NCBI RefSeq assembly: GCF_000230715.2
Contig: NC_019792.1
Span: 2,356,001 to 2,420,000 of the forward strand
Direction: 5' to 3'
Origin: Natronobacterium gregoryi SP2
GTDB lineage: Archaea; Halobacteriota; Halobacteria; Halobacteriales; Natrialbaceae
DNA: 64,000 bases
Shown: piece after piece, positions 1 through 64,000 of the stretch
How positions within the stretch are numbered: position 1 is the stretch's first letter
Layout of the letters: every line of letters starts with the position of its first letter
Notes under the pieces: model-generated
Databases searched by the model: none
Told to the model about the DNA's origin: nothing
The model's input: the letters and a program-made list of their open reading frames with translations, nothing else
Position numbers and translations under genes: made by a program

Positions 1-51
1 GACACGCCAGCGGAGTTCTACGCCCGTCACGGGATCGACCGCGAGGAGTGA
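1..51 (+). CDS. C-terminal end of an unidentified protein (partial)
   Basis: An open frame enters from the left edge and ends in TGA at 49-51. Only 16 residues are visible (DTPAEFYARHGIDREE), which is too little to name a family. The codon use is typical of the surrounding haloarchaeal genes. It converges on the formyltransferase-like gene that ends at 129. Confidence 0.5.
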   Translation, partial: DTPAEFYARHGIDREE

Positions 52-128
52 TTCGGTCCGCTGACCCGACGTGCAACCGAAAGACACACCACATCCGACG
101 GCAAGCGATTCTCGCCGAGCAGTCGCCG

Positions 129-1070
129 TCACTCCCTCGCGTCGATTCGCGGCTCCGTCTCCGGCCGACTATCCGGACTGGGTCGCTCGCCCGCCGTTTC
201 GTGTCGCTCGAGTCGCTTCCGAACCCGTCCCGCGACGTTCTTCGCGAGGACCCGCGTCGCGAACGGCAGTGACCGTCGTTGTTTGCGGTAGTAGAAGTCA
301 CCGAGGCGGTGGTCCGGGACTGACTCGGGTTCGAACGTCGGCTCCTCGAATCTGCCGACTCCCTCGGCCAGGAGTCGGATCTGAACCGTCGCGAGGCGGT
401 CGAACACGTCCCAGAGCGTGTAACAGTCCTCGAGTGACACCTCCTCGTAGGCGACGATTTCGCCGCCGTCGATCGACTCGTCTAGCCGCTGGAGCGTCGA
501 GCCGGCTCGAGCCTGCCCGTCGTGGAAGATCGCCGGCGGCCCAAGTCCGCGATACTCGCGGATGTCCGCAGGATGGAAACTGACGACGCCGTGTTCCGGG
601 GCAGTTAGGACGTCACCACGAACGAGGCCGAAGCCGAAGCGAACGACGATGTCACACCGCTCGGCGAGTTCGTCGACGGCGTCGTCGGGAAGTTCGTTCC
701 AGCCGTCGGCGGTCACGGGCGTACACTCGATCCGGTCGATGTCGGCGAGCGCGTCGACGTTCTCGACCGAATGGCGGTGCCACAGTGGCTGTTCGTCGCC
801 GAGCAGTCTGCCGAGGGTTCGCTCCGCGAGGACGAACGTCCAGGCGCGTTCCTTCCGGGAGACGCCGACGAACTCGCGGACGTCCGCGAGCGTGAGCCGG
901 TCTTTCGAGTTCCACGACTCGTCCTCGTCGTCGGTATTGGCGGCGTTTTGGACGACCAGCGAGAGTTCGACCCCTGGCTGCTCGCGCAATCGCTCTATCG
1001 CGCGGACCTGCCACTCGTAGAGAAACGCCTCCGTCAGGACGCCGACCGTCGTTGGATTGGCAGCGGACAT
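129..1070 (-). CDS. Formyltransferase-fold protein (methionyl-tRNA/GAR formyltransferase family)
   Basis: A 313-residue protein with a formyltransferase-type core. In this fold a formyl group is moved from a folate carrier to an amine, using an Asn-His-Asp triad. The segment SFHPADIREYRG (164-175) corresponds to the family's NxHPSxLPxYRG loop, and DGGE (201-204) supplies the Asp. The usual Asn is Ser164 here while His166 is kept, so catalysis may be altered or the substrate different. The N-terminal 90 residues are less typical. The C-terminus is Arg-rich, then acidic. No fmt partner gene is adjacent, so a role in initiator Met-tRNA formylation is unlikely; sugar-amine formylation is an alternative. 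Confidence 0.7.
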   Translation of the reverse strand: MSAANPTTVGVLTEAFLYEWQVRAIERLREQPGVELSLVVQNAANTDDEDESWNSKDRLTLADVREFVGVSRKERAWTFVLAERTLGRLLGDEQPLWHRHSVENVDALADIDRIECTPVTADGWNELPDDAVDELAERCDIVVRFGFGLVRGDVLTAPEHGVVSFHPADIREYRGLGPPAIFHDGQARAGSTLQRLDESIDGGEIVAYEEVSLEDCYTLWDVFDRLATVQIRLLAEGVGRFEEPTFEPESVPDHRLGDFYYRKQRRSLPFATRVLAKNVAGRVRKRLERHETAGERPSPDSRPETEPRIDARE

Positions 1071-1254
1071 TCGCTCGCCTAGATACGTCTCTCTCGTCTC
1101 TTAGTTAGCCGGCCGCCTCCGTCGTCGCCGTCCCGGTACCGAGCGATTACACGTTCGTCCTGCCGAGTAGGGAGAGCTGAAAGCGCTACGCCGGTCGGCG
1201 CTGCCGGCTGTCGGCCGGGTGGAGTTGCAGACGAATCCAGGCCGGGACGAGTGC

Positions 1255-3084
1255 TTAGCCAGCGAGCAGTGGGGGTGCAAACAGCATTGCGAGGAAACTG
1301 AACAACATAGTGAGTCCAACAGAGGTCGTCACCAGCCGGACCATCCGGCGGGTACCCTCGATCGGAAGCCGCGAAACGACTGCCTCCGTGCTGGTCCGGA
1401 GGATGTGACCGCCATCCAGCGGGAACGCCGGAATACAGTTGAAAAAGCCAAGCTGGACGTTGATCCAGCCGGTCCAGAACAACAGATTAGCGAGGACGAA
1501 CACCGTCGAATCGCCGACAGCGGCGAACGACCCCTGGACCTGGTAGAAGTTCTCGATACCGCTCGTAAAGCCCGCGAAGTTGAACGGAAGCGTGCCGAAG
1601 ACTCCGATAATCGGCAACAGTATGGCGATACCGATCTTGCCGAGGAAGCTGTCGGCGAACGCACCGAAGCTACTCTCACCGTCACCACCGAGCACCGCCA
1701 GATACTCCTCGGCCGGATACAACTGGACGCCGAGTGGCTCCGCCGAGAAACCCGAGACGCCCTGGGCAGCGTGGAAGCCGACAGTGCCACCACCGGTCAC
1801 CTGACTCCGATCACCGAGCGTCACGTCGTACTCGACGCGGTCACCCTCGAGATAGCCCGCTATCGAAGCCTCGTCACCGGGATCGGTCGTCGCGAGCCGA
1901 TCGTTCAGTTCGGCTTCCGAGTGAACTCGCTCCCCGTCGAACGCCGTGATGATGAGTTGGCCGGTCGGCGCGCCGGCGTCGTCCAGCGGTCCACCGTCGG
2001 CGACCTCGACGAGTGCACCGATCGGTACCTCGCGCTCGAGTTCGCCGTCACCCGCGTCGACTGCGAGCGTCGCAACGTCGTCCTCGCCGACGGCCTCGAT
2101 CAATTCGCCCTCGGTCGCGACCTCCTGGCCGTCGACCGCGGCGATTACGTCGCCGCGCTCGAGGTCGATCGCGTCGGTGTCGACGGCTGCACTGACGAGT
2201 AACGATCGGTCGACGTCGACCGGCCGTTCGCCGTTCAACTCGACAGTGATTCGGTCGGTGTCGGTCGCTTCGATCTGATCGGCGAGTTCTTCGTTGTCGT
2301 CGATCGAGACTCCCTCGACCGCGGTGATGCGGTCGCTGGGTTCGATACCCGCATCGTCTGCGGGCGTTCCCGGTTCGACGCCGCCGACGGCAGCGCCGGG
2401 AGCGACGGCGATCGATCCCGCAATCGGACCGAAAAGCAAGGCGAAAGCCACGAGCGTGATCGCGAAGTTGTTCGTGACGCCGGCAGCGAACATCCGAGTC
2501 TGGCCGCCTCTCGAGGCTTCCTTGCTGCTTTTCTGGTCGGGTTCGACGAACGCACCGAAGGGGATGATCGCGAGCATCGCGATTCCCATCGACTCGATGT
2601 CGATGTCTTCGACGCGACAGAGCAGGCCGTGCCCGCCCTCGTGGACGACCAGTCCGACGAGGAGTCCGAAGACGAGCCCTGGCGTGGCCGACAGCGGCAA
2701 GAAGTCGTTGACCCCTGGAATGACGAGGACGTTCTGTGGCTGCTGAACTTCCGTCGGCTGTGGCGCAGAGAGCGCGCTGACGGCCGCCAGCAGGAGGAAT
2801 CCGAACATCGTGACCATCACGACCAGCGAGATGCCGATACCGACGTTCGCCCAGGCCCGCCAGAACCGCTTCGGGCCGGAAAGCCAGTCCAGAAACTCTC
2901 TGCCTCGCGTCGTATGGAACGTCAGTATCGGCCCCTGCGCACCGACGAACTCGGGGAGGAGGTCGGCTTTCCTGAGTGCGATGATCCCCGCCCAGTAGAT
3001 TGCCAGGCCAACGACGGCCCACGTCAACAGCTCCGAACCGAAGAGTTCGGGCAGTGAGACGGCAGCAACGAAACCGTAATCCAT
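1255..3084 (-). CDS. Site-2 protease family membrane metalloprotease with PDZ domains (M50)
   Basis: A 609-residue multi-pass membrane zinc protease. The zinc-binding HEGGH is at 148-152 in a hydrophobic helix. The second catalytic motif, PLDGG, is at about 555-559 near the C-terminus, as in site-2 proteases. Between them are two PDZ-like stretches (roughly 225-300 and 370-430) containing GxxxADDAGI-type loops. N-terminal hydrophobic segments lie at about 20-37 and 82-105. Such enzymes cut transmembrane anchors of regulators; the substrate here is unknown. It is one of three M50 proteins in the window and lies about 40 bp downstream of lysS on the same strand, so it may share its transcript. 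Confidence 0.9.
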   Translation of the reverse strand: MDYGFVAAVSLPELFGSELLTWAVVGLAIYWAGIIALRKADLLPEFVGAQGPILTFHTTRGREFLDWLSGPKRFWRAWANVGIGISLVVMVTMFGFLLLAAVSALSAPQPTEVQQPQNVLVIPGVNDFLPLSATPGLVFGLLVGLVVHEGGHGLLCRVEDIDIESMGIAMLAIIPFGAFVEPDQKSSKEASRGGQTRMFAAGVTNNFAITLVAFALLFGPIAGSIAVAPGAAVGGVEPGTPADDAGIEPSDRITAVEGVSIDDNEELADQIEATDTDRITVELNGERPVDVDRSLLVSAAVDTDAIDLERGDVIAAVDGQEVATEGELIEAVGEDDVATLAVDAGDGELEREVPIGALVEVADGGPLDDAGAPTGQLIITAFDGERVHSEAELNDRLATTDPGDEASIAGYLEGDRVEYDVTLGDRSQVTGGGTVGFHAAQGVSGFSAEPLGVQLYPAEEYLAVLGGDGESSFGAFADSFLGKIGIAILLPIIGVFGTLPFNFAGFTSGIENFYQVQGSFAAVGDSTVFVLANLLFWTGWINVQLGFFNCIPAFPLDGGHILRTSTEAVVSRLPIEGTRRMVRLVTTSVGLTMLFSFLAMLFAPPLLAG

Positions 3085-3126
3085 TGTTCTACCACAGGGG
3101 TGGCGTTCTCAAATGGCTTTTGTTGC

Positions 3127-4821
3127 TTACCGTTCGCGTCGCAGTCGAGCGACGACGAACTCCCGGTCGACCTTCGCGAGGAACGGACCGAGCTTCGGCC
3201 CCTGATCCTCGTCGAAAAACAGGCGATAGCCGGCCGCAAAGAACTCGCTGACGTCGACATCGTGGCGCTTTGCCGTTTCGTAGATTTCGCCCTGAAGCTC
3301 CTCGGAGTCGACGTCTTCGTCGGCCGCGACGAAGTCTGCCAACTCCTCGAGTGCCGTCTCGGTTGCCTCGTCGAAGTCGTGGGCAGGGATCTCGGTCCGT
3401 TTGAGTTCGTAGTCGAACTCGTTTGCCGTTCGGCGGGCCCAGTTGCGTGCGCGTCCGACGCGGGCGAGTGCGCCTTCGACGGCCCACTCGGGTGCATCCT
3501 CGGGGATGTGTCCTTCGCGGCGAGCGATCTCTTCACGGAGGTCGGGATCGTCGGTCATGCCGAGCACGGCAGCGAAAGTGTATGGGAGACGAATCCGCTC
3601 TTTACGGGGTTCGTCCACGAGCAGCGGATAAACCCGTTCGGCGAAGGCCTCCTCGTCCTCGTCGGCTTCGATCTCGTCGAAGTAGATCCGCTCGAGTCGA
3701 TCGAACTCGTCGACCAACTGATCGAGACGTTCGATGCTGAAGTCCCGCGCTCTCGAGGGATCTTTCGCGAAGAAGTACCGCAGCACTTCGGGTTCGAGCA
3801 ACTCGAGGACGTCCGAGACGAGGATGACGTTACCCGCAGACGAGGAGAACGGCTCGCCATCGAGGGTGAACCACTCGTAGACCATCGGCACGGGTGGTTC
3901 GGTCTCGAAGACGTTTCGTGAGACATCCTCGCCGCTGGGCCAGGAGCCCTCGGCGTGGTCTTTGCCGAACGGCTCGAAGTCGACGCCGAGTTCTCTCCAC
4001 TGGGCTGGCCACTCGAACCGCCAGGGCATCTTGCCCTCGCGGAGGGTGGCGGTCCCCTCGTGGCCACAGCCGTCGATCGTCTGATCGCCTGCGTCCATGT
4101 CGGTACACTCGTAGTCGACCGTCGGCTCGTCGCCCTCGAGGTCGACGCTCGTCACCGTCTCGGTGATCTTCCCACACTCTTTGCAAAGCGGGTTGAACGG
4201 GACGTAGTCCTCGTCGACCTTGTCCTGGTACTCGGAGAGGACCTCGCGGGCGCGGTCACGGTGCTCGAGGACGAACCGGGTCACGTCCTCTAGCTCGCCG
4301 TTCTCGTAGAGTTCGGTGTTCGAGATCAGGTCGATCGGGACGTCGACGGCGTCGGCGCTGTCGACGATGATTTTCGAGAAGTGGTCGCCGTAGGAGTCAC
4401 AGCAGCCGAACGGGTCCGGAATGTCGGTGTATGGAGCACCCAGGTTCCGCCCGAGTGCGCCAGCGTCGACCTCGCCCAGATCGACGAGGTTCCCCTCGAG
4501 GTCACAGAGGGTCCGCGGGAGCCCACGAAGCGGGTCGCGGTCGTCGGCGGTGAACACCTGCCGGACCTCGTAGCCGCGTTCTCGCAGTGCCTCGGCGACG
4601 AAGTAGCCACGCATGATCTCGTTGACGTTGCCGAGATGGGGGACGCCAGAGGGTGAGATACCGCCCTTGACGACGATCGGTTCGTCGGGATCTCGAGATT
4701 CGATGCAGTCAGCGACTGTATCTGCCCAGAACGCGTGTTGGCTTTCGATATCGTCGCGCTGTAGGGTGTACGGGCTAATCGCTGTCTCCGTTCCGTCGCT
4801 TGGCATGGTGTCGTCGGTCAT
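3127..4821 (-). CDS. lysS: Lysyl-tRNA synthetase, class I
   Basis: A 564-residue cytoplasmic enzyme that charges tRNA-Lys. It is the class I form common in archaea, not the class II form. The HIGH-type signature appears as PSGVPHLGN (57-65). The KMSKS-type loop appears as SSSAGN at about 330. Cysteine pairs in the middle (CKECG, then CTD...CGH) fit the zinc-binding insertion of this family. The start ATG overlaps the UMP kinase stop by one base (TAATG), so the two are translationally coupled. Confidence 0.95.
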   Translation of the reverse strand: MTDDTMPSDGTETAISPYTLQRDDIESQHAFWADTVADCIESRDPDEPIVVKGGISPSGVPHLGNVNEIMRGYFVAEALRERGYEVRQVFTADDRDPLRGLPRTLCDLEGNLVDLGEVDAGALGRNLGAPYTDIPDPFGCCDSYGDHFSKIIVDSADAVDVPIDLISNTELYENGELEDVTRFVLEHRDRAREVLSEYQDKVDEDYVPFNPLCKECGKITETVTSVDLEGDEPTVDYECTDMDAGDQTIDGCGHEGTATLREGKMPWRFEWPAQWRELGVDFEPFGKDHAEGSWPSGEDVSRNVFETEPPVPMVYEWFTLDGEPFSSSAGNVILVSDVLELLEPEVLRYFFAKDPSRARDFSIERLDQLVDEFDRLERIYFDEIEADEDEEAFAERVYPLLVDEPRKERIRLPYTFAAVLGMTDDPDLREEIARREGHIPEDAPEWAVEGALARVGRARNWARRTANEFDYELKRTEIPAHDFDEATETALEELADFVAADEDVDSEELQGEIYETAKRHDVDVSEFFAAGYRLFFDEDQGPKLGPFLAKVDREFVVARLRRER

Positions 4822-5555
4822 TACTCGCGTCCGTCTTCGTCTCCGGCCCAGTAAGTCGGTTCCTCGCCGACGCCGTCCGGGATTACGTCGGTTCCCTCGT
4901 GATCGCCGTGACGAACCGCACGGGCGATCCGGTCGGGGTCGGTACCGTCGAGGACGATCGTTCGCATCCCCGAACGCTCGATGATCTTCGCCGCGAGCAG
5001 GTCGACGGGTGCGGACGCGCCGGCGGTCATCTCGAGATCGGCGATGACGTCGACCAATTCACTCGCCGAAAGGTCGTCGTACTTGGTCGCGTCGTCGGCT
5101 TCGTTGGGATCGTCACTGTAGACGCCGGGAACGCTCGTCGCGTAGACCAGCAGGTCGGCGTCGATGTACTCTGCGAGGGCAGCACCGACGGCGTCGGTCG
5201 TCTGTGCAGGTGCGACGCCGCCCATGACCGAAACGTCGCCCCGGCGAAGCGCCTCGCCGGCCTCGTCGTAGTCTTTTGCGGGAGCAGTGACGGCGTCCCC
5301 GCCCAGTGCTGCGATGAGCAGGCGGGCGTTGAGCCGCGTGACGTCGATCCCCAACTGATCGAGTTCGATCTCGTTTGCACCCAGCTCTCGGGCTGCTCCG
5401 ATGTATTCACGCGCGACGCCGCCCCCACCGACGACGGTGCCGACCCGACAACCACCCTCGACGAGGCCCTCGATGACGGCAGCGTGTTCGGCCACCCGAT
5501 CCGCACCCGGCTCGGGCACGAGCACGCTCCCGCCGATAGAAACGACCACTTTCAT
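4821..5555 (-). CDS. pyrH: UMP kinase
   Basis: A 244-residue amino-acid-kinase-fold enzyme that phosphorylates UMP to UDP in pyrimidine nucleotide synthesis. The N-terminus MKVVVSIGGSVLVPEPG carries the phosphate-binding GGS loop. The later segments VVGGGGVAREYI and YATSVPGVYSDDP match the archaeal UMPK family. The frame stays open 57 codons further upstream, but the conserved start is the Met at 5555. It is the first gene of a unit with lysS, which it overlaps by one base. Confidence 0.93.
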   Translation of the reverse strand: MKVVVSIGGSVLVPEPGADRVAEHAAVIEGLVEGGCRVGTVVGGGGVAREYIGAARELGANEIELDQLGIDVTRLNARLLIAALGGDAVTAPAKDYDEAGEALRRGDVSVMGGVAPAQTTDAVGAALAEYIDADLLVYATSVPGVYSDDPNEADDATKYDDLSASELVDVIADLEMTAGASAPVDLLAAKIIERSGMRTIVLDGTDPDRIARAVRHGDHEGTDVIPDGVGEEPTYWAGDEDGRE

Positions 5556-5629
5556 GCTAGTCCGGTGTAGCCGGGTTGCTATCTTAAGGGTTGTCAAGTG
5601 GCGAGCGAGCGTGTCAGCCCACGCAAACG

Positions 5630-6335
5630 TCACGGCCGCTCGAGTTCGACCACGAGCGTCTCTCCATCGCGGTCGAACTCGGTCCCAGACGGGTGAGAGA
5701 GCGTTCGCATCTGCTCGCGAGACCACTCGGCGGCGTCGGGTGGCTCTACCACCATGTTCGGTCCCCAGTGTAGCGAGGCGACGAGCAGATCAGGATCGCA
5801 GGCCGCTGCACGCTCGAGTCTGTCGGTTCGTCTCGTCTATCTCGATCCAGGCGGTGCCGGACGACTCCTCGCCCGCCGCGTACTCTCGTGTGTTATCCGG
5901 TAGCGAGATCACGGCGACCTCGAGATCGCCCACAAGCAGACTGCGGGCTCGAGCGCCTCGGCGATCGTCTCGCCGGCACCCGCTCGTTCGATCTCTGCCT
6001 CGTCGAGATGTTCGAGCGTCTCCCGCAAGGCGACTTCCTCGTAGTCGACCACGTGGTTGTTCGCCAGCGCACAGACGTCGACACCGGCTTCCTCGAGTGC
6101 CGGGACCGCCCAGTCGGAGTCGGCCCGGAAGTGGAACGGACGGTTTGTTCGTCGCCACTGCTGCCCGCGCGACGAGAGACAGCACTCGAGATTGACGACG
6201 AGTGCGTCGAGGCCCTGGGGGCGCTCGAGGACGGACCGCCAGACTGCGCTGGGTGGTCGGCCCCGGTGTCGGTCGTCGACCAGCCGGCCGAGCATGACGT
6301 TGCCCGTGAATCCGATCCGAAACGTGTGTGGCACG
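5630..6335 (-). pseudogene. Decayed capA-like gene (poly-gamma-glutamate capsule protein family)
   Basis: Three consecutive reading frames of the minus strand together rebuild a CapA/PGA_cap-type metallophosphatase-fold protein. The first frame (to about 5940) has TGNVMLGR, NLECCLSSRG and ALANNHVVDY, all family landmarks. The second (about 5940-5835) continues with GDLEVAVISLPDN. The third has LLVASLHWGPNMVVEPP and ends ETLVVELERP at 5630. At least two frameshifts separate them, and some 100 residues normally found after the HWG motif are missing. The usual Asp of GDVMLG is Asn. The likely original start is a GTG at 6335. It is not expected to make a functional protein. Confidence 0.8.
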
Positions 6336-6511
6336 TGTGGTCGTCCACTAACAGTGGATACAACCGTCGAAGATCGTTTCGAACGACTGGTGTGACGGTT
6401 CGATGGTGCGACCGGACGACGGCCCGCGTCGTCCCCGACAGCGGCCGCCACAGACCACGTTCTCCGGGCGTCGATAGCTACAAATCCCGCCCTCACCATG
6501 TTCCAGACAGC

Positions 6512-7372
6512 ATGCACGTACTCGGTGTCACCGACCGTGGCGCAACCGACGACGCCGTCGAGCGAGTCGTCGATCGGGTCGTCGACAGGCTCTCACGGAA
6601 CGGACGCGTCGGGGTCGTCAGATACGACGCAACGATCGCCGACGGAACCCACGCCTCTCGGCCCCACGAGCCGATCGCCCTCGGCGGTGACGTCACCTAC
6701 GATCTCGGTGCCGACGGCGACTGGACGGCGACGGGCACGGGGATGACCGTCGGCGACGCGCTCGACCGACTCGCGATCGACTGCGACTACGCGATCGTCG
6801 TCGGCATCTCGGAGTTACAGCATCCCACGATCGCCGTCGGAACGGACGCTGCTACGCTCGAGCCCGACGGCGACTCGCTGCTTGCAGCCGTCGAATCACC
6901 CGGCGAACTCGCAGCCGACGATGTCGACGCAGACCTCGTCGACGCTCTCGAGGCGACCGAACCCTACGAAACCCTCGAGGCGCTCGTCGAACGCGTCAAA
7001 CGCTCGCCGAAAGCCGACCGGTCGGGCGCGGTTGCGACCTTTACCGGCCGCGTTCGGGCGAAAGAGAGCGAAGACGACGCCCGCACGGAGTATCTCGAGT
7101 TCGAGAAGTACGAGGGCGTCGCCGACGAGCGACTGGCGACCATCGAGACGGAACTCGAGGAGCGCGAGGGCGTTCTCGAGGTCGAACTCTACCACCGAAC
7201 CGGCGTCGTCGAGGACGGCGAGGACATCGTCTTCGTCGTCGTGCTTGCGGGACACCGGGAAGAGGCGTTCAGAACCGTCGAAGACGGTATCAACCGGCTG
7301 AAAGACGAGGTCCCGCTGTTCAAGAAAGAAGTGACTGTCGAGGACGAGTTCTGGGTGCACGACCGGCCCTGA
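6512..7372 (+). CDS. moaE: MobB-like/MoaE fusion: molybdopterin synthase catalytic subunit
   Basis: A 286-residue protein of molybdenum cofactor synthesis. The C-terminal half (about 150-286) is MoaE, which uses the MoaD thiocarboxylate to put sulfur into precursor Z. It has GAVATFTGRVR, the YLEFEKYEGVA helix, HRTGVV and the lysine-rich end LKDEVPLFKKEV that holds the catalytic lysines. The N-terminal half (1-110) resembles a degenerate MobB domain (MHVLGVTDRGATDDAVE, YAIVVGISEL) but lacks a clear GxxGxGKT loop. The ATG at 6512 was chosen because similarity begins there. No other mo-genes are adjacent. Confidence 0.9.
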   Translation: MHVLGVTDRGATDDAVERVVDRVVDRLSRNGRVGVVRYDATIADGTHASRPHEPIALGGDVTYDLGADGDWTATGTGMTVGDALDRLAIDCDYAIVVGISELQHPTIAVGTDAATLEPDGDSLLAAVESPGELAADDVDADLVDALEATEPYETLEALVERVKRSPKADRSGAVATFTGRVRAKESEDDARTEYLEFEKYEGVADERLATIETELEEREGVLEVELYHRTGVVEDGEDIVFVVVLAGHREEAFRTVEDGINRLKDEVPLFKKEVTVEDEFWVHDRP

Positions 7373-7592
7373 CCTCCTTTCGTTCTCCCATACTACTGTC
7401 GTATGTAGTCAGAGTCAGCCCGAACAGACCGATCATCGATCGTGGTTGTTACGCTCGAGATAATACGTTAGCTGGGGCTATAAAACGAATGGGTGGCTCT
7501 CTGGCGGTGGTAAAATATTTCGTAAACCGGAATAAAACCTGGATTACCGTCGAAATAACTGAACGCGGCTGAAATGCTGCTAATCGTCCTGG

Positions 7593-7602
7593 CTTTATAA
7601 CA
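7593..7602 (+). promoter_or_regulatory. TATA-box promoter of the small gene at 7630
   Basis: The stretch CTTTATAACA lies about 30 bp before the ATG at 7630. This is the distance expected for a leaderless or nearly leaderless haloarchaeal transcript. A second TATA-like CTATAAAACG at about 7476-7485 could be an additional upstream promoter. The flanking 7373-7629 is AT-rich and shows no gene. Confidence 0.5.
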
Positions 7603-7629
7603 TATCCTCGTTCCAAGACGGCAACGTCG

Positions 7630-7869
7630 ATGAGTACGACATCACAACCCTCCACGGAAACCAAGGAACGCCGCCTGAAACGCTATCTGCGTGAACGCGT
7701 CGAAGACGGAGAGATGTACTTCAAAGGGAAGTTCATCTCCGACGACGTCGACCTCTCCCCCAAAGAAATCGGCGCGCTGATGGTCAAACTCTCCGACTCG
7801 GCGTCCGATCTCGAGATCGAGAAGTGGTCGTACACGAGCGCGACGACGTGGCGAGTCGAGCCCGCCTGA
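7630..7869 (+). CDS. Small conserved haloarchaeal protein (DUF7123-like)
   Basis: A 79-residue soluble protein. The N-terminal half is basic and helical (ERRLKRYLRERVEDGE). It is followed by MYFKGKFISDDVDLSPKEIGALM and a Trp-rich end (EIEKWSYTSATTWRVE). The pattern fits a compact winged-helix-like haloarchaeal family I recall as DUF7123; that name is from memory. Its function is unknown. Its stop codon TGA is at the same time the first three bases of a dispersed palindromic repeat. A strong TATA element precedes it. Confidence 0.75.
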   Translation: MSTTSQPSTETKERRLKRYLRERVEDGEMYFKGKFISDDVDLSPKEIGALMVKLSDSASDLEIEKWSYTSATTWRVEPA

Positions 7870-7950
7870 GACGGACTGCTGGCCCGATGTCCCGGTGCGA
7901 CCGCGCGCTCCTGCGGTCGCGCCAGAACTGACTGACAACAAACCGTCTGA
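7867..7950 (-). repeat. Dispersed palindromic repeat, copy 1
   Basis: An 84-bp imperfect palindrome of the family described at 17884. Its outer ends are TGAGACGG and CCGTCTGA and its core stem is GCGACCGC/GCGGTCGC. It starts on the stop codon of the gene at 7630-7869. The remaining 7951-8197 holds only the promoter region of the next gene, with no ORF seen. Confidence 0.8.
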
Positions 7951-8197
7951 GACGGGCTGTTCCGCCAGACCAGTGTAACCCACGAGTGCCCGCGACTGCG
8001 TCGGAGTTGGCGGACGGCGGTCCGTACGATCCTCCTCTATGCCGCCTCGGACGGTCTCCCCGCCGCCCGACTTTCACGGAGGAGTCGTTTCGACGCTCGC
8101 GTCACCGTTCGGGTCGATTCCTGCTTACCGCGTGCTTTTTGCAGGCACTAACACCGACAGCAGTCGATTTATACCCGGCCATAGGTAATCACGGACG

Positions 8198-9355
8198 ATG
8201 GACGACGGCGACCGTCCCGGAATCGAAGAGTCGAGGGCAAGCGACGCGGTTCCAGCGGCAGGACCGTCCCTCGAGCGGATCGAGTCGATGTTCACCGTCT
8301 ACGAGAGCACAGTCGAAGACGAGACGCTCATCTACTACGGCGATCCCCGCGTACAGCCCGAACAGATCGTTCAGGAGTTGTGGCCCGTCTTCCGCGAGGA
8401 AGGGTACGACCTCAGGGTCGGGACCCGGTACGGAGAGTACGTTCTCGTCGCCGAACCGACGACCGTCGGCATCGACGGGATTCCCTGGACGAACGTCCTG
8501 TTGCTCGCGTTGACGATCGTCTCGACTCTGTTTGCCGGATCGATGTGGTATCACATCGATCCGATCGCCAATCCCGAAGAGATGTGGCGCGCCTGGCCGT
8601 TTACTGTCGCGATACTCGGCGTTCTCGGCGTCCACGAGATGGGCCACTACCTGCTGAGCCGGTACCACCAGGTCGACGCTTCGCTACCATATTTTATCCC
8701 GATACCGACGCTGATCGGGACGATGGGCGCGGTAATAAAGATGAAAGGGCGGATGCCCGACCGGAAGGCGCTTTTCGACATCGGCGTCGCCGGCCCACTG
8801 GCCGGACTCGTGGCCACGATCGCCGTCACGATCGTCGGACTCCACCTTCCGCCGGTCACGGCCCCGGAGACCGTGGTCCAGGACCCCGACGCGGTCCAGA
8901 TCCAGCTTGGATATCCACCGTTGCTCGAGTTGCTCGCGGCAGCGTTCGACCAGCCACTGTATCGCGACGATCCGGCCACGGCGATCAATCCGGTGGTGGT
9001 CGGCGGCTGGGTTGGGATGTTCGTCACCTTCCTCAACCTGATCCCCGTCGGCCAGTTAGACGGCGGTCACATTCTGCGAGCGATGGCCGGACGGTCCCAG
9101 GAGACGATCGCCGCGCTGGTGCCGGGCGCGCTGTTCGGACTCGCCGCCTACCTCTATTACGTGGCAGACTACGGGCTGAACTCGGTGCTCATCTGGGGTG
9201 TCTGGGGACTGTTCGCTGCGGTGCTGGCGTCGGTCGGGCCCGCACACCCGGTCGACGACGAGAAACTCGGCACCGGCCGGTTCGTCCTCGGCGTCGTCAC
9301 GTTCGCGCTCGGCCTGCTGTGTTTCATGCAGGTGCCGATCGTGATCGTCGAGTAA
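8198..9355 (+). CDS. Site-2 protease family membrane metalloprotease (M50)
   Basis: A 385-residue integral membrane zinc protease. A soluble N-terminal domain (1-95) precedes six to seven hydrophobic segments. The active-site HEMGH is at 146-150, and the second motif GQLDGGHIL lies about 145 residues later. The order and spacing match archaeal M50 enzymes of the type with an N-terminal cytosolic domain. Met31 is a possible alternative start, but the ATG at 8198 has upstream TATA-like sequence. It is convergent with thiL, with one base between the stop codons. Confidence 0.88.
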   Translation: MDDGDRPGIEESRASDAVPAAGPSLERIESMFTVYESTVEDETLIYYGDPRVQPEQIVQELWPVFREEGYDLRVGTRYGEYVLVAEPTTVGIDGIPWTNVLLLALTIVSTLFAGSMWYHIDPIANPEEMWRAWPFTVAILGVLGVHEMGHYLLSRYHQVDASLPYFIPIPTLIGTMGAVIKMKGRMPDRKALFDIGVAGPLAGLVATIAVTIVGLHLPPVTAPETVVQDPDAVQIQLGYPPLLELLAAAFDQPLYRDDPATAINPVVVGGWVGMFVTFLNLIPVGQLDGGHILRAMAGRSQETIAALVPGALFGLAAYLYYVADYGLNSVLIWGVWGLFAAVLASVGPAHPVDDEKLGTGRFVLGVVTFALGLLCFMQVPIVIVE

Positions 9356-9356
9356 G

Positions 9357-10262
9357 TCAACCGTGTGTGTACCCAGCGTCCGCGAGTGTCTCACCGTCGA
9401 GCGTGATCCCGTCGTTACACTCGAGGACGGTCCCGACGATCGAGAGTGGAACGTCCGTCGCGTCACGGACTGCTTCGAGTGACTCCGATGGGACTGTCGC
9501 GACGAGTTCGAAGTCCTCGCCGAACGTCGTTGCGAGTTCGAGTGCCTTGGCGTCGTCGGCCGCGACCTCGAGGAGAGTGTCGTCGATCGGAATCTCGTCG
9601 GACTCGATCGCGAACCCGCAGTCGCTCGCCGCTGCGAGCTGGTGAAGCGAGCGGGCGAGGCCGTCGCTCGAGTCCATCATGGCGGTCGCGTGGGGGGCAA
9701 GTGCTCGACCGGCAGCGACCCGTGGCTGGAACTGGAAGAGGTCGTTTGCGCGTTCCAGAACTGCGTCCGCGTTCGGCCCCCCGTCGGCCGCGCGCTGGAA
9801 CAACTCGAGTCCAGCCGCGCTGTCTCCGAGCGTTCCCGTCACGCAAACGAGGTCGCCGGGACGTGCACCGCTGCGGGCGACGGTTTCGTCTGCGCTGCCG
9901 ATCGCCGTCGTCGTGACGGTAAATTCCTGATGTTCGTCCAGGTCACCGCCGACGTATTCGGCACCGACAATCTCGCAGACGTCGCTCGCGCCACGAACGA
10001 ACTCGAGCAGTTCCTCGCGGTCGAACGTGGGTGCGGCGTAGGCGGCGACCGCGGCCGTCGCCTCGGCACCCATCGCCGCGACGTCCGACAGCGACGCGCC
10101 GACGGACCGCCAGCCGGCCGTATACCTGGCCGTTCCGTCGGGAAAATCCGTCCGATCGTGGAGCATGTCCGTCGTCACGACGAGGCTGTCGATTACGGCC
10201 GCGTCGTCTCCGACGGCCTCGAGTTCCGTCTCCAGTAGCGCCAGTGCCCCGCGTTCGTCCAT
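9357..10262 (-). CDS. thiL: Thiamine-monophosphate kinase
   Basis: A 301-residue ATP-dependent kinase making thiamine diphosphate from thiamine monophosphate. It has the GDDAAV loop (18-23) and TTDMLHDRTDF (about 30-40), metal and phosphate ligands of the ThiL/PurM fold. Further on are the glycine-rich YVGGDLDE and MMDSSDGLARSLHQL. The conserved N-terminus MDERGALALLETEL fixes the start at 10262, although the frame is open further upstream. Confidence 0.93.
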   Translation of the reverse strand: MDERGALALLETELEAVGDDAAVIDSLVVTTDMLHDRTDFPDGTARYTAGWRSVGASLSDVAAMGAEATAAVAAYAAPTFDREELLEFVRGASDVCEIVGAEYVGGDLDEHQEFTVTTTAIGSADETVARSGARPGDLVCVTGTLGDSAAGLELFQRAADGGPNADAVLERANDLFQFQPRVAAGRALAPHATAMMDSSDGLARSLHQLAAASDCGFAIESDEIPIDDTLLEVAADDAKALELATTFGEDFELVATVPSESLEAVRDATDVPLSIVGTVLECNDGITLDGETLADAGYTHG

Positions 10263-10383
10263 ACTGGACGTTCGGCCTGGGGGCGAAAAAGGAATCCGAT
10301 CCGTCGAACCGCGCTCCCGTCTGGAGTGTAGATCGGATACGAATACGATGGTCTTAAATGCTGCCGAAGGGAACCCAACGCCA

Positions 10384-10839
10384 ATGGCTACGATGTACGA
10401 CGTTCCGGCGGACGACCTCATCGAGGCGCTCGCCGAGGACCTCGAGGAACGGCTCGACGAACCCGACTGGGCGCAGTTCGCCAAGACCGGCCCCGATCGC
10501 GAACTCCCGCCCGAACAGGATGACTTCTGGGCGACTCGCGCTGCGAGTCTCCTCCGTAAAGTCGCCGACCGCGGCCCCGTGGGCGTCGAACGACTCGCGA
10601 CCGAGTACGGTGGGGCAAAAGACGGCTCTAACCGCTACCGTGTCGCGCCCGCCCACCGTTCGGACGGCTCCCGGAACATGATCCGAACGATCCTCCAGCA
10701 ACTCGAGGAAGAAGGATTCGTCGAAACTGCCGAGGGCGAAGGACGACGCGTCACACCTGACGGACAGAGTCTGCTCGACGAGACGGCTGGCGACGTGCTC
10801 GAAGAGCTCGACCGACCGGAACTCGAACGCTACGCGTAG
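10384..10839 (+). CDS. rps19e: 30S ribosomal protein S19e
   Basis: A 151-residue S19e protein, found in archaeal and eukaryotic small subunits but not bacteria, with a winged-helix fold. Landmarks are MYDVPADDLIEALAEDL at the start, DDFWATRAASLLRKV, and RNMIRTILQQLEEEG followed by GRRVTPDG. The start was set at the ATG at 10384, where S19e homology begins. It heads a translation-linked cluster with the PDCD5-like protein and a PP-loop enzyme, an order common in haloarchaea. Confidence 0.95.
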   Translation: MATMYDVPADDLIEALAEDLEERLDEPDWAQFAKTGPDRELPPEQDDFWATRAASLLRKVADRGPVGVERLATEYGGAKDGSNRYRVAPAHRSDGSRNMIRTILQQLEEEGFVETAEGEGRRVTPDGQSLLDETAGDVLEELDRPELERYA

Positions 10840-10945
10840 AGCGGATTTTTGTTTCCGGCAACCTCACTGACCCGACCGATAGCGTGGTGGCTGTCGGCCG
10901 TGTCCGTAATCATTTTCCCGCCTGCAGGCGAACACTCGAGTACTC

Positions 10946-11293
10946 ATGAGTGAACGCCCGGACGAGGAGAAACTCGAGGAGTTGCGACAGAAGAAGATGG
11001 AGCAGTTGCAGGAACGCGCCGAGGGCCAAGACGCCGACGGTCAGGAGGCAGCCAAACAGCAGGCCGAAGCCCAGAAGAAGGCGGTTCTCCGCAAGCACCT
11101 GACCGACGACGCCCGAAAACGCCTCAACACGGTCAAGATGAGCAAGCCCCAGTTTGGCGAACAGGTCGAACGACAGGTCATCTCGCTGGCCCGTAGCGGG
11201 CGCATCCAGGGCAAGATCGACGACGACAAGATGAAACAGCTCCTCAAAGAGCTGAAGCCGGACTCGAAGAGCTTCGACATCCAGCGACGGTAG
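10946..11293 (+). CDS. PDCD5/TFAR19-like DNA-binding protein
   Basis: A 115-residue, highly charged, all-helical protein. The N-terminal 50 residues are a Gln/Glu-rich helix ([29 protein letters not shown]). The conserved core [20 protein letters not shown] with the C-terminal [13 protein letters not shown] is the signature of archaeal PDCD5 homologues. Some members bind DNA; the cellular role in archaea is unclear. The stop TAG is directly followed by the ATG of the next gene. Confidence 0.92.
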
Positions 11294-11884
11294 ATGGAAC
11301 TGGGATTGCTCTACAGCGGCGGCAAAGATTCGACGCTCGCGGCGCTTCTCCTCGAGGACTTCTACGACGTGACGCTGTTGACCGCACACTTCGGGGTTAG
11401 CGACGACTGGAAACACGCCCGCGAGACGGCCGACGACATCGGGTTCGCGTTCGAACGGCTGGAACTCGACGCCGAAGTCGCCGACGAGGCCGTCGAGCGG
11501 ATCAAGGGGGATGGCTTCCCCAGGAACGGCATTCAGCACGTCCACCAGCATGCCCTCGAGGAACTCGCGGCTGCCGGCTTCGATGCTATCGCGGACGGTA
11601 CCCGTCGCGACGACCGCGTGCCGACGGTTTCGCGGGCCCAAGCCCAGAGTCTCGAGGATCGACACGGCGTCGACTACATCGCTCCACTCTCGGGGTTCGG
11701 CCGGAACGCAGTCGATCGACTCGTCGAGGCCCAGCTAGAGGTGGTTGTCGGCCCGAGCGAGGAGATAAACCGAGCCGATTACGAAGCCGAGCTTCGGGCG
11801 ATCATCAGCGAAGAGGACGGGCGTGACGCTGTTCGAGACGTGTTTCCGGACCACGAGCAGACGTACGTAACCGGCATCCGGTAG
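11294..11884 (+). CDS. PP-loop ATP pyrophosphatase (asparagine synthase/alpha-hydrolase-like)
   Basis: A 196-residue N-type ATP pyrophosphatase. The PP-loop SGGKDS sits at 8-13. HARETADDIG, HVHQHALEELA and IADGTRRDDRVPTVSRAQ follow. Enzymes of this fold adenylate a substrate before adding sulfur or nitrogen, for example in tRNA or diphthamide modification. The position next to S19e and PDCD5 suggests a translation-linked job, but the substrate is not known. There is no intergenic space from the preceding gene, implying translational coupling. Confidence 0.85.
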   Translation: MELGLLYSGGKDSTLAALLLEDFYDVTLLTAHFGVSDDWKHARETADDIGFAFERLELDAEVADEAVERIKGDGFPRNGIQHVHQHALEELAAAGFDAIADGTRRDDRVPTVSRAQAQSLEDRHGVDYIAPLSGFGRNAVDRLVEAQLEVVVGPSEEINRADYEAELRAIISEEDGRDAVRDVFPDHEQTYVTGIR

Positions 11885-12030
11885 GCCGCTGTGACGCGCC
11901 GAGTGGTCGGCCTCGCGCGAGGAGTTTCACGATCGGAAAACGCCCGCAACCATCTTTTATACTGGGTTGGTAAGTCGCCGATACTGCCTGTCGCCGCTGG
12001 CCGCTGTGTCGCTTGCCCTCCTCGAGTATT

Positions 12031-12085
12031 TGCAAATATACCACTTATTAACAGAATATAAATAAAAAGTTTTTTACTATGTCAA
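12031..12085 (+). promoter_or_regulatory. AT-rich promoter region of the sppA operon
   Basis: About 50 bases of almost pure A/T contain TATAAATAAAAAGTTTTTTA. They end some 25-35 bp before the ATG at 12111 and contrast sharply with the GC-rich surroundings. Several overlapping TATA boxes are possible, so the exact start site cannot be set. The rest of 11885-12110 has no gene. Confidence 0.5.
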
Positions 12086-12110
12086 TACTGAATTTCTCTC
12101 GAGTTGAGAT

Positions 12111-13076
12111 ATGAGTAAATACCTAACTGCCGCCCGGGAACTACTCGGGACGGTCGCACGGTCTTACGTGACGATCGTCGTAATTGCTCTCCTCGTCGGA
12201 GCCGCTATCGCTCCGATCGCGTGGGGGGCAACCAGTGAAGCCGACGGCACCGTTGCAGTCATCGAGATGGATAGTTCGATCAGTGAGCCGACCGCAGACC
12301 CAGTGATCGACGATCTGCGCGAAGCACGCCAGAACGAGTCGATCGACGCGGTCGTACTGTCCGTAGACAGTCCTGGCGGCGGCGTTACCGCAAGCGAGAG
12401 TCTCTACTTGGCGGTCGAACGAACCGCACAGGAGATGCCGGTCGTCACGAGCGTACGATCGGTCGGCGCATCGGGAGGCTACTACATGAGTGCCCCGAGC
12501 GACAAGATTTACGCCACGCCAAGTTCGACGGTCGGTAGCATCGGCGTCCGTGCAACACACATGGATGCGCCGGCACCGGAACAAGAGATCACCACCGGTC
12601 CCGATAAGTCCGGTATGACAGAAGAGCAGGTCAAACAACAGGCAGAACAGATGAAACAGACGTTCCTCGGCTCGGTGATCGAACAACGCGGTGACGAACT
12701 AGAACTCTCGGAACACGAACTCGCGTACGCGAACGTGTACGTCGGCGTCGAGGCCGTCGAAAACGGACTCGTCGACGAAATCGGCGATACCGAGGCTGCG
12801 ATCGGCACGGCTGCCGACGAAGCCGGACTCGGCGACTACGAGGTCGTCGAGTTGAGCGACGGTCAACCGCTCGGAATGCCGCTCCTCTTCGAAGGAGACG
12901 GTCAGGCAGAAGCCAAACAGCACGTACACCCACAGACGTTCGGAGAGTACAACGGCGTCGAGACGCCCGCGTTCCTCGCAGTGTGGGGCTCGATCGAGGG
13001 ACAGACTGTCGCCGATACGACTCCGCCCGAAACACAGAACGCCACCGCCGTCACTGCCGGAGGTGACCAGCCATGA
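12111..13076 (+). CDS. sppA: Signal peptide peptidase SppA, S49 family
   Basis: A 321-residue membrane-anchored serine protease that degrades leftover signal peptides or membrane fragments. One N-terminal transmembrane segment (about 18-40) is followed by the S49 core: SVDSPGGGVTASE (84-96), the nucleophile in SVGASGGYYMS (Ser121), and a probable general-base Lys at about 166 in GPDKSGMT. The short one-domain length matches archaeal SppA. It overlaps the next gene by four bases (ATGA), so they form an operon driven by the AT-rich promoter upstream. Confidence 0.92.
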   Translation: MSKYLTAARELLGTVARSYVTIVVIALLVGAAIAPIAWGATSEADGTVAVIEMDSSISEPTADPVIDDLREARQNESIDAVVLSVDSPGGGVTASESLYLAVERTAQEMPVVTSVRSVGASGGYYMSAPSDKIYATPSSTVGSIGVRATHMDAPAPEQEITTGPDKSGMTEEQVKQQAEQMKQTFLGSVIEQRGDELELSEHELAYANVYVGVEAVENGLVDEIGDTEAAIGTAADEAGLGDYEVVELSDGQPLGMPLLFEGDGQAEAKQHVHPQTFGEYNGVETPAFLAVWGSIEGQTVADTTPPETQNATAVTAGGDQP

Positions 13077-14116
13077 ACGGTGACGAAATCCGATCACGGC
13101 TCGTCGTCTTCGCCGTCGTCGTCTTGCTCGCCGTCACCGCAGTCGCCGCCGCTGGCGTAATCACGAACCAGGGCTCGACGGAAAAGCCAACCGTCGACCA
13201 GGTACAGTTCCAGCCCGAAAACGTCGACGCGCCCGAACTCGAGCGAGGCGGTGAGATCTCGATCGACGTACCCACCGGCACAGAGACGGTCGTGATCGAC
13301 ACCGCACACGCAAACGACGTGTCGAAAGACGACCTCCAACCCGTCGTGTCCACACTCGTTGCCGACGGCAACACCGTCGAGTACTTCGACTCGGAATCGG
13401 GTGGACTGTCGGCAAGTCCCGAAGAACGCGAGAACGAACTCGCCGAAACGCTCGAGGACGCAGACGCCTACATCGTCGTCGAGCCGAACGACCGCTACAC
13501 GCCAGGCGAAGCCGAGATCGTGTCTGACTTCGCCGACGCCGACGGACGCGTCCTGTTCGTCGGTGGTCCTGATGCGGGTGGTGGAGCTCTCCTCGGACTC
13601 CTCGGGCCGATGGGCACCGATACGGGTGACGACGGCGAGTTCGAGTCGGTGACATCCCAGTTCGGAATCGCCTACGATACCGGCTACCTGTACGACATGC
13701 AGGATTACGAGAACAACTACCAGACGCTCGCGGTGACGCCAGCTGCCGAGACGGACCTCACCGACGGCGTCGATCACGTCGTCTTCGACGGTCCGACCCA
13801 GGTGGCGACGGCAGGACAGCCATTACTGACGACGAGCCCAACGGCTGAACACTCCGAGAGTCGCGAAACCGGTGAGTACCCGGTTGCGGCGCAAAACGAC
13901 AACGCGGTTGCCGTCGGCGATACTGGCTTCATGACTAGCGAGAACTACAACGTCGCCGACAACGAGGTCTTCATCAGTAACATCCTCGAGTTCCTCGTGA
14001 GTGGGAACGCGACGCCGGGTAACCTCGGCACTGCAGACAGTCCTGCTCACGATCCTGGTGGGAGTAACGTCGCCGGGTCAGGACACGCAGAAGACGGATT
14101 CCCGGGCGCTGGATAG
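13073..14116 (+). CDS. DUF4350-like membrane-anchored protein
   Basis: A 347-residue protein with an N-terminal hydrophobic anchor (about 9-28) and an extracytoplasmic acidic domain. IDTAHANDVSKDDLQPVVSTL, AYIVVEPNDRYTPGEAEIVSDF and GRVLFVGGPD resemble the DUF4350 / glutamine-amidotransferase-like fold used as a binding module. No catalytic residues are evident. The 4-bp overlap with sppA suggests it assists or regulates that protease; this is inference. A dispersed palindromic repeat begins 37 bp after the stop. Confidence 0.75.
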   Translation: MNGDEIRSRLVVFAVVVLLAVTAVAAAGVITNQGSTEKPTVDQVQFQPENVDAPELERGGEISIDVPTGTETVVIDTAHANDVSKDDLQPVVSTLVADGNTVEYFDSESGGLSASPEERENELAETLEDADAYIVVEPNDRYTPGEAEIVSDFADADGRVLFVGGPDAGGGALLGLLGPMGTDTGDDGEFESVTSQFGIAYDTGYLYDMQDYENNYQTLAVTPAAETDLTDGVDHVVFDGPTQVATAGQPLLTTSPTAEHSESRETGEYPVAAQNDNAVAVGDTGFMTSENYNVADNEVFISNILEFLVSGNATPGNLGTADSPAHDPGGSNVAGSGHAEDGFPGAG

Positions 14117-14152
14117 TCTTCGATACTGTTTTTTGATAGTCGCTGTATCGTT

Positions 14153-14253
14153 TCAGACGGTTTGCTGCCGTGTGGATTGCTGTACGTAATTGCCGGTGCA
14201 GCCGCGCCCCGTGTTGCGGTCGCGCCGGGATATCGGGACAGCAGTCCGTATCA
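14153..14253 (+). repeat. Dispersed palindromic repeat, copy 2
   Basis: This is an A-to-B oriented copy. It runs from TCAGACGGTTTGCTG to GGGACAGCAGTCCGTATCA and is about 101 bp because of roughly 17 extra bases in the left arm. The right arm is nearly identical to that of copy 4. It lies between the DUF4350-like gene and hisS. Confidence 0.8.
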
Positions 14254-14325
14254 GTCACGTCGAGTCTCGACTACTTGCCGATCCAGAGGAAAGGATAGAA
14301 GTCAACGCTGACCTAACTCGTTTTC

Positions 14326-15624
14326 ATGTACGACCGAATCAAAGGCTTTCGTGACTTCTATCCTGGCGAGATGGCTGCCCGGCGGGAGACCATCGATACC
14401 ATCGAAGACACCGCCCGCCAGTACGGCTTCCGAGAGGTCGGCACGCCGACTCTCGAGCGCGCGGAGATGTGGACTGACAAGAGCGGCGACGACATCGTCG
14501 AGGAACTGTACGCCTTCGAAGATCAGGGTGGTCGCCACGTCACGCTGACGCCGGAGCTCACGCCGACCGTCGCGCGGATGGTCGTCGCCAAACAGCAGGA
14601 ACTGTCGAAGCCGATCAAGTGGGTCTCGACGCGGCCATTCTGGCGCTACGAGCAGGTCCAGCAGGGACGACAGCGCGAATTCTACCAGACCAACGTCGAT
14701 ATCTTCGGCTCCTCCGAGCCAGAGGCCGACGCCGAGGTCCTGGCGTGGGCTGCCGACGCGCTGACGAACCTCGGACTGACCGATGACGACTTCGAATTTC
14801 GGGTCTCTCACCGGGACATCCTCGGAGGCGTCTTGGAGACCTACGAGGAAGACGTCGACATCGACGAGGCGATTCGTGCGGTCGACAAGTCCAACAAGCT
14901 CTCGACCGCCGAGTACCACGACCTGCTGGTCGAAGCCGGCCTCGACTACGACCAGGCCGCGGAGTTCGACGACTTGATCGCAAGCGGCGACCTCGACGAA
15001 CTCGAGGCCTTCGCCGGCACCGAACGCGTCACTGACGCCGTTTCGAACCTCCAGAACGTACTCGATGCGGCTGGCGACTTCGGCGTTCGTGAGTATTGTA
15101 CGATCTCGCTCGAGACGGCCCGCGGGCTCGATTACTACACGGGCGTTGTCTTCGAGTGTTTCGACTCGACGGGCGAGGTTTCGCGGTCGATCTTCGGCGG
15201 CGGCCGGTACGACGACCTCATCGAACAGTTCGGTGGTCAGCCGACGCCCGCGGTCGGTGTCGCACCCGGTCACGCTACCCTCTCGCTGCTTTGCAAGCGG
15301 GCTGGCGTCTGGCCCGAGGAAGAGGTGACGACCGACTACTACGTGCTCCAGGTCGGCGACACCCGCGCGGAGGCGGCTCGAATCTCTCGTGAACTTCGCG
15401 AGCGCGGCCACATCGTCGAGACCGATGTCGCCGGACGCTCTTTCGGCGCACAGTTGGACTACGCCGACAGCGTCAACACCGAGACGGTCGTCATCGTCGG
15501 TGAACAGGACCTCGCAAACGACGAGGTGACGATCAAGGACATGGAGTCCGGCGACCAGACGCAGGTGCCGGTTGCGGAGTTCCCCGGTGATCTCGATCGG
15601 CCGACGTACGAGGATCTGGCCTGA
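14326..15624 (+). CDS. hisS: Histidyl-tRNA synthetase
   Basis: A 432-residue class II synthetase that charges tRNA-His. It begins MYDRIKGFRDFYPGEM, typical of archaeal HisRS. Motif 2 is present as FWRYEQVQQGRQREFYQ (about 105-122). The histidine-specific box RGLDYYTGVVFE is at about 265, and motif 3 is in the GGGRYDDLIEQFG region. The C-terminal anticodon-binding domain starts at about 335. Its TGA stop is also the first codon-sized unit of dispersed repeat copy 3. Confidence 0.96.
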   Translation: MYDRIKGFRDFYPGEMAARRETIDTIEDTARQYGFREVGTPTLERAEMWTDKSGDDIVEELYAFEDQGGRHVTLTPELTPTVARMVVAKQQELSKPIKWVSTRPFWRYEQVQQGRQREFYQTNVDIFGSSEPEADAEVLAWAADALTNLGLTDDDFEFRVSHRDILGGVLETYEEDVDIDEAIRAVDKSNKLSTAEYHDLLVEAGLDYDQAAEFDDLIASGDLDELEAFAGTERVTDAVSNLQNVLDAAGDFGVREYCTISLETARGLDYYTGVVFECFDSTGEVSRSIFGGGRYDDLIEQFGGQPTPAVGVAPGHATLSLLCKRAGVWPEEEVTTDYYVLQVGDTRAEAARISRELRERGHIVETDVAGRSFGAQLDYADSVNTETVVIVGEQDLANDEVTIKDMESGDQTQVPVAEFPGDLDRPTYEDLA

Positions 15625-15703
15625 GACGGCTTTCTGTCCGCCTGTTCCGGCACAGCTACGACCCGAAGCGGGTGGCACTGGGAGATCGGAACACAATCCG
15701 TCT
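15622..15703 (+). repeat. Dispersed palindromic repeat, copy 3 (degenerate)
   Basis: It begins TGAGACGG on the hisS stop codon and ends with ATCCGTC. The inner stem is largely lost (CCTGTTCCGGCACAGCTACG), but both outer arms and the overall length are kept. Confidence 0.6.
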
Positions 15704-15795
15704 TGGGTGGAATCGATCGGTTTCGACAGTGCGTGTCCGTTTGGTGTCGAGTGGACAGGAGGTGTCATTATACTGTTGCTGGCGAACGTATAGGT

Positions 15796-16323
15796 ATGGG
15801 AACTACCGATACCCCCCTCCTTGGAACCGTTTCTCTCAGAGACGGTCCGGATCGGATACCGGGTGCAGATCGAAGCGATATCGGTGCAGGATACGCAGGC
15901 GCGATTGCCGCTTTCGTCGCCACGGTCCTGTACGTCGGCTTGATAGGGATCGGAGACAGTCTCGGGTTCGGTGTCGACTGGACAGTAAACACGCTTTTTG
16001 CAGCGCTTGCGCTTCCGTTCGTCGTTCCAGCGGCGTTTATCGTCGGCGTCGTCGGCTGGCGGATGTTTTCGCTGGACAGTTCCGCCTCGAGTGTAGTCGC
16101 CGGCGCGGTCGGAACGGTTGCCACGTACGTCGTGACGCTTGGACTGGTCGGAACGTTGCTTACAGTCACAGCTATACTCTCGTTGAGCGGCGCAGATCCA
16201 GTGAGTGCCGCCGCCTTTTCGTGGGGACTCGTATACTTTGCGTTCGTGTTCACGTGGTGGGTAACCGTTCCAGTCGGATGCCTGACGGGGTTGATATACG
16301 TGACCGTGATCGCAGACGGGTAA
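15796..16323 (+). CDS. Small four-helix membrane protein
   Basis: A 175-residue integral membrane protein with a short hydrophilic N-terminus (about 1-30). It has four hydrophobic segments at about 33-55, 62-85, 97-125 and 140-172. I do not recognise the family. The ATG at 15796 was preferred because the upstream part of the frame lies in a degenerate repeat. Codon use is less extreme than in its neighbours (more A/T), which may mark a recently acquired or weakly expressed gene. Confidence 0.65.
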   Translation: MGTTDTPLLGTVSLRDGPDRIPGADRSDIGAGYAGAIAAFVATVLYVGLIGIGDSLGFGVDWTVNTLFAALALPFVVPAAFIVGVVGWRMFSLDSSASSVVAGAVGTVATYVVTLGLVGTLLTVTAILSLSGADPVSAAAFSWGLVYFAFVFTWWVTVPVGCLTGLIYVTVIADG

Positions 16324-16404
16324 CTGCGAACGTCAGAGCACAGTGTCAGCAGTCTCGATCCGTCGGGCCCCTCCATTAACTGCCCGCTCGGTGTACGACC
16401 CTCG

Positions 16405-17886
16405 ATGACCGACGACCGCCCGAACGTCTTGCTCGTGCTCACCGACCAGGAGCGATACGACCTTTCGGCTCCCGACGGCCCACCCGTCGAGACGCCGACG
16501 ATGGATCGACTCTCGAGCGAGGGCCTTCGTTTCGAACGGGCGTTCACCCCGATCAGCATCTGCTCGAGTGCGCGCGCGTCGCTGCTGACCGGGCAGTTCC
16601 CCCACGGCCACGGGATGTTGAACAACTGCCACGAGGCCGACGCGGTCCAGCCGAATCTGCCGACCGAGATACAGACGTTCTCGGAAGTGCTCGACGCGAA
16701 CGGTTACGACTGTACCTACACCGGGAAGTGGCACGTTGGTCGCGACCAGACGCCCGAAACGTTCGGTTTCTCCTATCTCGGTGGGAGCGACAGACACCAC
16801 GACGACATCGACGACGCGTTCCGCGAGTATCGAAGAGAACGAGGGGTTCCACTCGGCGAGGTCGACCGCGAGGAAGAGCTGTACACGGGCGACGACCCCC
16901 GAGATGCGAGCGAGGGAACGCTCGTTTCGGCGGTGACACCGGTCGACGTCGAGGAGACTCGCGCCTGGTTCCTTGCCGAACGAACGATCGAGGCCATCGA
17001 ACGTCACGCCGACGCAGCCGGCCCGTTCTTTCACCGGGCAGACTTCTACGGTCCCCACCACCCCTACGTCGTCCCTGAACCCTACGCCTCGATGTACGAC
17101 CCCGACGAGATCGAACCGCCCGACAGCTATGCCGAGACCGACGACGGGAAGCCACAGGTCCACGAGAACTATCGCCACTACCGGGGCGTCGCCGGCTTCG
17201 ACTGGGAGCTGTGGGCTGAAGGCATCGCGAAGTACTGGGGGTTCGTGACGCTGATCGACGATCAGTTCGAACGCGTGCTCGCGGCCCTCGAGGACCACGG
17301 CCTCGCCGACGAGACCGCCGTCGTCCACGCCGCCGATCACGGCGACTTCGTCGGCGCTCACCGCCAGTTCAACAAGGGACCACTGGCCTACGACGACACC
17401 TACCACATCCCCCTGCAGATACGCTGGTCTGGCGTGACCGAACCGGGAAGTGTCTGTAACCGTCTCGTTCACCTGCATGACCTCGCACCCACCTTCCTCG
17501 AGATGGCCGGTGCCGGGATTCCAGAGAGCTTCGACGCGCGCAGCCTCGTGCCCGTCCTCGAGAACGGAGGGACGGTTCCCGACGGCCTCGAGTGGCCCGA
17601 CTCGGTCTTCGCCCAGTACCACGGCGACGAGTTCGGCCTCTACAGCCAGCGGATGGTCCGGACCGACCGGTACAAGTACGTCTACAACAGCCCCGATATC
17701 GACGAACTGTACGACCTCGCAGCCGACCCTGCAGAGCTACAGAACCTTGTCGGCCACCCCGACTACGCAGGCGTTCGAAAGGCGTTGCGGGAGCGACTCG
17801 TCGACTGGATGGACCGAACCGACGACCCTAACTGCGAGTGGGTGCCCGACGTCCTCGCCAGCGCGTCGACCGAGAATCGGGTGTGA
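16405..17886 (+). CDS. Sulfatase family hydrolase
   Basis: A 493-residue alkaline-phosphatase-superfamily enzyme that hydrolyses sulfate (or phosphate) esters. Metal-binding starts with LTDQER (12-17). The nucleophile region is ICSSARASLLTG, with Cys53 in the formylglycine position and Arg57. The usual Pro/Ala of CxPxR is Ser55. The segments TGKWHVG, YGPHHPYVVPEPY and HAADHGDFVG hold the remaining metal and substrate ligands. The gene stands alone and no sulfatase-maturation gene is adjacent. The stop TGA coincides with dispersed repeat copy 4. Confidence 0.9.
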   Translation: MTDDRPNVLLVLTDQERYDLSAPDGPPVETPTMDRLSSEGLRFERAFTPISICSSARASLLTGQFPHGHGMLNNCHEADAVQPNLPTEIQTFSEVLDANGYDCTYTGKWHVGRDQTPETFGFSYLGGSDRHHDDIDDAFREYRRERGVPLGEVDREEELYTGDDPRDASEGTLVSAVTPVDVEETRAWFLAERTIEAIERHADAAGPFFHRADFYGPHHPYVVPEPYASMYDPDEIEPPDSYAETDDGKPQVHENYRHYRGVAGFDWELWAEGIAKYWGFVTLIDDQFERVLAALEDHGLADETAVVHAADHGDFVGAHRQFNKGPLAYDDTYHIPLQIRWSGVTEPGSVCNRLVHLHDLAPTFLEMAGAGIPESFDARSLVPVLENGGTVPDGLEWPDSVFAQYHGDEFGLYSQRMVRTDRYKYVYNSPDIDELYDLAADPAELQNLVGHPDYAGVRKALRERLVDWMDRTDDPNCEWVPDVLASASTENRV

Positions 17887-17967
17887 TACGGTTTGCTGTC
17901 CGTCAGTTCCGGCGCGACTGCGCACTCGTGCGGTCGCGCTGGGATATCGGGACAGCAGTCCGTATGA
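17884..17967 (+). repeat. Dispersed palindromic repeat, copy 4 (best-preserved)
   Basis: An 84-bp element with left end TGATACGGTTTGCTGTC and right end GACAGCAGTCCGTATGA, which are near-perfect inverted repeats. The inner arms TTCCGGCGCGACTGC and GCGGTCGCGCTGGGA leave a 9-base centre. The transcript could fold into one long hairpin. The first three bases are the stop codon of the sulfatase gene. Seven other full copies occur in this window, in both orientations. Confidence 0.85.
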
Positions 17968-18073
17968 AACGAGCGGCGTGGGCCAAACCGGACCGACGAC
18001 TGCGTACGTTTACGGTTCCGAGGCGAGTACGTCCGTCTATGACTGTCGACACGATCGGCCCGGAGGGGCAGCG

Positions 18074-18505
18074 ATGACGAGTATCGAAGACGACCGAGAC
18101 GCCGACGATCTCCGGAAGAGAGCCGAAGAGTCCGAGGAGGTCGCCGTCGCACTCGAGGAGTTGGCCGTAGAACTGCGGGACGAACCACTCAAGGAGACTC
18201 GACTCGAGGGGCTGTTCGACGAGGTGACGACGAGCAATCCGGAGATCTGGAACACCGTGACGGCCTTTATCGACGTCGAGGACGGCGAAGCGATCGTCAC
18301 GGACGAGTCGAAACTCGCAGAAGGGAAGTGGGCCCCCGAGATCGTCGAGGATTGTGACGCGATGGTCACGATCGACGTCCAGCGCGGACTGATGCCGGAC
18401 GATTTCGCCTATCTCGTCGGAAAGAAGCTCCAGGACGAGATCGAGCAACACCGCGAGCGAGCAGCGAAAGCCAGACAGAACGCTGCCGAGCGAGAAGACG
18501 AGTAG
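18074..18505 (+). CDS. Hypothetical acidic haloarchaeal protein
   Basis: A 143-residue soluble protein I do not recognise. The N-terminal 45 residues and the C-terminal 35 (EIEQHRERAAKARQNAAERE) look like charged coiled-coil helices. The middle (NPEIWNTVTAFIDVEDGEAIVTDESKLAEG) looks like a small folded core. The ATG at 18074 follows a GGAGGGG stretch that could act as a ribosome-binding site. Confidence 0.65.
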   Translation: MTSIEDDRDADDLRKRAEESEEVAVALEELAVELRDEPLKETRLEGLFDEVTTSNPEIWNTVTAFIDVEDGEAIVTDESKLAEGKWAPEIVEDCDAMVTIDVQRGLMPDDFAYLVGKKLQDEIEQHRERAAKARQNAAEREDE

Positions 18506-18517
18506 GAACCGGCCGCG

Positions 18518-19480
18518 TCAGTCCGCCGACGGAACGACCCGCGAGCCTGGGCTCAGGGTTTCGAGCGCATCGAACGGAACCGCGACCTCCGTAGGCGGAC
18601 CGACATCGTCCGGGCCCGACTGGACGATCGGTGCGAGCGCCTCGAGCGTGTCGACGAGTCGCGGTCCCGGCCGGTTGAGGTAGCTGTCGCCGTCCATCGC
18701 CCAGACACGACCGTTCTCGACGGCCGTTAGGTCGTTCCAGCCGTCGCGTTCGGTGAGATCCGAGCGGTTTTCGGCCGTCTGCTCGAGGTCGAACCCACAG
18801 GGTGCGACGACGATCACCTCGGGATCGTACGCGCGGATCTCCGCCCACTCGCGCGGGCGGGATCGTTCGCCGGCGTCAGCCAGTCCGTATTCGCCGCCGG
18901 CCCACTCGACGAGTTCGGCTGTCCAGTGGCCTGCGATCATCGCGGGGTCGGTCCAGTCGAAGATTGCGACTCGGGGTCGGCTCTCGGCCTCGAGGCCGAG
19001 GTTTGCCGTCCGGTTTTGAACGGCTTCGATCCGCTCTTCGAGTTCCGTCTGAACCACCGCGGCGCGTTCCTCGCGTCCAGTCGCGTCCCCGATCCGTTCG
19101 ACGTCGGTGAGAACGTCGTCGACGCTGTGGGGATCTGTCGACAGCACCGCTGGATCGGCGTCGATTTCGTCGACGGCGTCGGCGACGACCGCCTCGTCGA
19201 CCGCACAGACGTCGCACATCCCCTGGGTGACGATCAGGTCGGGGTCCAGCGCCTCGAGCCGATCGACATCGACCTCGTAGACGCCGTCGTCGGTCGTCGA
19301 CTCGAGAACCTGTCGGTCGATTTCGTCGCTGGCGGCGTCCGTCTCGATTCGTGATCGCGTGACTGCGGGAAGCGACTCGACCTCCGGCGGGAAGTCACAC
19401 TCGTGGGAGACGCCGACGGGTTCGATCCCGAGCGCGGCGACGACCTCTGTCGCCGACGGAAGCGTGGTAACGACGCGCAT
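18518..19480 (-). CDS. btuF: Cobalamin (vitamin B12) ABC-transporter substrate-binding protein
   Basis: A 320-residue protein of the BtuF/helical-backbone metal-receptor family. It has MRVVTTLPSATEVVAALG, VGVSHECDFPPEV, LDPDLIVTQGMCDVC and YDPEVIVVAPCGFDLE, the order seen in cobalamin-binding proteins. The start at 19480 follows that conserved N-terminus. There is no signal peptide, so this member may bind B12 in the cytosol or need a different export route. No btuC or btuD genes lie beside it. Confidence 0.85.
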   Translation of the reverse strand: MRVVTTLPSATEVVAALGIEPVGVSHECDFPPEVESLPAVTRSRIETDAASDEIDRQVLESTTDDGVYEVDVDRLEALDPDLIVTQGMCDVCAVDEAVVADAVDEIDADPAVLSTDPHSVDDVLTDVERIGDATGREERAAVVQTELEERIEAVQNRTANLGLEAESRPRVAIFDWTDPAMIAGHWTAELVEWAGGEYGLADAGERSRPREWAEIRAYDPEVIVVAPCGFDLEQTAENRSDLTERDGWNDLTAVENGRVWAMDGDSYLNRPGPRLVDTLEALAPIVQSGPDDVGPPTEVAVPFDALETLSPGSRVVPSAD

Positions 19481-19548
19481 GTGCGGGACTTCGACGCCGA
19501 GCGCCAAAGGTATTGCTATGGTTATAGAAACGGCGACGTGGTTGGCGA

Positions 19549-20034
19549 TTACCGTTCGTTTCCAGTGTCGAACTGGCCGGGGGTCCCGTCTCCACTGCTG
19601 TCGACATCGAACGCGTCGGTCTCGAGTTCGGTGCCGTCGACGCTGACGGTCCCCGCCTGGATCTCGATGGTAACGCCCTCGGTTTCGACCGGTCGACCGA
19701 GCAACTCGTTGGTCGTGGACTCGAGAGCCTGGCTGACAGAGAGGACGAACCGGAAGACAGACTCGAGTTCGGTGCCGGCCTCGCGGAGCGGGCGCTCGGT
19801 CCCGAGTTCGCCGACGCTCTGTGCGCCCTCGGGATGGAGGTACTGGATCGGGTGATCGGTGGGCACCTCTCGCAGATCGACCTCGAACGACCAGAGGTAC
19901 GGTAACAGTTGGATGGCGTACCCCTTCGGTTTCGGTACCTTGCGGCCGATAGCCGCCGTTGCGATGCCGATCGCCGTCGACCCCGTGTTCGTGTCGTAGT
20001 AGGTGCCGGGCACCCCAGGTATCGAGAGTCGCAT
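19549..20034 (-). CDS. Conserved haloarchaeal hypothetical protein
   Basis: A 161-residue protein. The N-terminal half (MRLSIPGVPGTYYDTNTG, GRKVPKPKGYAIQLLPYLW, PTDHPIQYLHPEG) is rich in Pro/Tyr/Gly and looks conserved. The C-terminal half is acidic and less ordered. No motif allows a function to be named. It lies 68 bp upstream of btuF on the same strand. Confidence 0.65.
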   Translation of the reverse strand: MRLSIPGVPGTYYDTNTGSTAIGIATAAIGRKVPKPKGYAIQLLPYLWSFEVDLREVPTDHPIQYLHPEGAQSVGELGTERPLREAGTELESVFRFVLSVSQALESTTNELLGRPVETEGVTIEIQAGTVSVDGTELETDAFDVDSSGDGTPGQFDTGNER

Positions 20035-20261
20035 GTCCGGACAGAGTCACTGGCCACGGGTGAGTACACACCTGGCACTGCCACGGCTCTTTTAGGCCGC
20101 CGGAAGACGCGCGTTTTCCGCACGTTAGTTCGAGTGAGAGTCCTGCCCTCTCCCGGGTCATTCGAGTGCGCGCGGTGCGGGACCTCGAATTCTCGGCCGT
20201 GGCGCGCTGGTGAACCGTCCGAGCGGATGCGAGGGCAGTTCGCTGTTCCGCGAGGGGTGAG

Positions 20262-20334
20262 TGAACGGAGTGAGCGAGCCGGCTGGGGAGGGTGTGGCCC
20301 TGTGGGTGGGACTGAAGAGGTCGAGGGCTTTCTC
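20262..20334 (+). repeat. GC-rich repeat related to 53575-53640
   Basis: The segment contains GAGTGAGCGAGCCGGCTGGG, then GGTGTGGC, then GGGTGGGACTGAA. It resembles the reverse complement of about 53575-53640 (GGCTGGGGAGGGAGTGG, GGTGGGAACGAAAGG). Both sit in gene-poor stretches. No coding frame is evident in 20035-20378. Confidence 0.4.
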
Positions 20335-20378
20335 AGCTGTCCCCTCTCGAAGCGATACTCACGGCACTAACCAGTCAG

Positions 20379-20505
20379 TATCCTAACGTTCTTTAGGATA
20401 GATTGCGTACCGCACAGACGCGCACGAAAGTGCGCTGAGCCGGAGTGCCCAGGACCAACCAAGCCCTCCGGCTCACCGATACGCCCCCGCGTAGCGGGAG
20501 CAATC
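20379..20505 (+). ncRNA. Candidate structured non-coding RNA
   Basis: Four strong hairpins occur in 127 bases. An isolated stem TATCCTAA/TTAGGATA (20379-20400) comes first. Then an outer stem GATTGC (20401-20406) pairs with GCAATC (20500-20505). It encloses GCGCAC-GAAA-GTGCGC (20420-20435, a perfect GNRA tetraloop), a 10-bp stem TGAGCCGGAG/CTCCGGCTCA (20436-20445 with 20466-20475), and CCCGC/GCGGG (20486-20498). The result is a compact multi-branch junction with no matching ORF. Strand is assigned from the GAAA loop. I cannot assign it to a known RNA family. Confidence 0.4.
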
Positions 20506-20624
20506 CATCATTGACGTTGGCGAAATAAAGACCTGCCGACGTCCCGCCAACCCAGCCACAACTGCGTCTGGCACACTCGAGGGATTGTTTTCCGCCGCGT
20601 CGGGCCCTGAGAACTGAGAGACAC

Positions 20625-20804
20625 ATGACCTCGAGAAGTACCAGCCACTGTAACTGTCGTACAGACATCCGAATCGCGAGGACGACCGAGCCAGCGAACT
20701 GCCCCGACTGTGAGACGGCGTTCGAACACTCGCTCGTCGAACACCCAAACAGTGATCATGCATCCAGCACTCATCACGGCACTCGAACGTATCGCGGCCT
20801 GTGA
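20625..20804 (+). CDS. Possible small zinc-finger protein
   Basis: A 59-codon frame starting MTSRSTSHCNCRTD and continuing EPANCPDCETAFEH. The pairs CxC (residues 9 and 11) and CxxC (26 and 29), 14 residues apart, could bind one zinc. Small two-CxxC-type proteins are common in haloarchaea. Its 3' end overlaps the start of the HalOD1 gene by about 47 bases in another frame, so the two could be coupled. It may alternatively be a chance frame. Confidence 0.4.
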   Translation: MTSRSTSHCNCRTDIRIARTTEPANCPDCETAFEHSLVEHPNSDHASSTHHGTRTYRGL

Positions 20805-20976
20805 GGACCGCGACCCGACGGCCCTGCCACCGCTGTACCGGGCCGTCGACCCCGAGGCGCTGACGGCGCTGCTCGAGTCGCCCGCGGCCGTCACCGCCCG
20901 CTTCGAGTACGCTGGCTACGAGGTCGTGATCGGACCCGGGCCGATCGAGGTCGCGGTACTCGAGACGAGACAGTAG
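20758..20976 (+). CDS. HalOD1 output-domain protein
   Basis: A 72-residue protein consisting only of a HalOD1 domain, a haloarchaea-specific module found at the ends of signalling proteins. It shows the pattern ALERIAACEDRDPTALPPLY, AVDPEALTALL and FEYAGYEVVI. Stand-alone copies are common and have no known biochemical activity. An ATG at 20758 fits the domain boundary; an in-frame start at 20710 would add 16 residues. Confidence 0.8.
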   Translation: MHPALITALERIAACEDRDPTALPPLYRAVDPEALTALLESPAAVTARFEYAGYEVVIGPGPIEVAVLETRQ

Positions 20977-21037
20977 CCGATCACGACCGAGCGTCACCAT
21001 CGTCGAGAACCGGTCCGACGTGAAACACGAGGCGGTC

Positions 21038-21706
21038 CTACTCGAGGAGGCTGTCGTCGCCGGTAGCCATGTAGACTGTCCGAGCGGCGACGTTCGTCGC
21101 GTGATCGGCGACTTGCTCGATGTCGGTGACCGTGATCACGAGCCGAAAGATACTCTCGTGGTACTCCTCGAGATCGACAGTTTCGGTATCGAGCGCTACC
21201 ATGTCGCCGAACACTTGGCGACTCGCGTGTTTCGCGAGTTGATCGATCTGGTCGTCACGAGCGACGATCTCCCGGCAGGCGTCCGTGTCCAGAGCTTCGA
21301 AGGCGTCAACTGCATCGGCGACCATCGTTGCACTCTCCTGGCCCATCGATGGAATGTCGACGGCCGTCTCTATCGCCGGCAGTCCCGCTTCCGTCCGTTC
21401 GGCTATCTTGACCGCGATGTCACCGATCCGCTCGAGGTCGGTGCTGATCTTGAACGCTGCGGCGACGAAGCGGAGATCACTGGCAACCGGCTGCTGTAGC
21501 CCCAGCAGCTCGATGCACTTGCGCTCGATAGCGAGATAGCGCTCGTTGACTCTGTCTTCGCTTTCGATGACTCGGCGGACCATCTCCGGGTCGTGGTCGG
21601 CGAAGGCCGCCACTGCGCGGTCGAACTGCGTCTGTACGAGTTTGCCCATCTCGAGTACTGCCTCGCGAAGCGTCTCAAGTTCCTGTCGATAGTGTTCTCG
21701 AGCCAT
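21038..21706 (-). CDS. phoU: PhoU-family phosphate signalling protein
   Basis: A 222-residue all-helical protein made of two PhoU repeats, each with a metal-binding ExxxD-type helix: TDLERIGDIAVKIAE and TDIEQVADHATNVAA. PhoU proteins link phosphate ABC transporters to their regulators and restrain phosphate uptake. Here no pst transporter genes are adjacent, so it acts in trans or on another transporter. The upstream leader contains a short hexamer repeat. Confidence 0.93.
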   Translation of the reverse strand: MAREHYRQELETLREAVLEMGKLVQTQFDRAVAAFADHDPEMVRRVIESEDRVNERYLAIERKCIELLGLQQPVASDLRFVAAAFKISTDLERIGDIAVKIAERTEAGLPAIETAVDIPSMGQESATMVADAVDAFEALDTDACREIVARDDQIDQLAKHASRQVFGDMVALDTETVDLEEYHESIFRLVITVTDIEQVADHATNVAARTVYMATGDDSLLE

Positions 21707-21752
21707 TGTCTCGGTTATGTGTCGGATTTCGTCTCAGTTGTGTGAGTCTGGG

Positions 21753-21776
21753 TGTGGATGTGGATGTGGATGTGAG
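21753..21776. repeat. Hexamer tandem repeat (TGTGGA)
   Basis: Three copies of TGTGGA plus a fourth variant (TGTGAG) lie about 50-70 bp upstream of the phoU start. On the phoU strand this is a pyrimidine-rich CATCCA run. It is prone to length variation and could change leader spacing. The rest of 21707-21953 has no gene. Confidence 0.6.
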
Positions 21777-21953
21777 TGTTGATGGAAGCCACATAGTACA
21801 GCGTTGGGAGGCCCTGATGCGGTCGGACTCGCAAGTTGCGCCAGCAGTTGGTTTCTCTGCGTCCACGCAGCGCTTCGCGAGACCGTATCGAGAAGCGATT
21901 TCTGTCACTGTCGGTCGATAAAAGATTGTGTGGGGTCGTCTCGGTCGTGGTCG

Positions 21954-22370
21954 TTATACCCAGAACCCGGCCTTTTTCAGCGCCGTGATCGTCAGTTCGT
22001 TTTCGACCGTCTCGAGCAGGTCGTCCGCCCGCACGACGCCGGCGATGTCCGAGTCTTCGGTTACCGGCAACGCAGGGAATCCTCGTTCGGAGATGGTGTC
22101 CACTGCAGCAGCTATCGGCGTGTCGGTCGACACTGTCTGAATATCGGTCGTCATGATCTTCTCGACGGCGGCTGTTCGATCGGCATTCAGGAGGTCGGTG
22201 AGCGAGACGATCCCGATGAGGTCGCCACCGTCGACGACGTAGAGGTAGTACAGCGTCGTCCCGTCGGTTGGCGTTCGGTCGCGGAAGCGGTCGATTGCTT
22301 CGTCGACCGTGGTCGTGGGCGGGGCGGTCTGGAACTCGTCGGAGACGAGGCCGGTGAGTGTGTTGGGCAT
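21954..22370 (-). CDS. CBS-domain protein of the Mg transport operon
   Basis: A 138-residue protein with two CBS motifs: TTTVDEAIDRFRDR...GGDLIGIVSLTDLL, then VSTDTPIAAAVDTISERG...DIAGVVRADDLL. In bacterial MgtE, CBS domains fused to the membrane domain sense Mg2+ and gate the channel. Here the regulator is a separate polypeptide, encoded 2 bp after the membrane-protein stop. The C-terminal ENELTITALKKAGFW may dock on the transporter; that is inference. Confidence 0.85.
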   Translation of the reverse strand: MPNTLTGLVSDEFQTAPPTTTVDEAIDRFRDRTPTDGTTLYYLYVVDGGDLIGIVSLTDLLNADRTAAVEKIMTTDIQTVSTDTPIAAAVDTISERGFPALPVTEDSDIAGVVRADDLLETVENELTITALKKAGFWV

Positions 22371-22372
22371 CG

Positions 22373-23077
22373 TTATATCGCCCCTGGAAGCAGCCAGATC
22401 GCCAGGCCAAAGTAGATGACCACGGCGGTGATGTCTTTGAACGTCGTCACCACGGGGTCTGAAACCGCAGCAGGGTCAAACCCAAGTTTGTGTGCGAGCC
22501 AGGGGATGAGATAACCGAACGTGCTGGCAACCAGACAGACTGTCACGAGGGCGGTAAACAGTACGAGTGACAGCATTGGCTCGCCGTGCCAGACCATCGC
22601 GATGCCAGCCGCGATGGTGCCGATGATGAGTCCGATAACGAGACCGAGAACGGACTCGCGAGCAAGGTGGGTCAAGACGTTCTTGTCGTCGATGTGCCCG
22701 AGCGCGAGCCCGCGGACGAAAATCGTCGACGCTTGCGTCCCGACGTTGCCGCCCATGTCCATGATTACTGGAACGAAAATGGCGAGCAACGCGATTTCGG
22801 CTGCTTCCAGTGACCCTTCGGCACCCCCGATTACGCCACCGGCGAGGAGCCCACCAGCCAGTGCAACCAGCAGCCACGGCAGGCGGAGCCAGAGCTTCTT
22901 CGGCAGTGACGAGGTGAGAACGATGTCGCTGCGAGTTGTCTCCGCGTCCGCGACGTCTCGACTGCGAACGACGGTCCCGCCGCCTGTGACGGTTTCGGCT
23001 CCACCGTCAGCACGTAGCGCTGTGGCGTCGTGCTCCATCTGACTCTGGGACTGTTCGGCGGACGTTTCAGCAGTCAT
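22373..23077 (-). CDS. mgtE: MgtE/SLC41-type magnesium transporter membrane protein
   Basis: A 234-residue membrane protein consisting only of an MgtE transmembrane domain. The first 50 residues are hydrophilic. About five hydrophobic segments follow, with the signature VIMDMGGNVGTQASTIFVRG. Because a single copy has only five helices, it presumably works as a dimer. The ATG at 23077 lies inside the last codons of a 47-codon leader ORF (23067-23210), which points to translational coupling or regulation. A CBS protein follows. Confidence 0.9.
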   Translation of the reverse strand: MTAETSAEQSQSQMEHDATALRADGGAETVTGGGTVVRSRDVADAETTRSDIVLTSSLPKKLWLRLPWLLVALAGGLLAGGVIGGAEGSLEAAEIALLAIFVPVIMDMGGNVGTQASTIFVRGLALGHIDDKNVLTHLARESVLGLVIGLIIGTIAAGIAMVWHGEPMLSLVLFTALVTVCLVASTFGYLIPWLAHKLGFDPAAVSDPVVTTFKDITAVVIYFGLAIWLLPGAI

Positions 23078-23210
23078 AGTGTTCCTCCTGTGCTGGCGAG
23101 AAGACGCCGGCGAAGGCACTGTCGAGCAGGCTTCGAACCTGTTCTTCGAGCGTCGGCACGGTTGCGTTCGCTGCACTACTCGGCTGCGTGTGGTGAGTTG
23201 GGTTCCACAT
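23067..23210 (-). CDS. 47-codon leader ORF overlapping the mgtE start
   Basis: It starts ATG (MWNPTHHTQP) 27 bp downstream of a good TATA box, so the mRNA should begin at or next to this codon and the ORF should be translated first. It ends with TGA at 23069-23067, eleven bases inside mgtE. The mgtE ATG is read here in another frame. The conserved core LEEQVRSLLDSAFAGVF is matched by LEGRVRNLLDGGLVGVF in a second ORF at 23522-23683. Differences are mostly conservative and in frame, so coding selection is likely. Function is unknown; it may be a leader peptide that tunes mgtE translation. Confidence 0.65.
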   Translation of the reverse strand: MWNPTHHTQPSSAANATVPTLEEQVRSLLDSAFAGVFSPAQEEHYDC

Positions 23211-23231
23211 ACAATCGGCTATGCAGGCCCC

Positions 23232-23242
23232 TATAACTTAAA
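23232..23242 (-). promoter_or_regulatory. TATA box of the leader ORF-mgtE operon
   Basis: On the minus strand the sequence reads TTTAAGTTATA. It is centred 27 bp upstream of the leader ORF ATG (23210) and preceded by an AT-rich stretch. This is the geometry of a leaderless haloarchaeal promoter, so mgtE itself would have a leader of about 130 bases filled by the small ORF. Confidence 0.6.
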
Positions 23243-23521
23243 TTCACCAAAAATAATAATGGAATAAAAACACAGAGAAGGGGCTACGAGACGGACGCGG
23301 GGTCCATCGGGGCAGACGCGAGACAGCGCTACCGCTCAGCGTGCGTCCACGCCAGTAGCGAGCGGGCCGCGTGACTCTTTGAAATCCCTGTTTCCGCTCA
23401 CAGACGGCGGGAATAGCAGTCGCTGACGAGGGCGGATACGTCGCTTAGGAGGCATAGATACTCCTAAAGCGGTGTATCCGCGGTGGCAGCAGTCGAAAGC
23501 GGCTCGGTGACGACGACCTGT

Positions 23522-23683
23522 CTAGAGCGTCGGACGTTCTCCATATCGGTTCCTCCGTTCGAACTCACAGAAGACGCCGACGAGACCGCCGTCGAGCAGG
23601 TTCCGGACGCGCCCTTCCAAGGGTCGACCGCTCGGTCCAACCGTACGAACAGTTCGATTACCAGGAGGCTGAGTACAGTACAT
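23522..23683 (-). CDS. Second, diverged copy of the mgtE leader ORF
   Basis: A 53-codon frame with ATG at 23683 whose middle (LEGRVRNLLDGGLVGVF) aligns without gaps to the leader ORF of mgtE. As in that locus, a second ATG (23543, preceded by CGGAGGAACCGAT) overlaps its end in another frame, but the frame it opens (MENVRRSRQVVVTEPL...) stops after 26 codons. This looks like the 5' end of a former second transporter gene whose body was deleted. The intervening 23243-23521 shows no gene. Confidence 0.45.
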   Translation of the reverse strand: MYCTQPPGNRTVRTVGPSGRPLEGRVRNLLDGGLVGVFCEFERRNRYGERPTL

Positions 23684-23737
23684 GCGGATATTACGGATCA
23701 GTTTTTACTGTTTCAATGTTCGGTATAAGATATTATT

Positions 23738-23883
23738 ATGTGTCCAACTACCAAGTCGGATCGCGGCGACACGGCCCCAGTGTCGCTGTTTGGAGTCCAT
23801 CGAACACTGGAGCGGACGACGCCGTGATCGACGACGAGATACTCGCGACGGTTGCTGACATAGACAGTCGAGACACGGACTAG
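23738..23883 (+). other. Possible short-gene remnant
   Basis: An ATG at 23738 preceded by TATAAGATATTATT opens a 29-codon frame (MCPTTKSDRGDTAPVS...). A shift of frame would continue it as DDEILATVADIDSRDTD, ending TAG at 23881-23883, exactly where a MITE begins. It may be debris of a small gene truncated by that MITE. Function is unknown. Confidence 0.2.
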
Positions 23884-23988
23884 TACCATCCCAAGCGTGG
23901 ACCGACTAGTTGAGAGTTGGCCCAAACCAATCACGATTCTCGATCAGGAGTAAAGCGCACTAGTCAGAGTAGACTTGGGACGGTACTA
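23881..23988 (-). mobile_element. MITE, long type (CTAG-bounded family), copy 1
   Basis: A 108-bp element with inverted ends TAGTACCATCCCAAGC and CTTGGGACGGTACTA. Its reverse complement is over 90% identical by eye to the middle MITE of the array at 33725-33834, including the internal GTTTGGGCCAACTCTC segment. It encodes nothing. The following 23989-24311 has no gene; around 24069-24102 is a half-copy (ACTGACTGACAGGAACCCG) of the dispersed palindromic repeat. Confidence 0.75.
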
Positions 23989-24311
23989 TATTCGTCTGCG
24001 AACTAGTCTCTATCGCCGGTACGGACGGCCGTACCGATCCCCCAGTGCAACCGCCTCAGATCTCGAGTGGGACAAAACTGACTGACAGGAACCCGTCTGG
24101 GACCGCGCTCGCGTTGCCGTTCTCGAAGTGTCGGCGACGGCTGTGCCCGCGACCTCGAGTCACGCGCGGTCGTCGCGTCGATCCGTGAACGTGCATCGGC
24201 GACGCTTGCGACTGGTTCTCGAGCGTGTTCCCGGCGGTGACGGTCATCGACGGGCGACCGCCGCAGACTGGTGTTCGGTTTCGACGACCGTAATCGAGAC
24301 GCCTCGGTCGG

Positions 24312-24734
24312 CTACTCGTCGCCCGGCAGGGCGATCACGGGAATCTCCGCTCGCGTCACGAGTTTCAGGGAGAGATCACCGGAGAGAAACTGCAAGAGCC
24401 GGTTGCCGCCGCGGGACTGGTAGGCGATGGCAGTCGCGTCGATCTCGTCGGCACTCTCGAAAATCGCGTCGACGACGTGCCGAGAGTAAGCGGTGTGTTC
24501 GTCGGCGTCGGGGAAGACCTCTTGGACGGCCGCGTACGACTCCGCTGCCATTTCTTCGGACTGTTCGACGGGCGTCTTGTCCGGGACGCCACCGCCTTTT
24601 TCGACGACGTGTAACGCTGTGACGTGGTCAGGATCGTACGAGGTGAGTGCACGTGCGGTCGCTCCGGCGTCCTCGGGATGGGCAATTGGGACGATCACGT
24701 GATCGAGCAAATCGCTGTCGCGTGGCTGGTCCAT
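24312..24734 (-). CDS. Universal stress protein (UspA family)
   Basis: A 140-residue single-domain UspA protein: DLLDHVIVPIAHPEDAGA at the start, VTALHVVEKGG, and a C-terminal AIAYQSRGGNRLLQFLSG followed by EIPVIALP. The classical ATP-binding Gx2Gx9GS loop is altered to SRGGNRLLQFLSGDLS, so nucleotide binding is uncertain. It is transcribed alone. The upstream 24735-24917 has no gene. Confidence 0.88.
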   Translation of the reverse strand: MDQPRDSDLLDHVIVPIAHPEDAGATARALTSYDPDHVTALHVVEKGGGVPDKTPVEQSEEMAAESYAAVQEVFPDADEHTAYSRHVVDAIFESADEIDATAIAYQSRGGNRLLQFLSGDLSLKLVTRAEIPVIALPGDE

Positions 24735-24917
24735 ACCGGTACAAAACGAATCTGCGATATAAGAGTTTGCGCTCGAGTTGGCGTGTGTCTCACACTCCTG
24801 CAGGTCGTTCAGACCACTCGATACGGAGGCGAGACGTCGCCACAGCAGACCGGACGAGCCCTTCGCTGCGATCGGGGGCAGTCGACGTGTTGCCGAGATA
24901 CCGGCAGGGACGGCGTC

Positions 24918-25556
24918 TCACGAGAAGAGAAACAGTCCGAGCAGAAAGGCTAACGCGACGTACGAGATGCGGTGGGCGAGGACGGCCCGAGAAGGCAGTA
25001 GCTTCCCTTTTTTCGTCCAGTTGACGAGCGTCTTCGACAACATGACGGGTTTGAACAGGTCACGTCGCCGCACTGGTTTACAGACCTCGAGAAGGTCGTC
25101 TATCCAGTCGGCGAACGGCTCGATCCGGGCGTCGTCGGGACCGTCGCCTTCGACGTACGCACTCAATTCGAGGTTCTGTTCGAACGCGACCTGCGTGAGA
25201 TTCGCGGAGCCGACGACGACGGCGGGATGTTCGCCGGTCCGGACGTACAGTTTCGCGTGGAGAAAGCCGTCGGGGTACTTGTACAGGTGGACCTGCTCGC
25301 CGCTATCGAGTTGCCAGAGGTCGCGAGCGATCGTCGCGGAGAACTGGTCTGCCGTCGGGCCGACGACGATCACCAGTTCGTTTTCGGTGGAGCGCGAGAG
25401 AAACGCCTCGATGTCTGGGCGAAGCGTGTGATACGCGTTGTAGGTGAAGAAGCCGGTGACGAGGTAGATCGTTCCGTCTCCCTCGAACAGCGTCCGGAGC
25501 TGTTCGTCGACGGTCCGATCTCCCCACCGGTTGTTGACGAGTTCGATATCAGCCAT
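24918..25556 (-). CDS. Phospholipase D-like protein with C-terminal membrane anchor
   Basis: A 212-residue protein with one PLD-type HKD half-site. HAKLYVRTG with VVVGSANLTQ (about 118-140) provides the His, Lys and Asn/Ser residues. The N-terminal VDEQLRTLFEGDGTIYLVTGF strand pattern fits the same fold. Single-motif PLD proteins dimerise and cut phosphodiesters in DNA or lipid. A hydrophobic helix at the very end (VALAFLLGLFLF) would fix it to the membrane. The start was placed at MADIELVNN (25556), where the PLD-like fold begins. Confidence 0.8.
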   Translation of the reverse strand: MADIELVNNRWGDRTVDEQLRTLFEGDGTIYLVTGFFTYNAYHTLRPDIEAFLSRSTENELVIVVGPTADQFSATIARDLWQLDSGEQVHLYKYPDGFLHAKLYVRTGEHPAVVVGSANLTQVAFEQNLELSAYVEGDGPDDARIEPFADWIDDLLEVCKPVRRRDLFKPVMLSKTLVNWTKKGKLLPSRAVLAHRISYVALAFLLGLFLFS

Positions 25557-25654
25557 CCGTTCTCTCTCTGTTCGTCCCGTTCGAATAGAGCCGTCATATG
25601 TTTTCCGTACTATCCCACACAGAGACATGGTACACGACAGTAGAGGAGAGCCGA

Positions 25655-26260
25655 TCACGCGAGGTACCGCTCTGGCACGTACGAACGAAACCAGGACGGT
25701 AGATAGCCCGTGAGCCAGCGTGCGACGTCCTCGAGGCGTTTTCGTGCGAGCGTGTAGCAAACCGAGACGGCGAGCAACGCGACGACCAGGAGTTGCCAAC
25801 CCCCCTCGAGCGCTACCAGGAGCGGGACGGCCACTAGGAAAGCGACGAGGAGATCCTCCGGTGCGCCGTCGTACCGGATCCAGCGGCGGGGCGGGAGCCA
25901 GCGGCCGCGGACGTGATCGTAGATCGCGCGGTTCGAGGGTGGAGTGTTCCACGGTCGAGCACCGAGGCCACAACTCGCGATGTCGCCGAAACAGTGACAC
26001 GCGACTGCGGCCAGGAACGTGACGGACCCGATCGTCGGCGAAGACGGAGCGACGACGGCAGCAGGAAGACACGTGGCAGCGCCGAGCACAGCGGAGACTG
26101 GATGGTGGAGCGTCTTCCGGTGGGCTGCTACGACGTCGAGGTCGGGAACGAAGCCCCCGGCGACGCCAGCAGCCAGGGCCGTCGGCGCGTGGTCCGGCGC
26201 GAAGACGACGACCGGCAGAGCGACGACGAGTCCAACCAGGACGTGGGTCGTCACCATCAT
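25655..26260 (-). CDS. YdjM-type membrane-bound metal-dependent hydrolase
   Basis: A 201-residue membrane protein of the YdjM/LexA-binding inner-membrane hydrolase family. It has four hydrophobic segments and the family signature GGFVPDLDVVAAHRKTLHH (35-53). The Asp and His residues there are candidate metal ligands, with a second HCFGD motif at about 88. The substrate is unknown. It is divergent from the site-2 protease gene at 26374. Confidence 0.85.
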   Translation of the reverse strand: MMVTTHVLVGLVVALPVVVFAPDHAPTALAAGVAGGFVPDLDVVAAHRKTLHHPVSAVLGAATCLPAAVVAPSSPTIGSVTFLAAVACHCFGDIASCGLGARPWNTPPSNRAIYDHVRGRWLPPRRWIRYDGAPEDLLVAFLVAVPLLVALEGGWQLLVVALLAVSVCYTLARKRLEDVARWLTGYLPSWFRSYVPERYLA

Positions 26261-26373
26261 CGTGGCCCGGCCCTATGGCTCACCCGAGTATATGTGTCCC
26301 GCCGGATGCACCGACTCCGCGACGGGTCGGATACACCCAGACTCAAGTGGGGCCCGTCCGTCGTTCGTTCCAA

Positions 26374-27522
26374 ATGCGAAACGTTCACCTCACGACGATT
26401 TGGGGGATTCCGATCCGGATCAACGTCTCGCTTTTGGTACTGTTGCCTGTACTCGTCTATCTAATCGCCGAAGGTGATCAGATCGGCATCTACGCCTCGG
26501 CCATCGACGCGCTCGCACCGGCGACGCTCGAAGTCGCTCCACTCGAGGAGGGTGCGACGCCGTGGCTGATCGGCCTCGCCGGGGCCGTCGGCCTCTTTTT
26601 CAGCGTCGCCGTCCACGAACTGGGCCACGCCTACGCTGCCCGTCGGTACGACATCGGTACGGAGTCGATCACTCTCTGGATCTTCGGCGGATTGGCTGCC
26701 CTCGAGTCGATGCCCAGAGAGTGGCACCGGGAGTTCTGGATCGCCGTCGCGGGACCGTTCACGAGTCTCTTGCTCGCCGTGGTCTTTGCGGGTCTCCTGC
26801 AGGTGATTCCGGGGGGACTGGCGCTCGTACTCTTCGTCGTCGGCTGGCTCGCACTGATCAACGTCGTGCTCGCGGTCTTCAACATGCTCCCGGCGTTTCC
26901 GATGGACGGCGGGCGCGTCCTCCGGGCGCTGCTGGGTCGGCGGTGGTCGTACGTGACCGCGACGCGGATCGCTGCCCGGATCGGAACGATCTTCGCGCTG
27001 TTTTTCGCTGTCGTCGGCGTCTTGGGCGGCAATCCGCTCCTCGTTCTCGTCGCGCTCTTCGTCTACGTCGCGGCGACGACCGAGTCACGCACGATCGCCC
27101 TCGAGGAACTGCTGCGGGGCGTGCTCGCAGTTGACGTGATGGATGAGCCCGCCCGGTCGGTGGCGGCCGATGCGACGCTTTCCGATGTCGCGACTTCCCT
27201 CTTCGAGAACCGCCGTAGCGAGTTCGTCGTCACCGACGACGACGAAATCGTCGGGCTAGTGACGCTCTCGGATCTGGGGCAGGTCGATCGATCTACCCTC
27301 GAGACGACGACCGTCCGCGAGGTCATGACCGACGAGGTCGCTCACGTCGGACTCGAGACGCCCGCCTTCGAGGTGCTTCGAGCGATGGGGCGGGACCCGC
27401 TCGTCGTCGTCCTCGAGGATGGCGATCCCGTCGGCACCGTCTCCAGACGGGACCTCGGAGAGATCATGCAACTGCGCCGGGAACTGGGCGCTCCCGGCCC
27501 GTTCGAGCGGACGGCGATGTGA
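26374..27522 (+). CDS. Site-2 protease with C-terminal CBS domains (M50)
   Basis: A 382-residue membrane zinc protease. HELGH is at 81-85 and FPMDGG about 90 residues later, within six hydrophobic segments. Two CBS repeats follow (about 245-370: SDVATSLFENRRSEFVVTDD, then VVVLEDGDPVGTVSRRDLG) and probably sense adenine nucleotides. This is the SpoIVFB-like archaeal type. The first in-frame Met lies 33 codons upstream, but MRNVHLTTIWGIPIRI is the conserved start. Confidence 0.92.
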   Translation: MRNVHLTTIWGIPIRINVSLLVLLPVLVYLIAEGDQIGIYASAIDALAPATLEVAPLEEGATPWLIGLAGAVGLFFSVAVHELGHAYAARRYDIGTESITLWIFGGLAALESMPREWHREFWIAVAGPFTSLLLAVVFAGLLQVIPGGLALVLFVVGWLALINVVLAVFNMLPAFPMDGGRVLRALLGRRWSYVTATRIAARIGTIFALFFAVVGVLGGNPLLVLVALFVYVAATTESRTIALEELLRGVLAVDVMDEPARSVAADATLSDVATSLFENRRSEFVVTDDDEIVGLVTLSDLGQVDRSTLETTTVREVMTDEVAHVGLETPAFEVLRAMGRDPLVVVLEDGDPVGTVSRRDLGEIMQLRRELGAPGPFERTAM

Positions 27523-27544
27523 TCGGTCGCGAGGAACGGGCGTC

Positions 27545-29071
27545 CTAGAGATCGTACAACTCGCCGTACTTCTCCTCGACGTACTCGAGGAAGTAGTCGG
27601 CGGTAAGCGGCTCGCCGGTCGCGACTTCGATCAACTCCTCGGTCGGGTACCGCTGGCCGTATCGGTGGACGTGATCGGTCAGCCACTCCCAGATCGGCTC
27701 GAACTCGCCCTCGCGGACGAGGCCGTCGACATCCAGATCGTCCCGGATCGTCGCGTCTAACTGTGCAGCCAGGACGCTGCCGACGGTATACCCCTGGAAC
27801 GCGGCGAAGCTCGCCGACCAGTGGGTGTCCTGCAGACACCCCTCCGCGTCGGTCTCGGGACGCACGCCGAGATACTCCTCCATCTTGTCGTTCCAGACTG
27901 CCGGAATCTCCGAGACCGCGAGGTCGCCCTCGACGAACGCTCGGTCGATCTCACACCGGAGGATGATGTGCAGGTGGTAGGTGAGTTCGTCCGCTTCGAC
28001 GCGGATCAGGTTCTCGGGGTAGATCCTGTTGACTGCCGCGTACGCCTCGTCGACGGTCACGTCCTCGAGGTGGGGGAACTGTGCTTTCATCCGCGGGAGG
28101 AACAGCTCCCAGAACGGCTTCGTGCGGCCGACGTGGTTCTCCCAGAACCGCGACTGGGATTCGTGGACGCCCGAGGACCGAGACTGGCCAAGCGGGTTGC
28201 CGTACTCGTCTTTCGGCAGCCCGAGTTGGTAGCTCGCGTGACCGAACTCGTGGATCGTCGCCGTCAGCGCATCGATCGGATCGGACTCGTTGAACCGGGT
28301 GGTGATCCGGGCGTCGAACTGGTTGCCCGACATGAACGGATGCGGCGCGGTATCGAGCCGGCCGTGTTCCTCGGGGTAGCCGAGCAGGTCGACGACTGCC
28401 TCCGAGAGAGCCATCTGGTCGTCCTCGTCGTACGTGTACTCCGGATCGCGAAACACCGACGGGAGCTCCCGGCCGTTCTCCTCGATCGCCTCGATCAACG
28501 GAACCAGCCCGTCGCGGAGGTCGTCGAAGATGCTCTCGACGGTCTCGAGGGGCAGGTACGGTTGACTGTCCTCGTAGAGCACCCGGTAGGGATTCGCGTC
28601 GGGGTCGATCGCCGCCGCTCGCTCGCGGTGGAGGTCCCGTAACTGCTCGAGAGCGGGCGCGAACTGCGCGAAGTCGTCCTCGGCTTTGGCCTCCTGCCAG
28701 ACCTGCTGGGCTTCGGCCTGGTGAGCGGTGAGGCGTTCGACGAGTTCGGAAGAGACCTCAGTGGACCGCTCGTGTTCCCGGCGGAGTTCGCGGACGACGG
28801 CCGCTTGCTCGTCGGTCAGGTCGACAGACTCGAGTTCCGCAAGCCACTCCCCTACCTCGTCGTCGACCAGCAGGTCGTGGCTCACGCCCGAAATCGTCGA
28901 GAGCTGCCCCGCCCGGGCCGGCGTCCCACCTTCGGGCATCATCACGCGCTGGTCCCACCCCAGCGCCATCGACGCCATCTCGAGGTTCGTCAACTTCTCG
29001 GCACGCTCGAGGAGGTGTTGATACGGCTCCGGTGTGCCTTCCGTGTCGTGAGATTCGTCGGCAGGTGTCAT
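27545..29071 (-). CDS. Metallocarboxypeptidase, M32 family
   Basis: A 508-residue cytosolic zinc enzyme that removes C-terminal amino acids. HEFGH is at 274-278, the family HPF at 244-246, DARITTRF at 253-260, and HESQSRFWEN about 30 residues after the zinc site. All are M32 hallmarks, and the length is usual for the Taq carboxypeptidase type. It converges on the site-2 protease gene (22 bp between ends). The upstream 29072-29331 has only promoter-like sequence. Confidence 0.95.
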   Translation of the reverse strand: MTPADESHDTEGTPEPYQHLLERAEKLTNLEMASMALGWDQRVMMPEGGTPARAGQLSTISGVSHDLLVDDEVGEWLAELESVDLTDEQAAVVRELRREHERSTEVSSELVERLTAHQAEAQQVWQEAKAEDDFAQFAPALEQLRDLHRERAAAIDPDANPYRVLYEDSQPYLPLETVESIFDDLRDGLVPLIEAIEENGRELPSVFRDPEYTYDEDDQMALSEAVVDLLGYPEEHGRLDTAPHPFMSGNQFDARITTRFNESDPIDALTATIHEFGHASYQLGLPKDEYGNPLGQSRSSGVHESQSRFWENHVGRTKPFWELFLPRMKAQFPHLEDVTVDEAYAAVNRIYPENLIRVEADELTYHLHIILRCEIDRAFVEGDLAVSEIPAVWNDKMEEYLGVRPETDAEGCLQDTHWSASFAAFQGYTVGSVLAAQLDATIRDDLDVDGLVREGEFEPIWEWLTDHVHRYGQRYPTEELIEVATGEPLTADYFLEYVEEKYGELYDL

Positions 29072-29331
29072 ATTTCGCTTCGACGGTCTCGATAGATCGT
29101 CCTAAAACCTCGGGAAGGGGCGATCCGACGACGGGTGATAATTGTCGTACTGAACCCCCGATGTAACTGTTGTGTTGAATAGCTTTTCTTCAGTATTTGG
29201 GGCGGAGTAAACGTCTGTACGAGTCGACTCGGACGAAAGAGACGGCACATCTCGTATCCGTGACGTTTCCTCGAGCGCGTAGGGCAACAGTGTTTTTTCC
29301 TGTTCGAGCGTACCGCTAGCCGTGTCATGTC

Positions 29332-30018
29332 ATGACTACACAAACAATACTGCTTACCGGTGCCAGTGGCGGGATCGGCACGGCCGTTGCCGACGCATTT
29401 GCCGGCGACGGCTGGCGGACCATCCTCTGTGGCCGATCCAGAGAGTCACTCGAGTCGACCGCGGAGACGGTCTCGGAAGCAGGTGGAACACCGGTGGTTC
29501 GGCCGCTCGACGTTCGTGACGAAGACGCAGTGTTCGACACGCTCCTCGAGACGATTCCGGAGACGTTGGATGTCTTGCTCCCCGCCGCCGCAGTGATGCC
29601 TCACGCGCCGGGTGAGCGACCACTCGACGAGGAGTACTACGAAGACGTCCGGACGGTGCTCGACACGAACGTGTACGGGCTGTTCACGGTGCTCCGTGAG
29701 GCCCTCCAGTTTATGCCCTCCGACGGCCGCGTGCTCGTCCCGTCAGGATCGGTGGCACGCGATCCGAAACCAGGCATGGGCACGTACGCTCCCTCGAAGG
29801 CGGCCGCCGAGGCGCTTGCACGCGGGTTCGCCATCGATGTCGACCAGACGGTCGGAATCGTCGACCCAGGCCTCGTTGCGACCGCTCTCACTGGTGACAC
29901 GGGACGCGACCCAACTGACGTCGCAGAACTGTTCCAGTGGGCAGCCCTCGAGTGTCCAGCGGAGAAACTCGACGGCGAAATCGTCGGTCTGCGAGAGTGG
30001 AAGCAAGCGACGCGTTGA
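29332..30018 (+). CDS. Short-chain dehydrogenase/reductase
   Basis: A 228-residue SDR oxidoreductase. The nucleotide-binding GASGGIG lies at 10-16, and CGRSRESLES after beta-2 suggests NADP preference. The catalytic region has a Ser in PSGSVARD and YxxxK in TYAPSKAAAEAL. The substrate cannot be told from sequence. The C-terminus is short for classical SDRs. It converges with the YgfZ-type gene. Confidence 0.9.
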   Translation: MTTQTILLTGASGGIGTAVADAFAGDGWRTILCGRSRESLESTAETVSEAGGTPVVRPLDVRDEDAVFDTLLETIPETLDVLLPAAAVMPHAPGERPLDEEYYEDVRTVLDTNVYGLFTVLREALQFMPSDGRVLVPSGSVARDPKPGMGTYAPSKAAAEALARGFAIDVDQTVGIVDPGLVATALTGDTGRDPTDVAELFQWAALECPAEKLDGEIVGLREWKQATR

Positions 30019-30037
30019 GCGTCGAGGCCGGGCGGGG

Positions 30038-31147
30038 TCACTCGTAGTCCGGCAACCGCGCCGACCGATCCGATCCCTCGTAGAACGGCAGTTCGGTCCG
30101 ACTCGCTGGCACCTCCTCACCACCGACGCGAACCGTCAGGTCGCCACTCTCGAGGTCGTAGTCGACGAGCGCGAGCGCGATCGTCTCCTCGAGTAGTGGG
30201 CTCTTTCCCGCTCGAGTGACCTCTCCGACGGAGGCGTCGCCGTCGAAGACGGCTGCACCGGGGTCCGGAACCCGTGGCTCGCCGTCGTCAACGCCACTGG
30301 AGAGCGTCAGTCCGGTGAGCCGACGGCTCGGCCGTCCCTGATTTTCGACGCGGGAGACGACTTCCTGGCCGACATAACAGCCCTTCTCGAAGTCTAAGGC
30401 GTTTCGAAGGCCGAGTACGTTCGGGACCGTCCCCGCGAGTTCACTCTCGAAACGCGGCGAGCCAGCCTCGAGCGTGAGACTCTCGAAGACCCGGTAGCCG
30501 AAGGGGGCAGCGTTCAGTCCCTGGTTCAAGAGCACGTCGTAGACGGCGTCTGCGTCGGCGGCGGCACAGATCACCTCGTAGCTCTCCTCGCCGGTCAGCG
30601 CGTCGGTACGGGCGACGGTGACACCTGAGTCGCCCATCGAACCCCGGACGAACGAGAGTCGCTGGTCGGGCGAAGCCGCGCCGTTGAGGACGCTCGCGAT
30701 CTTTTCGGTCGCCTGCGGTCCGTGGATGCCGAAGATCCCGTACTCGTCTGTTGCGACGCGGATGTCGACGTCCTGAATGAATACCTTCTCCGACCACTCT
30801 TCGGCCAGCGGTTCCGCTTTCTCGGGCGGAACGAACAGCAGTAACCGCTCACCGGCGTTGTAGACGTACAGTTCGACCTCGACTGCGCCCTGGGGCTCGA
30901 GGACGAGCGCGTAACAGCCCCGACCGTCCTCGCTGGGGACGCGATTCGAGACGACGTTGTCGACGTACTCGAGGCGGTCGTCGCCTTCCACGACGACGAC
31001 TCCGTAGACAATCTCGAGCAGGCCGACGCCGTTGCGGACCGCGCGGTGAGTCCGCTCTGGACGGCCGAAGTGTTCGACGATCGTCCGCCCGCCCCGTTCA
31101 CCGAACGTGGCCCCGTGGTCCTCGTGGATCGACTCGATGACGCTCAT
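30038..31147 (-). CDS. ygfZ: Folate-binding YgfZ/GcvT-like protein
   Basis: A 369-residue protein of the aminomethyltransferase fold. It carries the YgfZ signature KGCYVGQEVVSR (about 245), which points to the iron-sulfur-cluster repair protein rather than glycine-cleavage T-protein. The N-terminus (VVVEGDDRLEYVDNVVSNRV) and the C-terminal barrel (EVTRAGKSPLLEETIALALV) are typical. No gcvH or gcvP genes are near, which supports this reading. A degenerate half of the dispersed palindrome (TGATACGGATTGTTGT) lies just upstream at about 31167-31200. Confidence 0.85.
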   Translation of the reverse strand: MSVIESIHEDHGATFGERGGRTIVEHFGRPERTHRAVRNGVGLLEIVYGVVVVEGDDRLEYVDNVVSNRVPSEDGRGCYALVLEPQGAVEVELYVYNAGERLLLFVPPEKAEPLAEEWSEKVFIQDVDIRVATDEYGIFGIHGPQATEKIASVLNGAASPDQRLSFVRGSMGDSGVTVARTDALTGEESYEVICAAADADAVYDVLLNQGLNAAPFGYRVFESLTLEAGSPRFESELAGTVPNVLGLRNALDFEKGCYVGQEVVSRVENQGRPSRRLTGLTLSSGVDDGEPRVPDPGAAVFDGDASVGEVTRAGKSPLLEETIALALVDYDLESGDLTVRVGGEEVPASRTELPFYEGSDRSARLPDYE

Positions 31148-31267
31148 ACCTACGCTCTGGGGTCTGATACGGATTGTTGTAACGGTTTCCTGGCGAAGCC
31201 GCGATCGTCACGGCCGTGGCGAAACGGCCGTACACGGCGGCCTGGCTGGCTGTCTCGAGCGTTCGAG

Positions 31268-31567
31268 TCAGAAGGGGAACCGGTCTCGGAGCCAGTCTCC
31301 GATCGTCTCCTCGGGGCCGTCGTCGTCGGAGATGTCTGGCACCACCCGCTCGTCGGGCTTGATCAGGGTCCGGTCACCGTCCGATTCGACGACGATCAGA
31401 TCGTCCTCCTTGAGGGTCGCAAGCGCGTCCTCGAGGTCGTCGATCTCGGTCTCGGCGGCCGCACGGAGCTCGAAGACGGTCATTCCGTCGTCGACTCGAT
31501 CGACGAGCGCGTCGAGGACCGCAACCTCCGTCCGGCTGCGATCCCGATACTCCCGCTTCGCTCTCAT
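31268..31567 (-). CDS. Small winged-helix-like haloarchaeal protein (DUF6432-like)
   Basis: A 99-residue protein: MRAKREYRDRSRTEVAVLDALVDR, then MTVFELRAAAETEIDDLEDALATL, then a beta-strand region DDLIVVESDGDRTLIKPDERV. The helix-helix-strand order fits a minimal winged helix. I recall such proteins as DUF6432; function unknown. The start at 31567 was preferred over an in-frame Met 35 codons upstream that adds a basic tail. Confidence 0.7.
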   Translation of the reverse strand: MRAKREYRDRSRTEVAVLDALVDRVDDGMTVFELRAAAETEIDDLEDALATLKEDDLIVVESDGDRTLIKPDERVVPDISDDDGPEETIGDWLRDRFPF

Positions 31568-31749
31568 CCGTTTACGTATTCGACGACCCGGGATTTGACG
31601 TTTGCCGTTCCCGTCCGGAGCCGCGTCTCCCGACGACCGACGTCGTCTCGACGTGTTCGCGCCCGTCGACACAACTGACAGCGATCAGTCACCTAGAATT
31701 CGAAGCCAGGCGGTACGTTTTTTATGGCCCGGGTGGGAACGGTGGGACG

Positions 31750-32733
31750 ATGGTCCTGCGATGTTCGCTGCTCGGTCACGACTTCGGTGAGCCAGAAGTC
31801 GAACGCGAGCGCGAAGAACGGGGCAGTGAGGTCGTCGTCACCGTCCAGGAGTTCGAGGAGTGTGTCCGCTGTGGCGAGCGCAACGTCATCAGCGAGAACA
31901 CGGAAGTAACGAGTCTCCCGGACGGAGCGGACGTCGGTTCGCTGCCCGACGATCACGAGTTCAAATCCACACCCGAGGTCACCTCGGAGCCGGATTTCGA
32001 GCCTGCCGAACCGACCGACGTCGACACCAACGACGTCGAAACCGAAGACATCGGAGCCGATGCCGCCGAAGCCGAAGACATCGGAGCCGATGCCGCCGAA
32101 GCCGAAGACGTCGAGATTATCGACGCCGAGGAACCCGAGACAGCCGACGACGGCGACGCCGAACCCGAAACTGCGACGGCGGACGCCACGACCGTAGACG
32201 AAGCCCGCGACGACGAGCACGACGTTCCCGACGACGGCGGAGAGATCCTGGACGCCGACTCGAGTAGTCCGACCCAGAACCGCGACCGTAGCCACGGCGA
32301 GTGGCCGGAGTCGCCGGACGTCGATCACTCGGCCGACGAAGCAAAGCGAACAGAGTGGCCAGACACCGGCGACGAATCGGCCGACGACACCGTCGTTCTC
32401 GAGCACGACGACGCCGAGTACGTCACTGACTCGCCGGACGAGATCAGAGTCGGAACGAAAGACGAGACCACCGTCACTGATTCGACTCCCACCGACGCGA
32501 CCGTCGACGACGGTCGACAAGAGTCAGCCGACTTCGACAGCGGTTCCGGCATCGAACGAGACGACTCGGTCCCCACCCCGACCGAGAACGTGGTCACCGC
32601 CGACGACGGCCCATCGGAGTTTTACTGCCCGCGCTGTGAGTACGTCGTGACCAACGATCGCGGCTCGCTGCGCGCTGGTGACATCTGCCCGGACTGTCGG
32701 AAAGGCTACCTCGCAGAACGATCTCGACGCTAA
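31750..32733 (+). CDS. Zinc-ribbon protein with long acidic linker (DUF7093-like)
   Basis: A 327-residue protein with two cysteine-rich ends joined by about 220 highly acidic, low-complexity residues. The N-terminus has RCSLLGHDF and EECVRCGERNVIS. The C-terminus is a zinc ribbon YCPRCEYVV...GDICPDCRKGYL. The linker includes an exact 30-bp tandem duplication (EDIGADAAEA twice). Similar architectures are seen in haloarchaeal DUF7093 proteins; role unknown. Confidence 0.75.
   Translation: MVLRCSLLGHDFGEPEVEREREERGSEVVVTVQEFEECVRCGERNVISENTEVTSLPDGADVGSLPDDHEFKSTPEVTSEPDFEPAEPTDVDTNDVETEDIGADAAEAEDIGADAAEAEDVEIIDAEEPETADDGDAEPETATADATTVDEARDDEHDVPDDGGEILDADSSSPTQNRDRSHGEWPESPDVDHSADEAKRTEWPDTGDESADDTVVLEHDDAEYVTDSPDEIRVGTKDETTVTDSTPTDATVDDGRQESADFDSGSGIERDDSVPTPTENVVTADDGPSEFYCPRCEYVVTNDRGSLRAGDICPDCRKGYLAERSRR
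32044..32103. repeat. 30-bp tandem duplication inside the acidic linker gene
   Basis: Two identical 30-bp units in tandem (each starting GAAGACATCGGAGCCGATGC) encode EDIGADAAEA twice. Being in frame, the duplication only lengthens the disordered linker. Confidence 0.9.
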
Positions 32734-32836
32734 GTTGCCTCGCCCGTTTTGCTCGTCACCATCGCTCCCGGCTTGTCGCACGAGCGAAACGTCGGTTATG
32801 AAAAGAGGTAAAGACCCCGCCGTGTATTTCGAGAGT

Positions 32837-33220
32837 ATGAAGGAGTACAAGATGCGTCGCGGTGAATATCTCGAGGAGCGAATTCCCGATATGGAGTCGA
32901 CAGTCGAGGACTACTTTGGTTCCATCACCGACACCCAGGAGTACAAGGGAAGCGACCTCTACGTCATCGAGAAGCCCGCCAACCCCGTCTTCGAGAAAAT
33001 CGTCGCCGGCACCGTCGAATACTCCGGCAAGAAAGACAAACTCGGCGTCGAGTTCCACGAACGCGATCCCACCGAACTCGGCCCCGACGAACTCGAAGCC
33101 GCCGAAGAAGCCGTCGACGCGAAAAACGACTTCCTGCTCGAGGCGACCGGTCGGGACGCCAAGGCTCGCCGCGACTCGATGAAACGATCCGTCGAAGACG
33201 ACGACGATCACGACTTCTAA
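32837..33220 (+). CDS. DUF5611-like conserved haloarchaeal protein
   Basis: A 127-residue soluble protein: MKEYKMRRGEYLEERIPDM, YFGSITDTQEYKGSDLYVIE, then FEKIVAGTVEYSGKKDKLGV and a helical, acidic C-terminus. The pattern matches a conserved archaeal family I recall as DUF5611, with no known activity. An in-frame ATG 53 codons upstream exists, but homology starts at MKEYK (32837). Confidence 0.75.
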   Translation: MKEYKMRRGEYLEERIPDMESTVEDYFGSITDTQEYKGSDLYVIEKPANPVFEKIVAGTVEYSGKKDKLGVEFHERDPTELGPDELEAAEEAVDAKNDFLLEATGRDAKARRDSMKRSVEDDDDHDF

Positions 33221-33640
33221 GAACGTACTTTTACTCTGTGGCCTGTCGCGGGTGAGACCGCTCCGTCTCGCCCACGACGTTCCCCGGGGAGCGGGTCGAT
33301 CGAGAGTGCTCCCCTCCGTTCCGTTGCGCTTCGTGCGCCTCGACTCATGGTGGGTCGAGAGAGCGCAGTAGACACGACGAGATTCGACTACGCCGCGGGA
33401 GTAGTGAGAGAGTCCCGCCGCTTACGGCGTTGACGAAACGCAAAGCGTCTCGTTTGCACATCAGAACGCGAGCGTTCTGAGGACGGGCGCAAATCGCGTA
33501 AGCTCCGCCCGCCGTCGTGGCATCCCTGGCGTCGGCTCGTGGTTCCCCGACAAAGAACTGTCGAGAGGCACTGTCGTCGATATCGGCGTCCCCGCAATCG
33601 CTCGTCCCAACCGAGAAAGCAGTTCGGTTGCGGTCGAAAA
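33221..33640 (-). other. Intergenic debris, possibly an IS200/IS605-type 3' end
   Basis: No complete gene is seen. On the minus strand a frame reads RDALRFVNAVSGGTLSLLP, and the DNA has the hairpin-forming CCGCCGCTTACGGCG and CAGAACG-CGAG-CGTTCTG. Such hairpins are common at haloarchaeal IS200/IS605 (tnpB) right ends. I read it as a relic of such an element; the match is by eye. Confidence 0.3.
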
Positions 33641-33728
33641 CTAGTGGCGGGCCAAGCCTGAACTGATGGGCCGAATCTGGCGGTGTGGCCCGATTCGGCC
33701 CGTCAGTCGACGGTTGGGACGGTACTAG
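33641..33728 (-). mobile_element. MITE, short type, array member 1
   Basis: An 88-bp element running from CTAGTGGCGGGCCAAGCC to GGTTGGGACGGTACTAG. Its reverse complement is nearly identical to the solo copy at 59956-60043. It shares its final CTAG with the next MITE. Confidence 0.75.
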
Positions 33729-33834
33729 TACCGTCCCAAGTCTACTCTGGCTAGTGCACTCCACTTCCGATCGAGAATCGTGATCGGTTTGGGCCAACTC
33801 TCAACTAGTCGGTCCACGCTTGGGATGGTACTAG
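33725..33834 (+). mobile_element. MITE, long type, array member 2
   Basis: A 110-bp element with perfect-looking inverted ends CTAGTACCGTCCCAAG and CTTGGGATGGTACTAG. It is the same type as the copy at 23881-23988, in the opposite orientation. CTAG at both borders is shared with the flanking MITEs. Confidence 0.75.
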
Positions 33835-33917
33835 TACTCCGCCAAGCGTCGACTGCTGAGTGAACCCAGACGACCGCATTCGGTTTCACTCATCCGTTCA
33901 GGCTTGCCAAAGCACTA
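33831..33917 (+). mobile_element. MITE, short type, array member 3
   Basis: An 87-bp element from CTAGTACTCCGCCAAGCG to GGCTTGCCAAAGCACTAG. It shares GTCGACTG and CGTTCAGGCTT segments with the short-type copies but is more diverged inside. It ends five bases before the stop of the gene at 33922. Confidence 0.65.
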
Positions 33918-33921
33918 GCAG

Positions 33922-34203
33922 TTAGTCCTCGTCTTCGTCGACGATGACTTCGACGGGTTCGTCCTCGGTCTCGTCGGGGCTCGAGGGGCTCTGTTCTTGC
34001 TGCCAGAGCAGGATACCGGCTACCGCGAGGACGATCCAGGAGCGCCAGTTGGCGAGGTTCAGCGTGTAGCCGATACCGAACGGCTTCTCGACGAGCATTC
34101 CTTCGCCGGGTTCCCAGTGGGCCGAGAGCAGACGGCTGATGCTCGGCCGTTCGAAGTTGTACGGTACTCCGAGGATTTCACCGGAGGTCGGTTTGTCTGC
34201 CAT
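33922..34203 (-). CDS. Small membrane protein, DUF5808-like
   Basis: A 93-residue protein. The N-terminal cytosolic part GVPYNFERPSISRLLSAHW, with FGIGYTLNLAN, is the DUF5808-type pattern (P-x-N-F-x-R-P ... G-x-G-Y-x-L-N). One transmembrane helix (WIVLAVAGILLW, about 57-68) and an acidic tail follow. Function is unknown. A MITE ends five bases from its stop codon. Confidence 0.8.
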   Translation of the reverse strand: MADKPTSGEILGVPYNFERPSISRLLSAHWEPGEGMLVEKPFGIGYTLNLANWRSWIVLAVAGILLWQQEQSPSSPDETEDEPVEVIVDEDED

Positions 34204-34250
34204 GCAAGCTGATACGTTCTCCCCGGACAAGAGTATTGCGTGCTCCTCTC

Positions 34251-34282
34251 GAGACTCGAGACTCGAGACTCGAGACTCGAGA
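34251..34282. repeat. Heptamer tandem repeat (GAGACTC)
   Basis: Four exact GAGACTC units plus a partial one lie about 50 bp upstream of the gene at 33922-34203. Because each unit joins as CTCGAG, the run is a series of overlapping CTCGAG palindromes. It is a likely slippage site. Nothing else is seen in 34204-34406. Confidence 0.7.
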
Positions 34283-34406
34283 TCCAGCGTCTCGACTCTG
34301 GTGCAGCCGTCCCGACGTGTGTTCCGTCTAACGGCAGACGTGGGTGGGCTAGGGAAATTCGACGATGGATGGCGATTGCTCTGGTAAAGACGAGCAGCCA
34401 CACGAC

Positions 34407-34490
34407 TCATGCGGACTGCTGTCCCGATGGCTCGGCGCGACCCCAGGAGCTCGCGGTTGCGCCGGAACTGACTGACAGCAAACCGTATCA
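34407..34490 (-). repeat. Dispersed palindromic repeat, copy 5
   Basis: A B-to-A oriented 84-bp copy from TCATGCGGACTGCTGTC to GACAGCAAACCGTATCA. The core has GGCGCGACC and GCGGTTGCGCC arms. It lies in the intergenic space before the SDR gene at 34598. Confidence 0.8.
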
Positions 34491-34597
34491 CGGGACTCAA
34501 AACCCAGTCCGAGACTGACTCTGTTTGTCTGCCTTTCGGAGGCGTCCCGGAAGACGCGTGCCCGACCTATTTCCGCCCGGTCGGTGTCGACGCCTCT

Positions 34598-35404
34598 ATG
34601 ACGGACGTCGCGATCACCGGTGCGTCGGGACGTGTCGGCAGGGAGACGATCGAAGCGCTCTCTGACGAGGGCTTCGAGTTGACGCTTTTTTCTCACAGCG
34701 AGACTGACGACCTCGAGACGACGACCCTCGAGGTCGCCGACTACGAGGCAGTCGTCGACGCGCTCGTAGGACAGGACGTGGTGGTTCATCTCGCGGCAAA
34801 TCCCGATCCGCGTGCGGAGTGGCGGAGCGTCAGGGAACCGAATATAGACGGCGCGTACAACGTCTACGAGGCCGCGGCCGAAACCGGCGTAGAGCGGGTC
34901 GTCTTCGCGAGTTCGAACCACGCAGTCAACATGGACAACGCGGTGTCGGGGGACCGGCCGGAGTCGACGGTCGACGAGCCAGACGTGGTTCGGCCCGGCG
35001 ACGTGGCCGATCCAGACACCTACTACGGTGTCACGAAAGCCTTCGGCGAGGCGCTGGGGTCCTACTACGCGAAACGCCACGGGATCGACGTGGTCGCTTT
35101 GCGGATCGGCTGGCTGCTCACTCGCGACGAACTCCGTTCGGAGATCGAAGATCGCGACGACGCTGGTGAGCGGTACGCTCGAGCGATGTGGCTCAGTCCA
35201 GCGGACTGCCAGCGGCTGATGGCCGCAGCCGTGACTGTCCCGCTCGAGCAGACGCTGACGACTGCCCACGGCATCTCGAACAACACTCGCCGGTTCCTCT
35301 CGCTGACCGAGACGATGATCGAGTTGGGCTATCGGCCGCGAGACGACTCGGCTGACGTGCTCGAGGGTGACGGTGGGAGACAGGGGAGCCTCGAGACGGG
35401 GTAG
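34598..35404 (+). CDS. NAD-dependent extended-SDR oxidoreductase (Azf/uronate dehydrogenase-like)
   Basis: A 268-residue extended SDR with GASGRVG at 8-14, VVHLAANPDPR, VVFASSNHAVNM and the catalytic YYGVTKAFGE. These features are shared by uronate dehydrogenases and by the haloarchaeal NAD-dependent glucose-6-phosphate dehydrogenase (Azf). The substrate is therefore probably a sugar or sugar acid, but which one cannot be fixed. It is a monocistronic gene. Confidence 0.82.
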   Translation: MTDVAITGASGRVGRETIEALSDEGFELTLFSHSETDDLETTTLEVADYEAVVDALVGQDVVVHLAANPDPRAEWRSVREPNIDGAYNVYEAAAETGVERVVFASSNHAVNMDNAVSGDRPESTVDEPDVVRPGDVADPDTYYGVTKAFGEALGSYYAKRHGIDVVALRIGWLLTRDELRSEIEDRDDAGERYARAMWLSPADCQRLMAAAVTVPLEQTLTTAHGISNNTRRFLSLTETMIELGYRPRDDSADVLEGDGGRQGSLETG

Positions 35405-35473
35405 CGTCGGTTCGGAACGTCCGTGGCTCTCGGGATCGAAAGACCGAATATCGGGACGTTTGTACCGGTACAC

Positions 35474-35770
35474 ATGTCAACCAAAGTCTCGGAGTCGACG
35501 GGCTACGTGCCGAACGGACAGATGTCGGCGTTCGGGTACGTCATCGCGGCGGTTCTGGTGGTCGTCATGCTGCCCCTGTTGCCGGTCATCGCCGTTGTGT
35601 GGCTTCTCTGGCGGGTTTTCGTCAGCGCGGACGAGGAGGAATCGAGCTACGCGAACTGGCGAAACGATCCAGAACGACGGCGGTTGGAGCCGCCGTTCGA
35701 GGAGGAAGTAGTTGAAGACGAAGACGAAGACGAAGACGAAGACGAGACCGAGGCCGAGGCCGAGGCCTGA
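35474..35770 (+). CDS. Small membrane protein with acidic tail
   Basis: A 98-residue protein: STGYVPNGQMSAFGYVIAA leads into one long or two short hydrophobic segments (to about 47, ending VVWLLWRVF). A (ED)n tail encoded by GAAGAC/GAGGCC triplet runs follows. Family name unknown to me. The start at 35474 was chosen since the upstream frame overlaps its promoter. Confidence 0.7.
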   Translation: MSTKVSESTGYVPNGQMSAFGYVIAAVLVVVMLPLLPVIAVVWLLWRVFVSADEEESSYANWRNDPERRRLEPPFEEEVVEDEDEDEDEDETEAEAEA

Positions 35771-35786
35771 TCCAGTTCTGTTTTCG

Positions 35787-36791
35787 TCAGTCGTCTGCCA
35801 GTGCGACGAGGTCGCTCGGTGGCTCGCCCGGTAGGTCGTCCCGGTCGTGTGGTGACTCGAGGTCGAGGTCCGGTCCTCGAGCGATAATTTGGTGGGGGTT
35901 CACGTCCGGGTGGGTCGTGTAGTAGTGTTCCGTGATGTGGTCCATGTCGACCGTCTCGGCGACACCTGGTGTCTGATATAGATCTCGGAGGTACGGCCAG
36001 AGGTTCTCGTAGTCTCGGACGTACTGGACGTTACACATGAAGTGGGTGTGATAGACGTTGTCGAACCGGATCAGCGTCGTGAACATCGCGATATCGGCTT
36101 CGGTGAGCCGGTCGCCAGCGAGATATCGCTGGTCCGCCAGAACGTCGTCCCAGTGGTCTAGCGCCGAGAACAGTTCTGTGACGGCCTCGTCGTAGGGGGC
36201 CTGTTCGGTTGCGAACCCGGCGCGGTAGACGCCGTTGTTGATCGGCTCGTAAATCTCCTCGATGACCTGGTCGACCGTTTCCCGATAGCCGTCCGGGTAG
36301 AGATCGACATCTCGAGTCGCTTGCGTTTCGAATTCGGTGTCGAACATCCGCATGATTTCTTCGGACTCGTTGTTGACGATGGTGTCTTGCGCCGTGTCCC
36401 ACAGCACCGGCACCGTCACACGACAGGTCACGTCCGGGTCGGCTTTCACGTAGAGTTCGCGTAGGTAGTCGGCGTCGTGGACGTGGTCGCGCGTACAGCC
36501 TTCTTTTTCGGGGGTGAACTGCCAGCCGCCCGTGTCCCGATAGGGGTCGACGACCGACACCGAAATCGCGTCCTCGAGTCCCAGAAGCGTCCGCGTCACG
36601 AGCGTCCGGTGGGCCCACGGGCAAGCAGCGGAGACGTAGAGGTGGTATCGGCCTGCCTCGGGCCGGAACCGGGCGTCGGGGTCGTCGCGGACCCAGTCGC
36701 GGAACGTCGTTTCCTGGCGCTCGAAGGAACCGTCCTCGTCTGTCGTCTCGTACGCGTCGGTTCGCCACTCGCCGTCGACGAGCGTGTTCAT
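35787..36791 (-). CDS. Glutathionyl-hydroquinone reductase-like protein (Xi-class GST)
   Basis: A 334-residue protein of the YqjG/ECM4 family. The nucleophile motif is SAACPWAHR (Cys57), followed by SVVDPYRDTGGW and the C-terminal GST domain (LAGDRLTEADIAMFTTLIRFD). Xi-class enzymes reduce glutathionyl-quinones. Haloarchaea generally use gamma-glutamylcysteine instead of glutathione, so the natural thiol is probably different. It converges with the upstream small membrane gene, with 16 bp between stops. Confidence 0.9.
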   Translation of the reverse strand: MNTLVDGEWRTDAYETTDEDGSFERQETTFRDWVRDDPDARFRPEAGRYHLYVSAACPWAHRTLVTRTLLGLEDAISVSVVDPYRDTGGWQFTPEKEGCTRDHVHDADYLRELYVKADPDVTCRVTVPVLWDTAQDTIVNNESEEIMRMFDTEFETQATRDVDLYPDGYRETVDQVIEEIYEPINNGVYRAGFATEQAPYDEAVTELFSALDHWDDVLADQRYLAGDRLTEADIAMFTTLIRFDNVYHTHFMCNVQYVRDYENLWPYLRDLYQTPGVAETVDMDHITEHYYTTHPDVNPHQIIARGPDLDLESPHDRDDLPGEPPSDLVALADD

Positions 36792-36891
36792 AGACGGCCA
36801 GAGGGACTCGAGCGTGAAAGGGACTTGCTAACCCCGATGTCACCGGCTCGAGTCACAAGCGTTTATGCACTCGTGGCGAGCACCGGAAGAT

Positions 36892-37911
36892 ATGCCAGCG
36901 GACGGGGACGACGACCGACACCGTCAGAGCCGCCTGTTTACCGACGAGGACGGCGAGTTCGACGCCGATCGTGCACTCGAGGAGTCGCTACCGATCGAGG
37001 ACGGCGAGGTAGTCGACACTGACGACCTCGCGGACCACCAGCGGTACGTCGAGGGACGTGGCATCTACGACGACCGAAACCGGATCAACGACCTCACTGG
37101 AAAGGAGTGGAAGTACGCCACGAAGTCCGTGGTCGCCGAGGGGTACCCGCCGGATATCCAGCACGACTTGCGCAGCGAACACGGCGGTCAGAAACCGCCG
37201 AGGCTGTGTGCGGAACTGATCGGGCGGTTCAGCAAGGCGGGCGAGACCGTGCTCGACCCGTTCGCGGGCGTCGGCGGCACCCTGCTGGGCGCGAGTGTCT
37301 GCGAACACGAGGGGACCGGGCTGCGCGAGGCGATCGGCTTCGAGCGCAACGGACGCTGGATCGAGATCTACGAGGAGGTCCTCGTGCGTGAAAACGAGGA
37401 ACGGCGGGCCCGCGGCGAGCCACCACTTGCACCCCAGGAGATGCGCCACGGTGACTGTGCGGCGCTGATCGCAGACGTCGACGACGCGTCCGTCGACCTC
37501 CTACTGACCGACGTCCCCTACTGGCACATGGACGAACTCGAGCAAACCAGAAACGAACGCGAGACCAGAGAGAGCAAACTGGACTCGTTCGACGAGAGAT
37601 CGAGTGCGGCGAGTCAGAGCAAGACGGCGTGGCTCGAGGACATGGCCGAGAAGTTCGACCGGTTCGCCGACGCGGTGACGGATGCGGGCCACTTGGTCGT
37701 CTTCATCGGGGACATGTACCGCGAGCAGTCCTACGAGTTCCTGTCGGCGGACCTCGCGCGGGTGATCGAGTCGGCCGCGCCCGTGACGCTCGCGGCGAAT
37801 CTGGTCTGGTACGACCCGACGAAAGAGTTGCACGTCTACGGCTATCCGTTCTCGTTTGTCCCCTCGATGGTTCACCAGACCGTGCTGGTATTTCGGCGCG
37901 ACGACCGGTGA
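36892..37911 (+). CDS. Orphan DNA methyltransferase (N4-cytosine/N6-adenine type)
   Basis: A 339-residue AdoMet-dependent DNA methyltransferase. The AdoMet-binding motif DPFAGVGGT is at 122-130. The catalytic motif reads TDVPYW (206-211) in place of the usual S/D-PP-Y/W. An acidic N-terminus and HLVVFIGDMYRE follow the general plan. No restriction enzyme is adjacent, so it is an orphan or regulatory methylase. Haloarchaea have a widespread CTAG-modifying methylase of similar size; this may be it, by inference. ATG 36892 sits 27 bp after a TTTATG box, so I prefer it over the Met 9 codons upstream. Confidence 0.82.
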   Translation: MPADGDDDRHRQSRLFTDEDGEFDADRALEESLPIEDGEVVDTDDLADHQRYVEGRGIYDDRNRINDLTGKEWKYATKSVVAEGYPPDIQHDLRSEHGGQKPPRLCAELIGRFSKAGETVLDPFAGVGGTLLGASVCEHEGTGLREAIGFERNGRWIEIYEEVLVRENEERRARGEPPLAPQEMRHGDCAALIADVDDASVDLLLTDVPYWHMDELEQTRNERETRESKLDSFDERSSAASQSKTAWLEDMAEKFDRFADAVTDAGHLVVFIGDMYREQSYEFLSADLARVIESAAPVTLAANLVWYDPTKELHVYGYPFSFVPSMVHQTVLVFRRDDR

Positions 37912-38150
37912 CGGCGCTGTCTGACTCGCGTCAGTCGACCGTCTGACGGGATTTTATTTTCGTCCCGTTTCTCGTATTAGCTGGCGCGCACTCTCTTCCC
38001 TCTCCACCCCCCATCCCAACTGATCCGGTTGCGCGTCACCCCCACACTATACTTTCTCTCCTCTCAGCGCCAGTCACGTAGACGAACACGTCGAGCCGAG
38101 AGGAGTCGCCGCCGTCCGGTGCTCTCGAGAGTCACGTCAGCGATGGCTCG

Positions 38151-38819
38151 CTAGGTGTGGGGTGACTCGGCCGACAGCGCATCACGCACTTCCGCTGCCC
38201 GGTCTGTCTCGGCGATGACAGCGACCTCGTCACCAGCCTCGAGTCGGGTGCCCGGAAGCGGGATCGACAGCGACTCGCGTTCCCGCCCGTGGGCATAGAT
38301 CCGTGCCGACGCCGGCAGGTCGAGTTCGGTCACTCGCTTGCCGATCGCCTGCGAGCCCTCTTGGACCTCGAGGACGGTCAACTGGAGGTTCGCAGCGAGG
38401 TCGGCAACGACGTTGAAGTCGCCGCCCAGAAGCGCGGTCTTCGCGCCTGCTGCACCGAGGCGTTCGGGGTAGACGATCTCGTCGACGTCTTCGGCGTACT
38501 TCTCGTAGATCTCTTCCCGGTAGTCTTCGTCGATCCTGAGTACCGTCCGACAGCCGTGGTGATTGCCGGCCGTACAGGCCGCGAAGTTGACGTTGAGGTC
38601 GGCGGTGAACGCGCCGACGGCGTCAGCGACCTCGACGCCTGCCTCCCGGAGTGCGGCTTCGTCGGCACCGTCCCCGAAGACCGCCTCGAAGCCGTCCGAT
38701 TCGGCACGATCGACCCGCTCCTCGTCGACGTCGACGACGACCACGTCGTGACCTTCCGTCGAGAGGATCTGTGCCGTTCGTGACCCGACCCGACCGTACC
38801 CCACGATAACACATTTCAT
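38151..38819 (-). CDS. trkA: TrkA-type potassium transport regulatory protein
   Basis: A 222-residue cytosolic RCK protein. The Rossmann motif GYGRVGSRTAQIL is at 7-19, with DVDEERVDRAE after beta-2 suggesting NAD(H) binding. A C-terminal TrkA-C domain follows (GTRLEAGDEVAVIAE). Such proteins gate K+ channels or transporters. No trkH gene is adjacent. The flanking 37912-38150 and 38820-39020 hold only pyrimidine-rich or promoter sequence. Confidence 0.92.
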   Translation of the reverse strand: MKCVIVGYGRVGSRTAQILSTEGHDVVVVDVDEERVDRAESDGFEAVFGDGADEAALREAGVEVADAVGAFTADLNVNFAACTAGNHHGCRTVLRIDEDYREEIYEKYAEDVDEIVYPERLGAAGAKTALLGGDFNVVADLAANLQLTVLEVQEGSQAIGKRVTELDLPASARIYAHGRERESLSIPLPGTRLEAGDEVAVIAETDRAAEVRDALSAESPHT

Positions 38820-39020
38820 GGTATACGTATACATCTTCTGTAGTCAAATACGTTGGTCCTGGCGCCCCACTCGAGATCGGTCGACGCTGGAACGGAGCGG
38901 GGCCGTGTCGGTACGTGAACTCGGACCTCGCCACCAGAGTATCCATGAACATGAATAAACTCTCGTCGGTAGAGACGAGAAACTTTAACTTAACCCTGTA
39001 TCTATGCTCGAGCGTCCAAC

Positions 39021-40505
39021 ATGGGTGTGGCTGATACGCTCGCCAACTACTTCGACTTCGGCGAGCACGAGACCGACTACCGAACCGAGACCCTCGCGGG
39101 GATCACGACGTTCCTCGCGATGGCGTACATCATCGTCGTCAACCCGACGATCATCGCACCGGCAATCTTCGGTCGTCCGCCGGGCGAGATCGGGGCCGAC
39201 GATCAGGCGGAAATCGCGGGCGAGATGTACTACTGGGGGGAGGTCGTGGAAATGCTCACCGTCGTCACGATCCTCGCGTCGATCGTGGCGATCGTCGTGA
39301 TGGCCGTCCACGCGAAACGACCCTTCGGGCTGGCTCCCGGGATGGGACTGAACGCCTTCTTTACGTTTACCGTCGTTCTCATCCTCGGCGTCCCGTGGCA
39401 ACTCGCACTGGCAGCCGTCTTCGTCGAAGGAATCATCTTCATCGCGTTGACCGCAGTCGGCGCACGAAAGTACATCATCGAACTGTTCCCCGAGCCGGTG
39501 AAATTCGCCGTCGGTGCCGGTATCGGTGTCTTCTTGCTGTTTCTCGGCCTGCAAGAGATTCAACTCGTCGTGCCCTACGAGAGCACGATGGTAACTCTCG
39601 GGAACGTCCTCGAGAGTCCGGTCGCTGCGCTTTCGCTTGCCGGCCTCTTGCTGACGTTGCTGCTGTACGCCCGCGGCGTTCGCGGATCGATCGTGATCGG
39701 TATCCTCACCACCGCGATCGCCGGGTGGGCTCTCACGCTCGCCGGCGTGGTCGCCCCGGACGTGCTCACGCCGGAGGGGGCGTACGACGAGGTGACCACC
39801 GACGGCGTCGCCGCGATGTTTGGCTCCGTCCAGTACGACTTCACACCGCTGTTCTGGGGCTTCGTCGAAGGACTCGAGATGATTACCGAGGAGCCACTCG
39901 TCTTCCTGCTGGTCGTCTTCACGTTCTTCTTCGTGGACTTCTTCGATACTGCGGGCACGCTCATCGGCGTCTCCCAGATCGCTGGCTTCCTGGACGACCA
40001 GGGTAACCTCCCCGAGATCGAGAAGCCACTGATGGCCGACGCTGTCGGTACCACCGCAGGTGCGATGATCGGTACCTCGACGGTGACGACCTTCATCGAG
40101 TCCTCGACCGGGATCGAAGAGGGCGGCCGCACCGGCTTCACTGCACTCGTCGTCGGCGGAATGTTCGTTCTCTCGCTGCTCGTCGTCCCGCTAATGTCTG
40201 CGATTCCACAATACGCGACCTACATTGCGCTGGTCGTCGTCGGGATCATCATGCTACAAGGCGTCGCCGACATCGACTGGCAAAACCCCGCGTGGGCGAT
40301 CACCGCCGGACTGACCATCACGATCATGCCGCTGACCACCTCGATCGCGAACGGACTCGCTGCCGGTATCATCAGCTACCCACTCGTCAAGAGTGCGATG
40401 GGCGAACACCGCGACATCTCGCCCGGCCAGTGGGTACTCGCCGGTGCCTTCGTCGTCTACTTCATCGTCTACTTCGCAGTCGAAGCGGGCATGGTCGTCT
40501 TCTAG
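39021..40505 (+). CDS. NCS2-family purine permease (AzgA-like)
   Basis: A 494-residue protein with about 12-13 membrane segments. The N-terminal TLAGITTFLAMAYIIVVNPTII, the GMGLNAFF motif and TFFFVDFFDTAGTLIGVS are characteristic of the AzgA-like branch that imports adenine, guanine or hypoxanthine. SSTGIEEGGRTGFTALVVG is also typical. It is probably a proton or sodium symporter for purine bases. It is transcribed alone, 80 bp before a glutaredoxin gene. Confidence 0.92.
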   Translation: MGVADTLANYFDFGEHETDYRTETLAGITTFLAMAYIIVVNPTIIAPAIFGRPPGEIGADDQAEIAGEMYYWGEVVEMLTVVTILASIVAIVVMAVHAKRPFGLAPGMGLNAFFTFTVVLILGVPWQLALAAVFVEGIIFIALTAVGARKYIIELFPEPVKFAVGAGIGVFLLFLGLQEIQLVVPYESTMVTLGNVLESPVAALSLAGLLLTLLLYARGVRGSIVIGILTTAIAGWALTLAGVVAPDVLTPEGAYDEVTTDGVAAMFGSVQYDFTPLFWGFVEGLEMITEEPLVFLLVVFTFFFVDFFDTAGTLIGVSQIAGFLDDQGNLPEIEKPLMADAVGTTAGAMIGTSTVTTFIESSTGIEEGGRTGFTALVVGGMFVLSLLVVPLMSAIPQYATYIALVVVGIIMLQGVADIDWQNPAWAITAGLTITIMPLTTSIANGLAAGIISYPLVKSAMGEHRDISPGQWVLAGAFVVYFIVYFAVEAGMVVF

Positions 40506-40585
40506 AACTGCAACTTTTCTTCGCGAGTTCCGGCAACCAGGCAGACGACCGATGATCACTTAGGTGTCAGTCGACACCCTCGAGT

Positions 40586-40831
40586 ATGGCCGACATTACG
40601 CTATACGACTTGCCTGGCTGCCCGTTCTGTGCGAAGGTCCGAACGAAACTCGAGGAACTCGACCTCGAGTACGACGTGATCGAGGTGCCACGTTCTCACG
40701 CCGATCGAACCGACGTCGAAGACGTAAGCGGCCAGACCGGCGTCCCGGTCATCACCGACGAGACACAAGGCGTCGAAGGACTGTACGAGAGCGACGACAT
40801 CGTCGAGTATCTGGAAGAGACGTACGCCTGA
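40586..40831 (+). CDS. Glutaredoxin-like thiol protein
   Basis: An 81-residue thioredoxin-fold protein with the active-site CPFC at 12-15 (LYDLPGCPFCAKV). The cis-Pro region GQTGVPVITDE and the C-terminal ESDDIVEYLEETY follow. It resembles haloarchaeal glutaredoxins / GST N-terminal domains. It probably works with gamma-glutamylcysteine rather than glutathione. It converges with the regulator gene at 40855. Confidence 0.9.
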   Translation: MADITLYDLPGCPFCAKVRTKLEELDLEYDVIEVPRSHADRTDVEDVSGQTGVPVITDETQGVEGLYESDDIVEYLEETYA

Positions 40832-40854
40832 CCTCGAGAGTGAATCGGCGCCGA

Positions 40855-41838
40855 TCAGGCTGCTTCTTCGTTTTCTGCCCGTTCGCGGATGACCTTTCGG
40901 AGTTCTTCGGCGTCGCGCATCTCCGAGAGTTCGTCGCGTTCGACCAAAGCAGTGCCGTCGACGGCGTTGCGTTTCGCCCGGTCGACGACGTAGACGGATT
41001 GAGTGTGTGTGACGTGGCCGATCGAACTCATGATGCGGGCACGTTTCTTCGCGGCTTTCGTGAACGCGGAGTGGCCAGTGAGAACGACGTCCTCCTCGCT
41101 GTCGTCTTCGGCGTCCTCGGTCTCGCGACTGACCGCTTTGAACGGCGACCGGAGCGTCGGGTGGACCTTATAGCCGGCCCGGGTGAAGACCGCGACGACC
41201 TGTTCGTCGTCGGGGTCGGCTTCGGGGTCTTCCGGCGTCGACTCGGGTTCGTGCACTTCGTCTGCACCGTCGAGGACGTCAACTGGACTCGTCAGCGGTG
41301 CGTCGAACATCTCCTGGAGCTCCATCGCGATTTCGACGGAGGCGTTCATCCCGTCTTCGTATTTCGAGACGGTTCGCCGGGAGACGCCGAGTTCGCTGGC
41401 GAGTTGGCCGAGACTCAGGTCTCGCTCCTGGCGTTCGTCGGCGAGCACGTCGCCGTCGATGTTGACGTACAACCCTCCCGGCGCAGCGTAGATCAGTGGC
41501 GGCACCTCCTCGATAAAGAGGTTGTACGCGGTGTCCGGACTGAGAACGGGAACGCCGTGACGGAAGTAGACGACATCGGGTTTGAGATCCTCGTCGCGAC
41601 TGCGCAACCCGATAACCAGTGGCGTCGCGTCGAGATAGGTGCCGAGTCGGCGCATCTCGTGGCCGGTCGCCTCGTTGAAGGCGTCGATGTTGCCGAGAAT
41701 CTTCACCAGAATCAAGTCTGCACCACGTCGCGCGGCGATGTCGAAGCTCTTTGGACGAATCGCACACCGGTCACTTACCGTGAATCCCGCGTCCTCTAAC
41801 ATCGCGGTCACGTTGCCGACCAGTGCGGAGCGGGACAT
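40855..41838 (-). CDS. Archaeal HTH transcriptional regulator (XRE-type domain)
   Basis: A 327-residue protein of a conserved archaeal regulator family. The N-terminal domain ([19 protein letters not shown] ... [14 protein letters not shown]) resembles a nuclease-like fold. The HTH ([21 protein letters not shown], about 142-162) is followed by a dimerisation part with [20 protein letters not shown]. The ATG at 41838 matches the family start. It is divergent from tiaS and could control it, but that is only positional. Confidence 0.88.
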
Positions 41839-42024
41839 ACGGGGATGTAAGCTATTCCTCCTACAAGAGCTTTTCCCCAGGATGCCCGTCTGCTGTGTGG
41901 CGATTCCAGGCCATTTCAGCAGTATCCTTATATATTGGTTTCGATCGTCACCGAGCTGCACCGAACTGGCGACCGACTGCCGACGTCCGAAAGGTGTTAC
42001 TCGCCGCCGCACCAAGACGAAGCG

Positions 42025-43293
42025 ATGACAGTCGTCGGGATCGACGATACCGACTCCCGCGAACGCGGGATGTGTACGACCTACGTCGCAAGAGAGGTCG
42101 CAAAGCGATTGCGCCGCGACAGAGCGTCTGTCGGCCGCCTCTTCCTCGTCCGACTCAACCCCGCCGTCGAGTACAAGACTCGGGGCAACGCCGCGCTCGC
42201 AATCGAGACCGACTGCGATCCCGACCGCGCCCTCGAGGTGGCCGGCGACCGCCTCGAGTCACTCGCGGAAACCGCCGACGAACGGACGAACCCGGGGCTG
42301 GTGGTAGCCGACACAGACGTCGAATCGGTCCCCGAGGACGTGGCCGGGCTCGCCGACCGCGCGATCCGCGAGGAACTCACGATCGCCGAGGCCGTCGACC
42401 GCATCGACAGGCACGGCTACCGCTCGTGGCACGCCGGCAACGGCCGTGGACGGATCGGCGCGCTGGCTGCGATCGGCGCACCGCAGGCGCTCGAGGAGTG
42501 GACTTACGAGCAAATCTCCTACCGCGACCCCGATCGATGGGGAACACCTCGGATGGTCGACGAGGAGAGCGTCTTCACGGCGGCCGACTGGGGCTACCCC
42601 GAGGCGTGGGACACGGTCGACCGGGGCGAAGACGAAGCCGTCTGCGTTCCACACACGCCGGGCCCGATTCTGTACGGCATCCGCGGCGACGACCCCGAAA
42701 CTGTCTGGAAAACAGCGGATCGGATCGACGGCGAACCCGTCCACGCGAGCCAGCTATTCGTGACCAACCAGGGCACCGACGCCCACCTTCAGAACGGAAC
42801 GATCGACGAGGCCCACGACGACCGAGCCTACCGGCTCGAGGGCCGGGTCACGACCGACCCCGAGACGCGCCAGGGCGGCCACGTCTTTTTCGAACTCGCC
42901 GGCGAGGAGTCGCGTCTCGAGTGTGCCGCCTTCGAACCGACCAAACGGTTCCGTGACCGGGTCCGATCGCTACGCGTCGGCGATCGGATCACCGCCTGTG
43001 GCGAACTGTCGGACGGAACGCTCAAACTCGAGAAGTTCGCGGTGCGGGAACTCGTCCGGACCGAACTCGCGACGCCGATCTGTCCCGGCTGCGAGCGGAC
43101 GATGGAGAGTGCCGGCCGCGATCAGGGATACCGGTGTCGGGACTGTAAGACGACAGCCAAAGCAAAACGGGAGGTAGACGTCGAACGGGACCTCGAGACG
43201 GGCTGGTACGAAGTACCGCCGTGCGCCCGTCGACACATCGCGAAGCCGCTCGTTCGAGGTGGGTTCGACGCACCGACTCACCCCGAGCGGTGA
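42025..43293 (+). CDS. tiaS: tRNA(Ile2) 2-agmatinylcytidine synthetase
   Basis: A 422-residue enzyme that attaches agmatine to C34 of tRNA-Ile so it reads AUA. It starts [20 protein letters not shown], the family's ATP/Mg-binding signature. [19 protein letters not shown] and [14 protein letters not shown] follow. The C-terminal half has an OB-fold ([20 protein letters not shown]) and a zinc ribbon [10 protein letters not shown]...YRCRDC. The ATG at 42025 fits the conserved N-terminus. Confidence 0.95.
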
Positions 43294-43336
43294 GTCGCAT
43301 CGACCCGCACGACAGCAGTCACTGATCTGGTCGCCA

Positions 43337-44023
43337 CTAATCGTCGTCGTTGGATTGTTTTACTGTCCGTTCGTCGATGACGTCGATCGGAACGCCGGCG
43401 TCCATGCCGCGTCGGTCGGCGTCGCCGAATCCTGCGCTCAAGACGCGGGTGAGGGCGTCTTCGACGTCCTCGTCGAGTTCGTCGAACCGCTCGGGCCGGA
43501 CCTCGAGGACGAACCCCGTCGTAATGTTCGGCGAGGTCGGCAAGAAGAGAACGTGTCGTCCGTCGTCGGTGGTCTTGCCAGTCTTGAACGCCGTCATCCG
43601 AAGCCCCTCCCAGACCTCGAGTTTGACCGGCGTCTGGAGCGACTCTTGTTCTCCTAGTGCGGTTTCGGCGGCCATCTTGGAAGCGTTGTAGATCACTCGC
43701 ATGACGGGGACGCGGTTGGCGACGCTGTCGACGACGCGTTCGAAGAGGCCACCGGCCGTCGTTCGCATGAGATAACCGACCGAGAACGTGAGGATCGTGA
43801 CGACGGTCAGGACGACGACGACTCGAAGAAACGCTGCGACCTGTTCGCGGGTCCCTTCGCCCCCCAACAGCGGCGAAAGGGCGTCGGGTTCCAGGATGAC
43901 CTCGGGCGTGATACCCGCGACGAGCCCATAGAGCCAGTAGATGACGTAGAGGGTCACGAGAATCGGGCCGAGAACGATCAACCCGCTCGCGAAGTCCCGC
44001 TTCCACGAAGCCATGTAGGACAA
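43337..44023 (-). CDS. DUF502 membrane protein
   Basis: A 228-residue protein with two transmembrane segments (about 12-34 and 60-82) and a soluble C-terminal domain. It has FASGLIVLGPILVTLYVIYW, VPVMRVIYNASKMAAETAL and VLFLPTSPNITTGFVLEV, the layout of the DUF502 family of bacteria, plants and archaea. Function is unknown; plant relatives act in membrane trafficking. It lies 31 bp downstream of proline dehydrogenase on the same strand. Confidence 0.88.
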   Translation of the reverse strand: MSYMASWKRDFASGLIVLGPILVTLYVIYWLYGLVAGITPEVILEPDALSPLLGGEGTREQVAAFLRVVVVLTVVTILTFSVGYLMRTTAGGLFERVVDSVANRVPVMRVIYNASKMAAETALGEQESLQTPVKLEVWEGLRMTAFKTGKTTDDGRHVLFLPTSPNITTGFVLEVRPERFDELDEDVEDALTRVLSAGFGDADRRGMDAGVPIDVIDERTVKQSNDDD

Positions 44024-44053
44024 CTCACACCAGGGGCTAAAGAGCCCTTTCCT

Positions 44054-44890
44054 TTACCGGCCGAGAATTGCCCGAAGCGCGAATCGGAGGTTCTCTTTTC
44101 GCTCCATCACACGACGATAGAAGTACGACTTCCAGCGGCTGCCGTAGGGAACGTACTGGTAAACCTCGTACTCCTCGGCGAGGTCGTACTGTGTGTCGGT
44201 CCGGACGCCCATCAGCATCTGTACCTCGAAGTCAGTCCCATGTTCGTCGTAGAGATCGATGGCGTAGTCGACGATCTCGGGGTCGTGACTACCGACGCCG
44301 ACACCGCCGTCGTAGTGTTCGAACGCGTACTCGAGCAGCCCTTTCAGTTCCTCCGTGGCACGCTCTCTGTCGGTGTAGGCGACGTCTTCGGGTTCGTCGT
44401 AGGCTCCCTTGACGAACCGAACCTTGCCGGGGACGTCGGCGAGGCGTTCGACATCGTCGCGTGTCCGTCTAAGATTCGCCTGGACGCAGACGCCGACCCC
44501 GCCTTCGTACTCCCGGGCAAGTTCCTCGTAGGCGTCGAGTGTCGTGTCGGTCGTCGTGTGGTCTTCCATGTCCACCCAGACGAAGACGTCGTGGTCTTGG
44601 GCAGTCTCGACGATCGACTCGAGTTCCTCCTGGAAGACGTCCTCGCCGATATCGAGCCCGAGCTGGGACGGCTTGACGGAGAGACAGGCCTCGAGGTCCG
44701 ACTCTGCGATGTCTGCGACGAGCGAGCGATACTCCGCGGCGTCGTCGCTTGCCGGTGGCCGTTCGTCGTAGTGTTCGCCGAGCAGGTTGACGATCGCTTT
44801 GACGTCTCGTTCGTTGAGCGTTCGAACGTGATCGAGCACCGCTGCAGGAGATTCACCAGCGACGAATCGACTCGCGATCGGCGGGATCAT
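44054..44890 (-). CDS. Proline dehydrogenase
   Basis: A 278-residue FAD enzyme (PRODH TIM barrel) that oxidises proline to pyrroline-5-carboxylate. It has LSVKPSQLGLD, VFVWVDMEDHTTTD, VRFVKGAYDEPEDVAY, VGVGSHD and the C-terminal YVPYGSRWKSYFYRRVMER with the substrate-binding arginines. It is the single-function form, without a P5C dehydrogenase domain. The biosynthetic proCBA operon is about 3.4 kb away. Confidence 0.95.
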   Translation of the reverse strand: MIPPIASRFVAGESPAAVLDHVRTLNERDVKAIVNLLGEHYDERPPASDDAAEYRSLVADIAESDLEACLSVKPSQLGLDIGEDVFQEELESIVETAQDHDVFVWVDMEDHTTTDTTLDAYEELAREYEGGVGVCVQANLRRTRDDVERLADVPGKVRFVKGAYDEPEDVAYTDRERATEELKGLLEYAFEHYDGGVGVGSHDPEIVDYAIDLYDEHGTDFEVQMLMGVRTDTQYDLAEEYEVYQYVPYGSRWKSYFYRRVMERKENLRFALRAILGR

Positions 44891-45062
44891 AGCCGATGGG
44901 TTGGTCGCCAGTGATAAGGAATTTGGTATACCGGCGCGTCCGGCGGTGAACGGTATCGGTCACTGATGTCCGAATCCGGTGTCTCTTTTGGTCGTTCGAT
45001 CGATCAGCCAGCCTCGAGTACAGACCAGTAGCTCAAAGTTCCATCCACCAGACGGGGGTCGT

Positions 45063-46028
45063 ATGAGTCAGCCAGACGTCGCCGTTCTCAGGGAAGGAAC
45101 GGAAGGACTCTCGATGGGGCCGTACGCCAAAGCCCTGCGCGAGCGACTTCCGGATCACACCGTCTCGCTCGCTCGAACGCCCCGGGAGGAACGCGAACTC
45201 ACCGCCACCGCGCGGGTCGTTACCGGCACGGGGATCGACGAGGACCTGCTCGCCGTCGCCACCCGACTCGAGTTGTTCGCCTGTGCTTTTTCCGGCACTG
45301 AACACCTGCCGAAGGCAGAACTCGCGGACCGCGGGGTCATCGTCACCAACGCAGGCGGTGTCCACGCGCCGGGGATCGCCGAACAGGCGATCGGCAACAT
45401 GCTCGCGTTCGCCCGGCGACTCCACGAGGGGTGGCGACGCACGGAACGCAACGAGTGGCGTCACTTCCAGTCAACCGAGTTTACGGGCAGCACCGTCACG
45501 ATCGTCGGCCTCGGCTCGATCGGCCAGGCGATCGCACAGCGCCTCGAGGGGTTCGAGGTGGAGACGATCGGCGTCCGGTACACGCCAGAGAAAGGCGGCC
45601 CGACTGACGAGGTCGTCGGCCTCGAGACGGGCACGATCCACGACGCGTTCGCCCGCAGCGAGTACGTCGTGCTCGCGTGTCCGCTGACCGACGAGACTCG
45701 TCGCCTCGTCGATGGGGAAGCGTTCGCGACGTTGCCACCCGAGGCCGTCCTGGTAAACGTCGCACGTGGCGGCATCGTCGACACCGACGCCCTGGTCGAC
45801 GCGCTCCAGCGGAACGCGATCCGCGGTGCCGCACTCGACGTCACCGATCCCGAACCGCTCCCGCCGGAGCACCCGCTGTGGGACCTCGGCAACTGTTTCA
45901 TCACGCCCCACACCGGCGGCCACACGCCGAACCACTGGGATCGGCTCGCTGACGTCGTCGCCCACAACGTCGAAGCGCTCGAGCACGGCGGCGACCTCGA
46001 GAACGTCGTCTTGACGCCCGACCGGTAG
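45063..46028 (+). CDS. D-2-hydroxyacid dehydrogenase
   Basis: A 321-residue NAD(P)-dependent dehydrogenase. The nucleotide-binding GLGSIGQAIAQRLEGF is in the middle. The catalytic Arg is in NVARGGIVD, Glu in DPEPLPPEHPLW and His in ITPHTGGHTP. Substrate specificity (glyoxylate, phosphoglycerate or another 2-oxoacid) cannot be decided. The start at 45063 was chosen from the conserved MSQPDVAVL; the frame is open upstream. Confidence 0.93.
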   Translation: MSQPDVAVLREGTEGLSMGPYAKALRERLPDHTVSLARTPREERELTATARVVTGTGIDEDLLAVATRLELFACAFSGTEHLPKAELADRGVIVTNAGGVHAPGIAEQAIGNMLAFARRLHEGWRRTERNEWRHFQSTEFTGSTVTIVGLGSIGQAIAQRLEGFEVETIGVRYTPEKGGPTDEVVGLETGTIHDAFARSEYVVLACPLTDETRRLVDGEAFATLPPEAVLVNVARGGIVDTDALVDALQRNAIRGAALDVTDPEPLPPEHPLWDLGNCFITPHTGGHTPNHWDRLADVVAHNVEALEHGGDLENVVLTPDR

Positions 46029-46099
46029 CTCTCGCTCGCGGAGGTCGCTTTGGCGACGGAACCACCCCGATTAAGGCACACCGGTTCGTCCCGCCGGAT

Positions 46100-46645
46100 A
46101 TGGCACTACTCGAGACAGTCGTGATCGCGTTCTGGGCGATGTTGCCCGCCTACGTACCGAACAATGCGGCGGTGCTCGCCGGCGGCGGCCGACCGATCGA
46201 CGGCGGCCGGACCTGGGGAGACAAACGCGTCCTCGGCGACGGCAAGACCTGGCGCGGCACCGCGGCGGGAATCGCGGCGGGGCTTGCGCTTGCGGCCATT
46301 CTCACACTTCTCGTCGACGACGTGAGTGCCACTCTCGGGTTCGCGGTACCGGCCTTCGAACCGCTGGCGGCGCTCGGTCTCGCGGCCGGAGCGATGCTCG
46401 GAGACGTGCTCGCTTCCTTCCTCAAGCGACGCACGGGACGCCAACGTGGCGCGATGTTCCCCGGCGTCGACCAGTTGGACTTCGTGATCGTCTCGCTGCC
46501 GCTTACTGCCCTGCTCGCAACCGAGTGGTTCCTCGAGTGGTTCACCTGGGACGTGATCCTCGTCGTCGTCGTGCTCACGCCCGTTCTGCACGTGACGACG
46601 AACGTGATCGCGTACAAACTCGGGCTGAAGGACGAACCCTGGTAG
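46100..46645 (+). CDS. carS: CDP-archaeol synthase
   Basis: A 181-residue membrane enzyme that makes CDP-archaeol from CTP and unsaturated archaetidic acid, a key step in archaeal lipids. It has about five hydrophobic segments, PAYVPNNAAVLAGGGRPIDG near the start and the cytidylyltransferase motif GDVLASFLKRRTG...PGVDQLDFVI. The length and pattern match archaeal CarS. It converges directly with the hydrolase gene, with no bases between stops. Confidence 0.94.
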   Translation: MALLETVVIAFWAMLPAYVPNNAAVLAGGGRPIDGGRTWGDKRVLGDGKTWRGTAAGIAAGLALAAILTLLVDDVSATLGFAVPAFEPLAALGLAAGAMLGDVLASFLKRRTGRQRGAMFPGVDQLDFVIVSLPLTALLATEWFLEWFTWDVILVVVVLTPVLHVTTNVIAYKLGLKDEPW

Positions 46646-47605
46646 TTATTCGAGTTCCGTCTGGAGATCCGTCACGACCTCGTCGTAAGCCTCGTGGGCA
46701 CGCTCGAGGTCGATCGGCTCGCCGATCATCCCGACGAAGCCGTGGACGACGTCGTCGTAGTGGTGGTGTGAGACGGAGACGCCGTCGGCCTCGAGTCGGT
46801 CGGCGTAGGCCCCGCCGTCGTCACGCAGCGGATCGAAGCCGGCGGTGACGATCGTCGCCGGCGGCAGTCCCGAGAGGTCGTGGGCGCGTCGAGGGAGTGC
46901 GTAGACGTTCCCTCGATCGATCTCGTCCTCGAGGTAGTGGTCGACGAACCAGTCGATCTCGTCTTTCGTCAGAACGTACCCTTCCGCGTTCTCCTCGTAG
47001 GCGGGCGTCTCGGTCACGTCGCCCGTGCTCGGATAGAGCAGCACCTGATACGCCGGTCGAGGACCGTCTCGATCCCGGGCGAGCAGCGCCGTCGCAGTCG
47101 CCAGGTTTCCACCCGCGCTGTCGCCGGCGAGGACGATCCGGTCGGGGTCGGCGTCCAGTTCGGCGGCGTTCTCGCCTGCCCACTCGAGGGCGGCGTAACA
47201 GTCCTCCAGACCCGCGGGGAACGGGTGTTCTGGTGCGGGCCGGTAGTCGACGCTGACGACGGCGTACCCCGACTCGGCAGCGAGTTTCCGACAGGTCACG
47301 TCGTGGGTCTCTACGCTGCCGATGACCCAGCCGCCGCCGTGGAAGTAGAGAATCAGCGGTTCCTCGCCGGGGCCGGCCCGTGGCTCGTAGTACCTGATCG
47401 CTATCTCGCCGTCGGGGCCGTCGATCGTTCGGTCCTCGACGGCGTGGAGGTCGAACACAACCTCCTTGCCGACGCGCAACTGGTCGAACAGCTGGCGTGC
47501 CGTTTCGGGCGACACCTCCCCAAAGTCGGGGACGTCGACCGAGTCGTACATCTCGAGGAACTGCTGAACGTCCGGGTGGGGTTCGTCCGCACGCGGTAGT
47601 GTCAT
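46646..47605 (-). CDS. Alpha/beta hydrolase (hormone-sensitive-lipase type esterase)
   Basis: A 319-residue esterase. The oxyanion-hole motif [10 protein letters not shown] is followed by [18 protein letters not shown], the nucleophile elbow GDSAGGNLA, and the acid/base pair in [10 protein letters not shown] and DDVVHGFVG. This is the HSL (bHSL/Est) family acting on short acyl esters. The start at 47605 was taken from [20 protein letters not shown]. Confidence 0.93.
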
Positions 47606-47696
47606 CGGTCGAATTGTTTTCACGTCGGCGCAAAAAGCTACGGCTCGCTGTGCCGTTCCACACTGCTTATTTCGGTGGGACTCGCCCTTTCGAGCA

Positions 47697-48224
47697 ATGA
47701 CGAACCAGGAACTCATCGACGCCCTGCGGGCGGCCGAGGCCGTCCAGTTCGGCGAGTTCGAACTGTCCCACGGCGGCACGAGCGAGTACTACGTCGACAA
47801 GTACCTCTTCGAGACCAACCCCGACTGCCTCGAGGCCGTCGCCGAGGCGTTTGCCGACCGCGTCGACGGCGACGACAAGCTCGCGGGCGTCGCCCTCGGT
47901 GCGGTACCGCTCGCGGCGGCGACCAGCGTCGCGGCCGGCGTTCCCTACGTCATCGCGCGCAAGCAGCGCAAGGACTACGGCACCGCGAACCTGATCGAGG
48001 GCCGACTCGAGGAGGGCGAGGAGGTCGTCGTCTTAGAGGACATCGTGACGACGGGGACGAGTCTCGTCGACGCAATCGAGGCGCTTCGCGAGGCCGGTGC
48101 GACCGTCGACCGGGCGCTCGTCGTGGTCGACCGCGAAGAGGGCGGCCGCGAGAACGTCGAGGACGCCGACGTCGAAATGGAGTCGCTGGTGACGGCGAGT
48201 GAACTACTCGCCGACCGGGAGTGA
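47697..48224 (+). CDS. pyrE: Orotate phosphoribosyltransferase
   Basis: A 175-residue type I PRTase that joins orotate and PRPP to give OMP in pyrimidine synthesis. The PRPP loop is [39 protein letters not shown] carries the catalytic lysines of the flexible loop. [19 protein letters not shown] is the family start. It lies just before the proline operon. Confidence 0.95.
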
Positions 48225-48292
48225 TACACCCTCGACAGTACGTGCCCGAAACCAAAGGTGTATGACCGCCTCGTCACATCAACTGGGGTAGG

Positions 48293-49069
48293 ATGACAGA
48301 TGTGAGCGTCATCGGCTGTGGAAACATGGGGAGTGCCCTGATACAGGGCCTTGCCGCGTCCGGCAAACACACGTTGACGGCGTGTGACCTGGACCCGGAC
48401 GCACTCGCGGCGGTCGAGGCGTACAGTTCGCAGACCACGGACGATCCCACGGTGGCGACGGAAGCAGCCGTCGTCGTCGTCGCGGTGAAACCGGCCGTCG
48501 TCGAAGCCGTTCTCAAGTCGATCGACCTGTCGGAAGACCAGACGCTGGTCTCGTTCGCGGCGGGCGTCTCGACGGAGTTCGTCGAACAGTACACCGACGC
48601 GACGGTCGTTCGCGTGATGCCGAACCTCGCGGCCGAGACGAGGACGATGGCCGCGGCAGTGACCGAACACAGCGTCACCGACGAGGTACGGGAACTGCTC
48701 GACGACGTCGGCGAGTTCGTCGAGATCGACGAGGATCGGATGGACGTCGCGACCGCCGTCAACGGCAGTGGCCCTGCCTTCGTCTACTATCTGCTCGACG
48801 CGATGGCCCAGGCGGGCGTCGACCGCGGTCTCGAGCCGGAGCAGGCACGACTCCTCGCAGCACAGACGTTCAAGGGCGCCGCCGAGACCGTGTTGCGCAC
48901 CGATCGACCGATCGACGAGATGATCGACGCGGTCTGTTCGCCAAACGGGACGACCATCGAGGGGATGGACGTCCTCTGGGAGAGCGAGGCCGACGAGGCC
49001 GTGACGGAAGCGGTGACGGCGGCGGCAGAACGTTCGGCAGAACTCGCAGTCGAGGCAGAAAATGAGTGA
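48293..49069 (+). CDS. proC: Pyrroline-5-carboxylate reductase
   Basis: A 258-residue NADPH enzyme for the last step of proline synthesis. The Rossmann motif [14 protein letters not shown] is at 7-20. [18 protein letters not shown] and the C-terminal signature [15 protein letters not shown]...[10 protein letters not shown] follow. It is the first gene of proC-proB-proA. Its last 8 bases overlap proB, so the three are translationally coupled. Confidence 0.96.
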
Positions 49070-49895
49070 CTCGACGGGGGCGGAGATGGTCGAAGCGGCA
49101 CGAGAACAGGCAGCTGACGCCGACCGCGTCGTCGTCAAGGCAGGAACGAATTCGCTGACCGACGAGGAGTCCAACTTAGACGACGAGAAACTCGACAAAC
49201 TCGTCGACGACGTCGCCGACCTCCGGAAGCGGGGCAAAGACGTGATCCTTGTCTCCTCGGGTGCCGTCGGCGCCGGCAAGGGACGGGTCGGCTACACCGG
49301 CGAAACCGTCGAGGAATCGCAGGCGCTGTCGACCGTCGGACAGAGCCACCTGATGCACCGGTACACCGAGAGCTTCGACCGGTACGACACGAAGGTCGCA
49401 CAGATCCTGGTGAGCCAACAGGATCTCGAGAACACCGATCGGTTCACCAACTTCCGGAACACGATCGAGACGCTGCTCGAGTGGGACATCGTCCCGATCA
49501 TCAACGAGAACGACGCGGTCGCGACCGAGGAGATCCGGATCGGTGACAACGACATGCTCTCCTCGTCGGTCGCGATCGGGATCGACATTGACCTGCTCGT
49601 GACGCTCACCGATGTCGGCGGCGTCTACACCGGGAATCCGAAGGAAGACCCCGACGCGGAACGCATCGAGGCCGTCGGCGACAACTACGACGAGGTCCAG
49701 GGGGTTATCGACGGCAGCTCGACCGAGACGTTCGGCGGCATCCAGACCAAGGTCCAGGGCGCCCGCAAGGTCAGCGAACACGGGAACCCGGCGATCATCG
49801 CCAAGTCTACCGAGCCGAACATCTTGAAAAAAATCGCTACTGGCAAGCCCGTGGGGACGGTATTCGTTCCTATAAACGGTGTCACCGATGAGTGA
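49062..49895 (+). CDS. proB: Glutamate 5-kinase
   Basis: A 277-residue amino-acid kinase that phosphorylates glutamate to start proline synthesis. It has [40 protein letters not shown] and the [13 protein letters not shown] loop. The C-terminal PUA domain of many bacterial enzymes is absent, which usually changes feedback inhibition by proline. It overlaps proC and proA by 8 bp each. Confidence 0.96.
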
Positions 49896-51225
49896 GAAAC
49901 CGATCGAAACTAAAGTCGACGAGGCACAGACCGCAGCCTTAGAGCTCGCGACGCTGTCCGACGAGCGACGACGTGCGGGCCTCGAGGCGATCGCCGACGC
50001 GATCGACGAGCACCACGACGAGATTCTCGCGGCCAACGAGAAAGACGTCACCGAGGCCGAGAAGCTACTCGAGGCAGGCGAGTACAGCCAGGCGCTGGTC
50101 GACCGGCTGAAACTCTCCGCGTCGAAACTCGAGGACATCTCCGAGATGGTCCGCAGCGTCGCCGCCCAGGAGGACCCACTCGAGAAGACCCTGGAGGCGC
50201 GACGGCTCGACGAAGATCTGGAACTGTACAAGGTCGCCGTTCCCATCGGCGTCGTCGGGACGGTCTTCGAGTCCCGGCCCGATGCGCTGGTCCAGATCGC
50301 CGCGCTCGGACTCAGGTCCGGCAACGCCGTCATCCTCAAGGGTGGCAGCGAGGCGGCCCACTCCAACCGGGTGCTGTTCGAGATCATCGAGGAAGCGACC
50401 GCCACGGCCGACGTTCCCGACGGCTGGGCCCAGCAGATCGAGGCCCGCGAGGACGTCGACGCCATGCTCGCGATGGACGATTCGATCGACCTGCTGATGC
50501 CCCGTGGCAGTTCCGCGTTCGTCTCGTACATTCAGGACAACACGAGCATCCCCGTGCTCGGCCACACCGAAGGCGTCTGTCACGTCTTCGTCGACGGCGA
50601 GGCCAACCTCGAGATGGCCGAGGAGATCGCCTTCGACGCGAAAGTGCAGTATCCTGCCGTGTGTAACGCCGTCGAGACGCTTTTGGTCCACGAGGACGTC
50701 GCCACGGACTTCCTCCCCGGGATCGTCGAACGCTACGAGGACGCCGACGTCGAACTGCGCGGCGACGAGGCCACCCGCGAGGTCGTCGACGTCGATCCCG
50801 TTACCGACGACGACTGGAACACCGAGTACGGTGACCTCGAGCTCTCGATCAAAGTCGTCGACTCGCTGTCGGCCGCCATGGGCCACATCACCGAGTACGG
50901 CTCCAAGCACACGGAGTCGATCGTCACCGAGGACGCCGACCGCGCCGCACGCTTCATGCGCGGGCTCGACTCCGCGAGCGTCTACCACAACGCCTCGACG
51001 CGGTTCGCCGACGGCTACCGGTACGGCCTCGGCGCGGAGGTCGGCATCTCCACCGGCAAGATCCACGCCCGCGGTCCCGTCGGCCTCGAGGGACTGACGA
51101 CCTACAAGTACCATCTCGAGGGCGACGGCCAACTCGTCGCGACCTACGCCGGCGAAGACGCGAAGCCGTACCTCCACGAGGAGTTCGACGCGGAGTGGAC
51201 GCCGGGCCGGCTCTCCGAGAAGTAG
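49888..51225 (+). CDS. proA: Gamma-glutamyl phosphate reductase
   Basis: A 445-residue aldehyde-dehydrogenase-fold enzyme reducing gamma-glutamyl phosphate. It has [32 protein letters not shown], the catalytic Cys in [15 protein letters not shown] and [20 protein letters not shown]. The ATG at 49888 overlaps proB by 8 bases. A GTG at 49879 would add three residues and is less likely. Confidence 0.96.
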
Positions 51226-51553
51226 CGTCGCTGTCGTACGAAGTTCACTCGGCTGATTTGGTATCGGGCTTTGTGGGTCCTTGTAGTCGGAAACCGATAC
51301 CGGAACGGGGACTACTCATCGGGAGTAGCACTCCCGCTCATAGTTTTGGTTTACTTCTATCCGATAGGTGGGATATAGGGTCTGCTGAATACAGAGCGCG
51401 AATGTGGCAAAATGTAGATTTTGTCAGGCCATGCCGTTACTGGTTAGGAAATCGGACCTATGTTTATCGATGGCTTTCCGTGATCGACCGATGATCCGAC
51501 GGCGAATCGGGCTAGTATATTAACTGGAGGCCATCATATCGCTGTTTACGAAC
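51226..51553. other. Gene-free stretch after proA
   Basis: No ORF with haloarchaeal codon use is seen. Base composition falls and the sequence includes TAGTATATTAACTGG at about 51513, a TATA-like promoter about 35 bp before the ATG of the interrupted gene at 51554. The GGGTCTGCTGAATACAGAG near 51378 could be an old insertion-sequence end, but no partner end was found. Confidence 0.4.
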
Positions 51554-51661
51554 ATGCGTGTGAAACGAATAGCCGGGTTGACGGCCGTCTGGTTGGGTGG
51601 AATGATGGCCATACGCGGCGCTTCGACAGCCGGTTTCTCGCTTTCACTTGGTTTTTTGGGA

Positions 51662-52662
51662 CGCTCTTCTGTAGGAGATTGTTGATACCGCTCAGCTGTC
51701 GCTGTAGAATCGAAGAGAGCAAGGACACCGCGTTAGCGGTGTCCGTTAGGCATGATCCCGCTAGATGTGTTTGGGTCGGAATCGGTCGCAGCGGACCTGT
51801 TAGAGCAGGTTCGCTGGCGTAACGGTGTTACTTGCCCTCGCTGCCGTTCTGACCTGACGGTCAAGAACGGCAGCTATGGGCACTTTCAGCGCTATCTCTG
51901 TAAGAATTGCGACCGCACGTTCAACGACAAGACCGGCACAATCTTCGCCCATTCGAAAGTCGCACTCAGAAAGTGGCTGTTCTCGATTTACGCGTTTCTC
52001 CGGTTTAACACGAGTCTTCGTCAACTTCAGATAGAGATCGACGTCCAGTACAAAACGATCTACCAGCGCGTCGAGCGCTTCACGAAGGCGCTTGATGCAC
52101 CTTCGCTTGACCTTGTCGGACCGGTCGAAATCGATGAAGTCTACGTTTCTGCAGGGCTGAAAGGCCGCGAGCGCGACCAAGAGTCGCGCTCGCGTGGCCT
52201 GTCCACGCGTGGGCGAGGAACGTACGAGCAGGACAAACCGCCGGTGTTTACGATCGTCGATCGTGGCACCGGCGACCGATACGTGATCCCAGCGAAATCA
52301 GCCGACGAATCGACGATTCGGCTCCTTCTCGAAAACCGTCAGAAGGAGCCACTGACCGTCTATACTGACGGATTTCGTGCCTACGATCCACTGGCCGAGG
52401 ACGACGCATTCGACCGCGAATACGTCGTCCACGGCGACGGCGAATACGCCAACGAAAACGTACACGTCAACACCTGCGAGAGCCACGGATCGCTGCTGCG
52501 ACCGTGGCTCTCGCCTCATCGAGGCATCTCAAAAGACAAGCTCACACAGTATCTCCGAGCGTTCCAACTTCGACGAAAGCTACTGCGGAAACCAGGGAGA
52601 GAAGCGCTCAAACACGCTATCAAAGCGACGCTATGAGATCAACAAAGTGCTACACAAGAGCG
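51662..52662 (+). mobile_element. IS1595-family insertion sequence
   Basis: About 1,001 bp between direct repeats TTTTTGGGA (51653-51661 and 52663-52671), matching the 8-bp duplication typical of this family plus one ambiguous base. Terminal inverted repeats are CGCTCTTCTGTAGGAGATTG at the left and CGCTCTTGTGTAGCACTTTG (reverse complement of the right end). It carries one transposase gene. Just before that gene a perfect 9-bp hairpin (GGACACCGC-GTTA-GCGGTGTCC, 51723-51744) may limit translation from transcripts entering from outside. Confidence 0.9.
51752..52636 (+). CDS. IS1595-family transposase
   Basis: A 294-residue transposase. An N-terminal zinc ribbon (CPRCRSDLTV...YLCKNCDRTF, about 28-58) and HTH region precede the catalytic core. 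The core shows VGPVEIDEVYVSAG, VYTDGFRAYDPL and a late NTCESHGSLLRPWLSPHRGIS with the Asn/His residues of the DDNK/H-type active site. It is intact and probably functional. The ISXO2-like layout is typical of haloarchaeal IS1595 elements. Confidence 0.92.
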   Translation: MIPLDVFGSESVAADLLEQVRWRNGVTCPRCRSDLTVKNGSYGHFQRYLCKNCDRTFNDKTGTIFAHSKVALRKWLFSIYAFLRFNTSLRQLQIEIDVQYKTIYQRVERFTKALDAPSLDLVGPVEIDEVYVSAGLKGRERDQESRSRGLSTRGRGTYEQDKPPVFTIVDRGTGDRYVIPAKSADESTIRLLLENRQKEPLTVYTDGFRAYDPLAEDDAFDREYVVHGDGEYANENVHVNTCESHGSLLRPWLSPHRGISKDKLTQYLRAFQLRRKLLRKPGREALKHAIKATL

Positions 52663-52984
52663 TTTTTGGGAAGTGTGCTAGGTGGGTTTTTGGTTCTATT
52701 TTCCGGCATCTGGTTGATCGTGAGAGACGAAGAACTTCCCGAAGATACAGGAGAGCGACTCATTCCGAGGCGGTGGGAATGGTATGCCATCTCCATATTT
52801 TTCACTATCGGTGCTGTAACCTACACCGTCGAACTACTCGGTATCGTTACGTTCTAATCTCGGCGGGTATCGTCCAATGTCACACTGATGCTCCTCTGCT
52901 TCGAATAGCAGGTAGACTGAACGATTAGTTCCTCAAATTCGACGTCCAACAAGCGATGTCGCTGTGCTGCATCCATCCTCTATC

Positions 52985-53415
52985 TTCTTCCAAGGAGAGA
53001 ATCCCGCCGTTTACGACGGGCGTGAATCCGACACCGCCGACACAGACCACGTTCAGCAGCTATACGGATATTTAAGTCGAATCGCCTCGTAGTATGACGT
53101 ACACCGAGGCGGCATGACCGCCCACCTAATCGGACAATATCGGGACTCCGAGGCCCAGAACGTTCGAAACACTCTCGAACCGCTGTGGTGTCTCGGCCAA
53201 GATAACTCCGAGTCCCCTGCCGGGATAGGAGTAACGGCGGTGTGGCCCCGTCCTCAGAAATCGTTGATTTCTGATGGGTTGCACGAGAACGCCGTTCTCG
53301 TGAACGCCATCGGCCCGTCATACCGACGAGTCGCAAACCAGCAAATATCCCAACCCAGCGGTACGGTGCCGTGGGAAGCCTCGCCGCTCACGGCGAGGAG
53401 GAGGTCACATCTTGT
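52985..53415 (+). mobile_element. IS200/IS605-like remnant (internally deleted tnpB-type element)
   Basis: The left part has GAGAGAATCCCGCCGTTTAC with a short hairpin. The right part has GTGGGAAGCCTCGCCGCTCA continuing as CGGCGAGG (perfect 8-bp stem), which resembles the right end of haloarchaeal tnpB elements. Between are small hairpins (CAGAAATC-GTT-GATTTCTG, GAGAAC-GCC-GTTCTC) but no tnpA or tnpB frame. I read it as a palindrome-associated non-autonomous derivative that may retain an omega-RNA-like 3' part. The assignment is by eye; 52858-52984 has nothing. Confidence 0.4.
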
Positions 53416-53429
53416 ACACCCATTTCAAC

Positions 53430-53806
53430 ATGTCCGTGATCTGCCACGCTGGAACGTACGAGGAGCTACGTTAATCCGTATCAGAAAGCCCCCGCTCGCT
53501 CGAGTCGGGGGGCTCGCTGCGATCCTCGGCTCGCGACGCTCGCCTCCGGTTCTTCCGTCGCCCGCCTTCCTCGAGTGAGCGGCCCCTTTCGTTCCCACCC
53601 GACCACTCCCTCCCCAGCCGACTCGTTCGCTCGCGGGCTCACGGTCTCCGGCCGTTCGCCTTCCGCGACGCTCCGCGTCGTGCTCTCGCTCACTCGTCCC
53701 TCGCACGCTATCAGCGGAGTGCCCCCGCTTCTGCTCGGGCACTCCGTCAGCGCGCCAAAGCCAAATTTGTGTTCGCACACGTGCTTGCCCGGACGAGCGA
53801 AACGTC
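53430..53806. other. GC-rich gene-free stretch
   Basis: About 375 bp of CTCG/GAGC-rich sequence without a credible gene. It contains the sequence related to 20262-20334 in reverse, a 10-base palindrome-family end (AATCCGTATCAG, about 53474), and GCGGAGTGCCC...GGGCACTCCG, which can form a 10-bp hairpin near 53713-53750. It appears to be old repeat debris. Confidence 0.4.
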
Positions 53807-53892
53807 TGATACGGTTTACTGTAAGTCATTTCCGGCACAACCGCGACCCGGGCGGCGGTTGCGCCGGTAAATCGTTACAGCAATCCGTATGA
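53807..53892 (+). repeat. Dispersed palindromic repeat, copy 6
   Basis: It runs from TGATACGGTTTACTGTAAGTC to TACAGCAATCCGTATGA. The inner arms GGCACAACCGC and GCGGTTGCGCC form the core stem. It abuts the non-coding 5' region of the IS110 element. Confidence 0.8.
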
Positions 53893-54115
53893 ATCCAGTG
53901 CAAACGTAGTATACAGAATCCATGAAAATCCCGCAGCTAAGGGCCTAGGCCGTGAACGAGGCACTAGGGACTGGCTGAGACCGAAACTCATGCGGTGCGA
54001 AAAGCACGTTATCAGAGAATGGTCCGAGCCCGTGACAAGACGCGGAATCTTGTGCCATCGAGCACGTATAGGAGGATCTCTCTCGTTCACGCCACAGTCC
54101 CAACGGAGGCGTCCT
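53893..54115 (+). ncRNA. Candidate bridge-RNA region of the IS110 element
   Basis: IS110-group elements encode a bridge RNA in the non-coding end upstream of the recombinase gene. This 223-bp gap before the IS110 gene has no ORF and can form hairpins such as GTGC-GAAAA-GCAC (about 53996) and GTGC-CATCGA-GCAC (about 54055). Boundaries and loops cannot be set by eye. Function is inferred from the family. Confidence 0.35.
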
Positions 54116-55108
54116 ATGTACCTCGGAATAGACACCCACACACGATACTCGCAAGTTGCCGTCGTGGACGACGACGGCAACTTGCAAGACGAGATCCGCT
54201 TGCCAAACGATCGTCTTGACGAACTCGCCGAACAGTACGCCGGTGGCGAAGCTGCGATCGAAGCATCTGGCCACTACCGGCCGCTGTACGAGATGCTCGA
54301 CGAGCATCTCGACGTAACACTCGTTAACCCATCAAAGAACAGGGTTATCGCCGATGCGACGGTCAAGACCGATCGCATCGACGCGAAACGACTCGCACAC
54401 ATGCTTCGGGCAGACATGCTCGCTGAGAGCTACGTCCCGTCGGACGAGATCCGCACGTTGCGGGATCTCGTCCGAACGAGAAAGGCGCTTGTCGAAGAAC
54501 GGACAGCTGAGAAAAACCGCGTCAGAGCTGTCCTCAAGCGTACCGACAACGCCTACGACAGCGAGTTGTTCGGCCCGACTGGGCGAGAGTTCCTCGCGGA
54601 ACTCTCGCTCAGTGATGCTGATCGAACGATCGTCGAGGCACACCTCTCCGTGATCGACGAGTACGACGCACAGATTGAGAAGCTCGAAGCAAAGATCGAG
54701 CAGAAGACACTGGAATCGCCAGCAGCCCAGCGGCTGCTGGCGATTCCGGGTGTAGGCCAGTCCACGGCTGCGTTAATCGTTGCAGAAATCGGTGAAATTG
54801 ATCGGTTTGACCGGCAGGAAGAGTTGGTGAGTTACGCTGGACTCGATCCAATGGTTCACCAGTCCGGCGACATGGAAGTCCATGGAAGCATCAGCAAAGA
54901 GGGCTCAGCGCCACTGCGCTGGGCCCTCGTCCAATGTGCCCATGTTTCCGTCCGGTACGACGATTACCTCGGCAACTTCTACACACGGTTGAAACAGCGG
55001 AAAAACAAGCAGATAGCGATTGTTGCAACAGCTCGGAAGATGCTGGTCTCCATCTTCTACATGCTGAAGCGACAGGAACCGTACGATCCACCGGAGGTGA
55101 GTGCCTGA
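54116..55108 (+). CDS. IS110-family transposase (DEDD recombinase)
   Basis: A 330-residue recombinase. The N-terminal RuvC-like DEDD domain begins MYLGIDTHTRYSQVAVVDDD, with the remaining acids in EASGHYRPLYEML and TDRIDAKRLAHML. A coiled-coil linker (about 125-220) follows. The C-terminal Tnp domain has AIPGVGQSTAALIVAEIGEI and the catalytic-serine region SISKEGSAPLRWALVQ. It is intact. The start ATG at 54116 is preceded by GGAGGCGTCCT. Terminal inverted repeats are not expected in this family, so the element's ends are not defined. Confidence 0.92.
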   Translation: MYLGIDTHTRYSQVAVVDDDGNLQDEIRLPNDRLDELAEQYAGGEAAIEASGHYRPLYEMLDEHLDVTLVNPSKNRVIADATVKTDRIDAKRLAHMLRADMLAESYVPSDEIRTLRDLVRTRKALVEERTAEKNRVRAVLKRTDNAYDSELFGPTGREFLAELSLSDADRTIVEAHLSVIDEYDAQIEKLEAKIEQKTLESPAAQRLLAIPGVGQSTAALIVAEIGEIDRFDRQEELVSYAGLDPMVHQSGDMEVHGSISKEGSAPLRWALVQCAHVSVRYDDYLGNFYTRLKQRKNKQIAIVATARKMLVSIFYMLKRQEPYDPPEVSA

Positions 55109-55132
55109 GCGACGGTTTGCGTCGCTCAGGCA
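55104..55132 (+). terminator. Perfect 11-bp hairpin at the IS110 gene end
   Basis: GCCTGAGCGAC and GTCGCTCAGGC flank a 7-base loop (GGTTTGC). The stop codon of the transposase is inside the left arm. No T-run follows directly, so it may instead stabilise the mRNA end or be part of the element's right end. Confidence 0.45.
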
Positions 55133-55240
55133 CAGCTTGCTTTCGTCCGCACAGCCACCGCTACCGCAACAGGATTGCCCCCGCCTGGCGGGAGATTCTT
55201 TTCTCTGAAGTGGCCGCTGTCGGGTGATTCCGCAGCCACG

Positions 55241-55268
55241 TTCGGGTGAGCCGCTCGGCTCACCCGAA
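55241..55268. repeat. Perfect 13-bp-arm palindrome
   Basis: TTCGGGTGAGCCG and CGGCTCACCCGAA are exact inverted repeats around a 2-base centre (CT). It could be a terminator for the upstream IS110 gene or a protein-binding site before the antitoxin remnant 50 bp downstream. Confidence 0.6.
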
Positions 55269-55319
55269 CAATTATTGTCAGTGGTGTGGTATAGCCCGGT
55301 GCGGGATTTTCATAGGAGC

Positions 55320-55445
55320 ATGGGTACGATCTCGGCACGTATCCCGGACGCACTCGAGGAAGAACGGCTCGATCTCGCGGCCCCCGATGACGTCGGTATC
55401 TACGATAGCGATGTGACGACGATCGCCTCCGACGACGAGAAATGA
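55320..55445 (+). pseudogene. Truncated antitoxin-like gene (vapB-type remnant)
   Basis: A 41-codon frame MGTISARIPDALEEERLDL...TIASDDEK. The start matches the N-terminus of small haloarchaeal antitoxins (MGTISARxPDxLE). The helical middle usually seen (about 40-60 residues) is missing, consistent with an internal deletion. Its TGA overlaps a following ATG (ATGA, 55442-55445), the usual antitoxin/toxin junction, but no toxin gene follows because the opposite-strand gene ends at 55458. Confidence 0.4.
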
Positions 55446-55457
55446 GCAGCTACCCGT

Positions 55458-56297
55458 TCAACTCGAGGTCGGCCACCCTCCGGGAGGCTGGTGACACGCC
55501 CAGTGCAGTCCCATCTTGCTGTGGACGTGTTCCGCGAAGAGACCGCTGTTCTCGCCGACTCTCCCCATCAGGACGCCGTCTTTCGTTATCTGCACCCAGT
55601 AGTACAGCAGCCACGGGTCGGCGCTCACGACGTCGGTCTTCGACGCGCCCTCGGCCAGTGACTTTCCCTTCTCGACGGCGATCGACACCTCGTAGTCTCG
55701 CATCGCTGCGGGGAAGGCGACTCAGGGCAGCCGTTCCGCTGCATCCCGTTCCCCGGCGTATTCGCTGCTGGCGATCGACTCGACCGCGTCGATCCCTCCA
55801 GCCGGTTCGACGCTCTTCTCCTCGTCGACGAGCGTCTCTCCGTCCGGATGCGAGATCGTGACGCCCACCTCGAGCGTCTCGTCGGTCTGGTTGCTCAGTT
55901 TGAGTTCGGCCGGTGGCTCGCGCTCGGGCGTTACCGGTTCGAAGGACAGAGTCTCCTGGAGGCTCAGGAGGCCGCTCTCGAGTCGGTGTTCGTAGTACCG
56001 GTTGTCCGATTCGGTCCACAGCAGCGAGTCGTCGCCGACGAGGTCCGGGTAGGCGAGGCTGCCGGCGGTGGTGTCGGTTCCGTCCTCGAGGACGGTCTCG
56101 ACTTCGCTTCGTGCCCGGTCGGGCAGTTCCGAGAGGGGAACGACCGGTTCCGTACAGCGTTCGTATCGACGCCCACTCCCCACGTTTCCGAGAGAGCCGC
56201 CGACAGCAGCGAGGCCGACACTCGCGCCGGCGAGCAGGGCTCGGCGGTTCAGATCTTCGTTCGAGTCGAGTCCGGTAAGTGTCTTCTCTACGGTCAA
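55458..56297 (-). pseudogene. Tat-type secreted protein gene with an in-frame TGA
   Basis: One frame runs from 56297 to 55458 with a single internal stop: ...ERLP, TGA, VAFPAAMRDYEVSIAVEKG... The first part (191 codons) has a twin-arginine-like signal (LNRRALLAGASVGLAAVGG) and an acidic beta-rich domain (LKLSNQTDETLEVGVTISHPDGE). The second part (about 88 codons) has KTDVVSADPWLLYYWVQITKD and GVLMGRVGENSGLF. Both parts keep good haloarchaeal codon use, so the stop looks recent. A sequencing error or a shortened but active first part are alternatives. Confidence 0.6.
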
Positions 56298-56510
56298 ACG
56301 GCGGTTTCAGCTTTCCGGGGGCACGTCATCACAACGCTTTTAACCTGCTCGAGACTACGCGTATCCACGATGGTAGGTGTCCGCTTTACAGGGGCTTTCG
56401 CCCGCTTCTAACTCACACCTACCGCTGGCTGTGTTCGATACGTCTCACAGCGAGCGGCACGCGGACTACCGACCGAACTTCTCACCGAAGTTCACCGACC
56501 AGCCATAGCC

Positions 56511-58457
56511 ATGTCAGAATCAGACTCACAGGAGCAGATTGCGGTCGTACTGCCAGACGGAGCCGAACTCGAGGTCGACGCCGACGCGACGGTCGAAGAC
56601 TGTGCCTACGAGATCGGCCCCGGGCTCGGACGGGACACGGTCGCCGGACGGATCGACGGCGACCTCGTCGCGAAAGAGGAACCCGTTCACGACGGTGCCG
56701 AACTCGAGATCGTCACCGACGACGGCGGCGAGGACTACCTGCGCGTGATGCGCCACTCCGCCTCGCACTGTCTCGCCCAGGCCGTCAAACGCCAGTTCGA
56801 CGACGTAAAGCTCGCGATCGGGCCACCGACGGACGAGGGCTTCTACTACGACTTCGACGATTTGGACGTCGACGAGGACGACCTCACGGAGATCGAAGCC
56901 GAGATGGAGGCGATCGTCGAGGCCGACTACGAGATCGAACGCGAGGAACTCTCGATCGAGGAAGCCGAAGAGCGCCTCGAGGACGAACCCTACAAGCTCG
57001 AACTCCTGGAGGAGTTCGCCGACGAGAACGACACCGTCACCTTCTACAAGCAAGGCGAGTGGGAGGACCTCTGTGCCGGCCCCCACGTCGAGTCGACGGG
57101 CGAGGTCGGCGCGGTGGAACTGCTCGAGATCGCCGGCGCGTACTGGCGTGGCGACGAGGAGAACACGATGCAGACCCGCATCTACGGGACGGCCTTCGAG
57201 GACGAGGACGATCTCGAGGCGTTCCTCGAGCGTCGCCGGGAGGCGGAGGAACGTGACCACCGGAAGATCGGGTCGGAGATGAACCTCTTTTCCATTCAGG
57301 ACGTGACGGGGCCGGGGCTCCCCCTCTATCACCCGCCGGGGAAGACGGTACTGAAAGAACTCGAGGAGTTCGTCGAGGACTTGAACCAGGAGGCGGGCTA
57401 CGACTACGTCGAGACGCCCCACGTCTTCAAGACGGACCTCTGGCACCGCTCGGGCCACTATCAGAACTACGCCGACGACATGTTCATCTTCGACGTCGGT
57501 GACGACGAGTTCGGCCTGAAACCGATGAACTGTCCCGGCCACGCCGCTATCTTCCAGGATCAGTCCTGGAGCTACCGCGATCTCCCCATCCGCTATGCGG
57601 AAAACGGGAAGGTCTACCGCAAGGAGCAACGCGGCGAACTCTCCGGTCTCTCGCGAGTTTGGGCCTTTACGATCGACGACGGCCACCTGTTCATTCGGCC
57701 CGACCAGATCGAACAGGAAGTCGAAGAGATCATGGACATGATCACGGACGTCTTAGAGACGTTCGATCTCGAGTACGAGATGGCGCTTGCCACCCGCCCC
57801 GAGAAGTCGGTCGGCGGGGACGAGATCTGGGAGAAAGCAGAGTCGCAACTCGAGAGCGTCCTCGAGGACCGCGAGCACGACTACGAGATCGAGGACGGCG
57901 ATGGCGCGTTCTACGGCCCAAAGATCGACTTCGCGTTCGAGGACGCCATCGGCCGTTCGTGGGACGGCCCCACCGTGCAACTGGACTTCAACATGCCCGA
58001 GCGGTTCGATCTCTCCTACGTGGGCGAGGACAACGAAGAGCACCGCCCAGTGATGATCCATCGGGCGTTGTATGGCAGTTACGAACGGTTCTTCATGATG
58101 CTCATCGAGCACTACGAGGGCCGATTCCCGCTGTGGCTGGCACCTGAACAGGTCCGCGTGTTGCCCATCTCCGACGAGAACCTCGGCTACGCCTACCAGG
58201 TCGCAAGCGAGTTCGACGACTTCCGCGTCGAGGTCGACGACCGCGACTCCACCTTGGAACGCAAGATCCGTGCTGCCCACGACGACCGCGTCCCCTACCA
58301 GATCATCGTCGGCGACAACGAGGAGGAAGACGGCAACATCTCGGTCCGGGACCGCTTCGAGGACCAGGAGTACGACGTCGAGATCGACGAATTCAGGTCC
58401 CACCTCCGGCGTGAGCGCGACGAGCAGCGGACGGAGCCGGACTTCCTGCAGGGATAG
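56511..58457 (+). CDS. thrS: Threonyl-tRNA synthetase
   Basis: A 648-residue class II synthetase charging tRNA-Thr. It has an N-terminal TGS domain (8-70, [20 protein letters not shown]) and the [10 protein letters not shown] editing-domain motif at about 83-92. Then come motif 1 ([15 protein letters not shown]), motif 2 ([18 protein letters not shown]) and motif 3 ([19 protein letters not shown]). The C-terminal anticodon domain starts at about 540. This is the bacterial-type ThrRS with an N2 editing domain rather than the archaeal-editing form. Confidence 0.96.
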
Positions 58458-58592
58458 CCTCGTATCTGTTTTCGACGGTCGAATTCGGCAGTCGCCCTGA
58501 CCGCTCTTTTCGCCCGTAATAACCACGTGTGTGGGTACCAACTGCGGACGAACGATCGAAATACCCATACTTGCGGAATCGTGTATATCTGT

Positions 58593-59303
58593 ATGAACAG
58601 AGCCGAGAAGGCGACCCTCCAGTTGCGGGCCGTCGACGTCTTGCGGATGCTCAAGGAGACGCGAACCTACGAGGAACTCGAGGAGACGACCGACCTTCCA
58701 GCCGGCGATCTCAATCGGTACGTCAACGGGCACGTTCTTCCGGGAGCCGACCGCGCTCAGCGGATCGTCGAAGAGTTCGGCCGGGAGGCCTTGGCGGACG
58801 AACTCGACGAGCGACTCCGCGTCGACGACGAGGGATACGTCGACAACTCCGAGACGGTCTTCGACCAGCGGTTCCTCGATCTCGTGGCTCCTGTCGTCGC
58901 GAACGGTTTCGACTTCGGCCGGCCGGATGTCGTTCTCACGGCCGCGACCGACGGAATCACTCTCGCCGCGTCGCTTGCAAGTTACTACGGGACACGGTGT
59001 GCCTACGCGAAAAAGAGTAAAGAGACTGCCGTCGAGGAGTTCATCGAAGCCCGCGAGCGTCTCCAGTCGGGGATCGAACTCACGTACTACCTGCCAGCCG
59101 ACGCCGTCGACGTCGGTGATTCGGTGTTAGTCGTCGACGATCTCATCCGGTCGGGCGAAACACAGGAACTTCTACTCGACATCGTTGACACCGCGGACGC
59201 AGAGGTCGCGGGCGTCTTCACACTCATCGCAGCTGGCGATGACGGTATCGAGCGTGCCCGTGAGCACACCGACGCGCCGATCGGATCGCTGACGACGGTC
59301 TGA
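58593..59303 (+). CDS. gfcR: GfcR-type transcriptional regulator (orotate PRTase-like)
   Basis: A 236-residue protein: an N-terminal HTH (LRAVDVLRMLKETRTYEELEE ... LPAGDLNRYVNGHVLPG, about 12-50) fused to a PRTase domain with VLVVDDLIRSGETQELLL. The family includes Haloferax GfcR, an activator of glycolytic and semi-phosphorylative Entner-Doudoroff genes. The TATA-like CCCATACTT and TGTATATCTGTATG immediately before the ATG suggest a leaderless transcript. Its TGA is the first three bases of dispersed repeat copy 7. Confidence 0.9.
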   Translation: MNRAEKATLQLRAVDVLRMLKETRTYEELEETTDLPAGDLNRYVNGHVLPGADRAQRIVEEFGREALADELDERLRVDDEGYVDNSETVFDQRFLDLVAPVVANGFDFGRPDVVLTAATDGITLAASLASYYGTRCAYAKKSKETAVEEFIEARERLQSGIELTYYLPADAVDVGDSVLVVDDLIRSGETQELLLDIVDTADAEVAGVFTLIAAGDDGIERAREHTDAPIGSLTTV

Positions 59304-59383
59304 TACGGACTGCTACCGATGTCCCGGCGCGACCGCAGGAGGCCTGCGGTTGCGCCGGAACTGACCGACAGCAAGCCGTATGA
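59301..59383 (-). repeat. Dispersed palindromic repeat, copy 7
   Basis: A B-to-A oriented copy from TGATACGGACTGCTA to GACAGCAAGCCGTATGA. The central arms GGCGCGACCGCAGG and CCTGCGGTTGCGCC make a nearly perfect stem. It begins on the gfcR stop codon. Confidence 0.85.
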
Positions 59384-59500
59384 GACTGCCGTGATGCTTG
59401 CAGGCTGGTCCTAGCCACGATCGGCCGCAACCGACTGCCGATAGTAACATGATCAATCATTATGTTTATGGGGGTGGCCCCCGTTTGTAGCTGTACACAC

Positions 59501-59950
59501 ATGGTCCGGACAGTCGTCCTCGGCGTGATCGGTTCCGACGCACACGTCGTCGGAATCACCATCCTCGAACAGGCGCTTTCGGCGAACGGCTTCGATGTCG
59601 TCAATCTGGGCGTCCAAAACTCTCAGACGGAGTTCGTCGACGCGGCAGACGAGCACGACGCCGACGCCGTGCTCGTCTCCTCGCTGTACGGGCACGCCAA
59701 ACAGGACTGTCAGGGGTTCCATCACGAGGTCGCGGCTGCCGGACTCGAGGACGTCACGACCTACATCGGCGGCAACCTCGCGGTCGGTCAGGACGATTTC
59801 GAGGAGACGCGTCAGCACTTCCGGGAACTCGGATTCGATCGTGTCTTCGACTCCGAAACCGATCCCGAAGAAGCGATCGAGGCGCTCCGTACCGACCTGG
59901 ATGTGCGCTCGTCGGAGGCCGAACGGGAGAGTCAGACTCTCACGGCCTGA
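59501..59950 (+). CDS. mamA: Methylaspartate mutase small (cobalamin-binding) subunit
   Basis: A 149-residue B12-binding protein. The DxHxxG cobalamin motif is in GSDAHVVG (11-18). LVSSLYGHAKQDCQG and YIGGNLAVGQDDF are the other contacts of the family. With its large subunit it interconverts glutamate and methylaspartate; in many haloarchaea this serves the methylaspartate cycle for acetate use. The large subunit is not in this window. A GGGGG-TGG-CCCCC palindrome lies at 59470-59482, between a TTTATG box and the start. Confidence 0.9.
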   Translation: MVRTVVLGVIGSDAHVVGITILEQALSANGFDVVNLGVQNSQTEFVDAADEHDADAVLVSSLYGHAKQDCQGFHHEVAAAGLEDVTTYIGGNLAVGQDDFEETRQHFRELGFDRVFDSETDPEEAIEALRTDLDVRSSEAERESQTLTA

Positions 59951-59955
59951 CGACT

Positions 59956-60043
59956 CTAGTACCGTCCCAACCGTCGACTGACGGGTCGAATCGGGCCACA
60001 CCGCCAGATTCGATTCATCAGTTCAGGCTTGGCCCGCCACTAG
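59956..60043 (+). mobile_element. MITE, short type (CTAG-bounded family), solo copy
   Basis: An 88-bp element from CTAGTACCGTCCCAACCG to GGCTTGGCCCGCCACTAG. Its reverse complement differs by only a few bases from 33641-33728. It sits 5 bp after the stop codon of mamA. The following 60044-60163 shows no gene. Confidence 0.78.
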
Positions 60044-60163
60044 GTCTCATCCGTCGGTGGCAAGCGGTTCGGTTCCCGCCCTACTGCGTTACTCGTTCGC
60101 TCCGTTCACTGCGTTCTCCGTGACGACGAGGACTTCGCCTGCACGAGGTAAACACGCCGACGA

Positions 60164-60598
60164 TCAGCGAACGATCGTCACTGGAACCGGAGAGCGCCGA
60201 GCGACCGTCTCAGCGACGCTTCCAAGCAGAATCCGGCTCGCACCGGTCCGACCGTGGCTTCCGATCACGATATGGTCGACGCTGTGTTCGTCCGCGTAGT
60301 CAACGACCGACTGTGAGACGCCGCCGACTACCTGTTCGGTTTCGATCTCGCGGCCGTACTCGTCGACTTCTCGGCGGGCCTGCTCGAGGATATTTTCCGC
60401 CTGGGTCTCGTGGTGTTTTCGGATCTCGTCGTAGTTGGCCATCGCCCCGCCCTCGATTCCCGTCGCCGCATAGAAGTCGCCGGGATCGAGGACGTGGATC
60501 GCGGTAATGTCTGCGTCGGGGTATTCCTTGCAGGCGAACTCGAGGGCCTGGGTCGCTCGGTTCGACTTGTCGACGGGAACGAGAACGTGATCTGACAT
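60164..60598 (-). CDS. Universal stress protein (UspA family)
   Basis: A 144-residue UspA protein: MSDHVLVPVDKSNRATQALE, ITAIHVLDPGDFY, and the full ATP-binding loop GSHGRTGASRILLGSVAE near the C-terminus. Unlike the one at 24312 it keeps the canonical Gx2Gx9GS pattern, so ATP binding is likely. It is transcribed alone. The gap 60599-60777 has an unexplained frame (VAEELRADGRLDSHGFDVLA) that may be gene debris. Confidence 0.93.
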   Translation of the reverse strand: MSDHVLVPVDKSNRATQALEFACKEYPDADITAIHVLDPGDFYAATGIEGGAMANYDEIRKHHETQAENILEQARREVDEYGREIETEQVVGGVSQSVVDYADEHSVDHIVIGSHGRTGASRILLGSVAETVARRSPVPVTIVR

Positions 60599-60777
60599 GC
60601 GTAGTCGTACAGCACGTCACGGCTTAAGCTTCCGGGTGCTGATATTGGTCGGCGAGAACGTCGAAGCCGTGAGAATCGAGGCGGCCGTCGGCTCTGAGTT
60701 CTTCCGCGACTGAACTCGCGGGGTTCGTCTTTGACGGTGAGTACGTCGGCACTGACGTCTGTGCCGGCGAAGCCGTG

Positions 60778-61368
60778 TTACTTCGCACGGCCCTGACCGC
60801 CCGTGTTGGACGGTCGGACCTTTTCGGCTCCTTTGCCGCGGTTGTTGAGGCCGCGGTTGTCCTTGCCGGCGTTCGTGAGGCCACGGAACGCACGGTTCTG
60901 GTGGGAGTCGTCACAGATCCAGTTCAGGTCGTCGTCGTTTTCGATTGCGGGGTGGTTCGGGTCCACGAGAATCACTTCGAACCACTTCTGGGAGCCGTCT
61001 TCACCGACCCAGTAGCTGTTGAGTACCCGCAGGTTGGGGTACTTCCGGGAGACGCGCTCCTCACCGATGCGCTGGATGTTCTTACGGCGACCGATCCGGT
61101 TGACGCCCTGTCGCTTCGACCGCCGACCGGCGGTGAAACGCTGCTTTCGGGCGGTACCCTTGCGGACCGAGACGCGAGCGACGACGATACCCTGCTTGGC
61201 CTTGTAGCCGAGCTCGCGGGCCTTGTCGAGTCGCGTCGGCCGCTCGACGCGTTCGATCGCGCCCTGGTCGCGCCACTCCTGTTTTCGCTGCCACTGCAGT
61301 TCCCCGAGCTTACCTTCGTCGGGGTCTTTCCACGCTTCCTTGATGTGAGAGTAGAAGCTTTTTGCCAT
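60778..61368 (-). CDS. rpl15e: 50S ribosomal protein L15e
   Basis: A 196-residue archaeal/eukaryotic large-subunit protein. MAKSFYSHIKEAWKDP starts it, GYKAKQGIVVARVSVRKG and RRKNIQRIGEERVSRKYPNLRVLNSYW follow, and the Gly/Arg/Asn-rich end (NRGLNNRGKG...GGQGRAK) is typical. The start at 61368 is the conserved Met; three more in-frame codons upstream are probably not used. Confidence 0.96.
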   Translation of the reverse strand: MAKSFYSHIKEAWKDPDEGKLGELQWQRKQEWRDQGAIERVERPTRLDKARELGYKAKQGIVVARVSVRKGTARKQRFTAGRRSKRQGVNRIGRRKNIQRIGEERVSRKYPNLRVLNSYWVGEDGSQKWFEVILVDPNHPAIENDDDLNWICDDSHQNRAFRGLTNAGKDNRGLNNRGKGAEKVRPSNTGGQGRAK

Positions 61369-61655
61369 GTGTATCACCTGCGGGCGTTTCCTGGTTCAAT
61401 CTCAACGAGGCGTCGGCCCCGCGGATCACATCCCGACCTGTGGCAAAGCCGTACAGGTGCCCGCTGTCGCCCGCGATACAGCGAGTCTATCGGTCTTTAC
61501 TCAACTCTCGAGTATAAGCGCTTCGAACCGTCGCCGACACGGCGTTGGCATCGCGCAGCGCCGGGAAAGGTCCGTTCGTACCGGTTCGCCCACAGCGACG
61601 ATCGTCCGGCTCCCGATACCACTGCGCTAAAGTCACTACTGGTGGAGGTGTCGCT

Positions 61656-62306
61656 ATGGTTTCGCCAGTCGACGTTCGACAGCAACTCGAGGACAGTGGT
61701 ATCGTCGCCGTCCTCCGCGGTATCGACGACGATCGAATCGTTCCGGTGGCTCGCGCTGTCCACGAAGCCGGCGTCGGAGCAATCGAAGTTACCGCCAGCG
61801 AGCCACGCGTCGGCGAGAAAATCGCTGCCGTCGACGAGGCACTCGCCAACACCGACGCCGTTGTCGGTGCGGGGACAGTACTCGACGCCCCGACCGCTCG
61901 CACGGTCATCGACGCCGGTGCGGAGTTCGTCCTCGCGCCCGACGTCGACCCCGACGTCGTCCGGACGTGCAATCGCCACGGCGTCCTCTCCGGGCCCGGA
62001 GTGATGACGCCGACCGAGGCTGTTACCGCGCTCGAGGCTGGTGCCGACGTTCTCAAGCTCTTCCCTGCGACGACTGTCGGGCCGGGTCACGTCGGTGCGA
62101 TCCAGGGCCCCTTCGGGGACGTTCCCGTCATCCCCACTGGTGGTATCGGGCCGGACAACGTCGCGGCGTTCTTCGAGGCCGGCGCGTTCGCCGTCGGGAT
62201 CGGCAGCTCGCTCGTCGATTACGACGCGATCGAGGCCGACGACATGGAACAGGTCCGACGGACCGCCGAGACTGTCGTCGAGGCGGTTGCTGACGCTCGC
62301 CCGTAG
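61656..62306 (+). CDS. KDPG/KDG aldolase (EDA family)
   Basis: A 216-residue class I aldolase of the Entner-Doudoroff pathway that splits 2-keto-3-deoxy-6-phosphogluconate. It has GIVAVLRG, the catalytic Glu in AIEVTASEP, GAGTVLD, SPGVMTP-like SGPGVMTP, the Schiff-base Lys in LKLFPAT and IPTGGIGPDNV. It is the bacterial Eda type, which haloarchaea use in the semi-phosphorylative route. The gfcR regulator lies about 2.4 kb upstream. Confidence 0.94.
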   Translation: MVSPVDVRQQLEDSGIVAVLRGIDDDRIVPVARAVHEAGVGAIEVTASEPRVGEKIAAVDEALANTDAVVGAGTVLDAPTARTVIDAGAEFVLAPDVDPDVVRTCNRHGVLSGPGVMTPTEAVTALEAGADVLKLFPATTVGPGHVGAIQGPFGDVPVIPTGGIGPDNVAAFFEAGAFAVGIGSSLVDYDAIEADDMEQVRRTAETVVEAVADARP

Positions 62307-62716
62307 ACGATAGCTCGACGCCAGTGTGTCGATCGCGCTCGAGTTTCTCCTCGGCCGAACTCACCTTGCCGGGGAGAGCCGTCTTCGACACGACGAGCGT
62401 TTCGTTACTGTTGGTCTCGTCCGAGAGATGGCGCTTTGCATTTACTGGCCTGTGTTTCGCGGCTGACGACGGGTAAACGCTGTAAGCGACGCCTGATCCT
62501 GCCCGGTTCTCCCGCCGATGCGGACTTCTATATAGCAGTATGTGGTTTACTAGATGGTCGCGTGACGCTGCAACGGTGCGGCTGCGTCGTGTCACGAACG
62601 CAGCGATCGACTGGTGATTGGATCAGTGTCGCTGATCGGGTCCAGTCTTCTTTCGGCACCGGACTAATGTAGCGGCTTCCCGGTGCACCGCTTTGGAGCG
62701 GTGACACCGAAATAAC
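62307..62716. other. Gene-free stretch
   Basis: No ORF with convincing codon use was found on either strand. The minus strand has a weak frame (SDETNSNETLVVSKTALPGK) that may be debris. Lower GC than neighbours and a CGGACTTCTATATAGCAG TATA-like site at about 62531 suggest a promoter relic. Confidence 0.35.
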
Positions 62717-62802
62717 TCAGACGGTTTGCTGTCAGTCAGTTTCGGCGTGACCGCGATCCCTTCTGCGGTCCCGCCGGTCCATCGGGACACCACTCCGTAC
62801 CA
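62717..62802 (+). repeat. Dispersed palindromic repeat, copy 8
   Basis: An A-to-B copy from TCAGACGGTTTGCTGTCAGTC to GGGACACCACTCCGTACCA. The core arms GGCGTGACCGC and GCGGTCCCGCC are slightly decayed. It lies 44 bp from the end of rio2. Confidence 0.75.
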
Positions 62803-62846
62803 GTAACCCGTATAGGAGTTCGACCTGCCGAACTCGCCGTGAGGAC

Positions 62847-63755
62847 TTAGACGTGCGTTTCGACGGTTTCGAACGCACCGCCTTCGATCGCCGCTGCAAC
62901 GCTCTCTTCGTCGATCTCGTCGGGAACGATCTGGGGGTACTTCCGCCGGAAGTAGCCGATCAGGTTCCGGAGATCGCGCCGGAGGAACTCGCTTGCGTTC
63001 TCGTGATCGGTAGGCACTGCCTGGGGCCAGTCGAAGATCGTCACTCCGTCCTCGCCGACGAAGACGTTGTATTCGCTCATGTCGGCGTGCACGTAGCCGA
63101 TCTCGTAAGCCGTCGCGAGTTCCGAGAGCAGCAGATCGAGCACCCCGATTACCTGTTCGTCTTCGAGTTTCGCCCGCGAGAGTTCGACGCCGTCCATCTT
63201 CTCCATGACGATGGCGTGGCGATTCTGGTCGATCGGCCGCGGAACCGAGACATCGGGGTACAGCGCTTCGAGGATGTCGTACTCCCGTTCGGCCGCTTTT
63301 CGAGCGGTGTACATCCAGGAGACGTGCTCTCTGTCTGCAGTGTAGTCTCGCTCCTTGTGGACCTCCCGGAAATTCGTATATCCCTCGCGGTGATACTTCA
63401 GCGCCAGCGGCTTGTACGAGCGCACCTCGTAGACGTCGCTCTCCTTGCCGACGCCCAGTGGCGAACCGAACTCACCGATCGTCTCCCGCTGGACCAGCGT
63501 CCGCAACGCCAGAGCGTCGTATCCCTCGAACTGGAGCGTGTACCCCTCGTACTGGATCGTCTTCTTCTCGACGAGGCCGCGCTTGAGACAGCGCTCGAGA
63601 CGGTAATCGATCTCCTCTTCGGTGAGGTCGGCGAACTTCGGGAGCTTCTCGCGTTGTACCCACTCCGAGAAGCGCATCCCCTGTTCGACTCCTGAAAGGA
63701 GATAGAAATCGGCCTCCTCGAGTTCCGGCAGCAACTCGGCGACGTTCCGCACCAT
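62847..63755 (-). CDS. rio2: RIO-type protein kinase Rio2
   Basis: A 302-residue atypical kinase involved in small ribosomal subunit maturation. An N-terminal winged helix (1-90, MVRNVAELLPELEEADFYLL) precedes the RIO domain. The ATP loop GVGKESDVYEV is followed by LALKYHREG, the catalytic YVHADMSEYNVFV and the metal-binding IFDWPQAV. The start at 63755 matches the family; the frame is open 28 codons further up. Confidence 0.95.
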   Translation of the reverse strand: MVRNVAELLPELEEADFYLLSGVEQGMRFSEWVQREKLPKFADLTEEEIDYRLERCLKRGLVEKKTIQYEGYTLQFEGYDALALRTLVQRETIGEFGSPLGVGKESDVYEVRSYKPLALKYHREGYTNFREVHKERDYTADREHVSWMYTARKAAEREYDILEALYPDVSVPRPIDQNRHAIVMEKMDGVELSRAKLEDEQVIGVLDLLLSELATAYEIGYVHADMSEYNVFVGEDGVTIFDWPQAVPTDHENASEFLRRDLRNLIGYFRRKYPQIVPDEIDEESVAAAIEGGAFETVETHV

Positions 63756-63835
63756 AAGACGAGATAACTGGTGAGTACGTAAAAACGTCGTGACCCGCAC
63801 GGCCCCGGCGACTGCGCCGCTGCCTTCGAAGCCAC

Positions 63836-64000
63836 TCACTCCTCGAAGACGTCTTCGAGTCGTTCGCGCATGAACTGTCTCCGATACTGCCGCCGTTCCG
63901 TCTCCGAGAGGTAGTTCTTCAGGACCACCGAGGAGTCGGAACTGCCCTGCTCGGCCGCGATTACGTCCAGATTCTCCCGCAGGTCCTTCATCGCCTGGTT
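63836..64000 (-). CDS. C-terminal part of an unidentified protein (partial)
   Basis: A frame entering from the right edge encodes 54 residues to a TGA at 63836-63838. It includes MKDLRENLDVIAAEQGSS, then VVLKNYLSETERRQYRRQFM and ends RERLEDVFEE. The helical, Arg-rich tail resembles C-termini of some haloarchaeal tyrosine-integrase-like proteins, but this is recalled, not shown. The active site would lie outside the window. Confidence 0.45.
   Translation of the reverse strand, partial: NQAMKDLRENLDVIAAEQGSSDSSVVLKNYLSETERRQYRRQFMRERLEDVFEE

Follow-up and report, generated by a model that had tools for sequence, protein, structure and literature searches.

A conserved leader ORF that overlaps mgtE in haloarchaea and is probably coupled to it in translation

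Why would a gene that could itself be leaderless retain a leader of 40-60 codons? This is the situation of mgtE in seven haloarchaeal families, and in one of the seven, selection acts on the leader at the level of the peptide. We analyzed the leader in a stretch of 64,000 nucleotides from Natronobacterium gregoryi SP2 (contig NC_019792.1; hereafter, the window) and in its relatives. The original prediction for this locus was that the leader peptide, or the act of translating it, matters for expression of the transporter.

The leader ORF and its junction with mgtE

These features make up the locus:

23067..23210, minus strand: ORF1, the leader ORF, 47 amino acids and a stop codon, MWNPTHHTQPSSAANATVPTLEEQVRSLLDSAFAGVFSPAQEEHYDC
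23084..23088, minus strand: GGAGG, a Shine-Dalgarno motif for mgtE inside the leader's codons (from the sequence)
22373..23077, minus strand: mgtE membrane-domain gene, class d, 234 amino acids (Pfam MgtE, 3.4e-36)
21954..22370, minus strand: separate CBS-domain gene for the cytosolic portion of MgtE, which is split (CBS, 1.3e-22)

The 47-codon ORF had been predicted to end 11 bases inside mgtE, and the coordinates agree: the ATG of mgtE, at 23077, lies within the last codons of ORF1, and the overlap is exactly 11 nt. Termination-reinitiation calls for a start codon near the upstream stop and for a Shine-Dalgarno motif within the upstream gene, and we found both. The overlap is 11 nt for all 6 class-d leaders, exactly 14 nt for 33 of the 35 class-b leaders of the Natrialbaceae, and 4-20 nt outside the family. 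A Shine-Dalgarno motif is present in 34/35 class-b leaders and 6/6 class-d leaders (GGAGG in all six of the latter).

MgtE in the window (21954-23077, minus strand) is split and its order is inverted, with the membrane domain first and the CBS domains encoded by a separate gene downstream. The CBS gene corresponds to positions 136-256 of the mgtE model.

Spread of the leader and selection on the peptide

Single-sequence searches identified close homologues of ORF1 (77% and 74%) in two genomes, and weaker matches stand before full-length mgtE genes that encode both CBS and membrane domains. (Weak single-sequence matches in other families were mostly due to chance, and several were antisense to a stress-protein gene.) An HMM built from six leaders, including ORF1, which matches it at 5.8e-29, identified the leader in 36 of 125 genomes and 13 of 29 genera of Natrialbaceae, with E values down to 1e-30. 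Among the relatives that have it are Natronococcus, Natrialba, Natrarchaeobius and Natronorubrum. The window's own genome contains a second copy of the leader, before a full-length mgtE. The consensus of the leader is MLDTNHSS...ERGRTLEELVLDLLEGEFAGVIRSHxRGEVYGGC, followed by the stop codon, and its conserved core is TLEELVLDLLEGEFAGV.

At the second locus (G000:C1:1210290-1212871), the class-b mgtE and its leader are divergent to two small MgtE-like membrane genes in tandem, and the two units use one common intergenic region; G232 is similar.

The prediction could have failed if orthologous mgtE genes had no equivalent ORF upstream. We counted the CBS+membrane mgtE genes (class b1) at E below 1e-170 in 392 genomes of the order, which gave 29 copies and another that is truncated by the end of a contig. 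A leader ORF precedes all 30 of them, and every overlap is 4-20 nt. Six of the 30 copies are outside the Natrialbaceae (G016, G010, G015, G148, G013 and G389). The peptides of these six are largely diverged, yet the ORFs begin at the promoter and end 4-20 nt inside mgtE. In dinucleotide shuffles, the product of the chances that the six ORFs reach the mgtE start is 3.6e-5. This value serves as a guide rather than an exact probability, because the start of the leader is a premise of the null and the lineages are related by descent. In G389, where the ATG of mgtE is further downstream, the leader still has the tail RSHSRGEVYGG, a sign of common descent. At mgtE genes of classes b2 and c (L113-L127), the HMM did not match anything, annotated plasmids gave no hit, and a comparable leader was not seen for the related MgtE of Methanosalsum and bacterial MAGs.

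Within the Natrialbaceae, the leader's frame is conserved as a coding sequence. When 19 disjoint pairs are pooled, dN/dS is 0.24 with Jukes-Cantor correction (0.28 uncorrected), while the other two frames of the same pairs have pN/pS of 1.5 and 1.9; these figures come from pairwise counts. Substitutions are strongly uneven over codon positions, and there is purifying selection in frame, as expected for a uORF that encodes a functional peptide. The expectation that the peptide or its translation matters was borne out to this extent. The same comparison bears on the proposal that the true MgtE starts upstream, as a protein of 267 amino acids, and that the leader is an accidental ORF in a different frame from an N-terminal extension. 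The mgtE frame indeed extends without a stop codon to a GTG at 23176, but with pN/pS of 1.5-1.9 neither of the other frames is conserved as protein. Also, all class-b and class-d genes of the Natrialbaceae have an ATG at a fixed place, nearly always with a Shine-Dalgarno motif. We consider an N-terminal extension of MgtE to be highly improbable.

Two genomes of one genus (G100 and G312) have lost the CBS-mgtE, and their leader is followed by a mini-ORF that ends at or adjoins the start of a pair of class-a transporter genes. The N-terminal part of these leaders has diverged, while the last 36 codons have 8 synonymous and 2 conservative changes, and therefore the core is selected as a peptide. 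By contrast, in L088, L101 and L102 the core has decayed while the frame, the tail and mgtE remain, which makes the sequence of the peptide dispensable in some lineages.

Three leaders from the genus of G100 and G312 lie before the class-a pair via a mini-ORF (L209, L210 and L211), and for two of them this mini-ORF overlaps the start of the first transporter by ATGA.

The predicted structure of the leader is a single helix (residues 21-32), with pLDDT of about 90 for residues 21-30. The leader had no match above the cut-off in Pfam or NCBIfam, and it appears to be an undescribed family of microproteins with a clear context. The best match in PDB, TNFAIP3-interacting protein 2 (E = 0.0059 over 25 residues), was judged not to be meaningful. 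We also rejected the idea that the leader is a split-off N domain of MgtE (hhalign probability of 0.15% against the N-domains of long haloarchaeal MgtE).

These results bear on two rival views of the leader. If it were a uORF that just delivers ribosomes, then the act of translation would matter and the peptide would not. Such a use of short uORFs has been proposed before (PMC12548453), and it would account for the six genomes outside the family and the leaders with decayed cores, where frame and overlap are kept despite diverged peptides. We think it unlikely, given the dN/dS over the 19 pairs and a core that was kept through changes of the N-terminus, the promoter and the transporter. The other view is that the leader is a small protein that partners with or modulates the transporter in trans, with the overlap merely setting the stoichiometry. 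This would fit with the predicted helix and its conservation at the amino-acid level, with the retention of the core when the type of transporter changed (G100/G312), and with the 8-fold enrichment of heteromeric complexes among overlapping gene pairs of H. volcanii (PMC10666635). But the downstream transporters differ (a CBS+TM fusion, TM alone, or a class-a TM pair), outside the family the ORF is kept with an unrecognizable core, and the three leaders with decayed cores have intact mgtE. A trans-acting partner is perhaps one chance in three, and we regard it as a tentative alternative.

Promoter, proposed mechanism and known systems

Two features lie around the start of the leader:

23237..23245, minus strand: TATA-like element GAATTTAAG of a leaderless-type promoter, about 27-35 nt before the ATG of the leader
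23189..23209, minus strand: candidate 5' hairpin, UGUGG-11 nt-CCACA, which pairs the U and G of the leader's start codon

Leaderless transcripts have their core promoter some 25-30 nt before the ATG, and the leaders have a TATA-like element at a near-fixed distance. An ATTTAA box is at about the same place in all 6 class-d units, about 27-35 nt before the ATG, which is what the predicted leaderless start of ORF1 implies. Class-b promoters are also of leaderless type, and their TATA box is overlain by a TTAG-N6-CTAA dyad whose position hardly varies (about -29 to -15; 27/35 exact, 33/35 relaxed). The class-d promoter in the window has the ATTTAA box without the dyad. The class-b dyad resembles TTTTAGG-N4-CCTAA sites, several of which precede genes for ABC transporters or solute-binding proteins that resemble iron uptake in the same genomes. 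We infer that the class-b leader promoters are controlled by a metal-dependent repressor of the DtxR type.

More broadly, TTTTAG-N6-CTAA sites, which are mostly TTTTAGG-N4-CCTAA, number 5-14 per genome, versus 1-5 in a reversed control (G000, G203, G117, G184 and G122), and they likely form a DtxR-type regulon.

In H. volcanii, Shine-Dalgarno motifs are not used for initiation in 5'-UTRs (PMC3986360), but overlapping genes are coupled: in 13 of 14 tested cases from H. volcanii and E. coli, the overlapping pairs were strictly coupled (PMC6728339), and a spacing of about 20 nt nearly abolished coupling (PMC10666635). Because Haloferax behaves in this way, translation of mgtE very probably depends on translation of the leader. 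(These experiments were done in Haloferax and not in Natrialbaceae.) Judging from the promoter, transcription would begin at the leader ATG or no more than a few bases from it, and ORF1 would very probably be the sole entry point for ribosomes on the leader-mgtE-CBS transcript. Ribosomes would initiate at the leaderless ATG, read 47 codons, stop once they are 11 nt into mgtE, and reinitiate at its ATG, aided by the GGAGG in the leader's last codons. On a transcript that begins with the leader ATG, ribosomes would get to mgtE mainly through reinitiation, which would tie the output of transporter to translation of the leader. We are fairly confident that this coupling is obligatory.

Since selection acts on the helical core as well as on the open frame, the peptide probably has a role of its own. 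It might act on the ribosome in cis or on the transporter in trans, as a nascent peptide, a small regulatory peptide, or a partner that is made together with the transporter. Whether the leader regulates mgtE beyond delivering ribosomes we would call about even. Overall, our preferred explanation combines leader-dependent translation of mgtE by termination-reinitiation, a peptide with its own role, and a second leader (ORF2, described below) that was orphaned; we think that this explanation as a whole is probably correct.

The hairpin is a candidate control element, which may set how often ribosomes enter the leader. Most leaders can form a stem within their first 22 nt (UGCUG/CAGCA in class b, UGUGG/CCACA in the window, and UGUUG/CGACA in two leaders), and over 34 leaders, 92.9% of cells are paired. 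Three of the pairs have double-sided changes, which number 13 versus 3.3 in shuffles, although relatedness inflates such counts. The stem is missing from four leaders of the family (L084, L087, L094 and L102) and from ORF2. Alternatively, the sequence could be a dyad that binds a protein as DNA. A more ambitious version is that the hairpin is a metal- or magnesium-responsive gate that, at high levels of the ion, shuts off synthesis of the leader and hence of the transporter, and that the nascent core tunes termination-reinitiation. Such a gate would amount to a translational switch in archaea that senses an ion and works without a 5'-UTR, and we consider it improbable.

We found no RNA fold that hides the Shine-Dalgarno motif or ATG of mgtE: there was no excess stability (mean MFE z-score of -0.07) and no consistent sequestering. 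Global-fold analysis did not reveal alternative structures coupled to translation of the leader, as in attenuators of the Salmonella mgtA/mgtCBR type. Nor did window positions 22000-25000 match the M-box (ykoK) or any other Rfam family at E up to 1. As for the predicted translation-coupled leader control, the coupling is supported, while control beyond obligatory coupling is more tentative, as we found no structure that sequesters the mgtE start.

The closest parallel is with the coupled overlapping pairs of haloarchaea (PMC6728339, PMC10666635), which also have an overlap of stop and start, an intragenic Shine-Dalgarno motif and a short distance. Those pairs are dominated by overlaps of 4, 1 or 8 nt, with 11 or 14 nt being rarer (PMC10666635), while here the overlap is 11 or 14 nt and the upstream gene is a tiny leader that is the first cistron. 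In Salmonella, the transcripts for the magnesium transporter genes mgtA and mgtCBR (PMC6460261, PMC3641672) likewise have short leader ORFs whose translation is tied to expression. Those leaders act via attenuator structures and proline codons, and we found neither such a structure nor a run of prolines; also, unlike them, the haloarchaeal leader overlaps the start of the gene and appears to have a leaderless start itself. M. tuberculosis rv1805A, upstream of pe20 (PMC12810186), is likewise a conserved small uORF in a magnesium-related operon with a homologue outside of that context, but it lies under an Mbox riboswitch, while the window has no Rfam match. Finally, the uORFs that Haloferax volcanii has in long 5'-UTRs (PMC4983044) are also haloarchaeal ORFs upstream of genes of normal size. 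They encode 15-31 amino acids, have no comparable analysis of conservation, and mgtE is absent from the 16. Translational control via structured leaders is considered untypical of haloarchaea (PMC4983044). In the literature that we searched, no archaeal metal transporter is described as having a conserved leader peptide that is coupled to it in translation. The leader itself is real, and the view of it as a translation-coupled MgtE leader peptide that is conserved in haloarchaea is largely supported. The system permits a direct test of gene regulation by short leader ORFs in archaea.

A second leader without a transporter

Upstream of ORF1 are three related features:

23522..23683, minus strand: ORF2, a diverged paralogue of the leader, 53 amino acids, conserved in six genomes
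23464..23544, minus strand: ORF3, a mini-ORF of 26 amino acids that overlaps the end of ORF2 by 23 nt
23552..23556, minus strand: GGAGG, a Shine-Dalgarno motif before ORF3 (from the alignment; AGAGG in two relatives)

As predicted, ORF2 (LLDGGLVGVF) aligns without gaps to ORF1 (LLDSAFAGVF) over LLDxxxxGVF, with 31 of 40 bases identical. The two had been taken as independent copies. Their homology stands and their independence does not: they are paralogues of one family, and the orthologues are stronger evidence. Homologues of ORF2 are found in six genomes from three genera, 473 nt upstream of ORF1 in the window and 479-517 nt upstream in the other five, and pN/pS is 0.42-0.55 in informative pairs.

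ORF2 runs 23 nt past a second ATG (at 23544), and the ORF behind that ATG has 26 amino acids and no MgtE body. The mini-ORF is present with a 23-nt overlap in 6/6 genomes (26-32 amino acids). With pN/pS of about 0.75-1.04, ORF3 is under little or no constraint. The tail of the G010 leader (NRYGER), which crosses the start of its mgtE, resembles the tail of ORF2 and the ATG that follows. The claim that the body of the transporter is gone after ORF2 fits both with this likeness and with the lack of constraint on ORF3. Most likely, ORF2 was the leader of a transporter that was lost, in parallel to G094, G100 and G312, and ORF3 is likely a residue of the start of that transporter.

The spacer between ORF3 and ORF1 is nearly constant in length (252-253 nt in six genomes), with about 70-89% identity in the compared pairs. 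Within the window, positions 23290-23308 (minus strand) contain a small dyad, GGAC-5 nt-GTCC, whose stem pairing is kept through changes in most of the six genomes.
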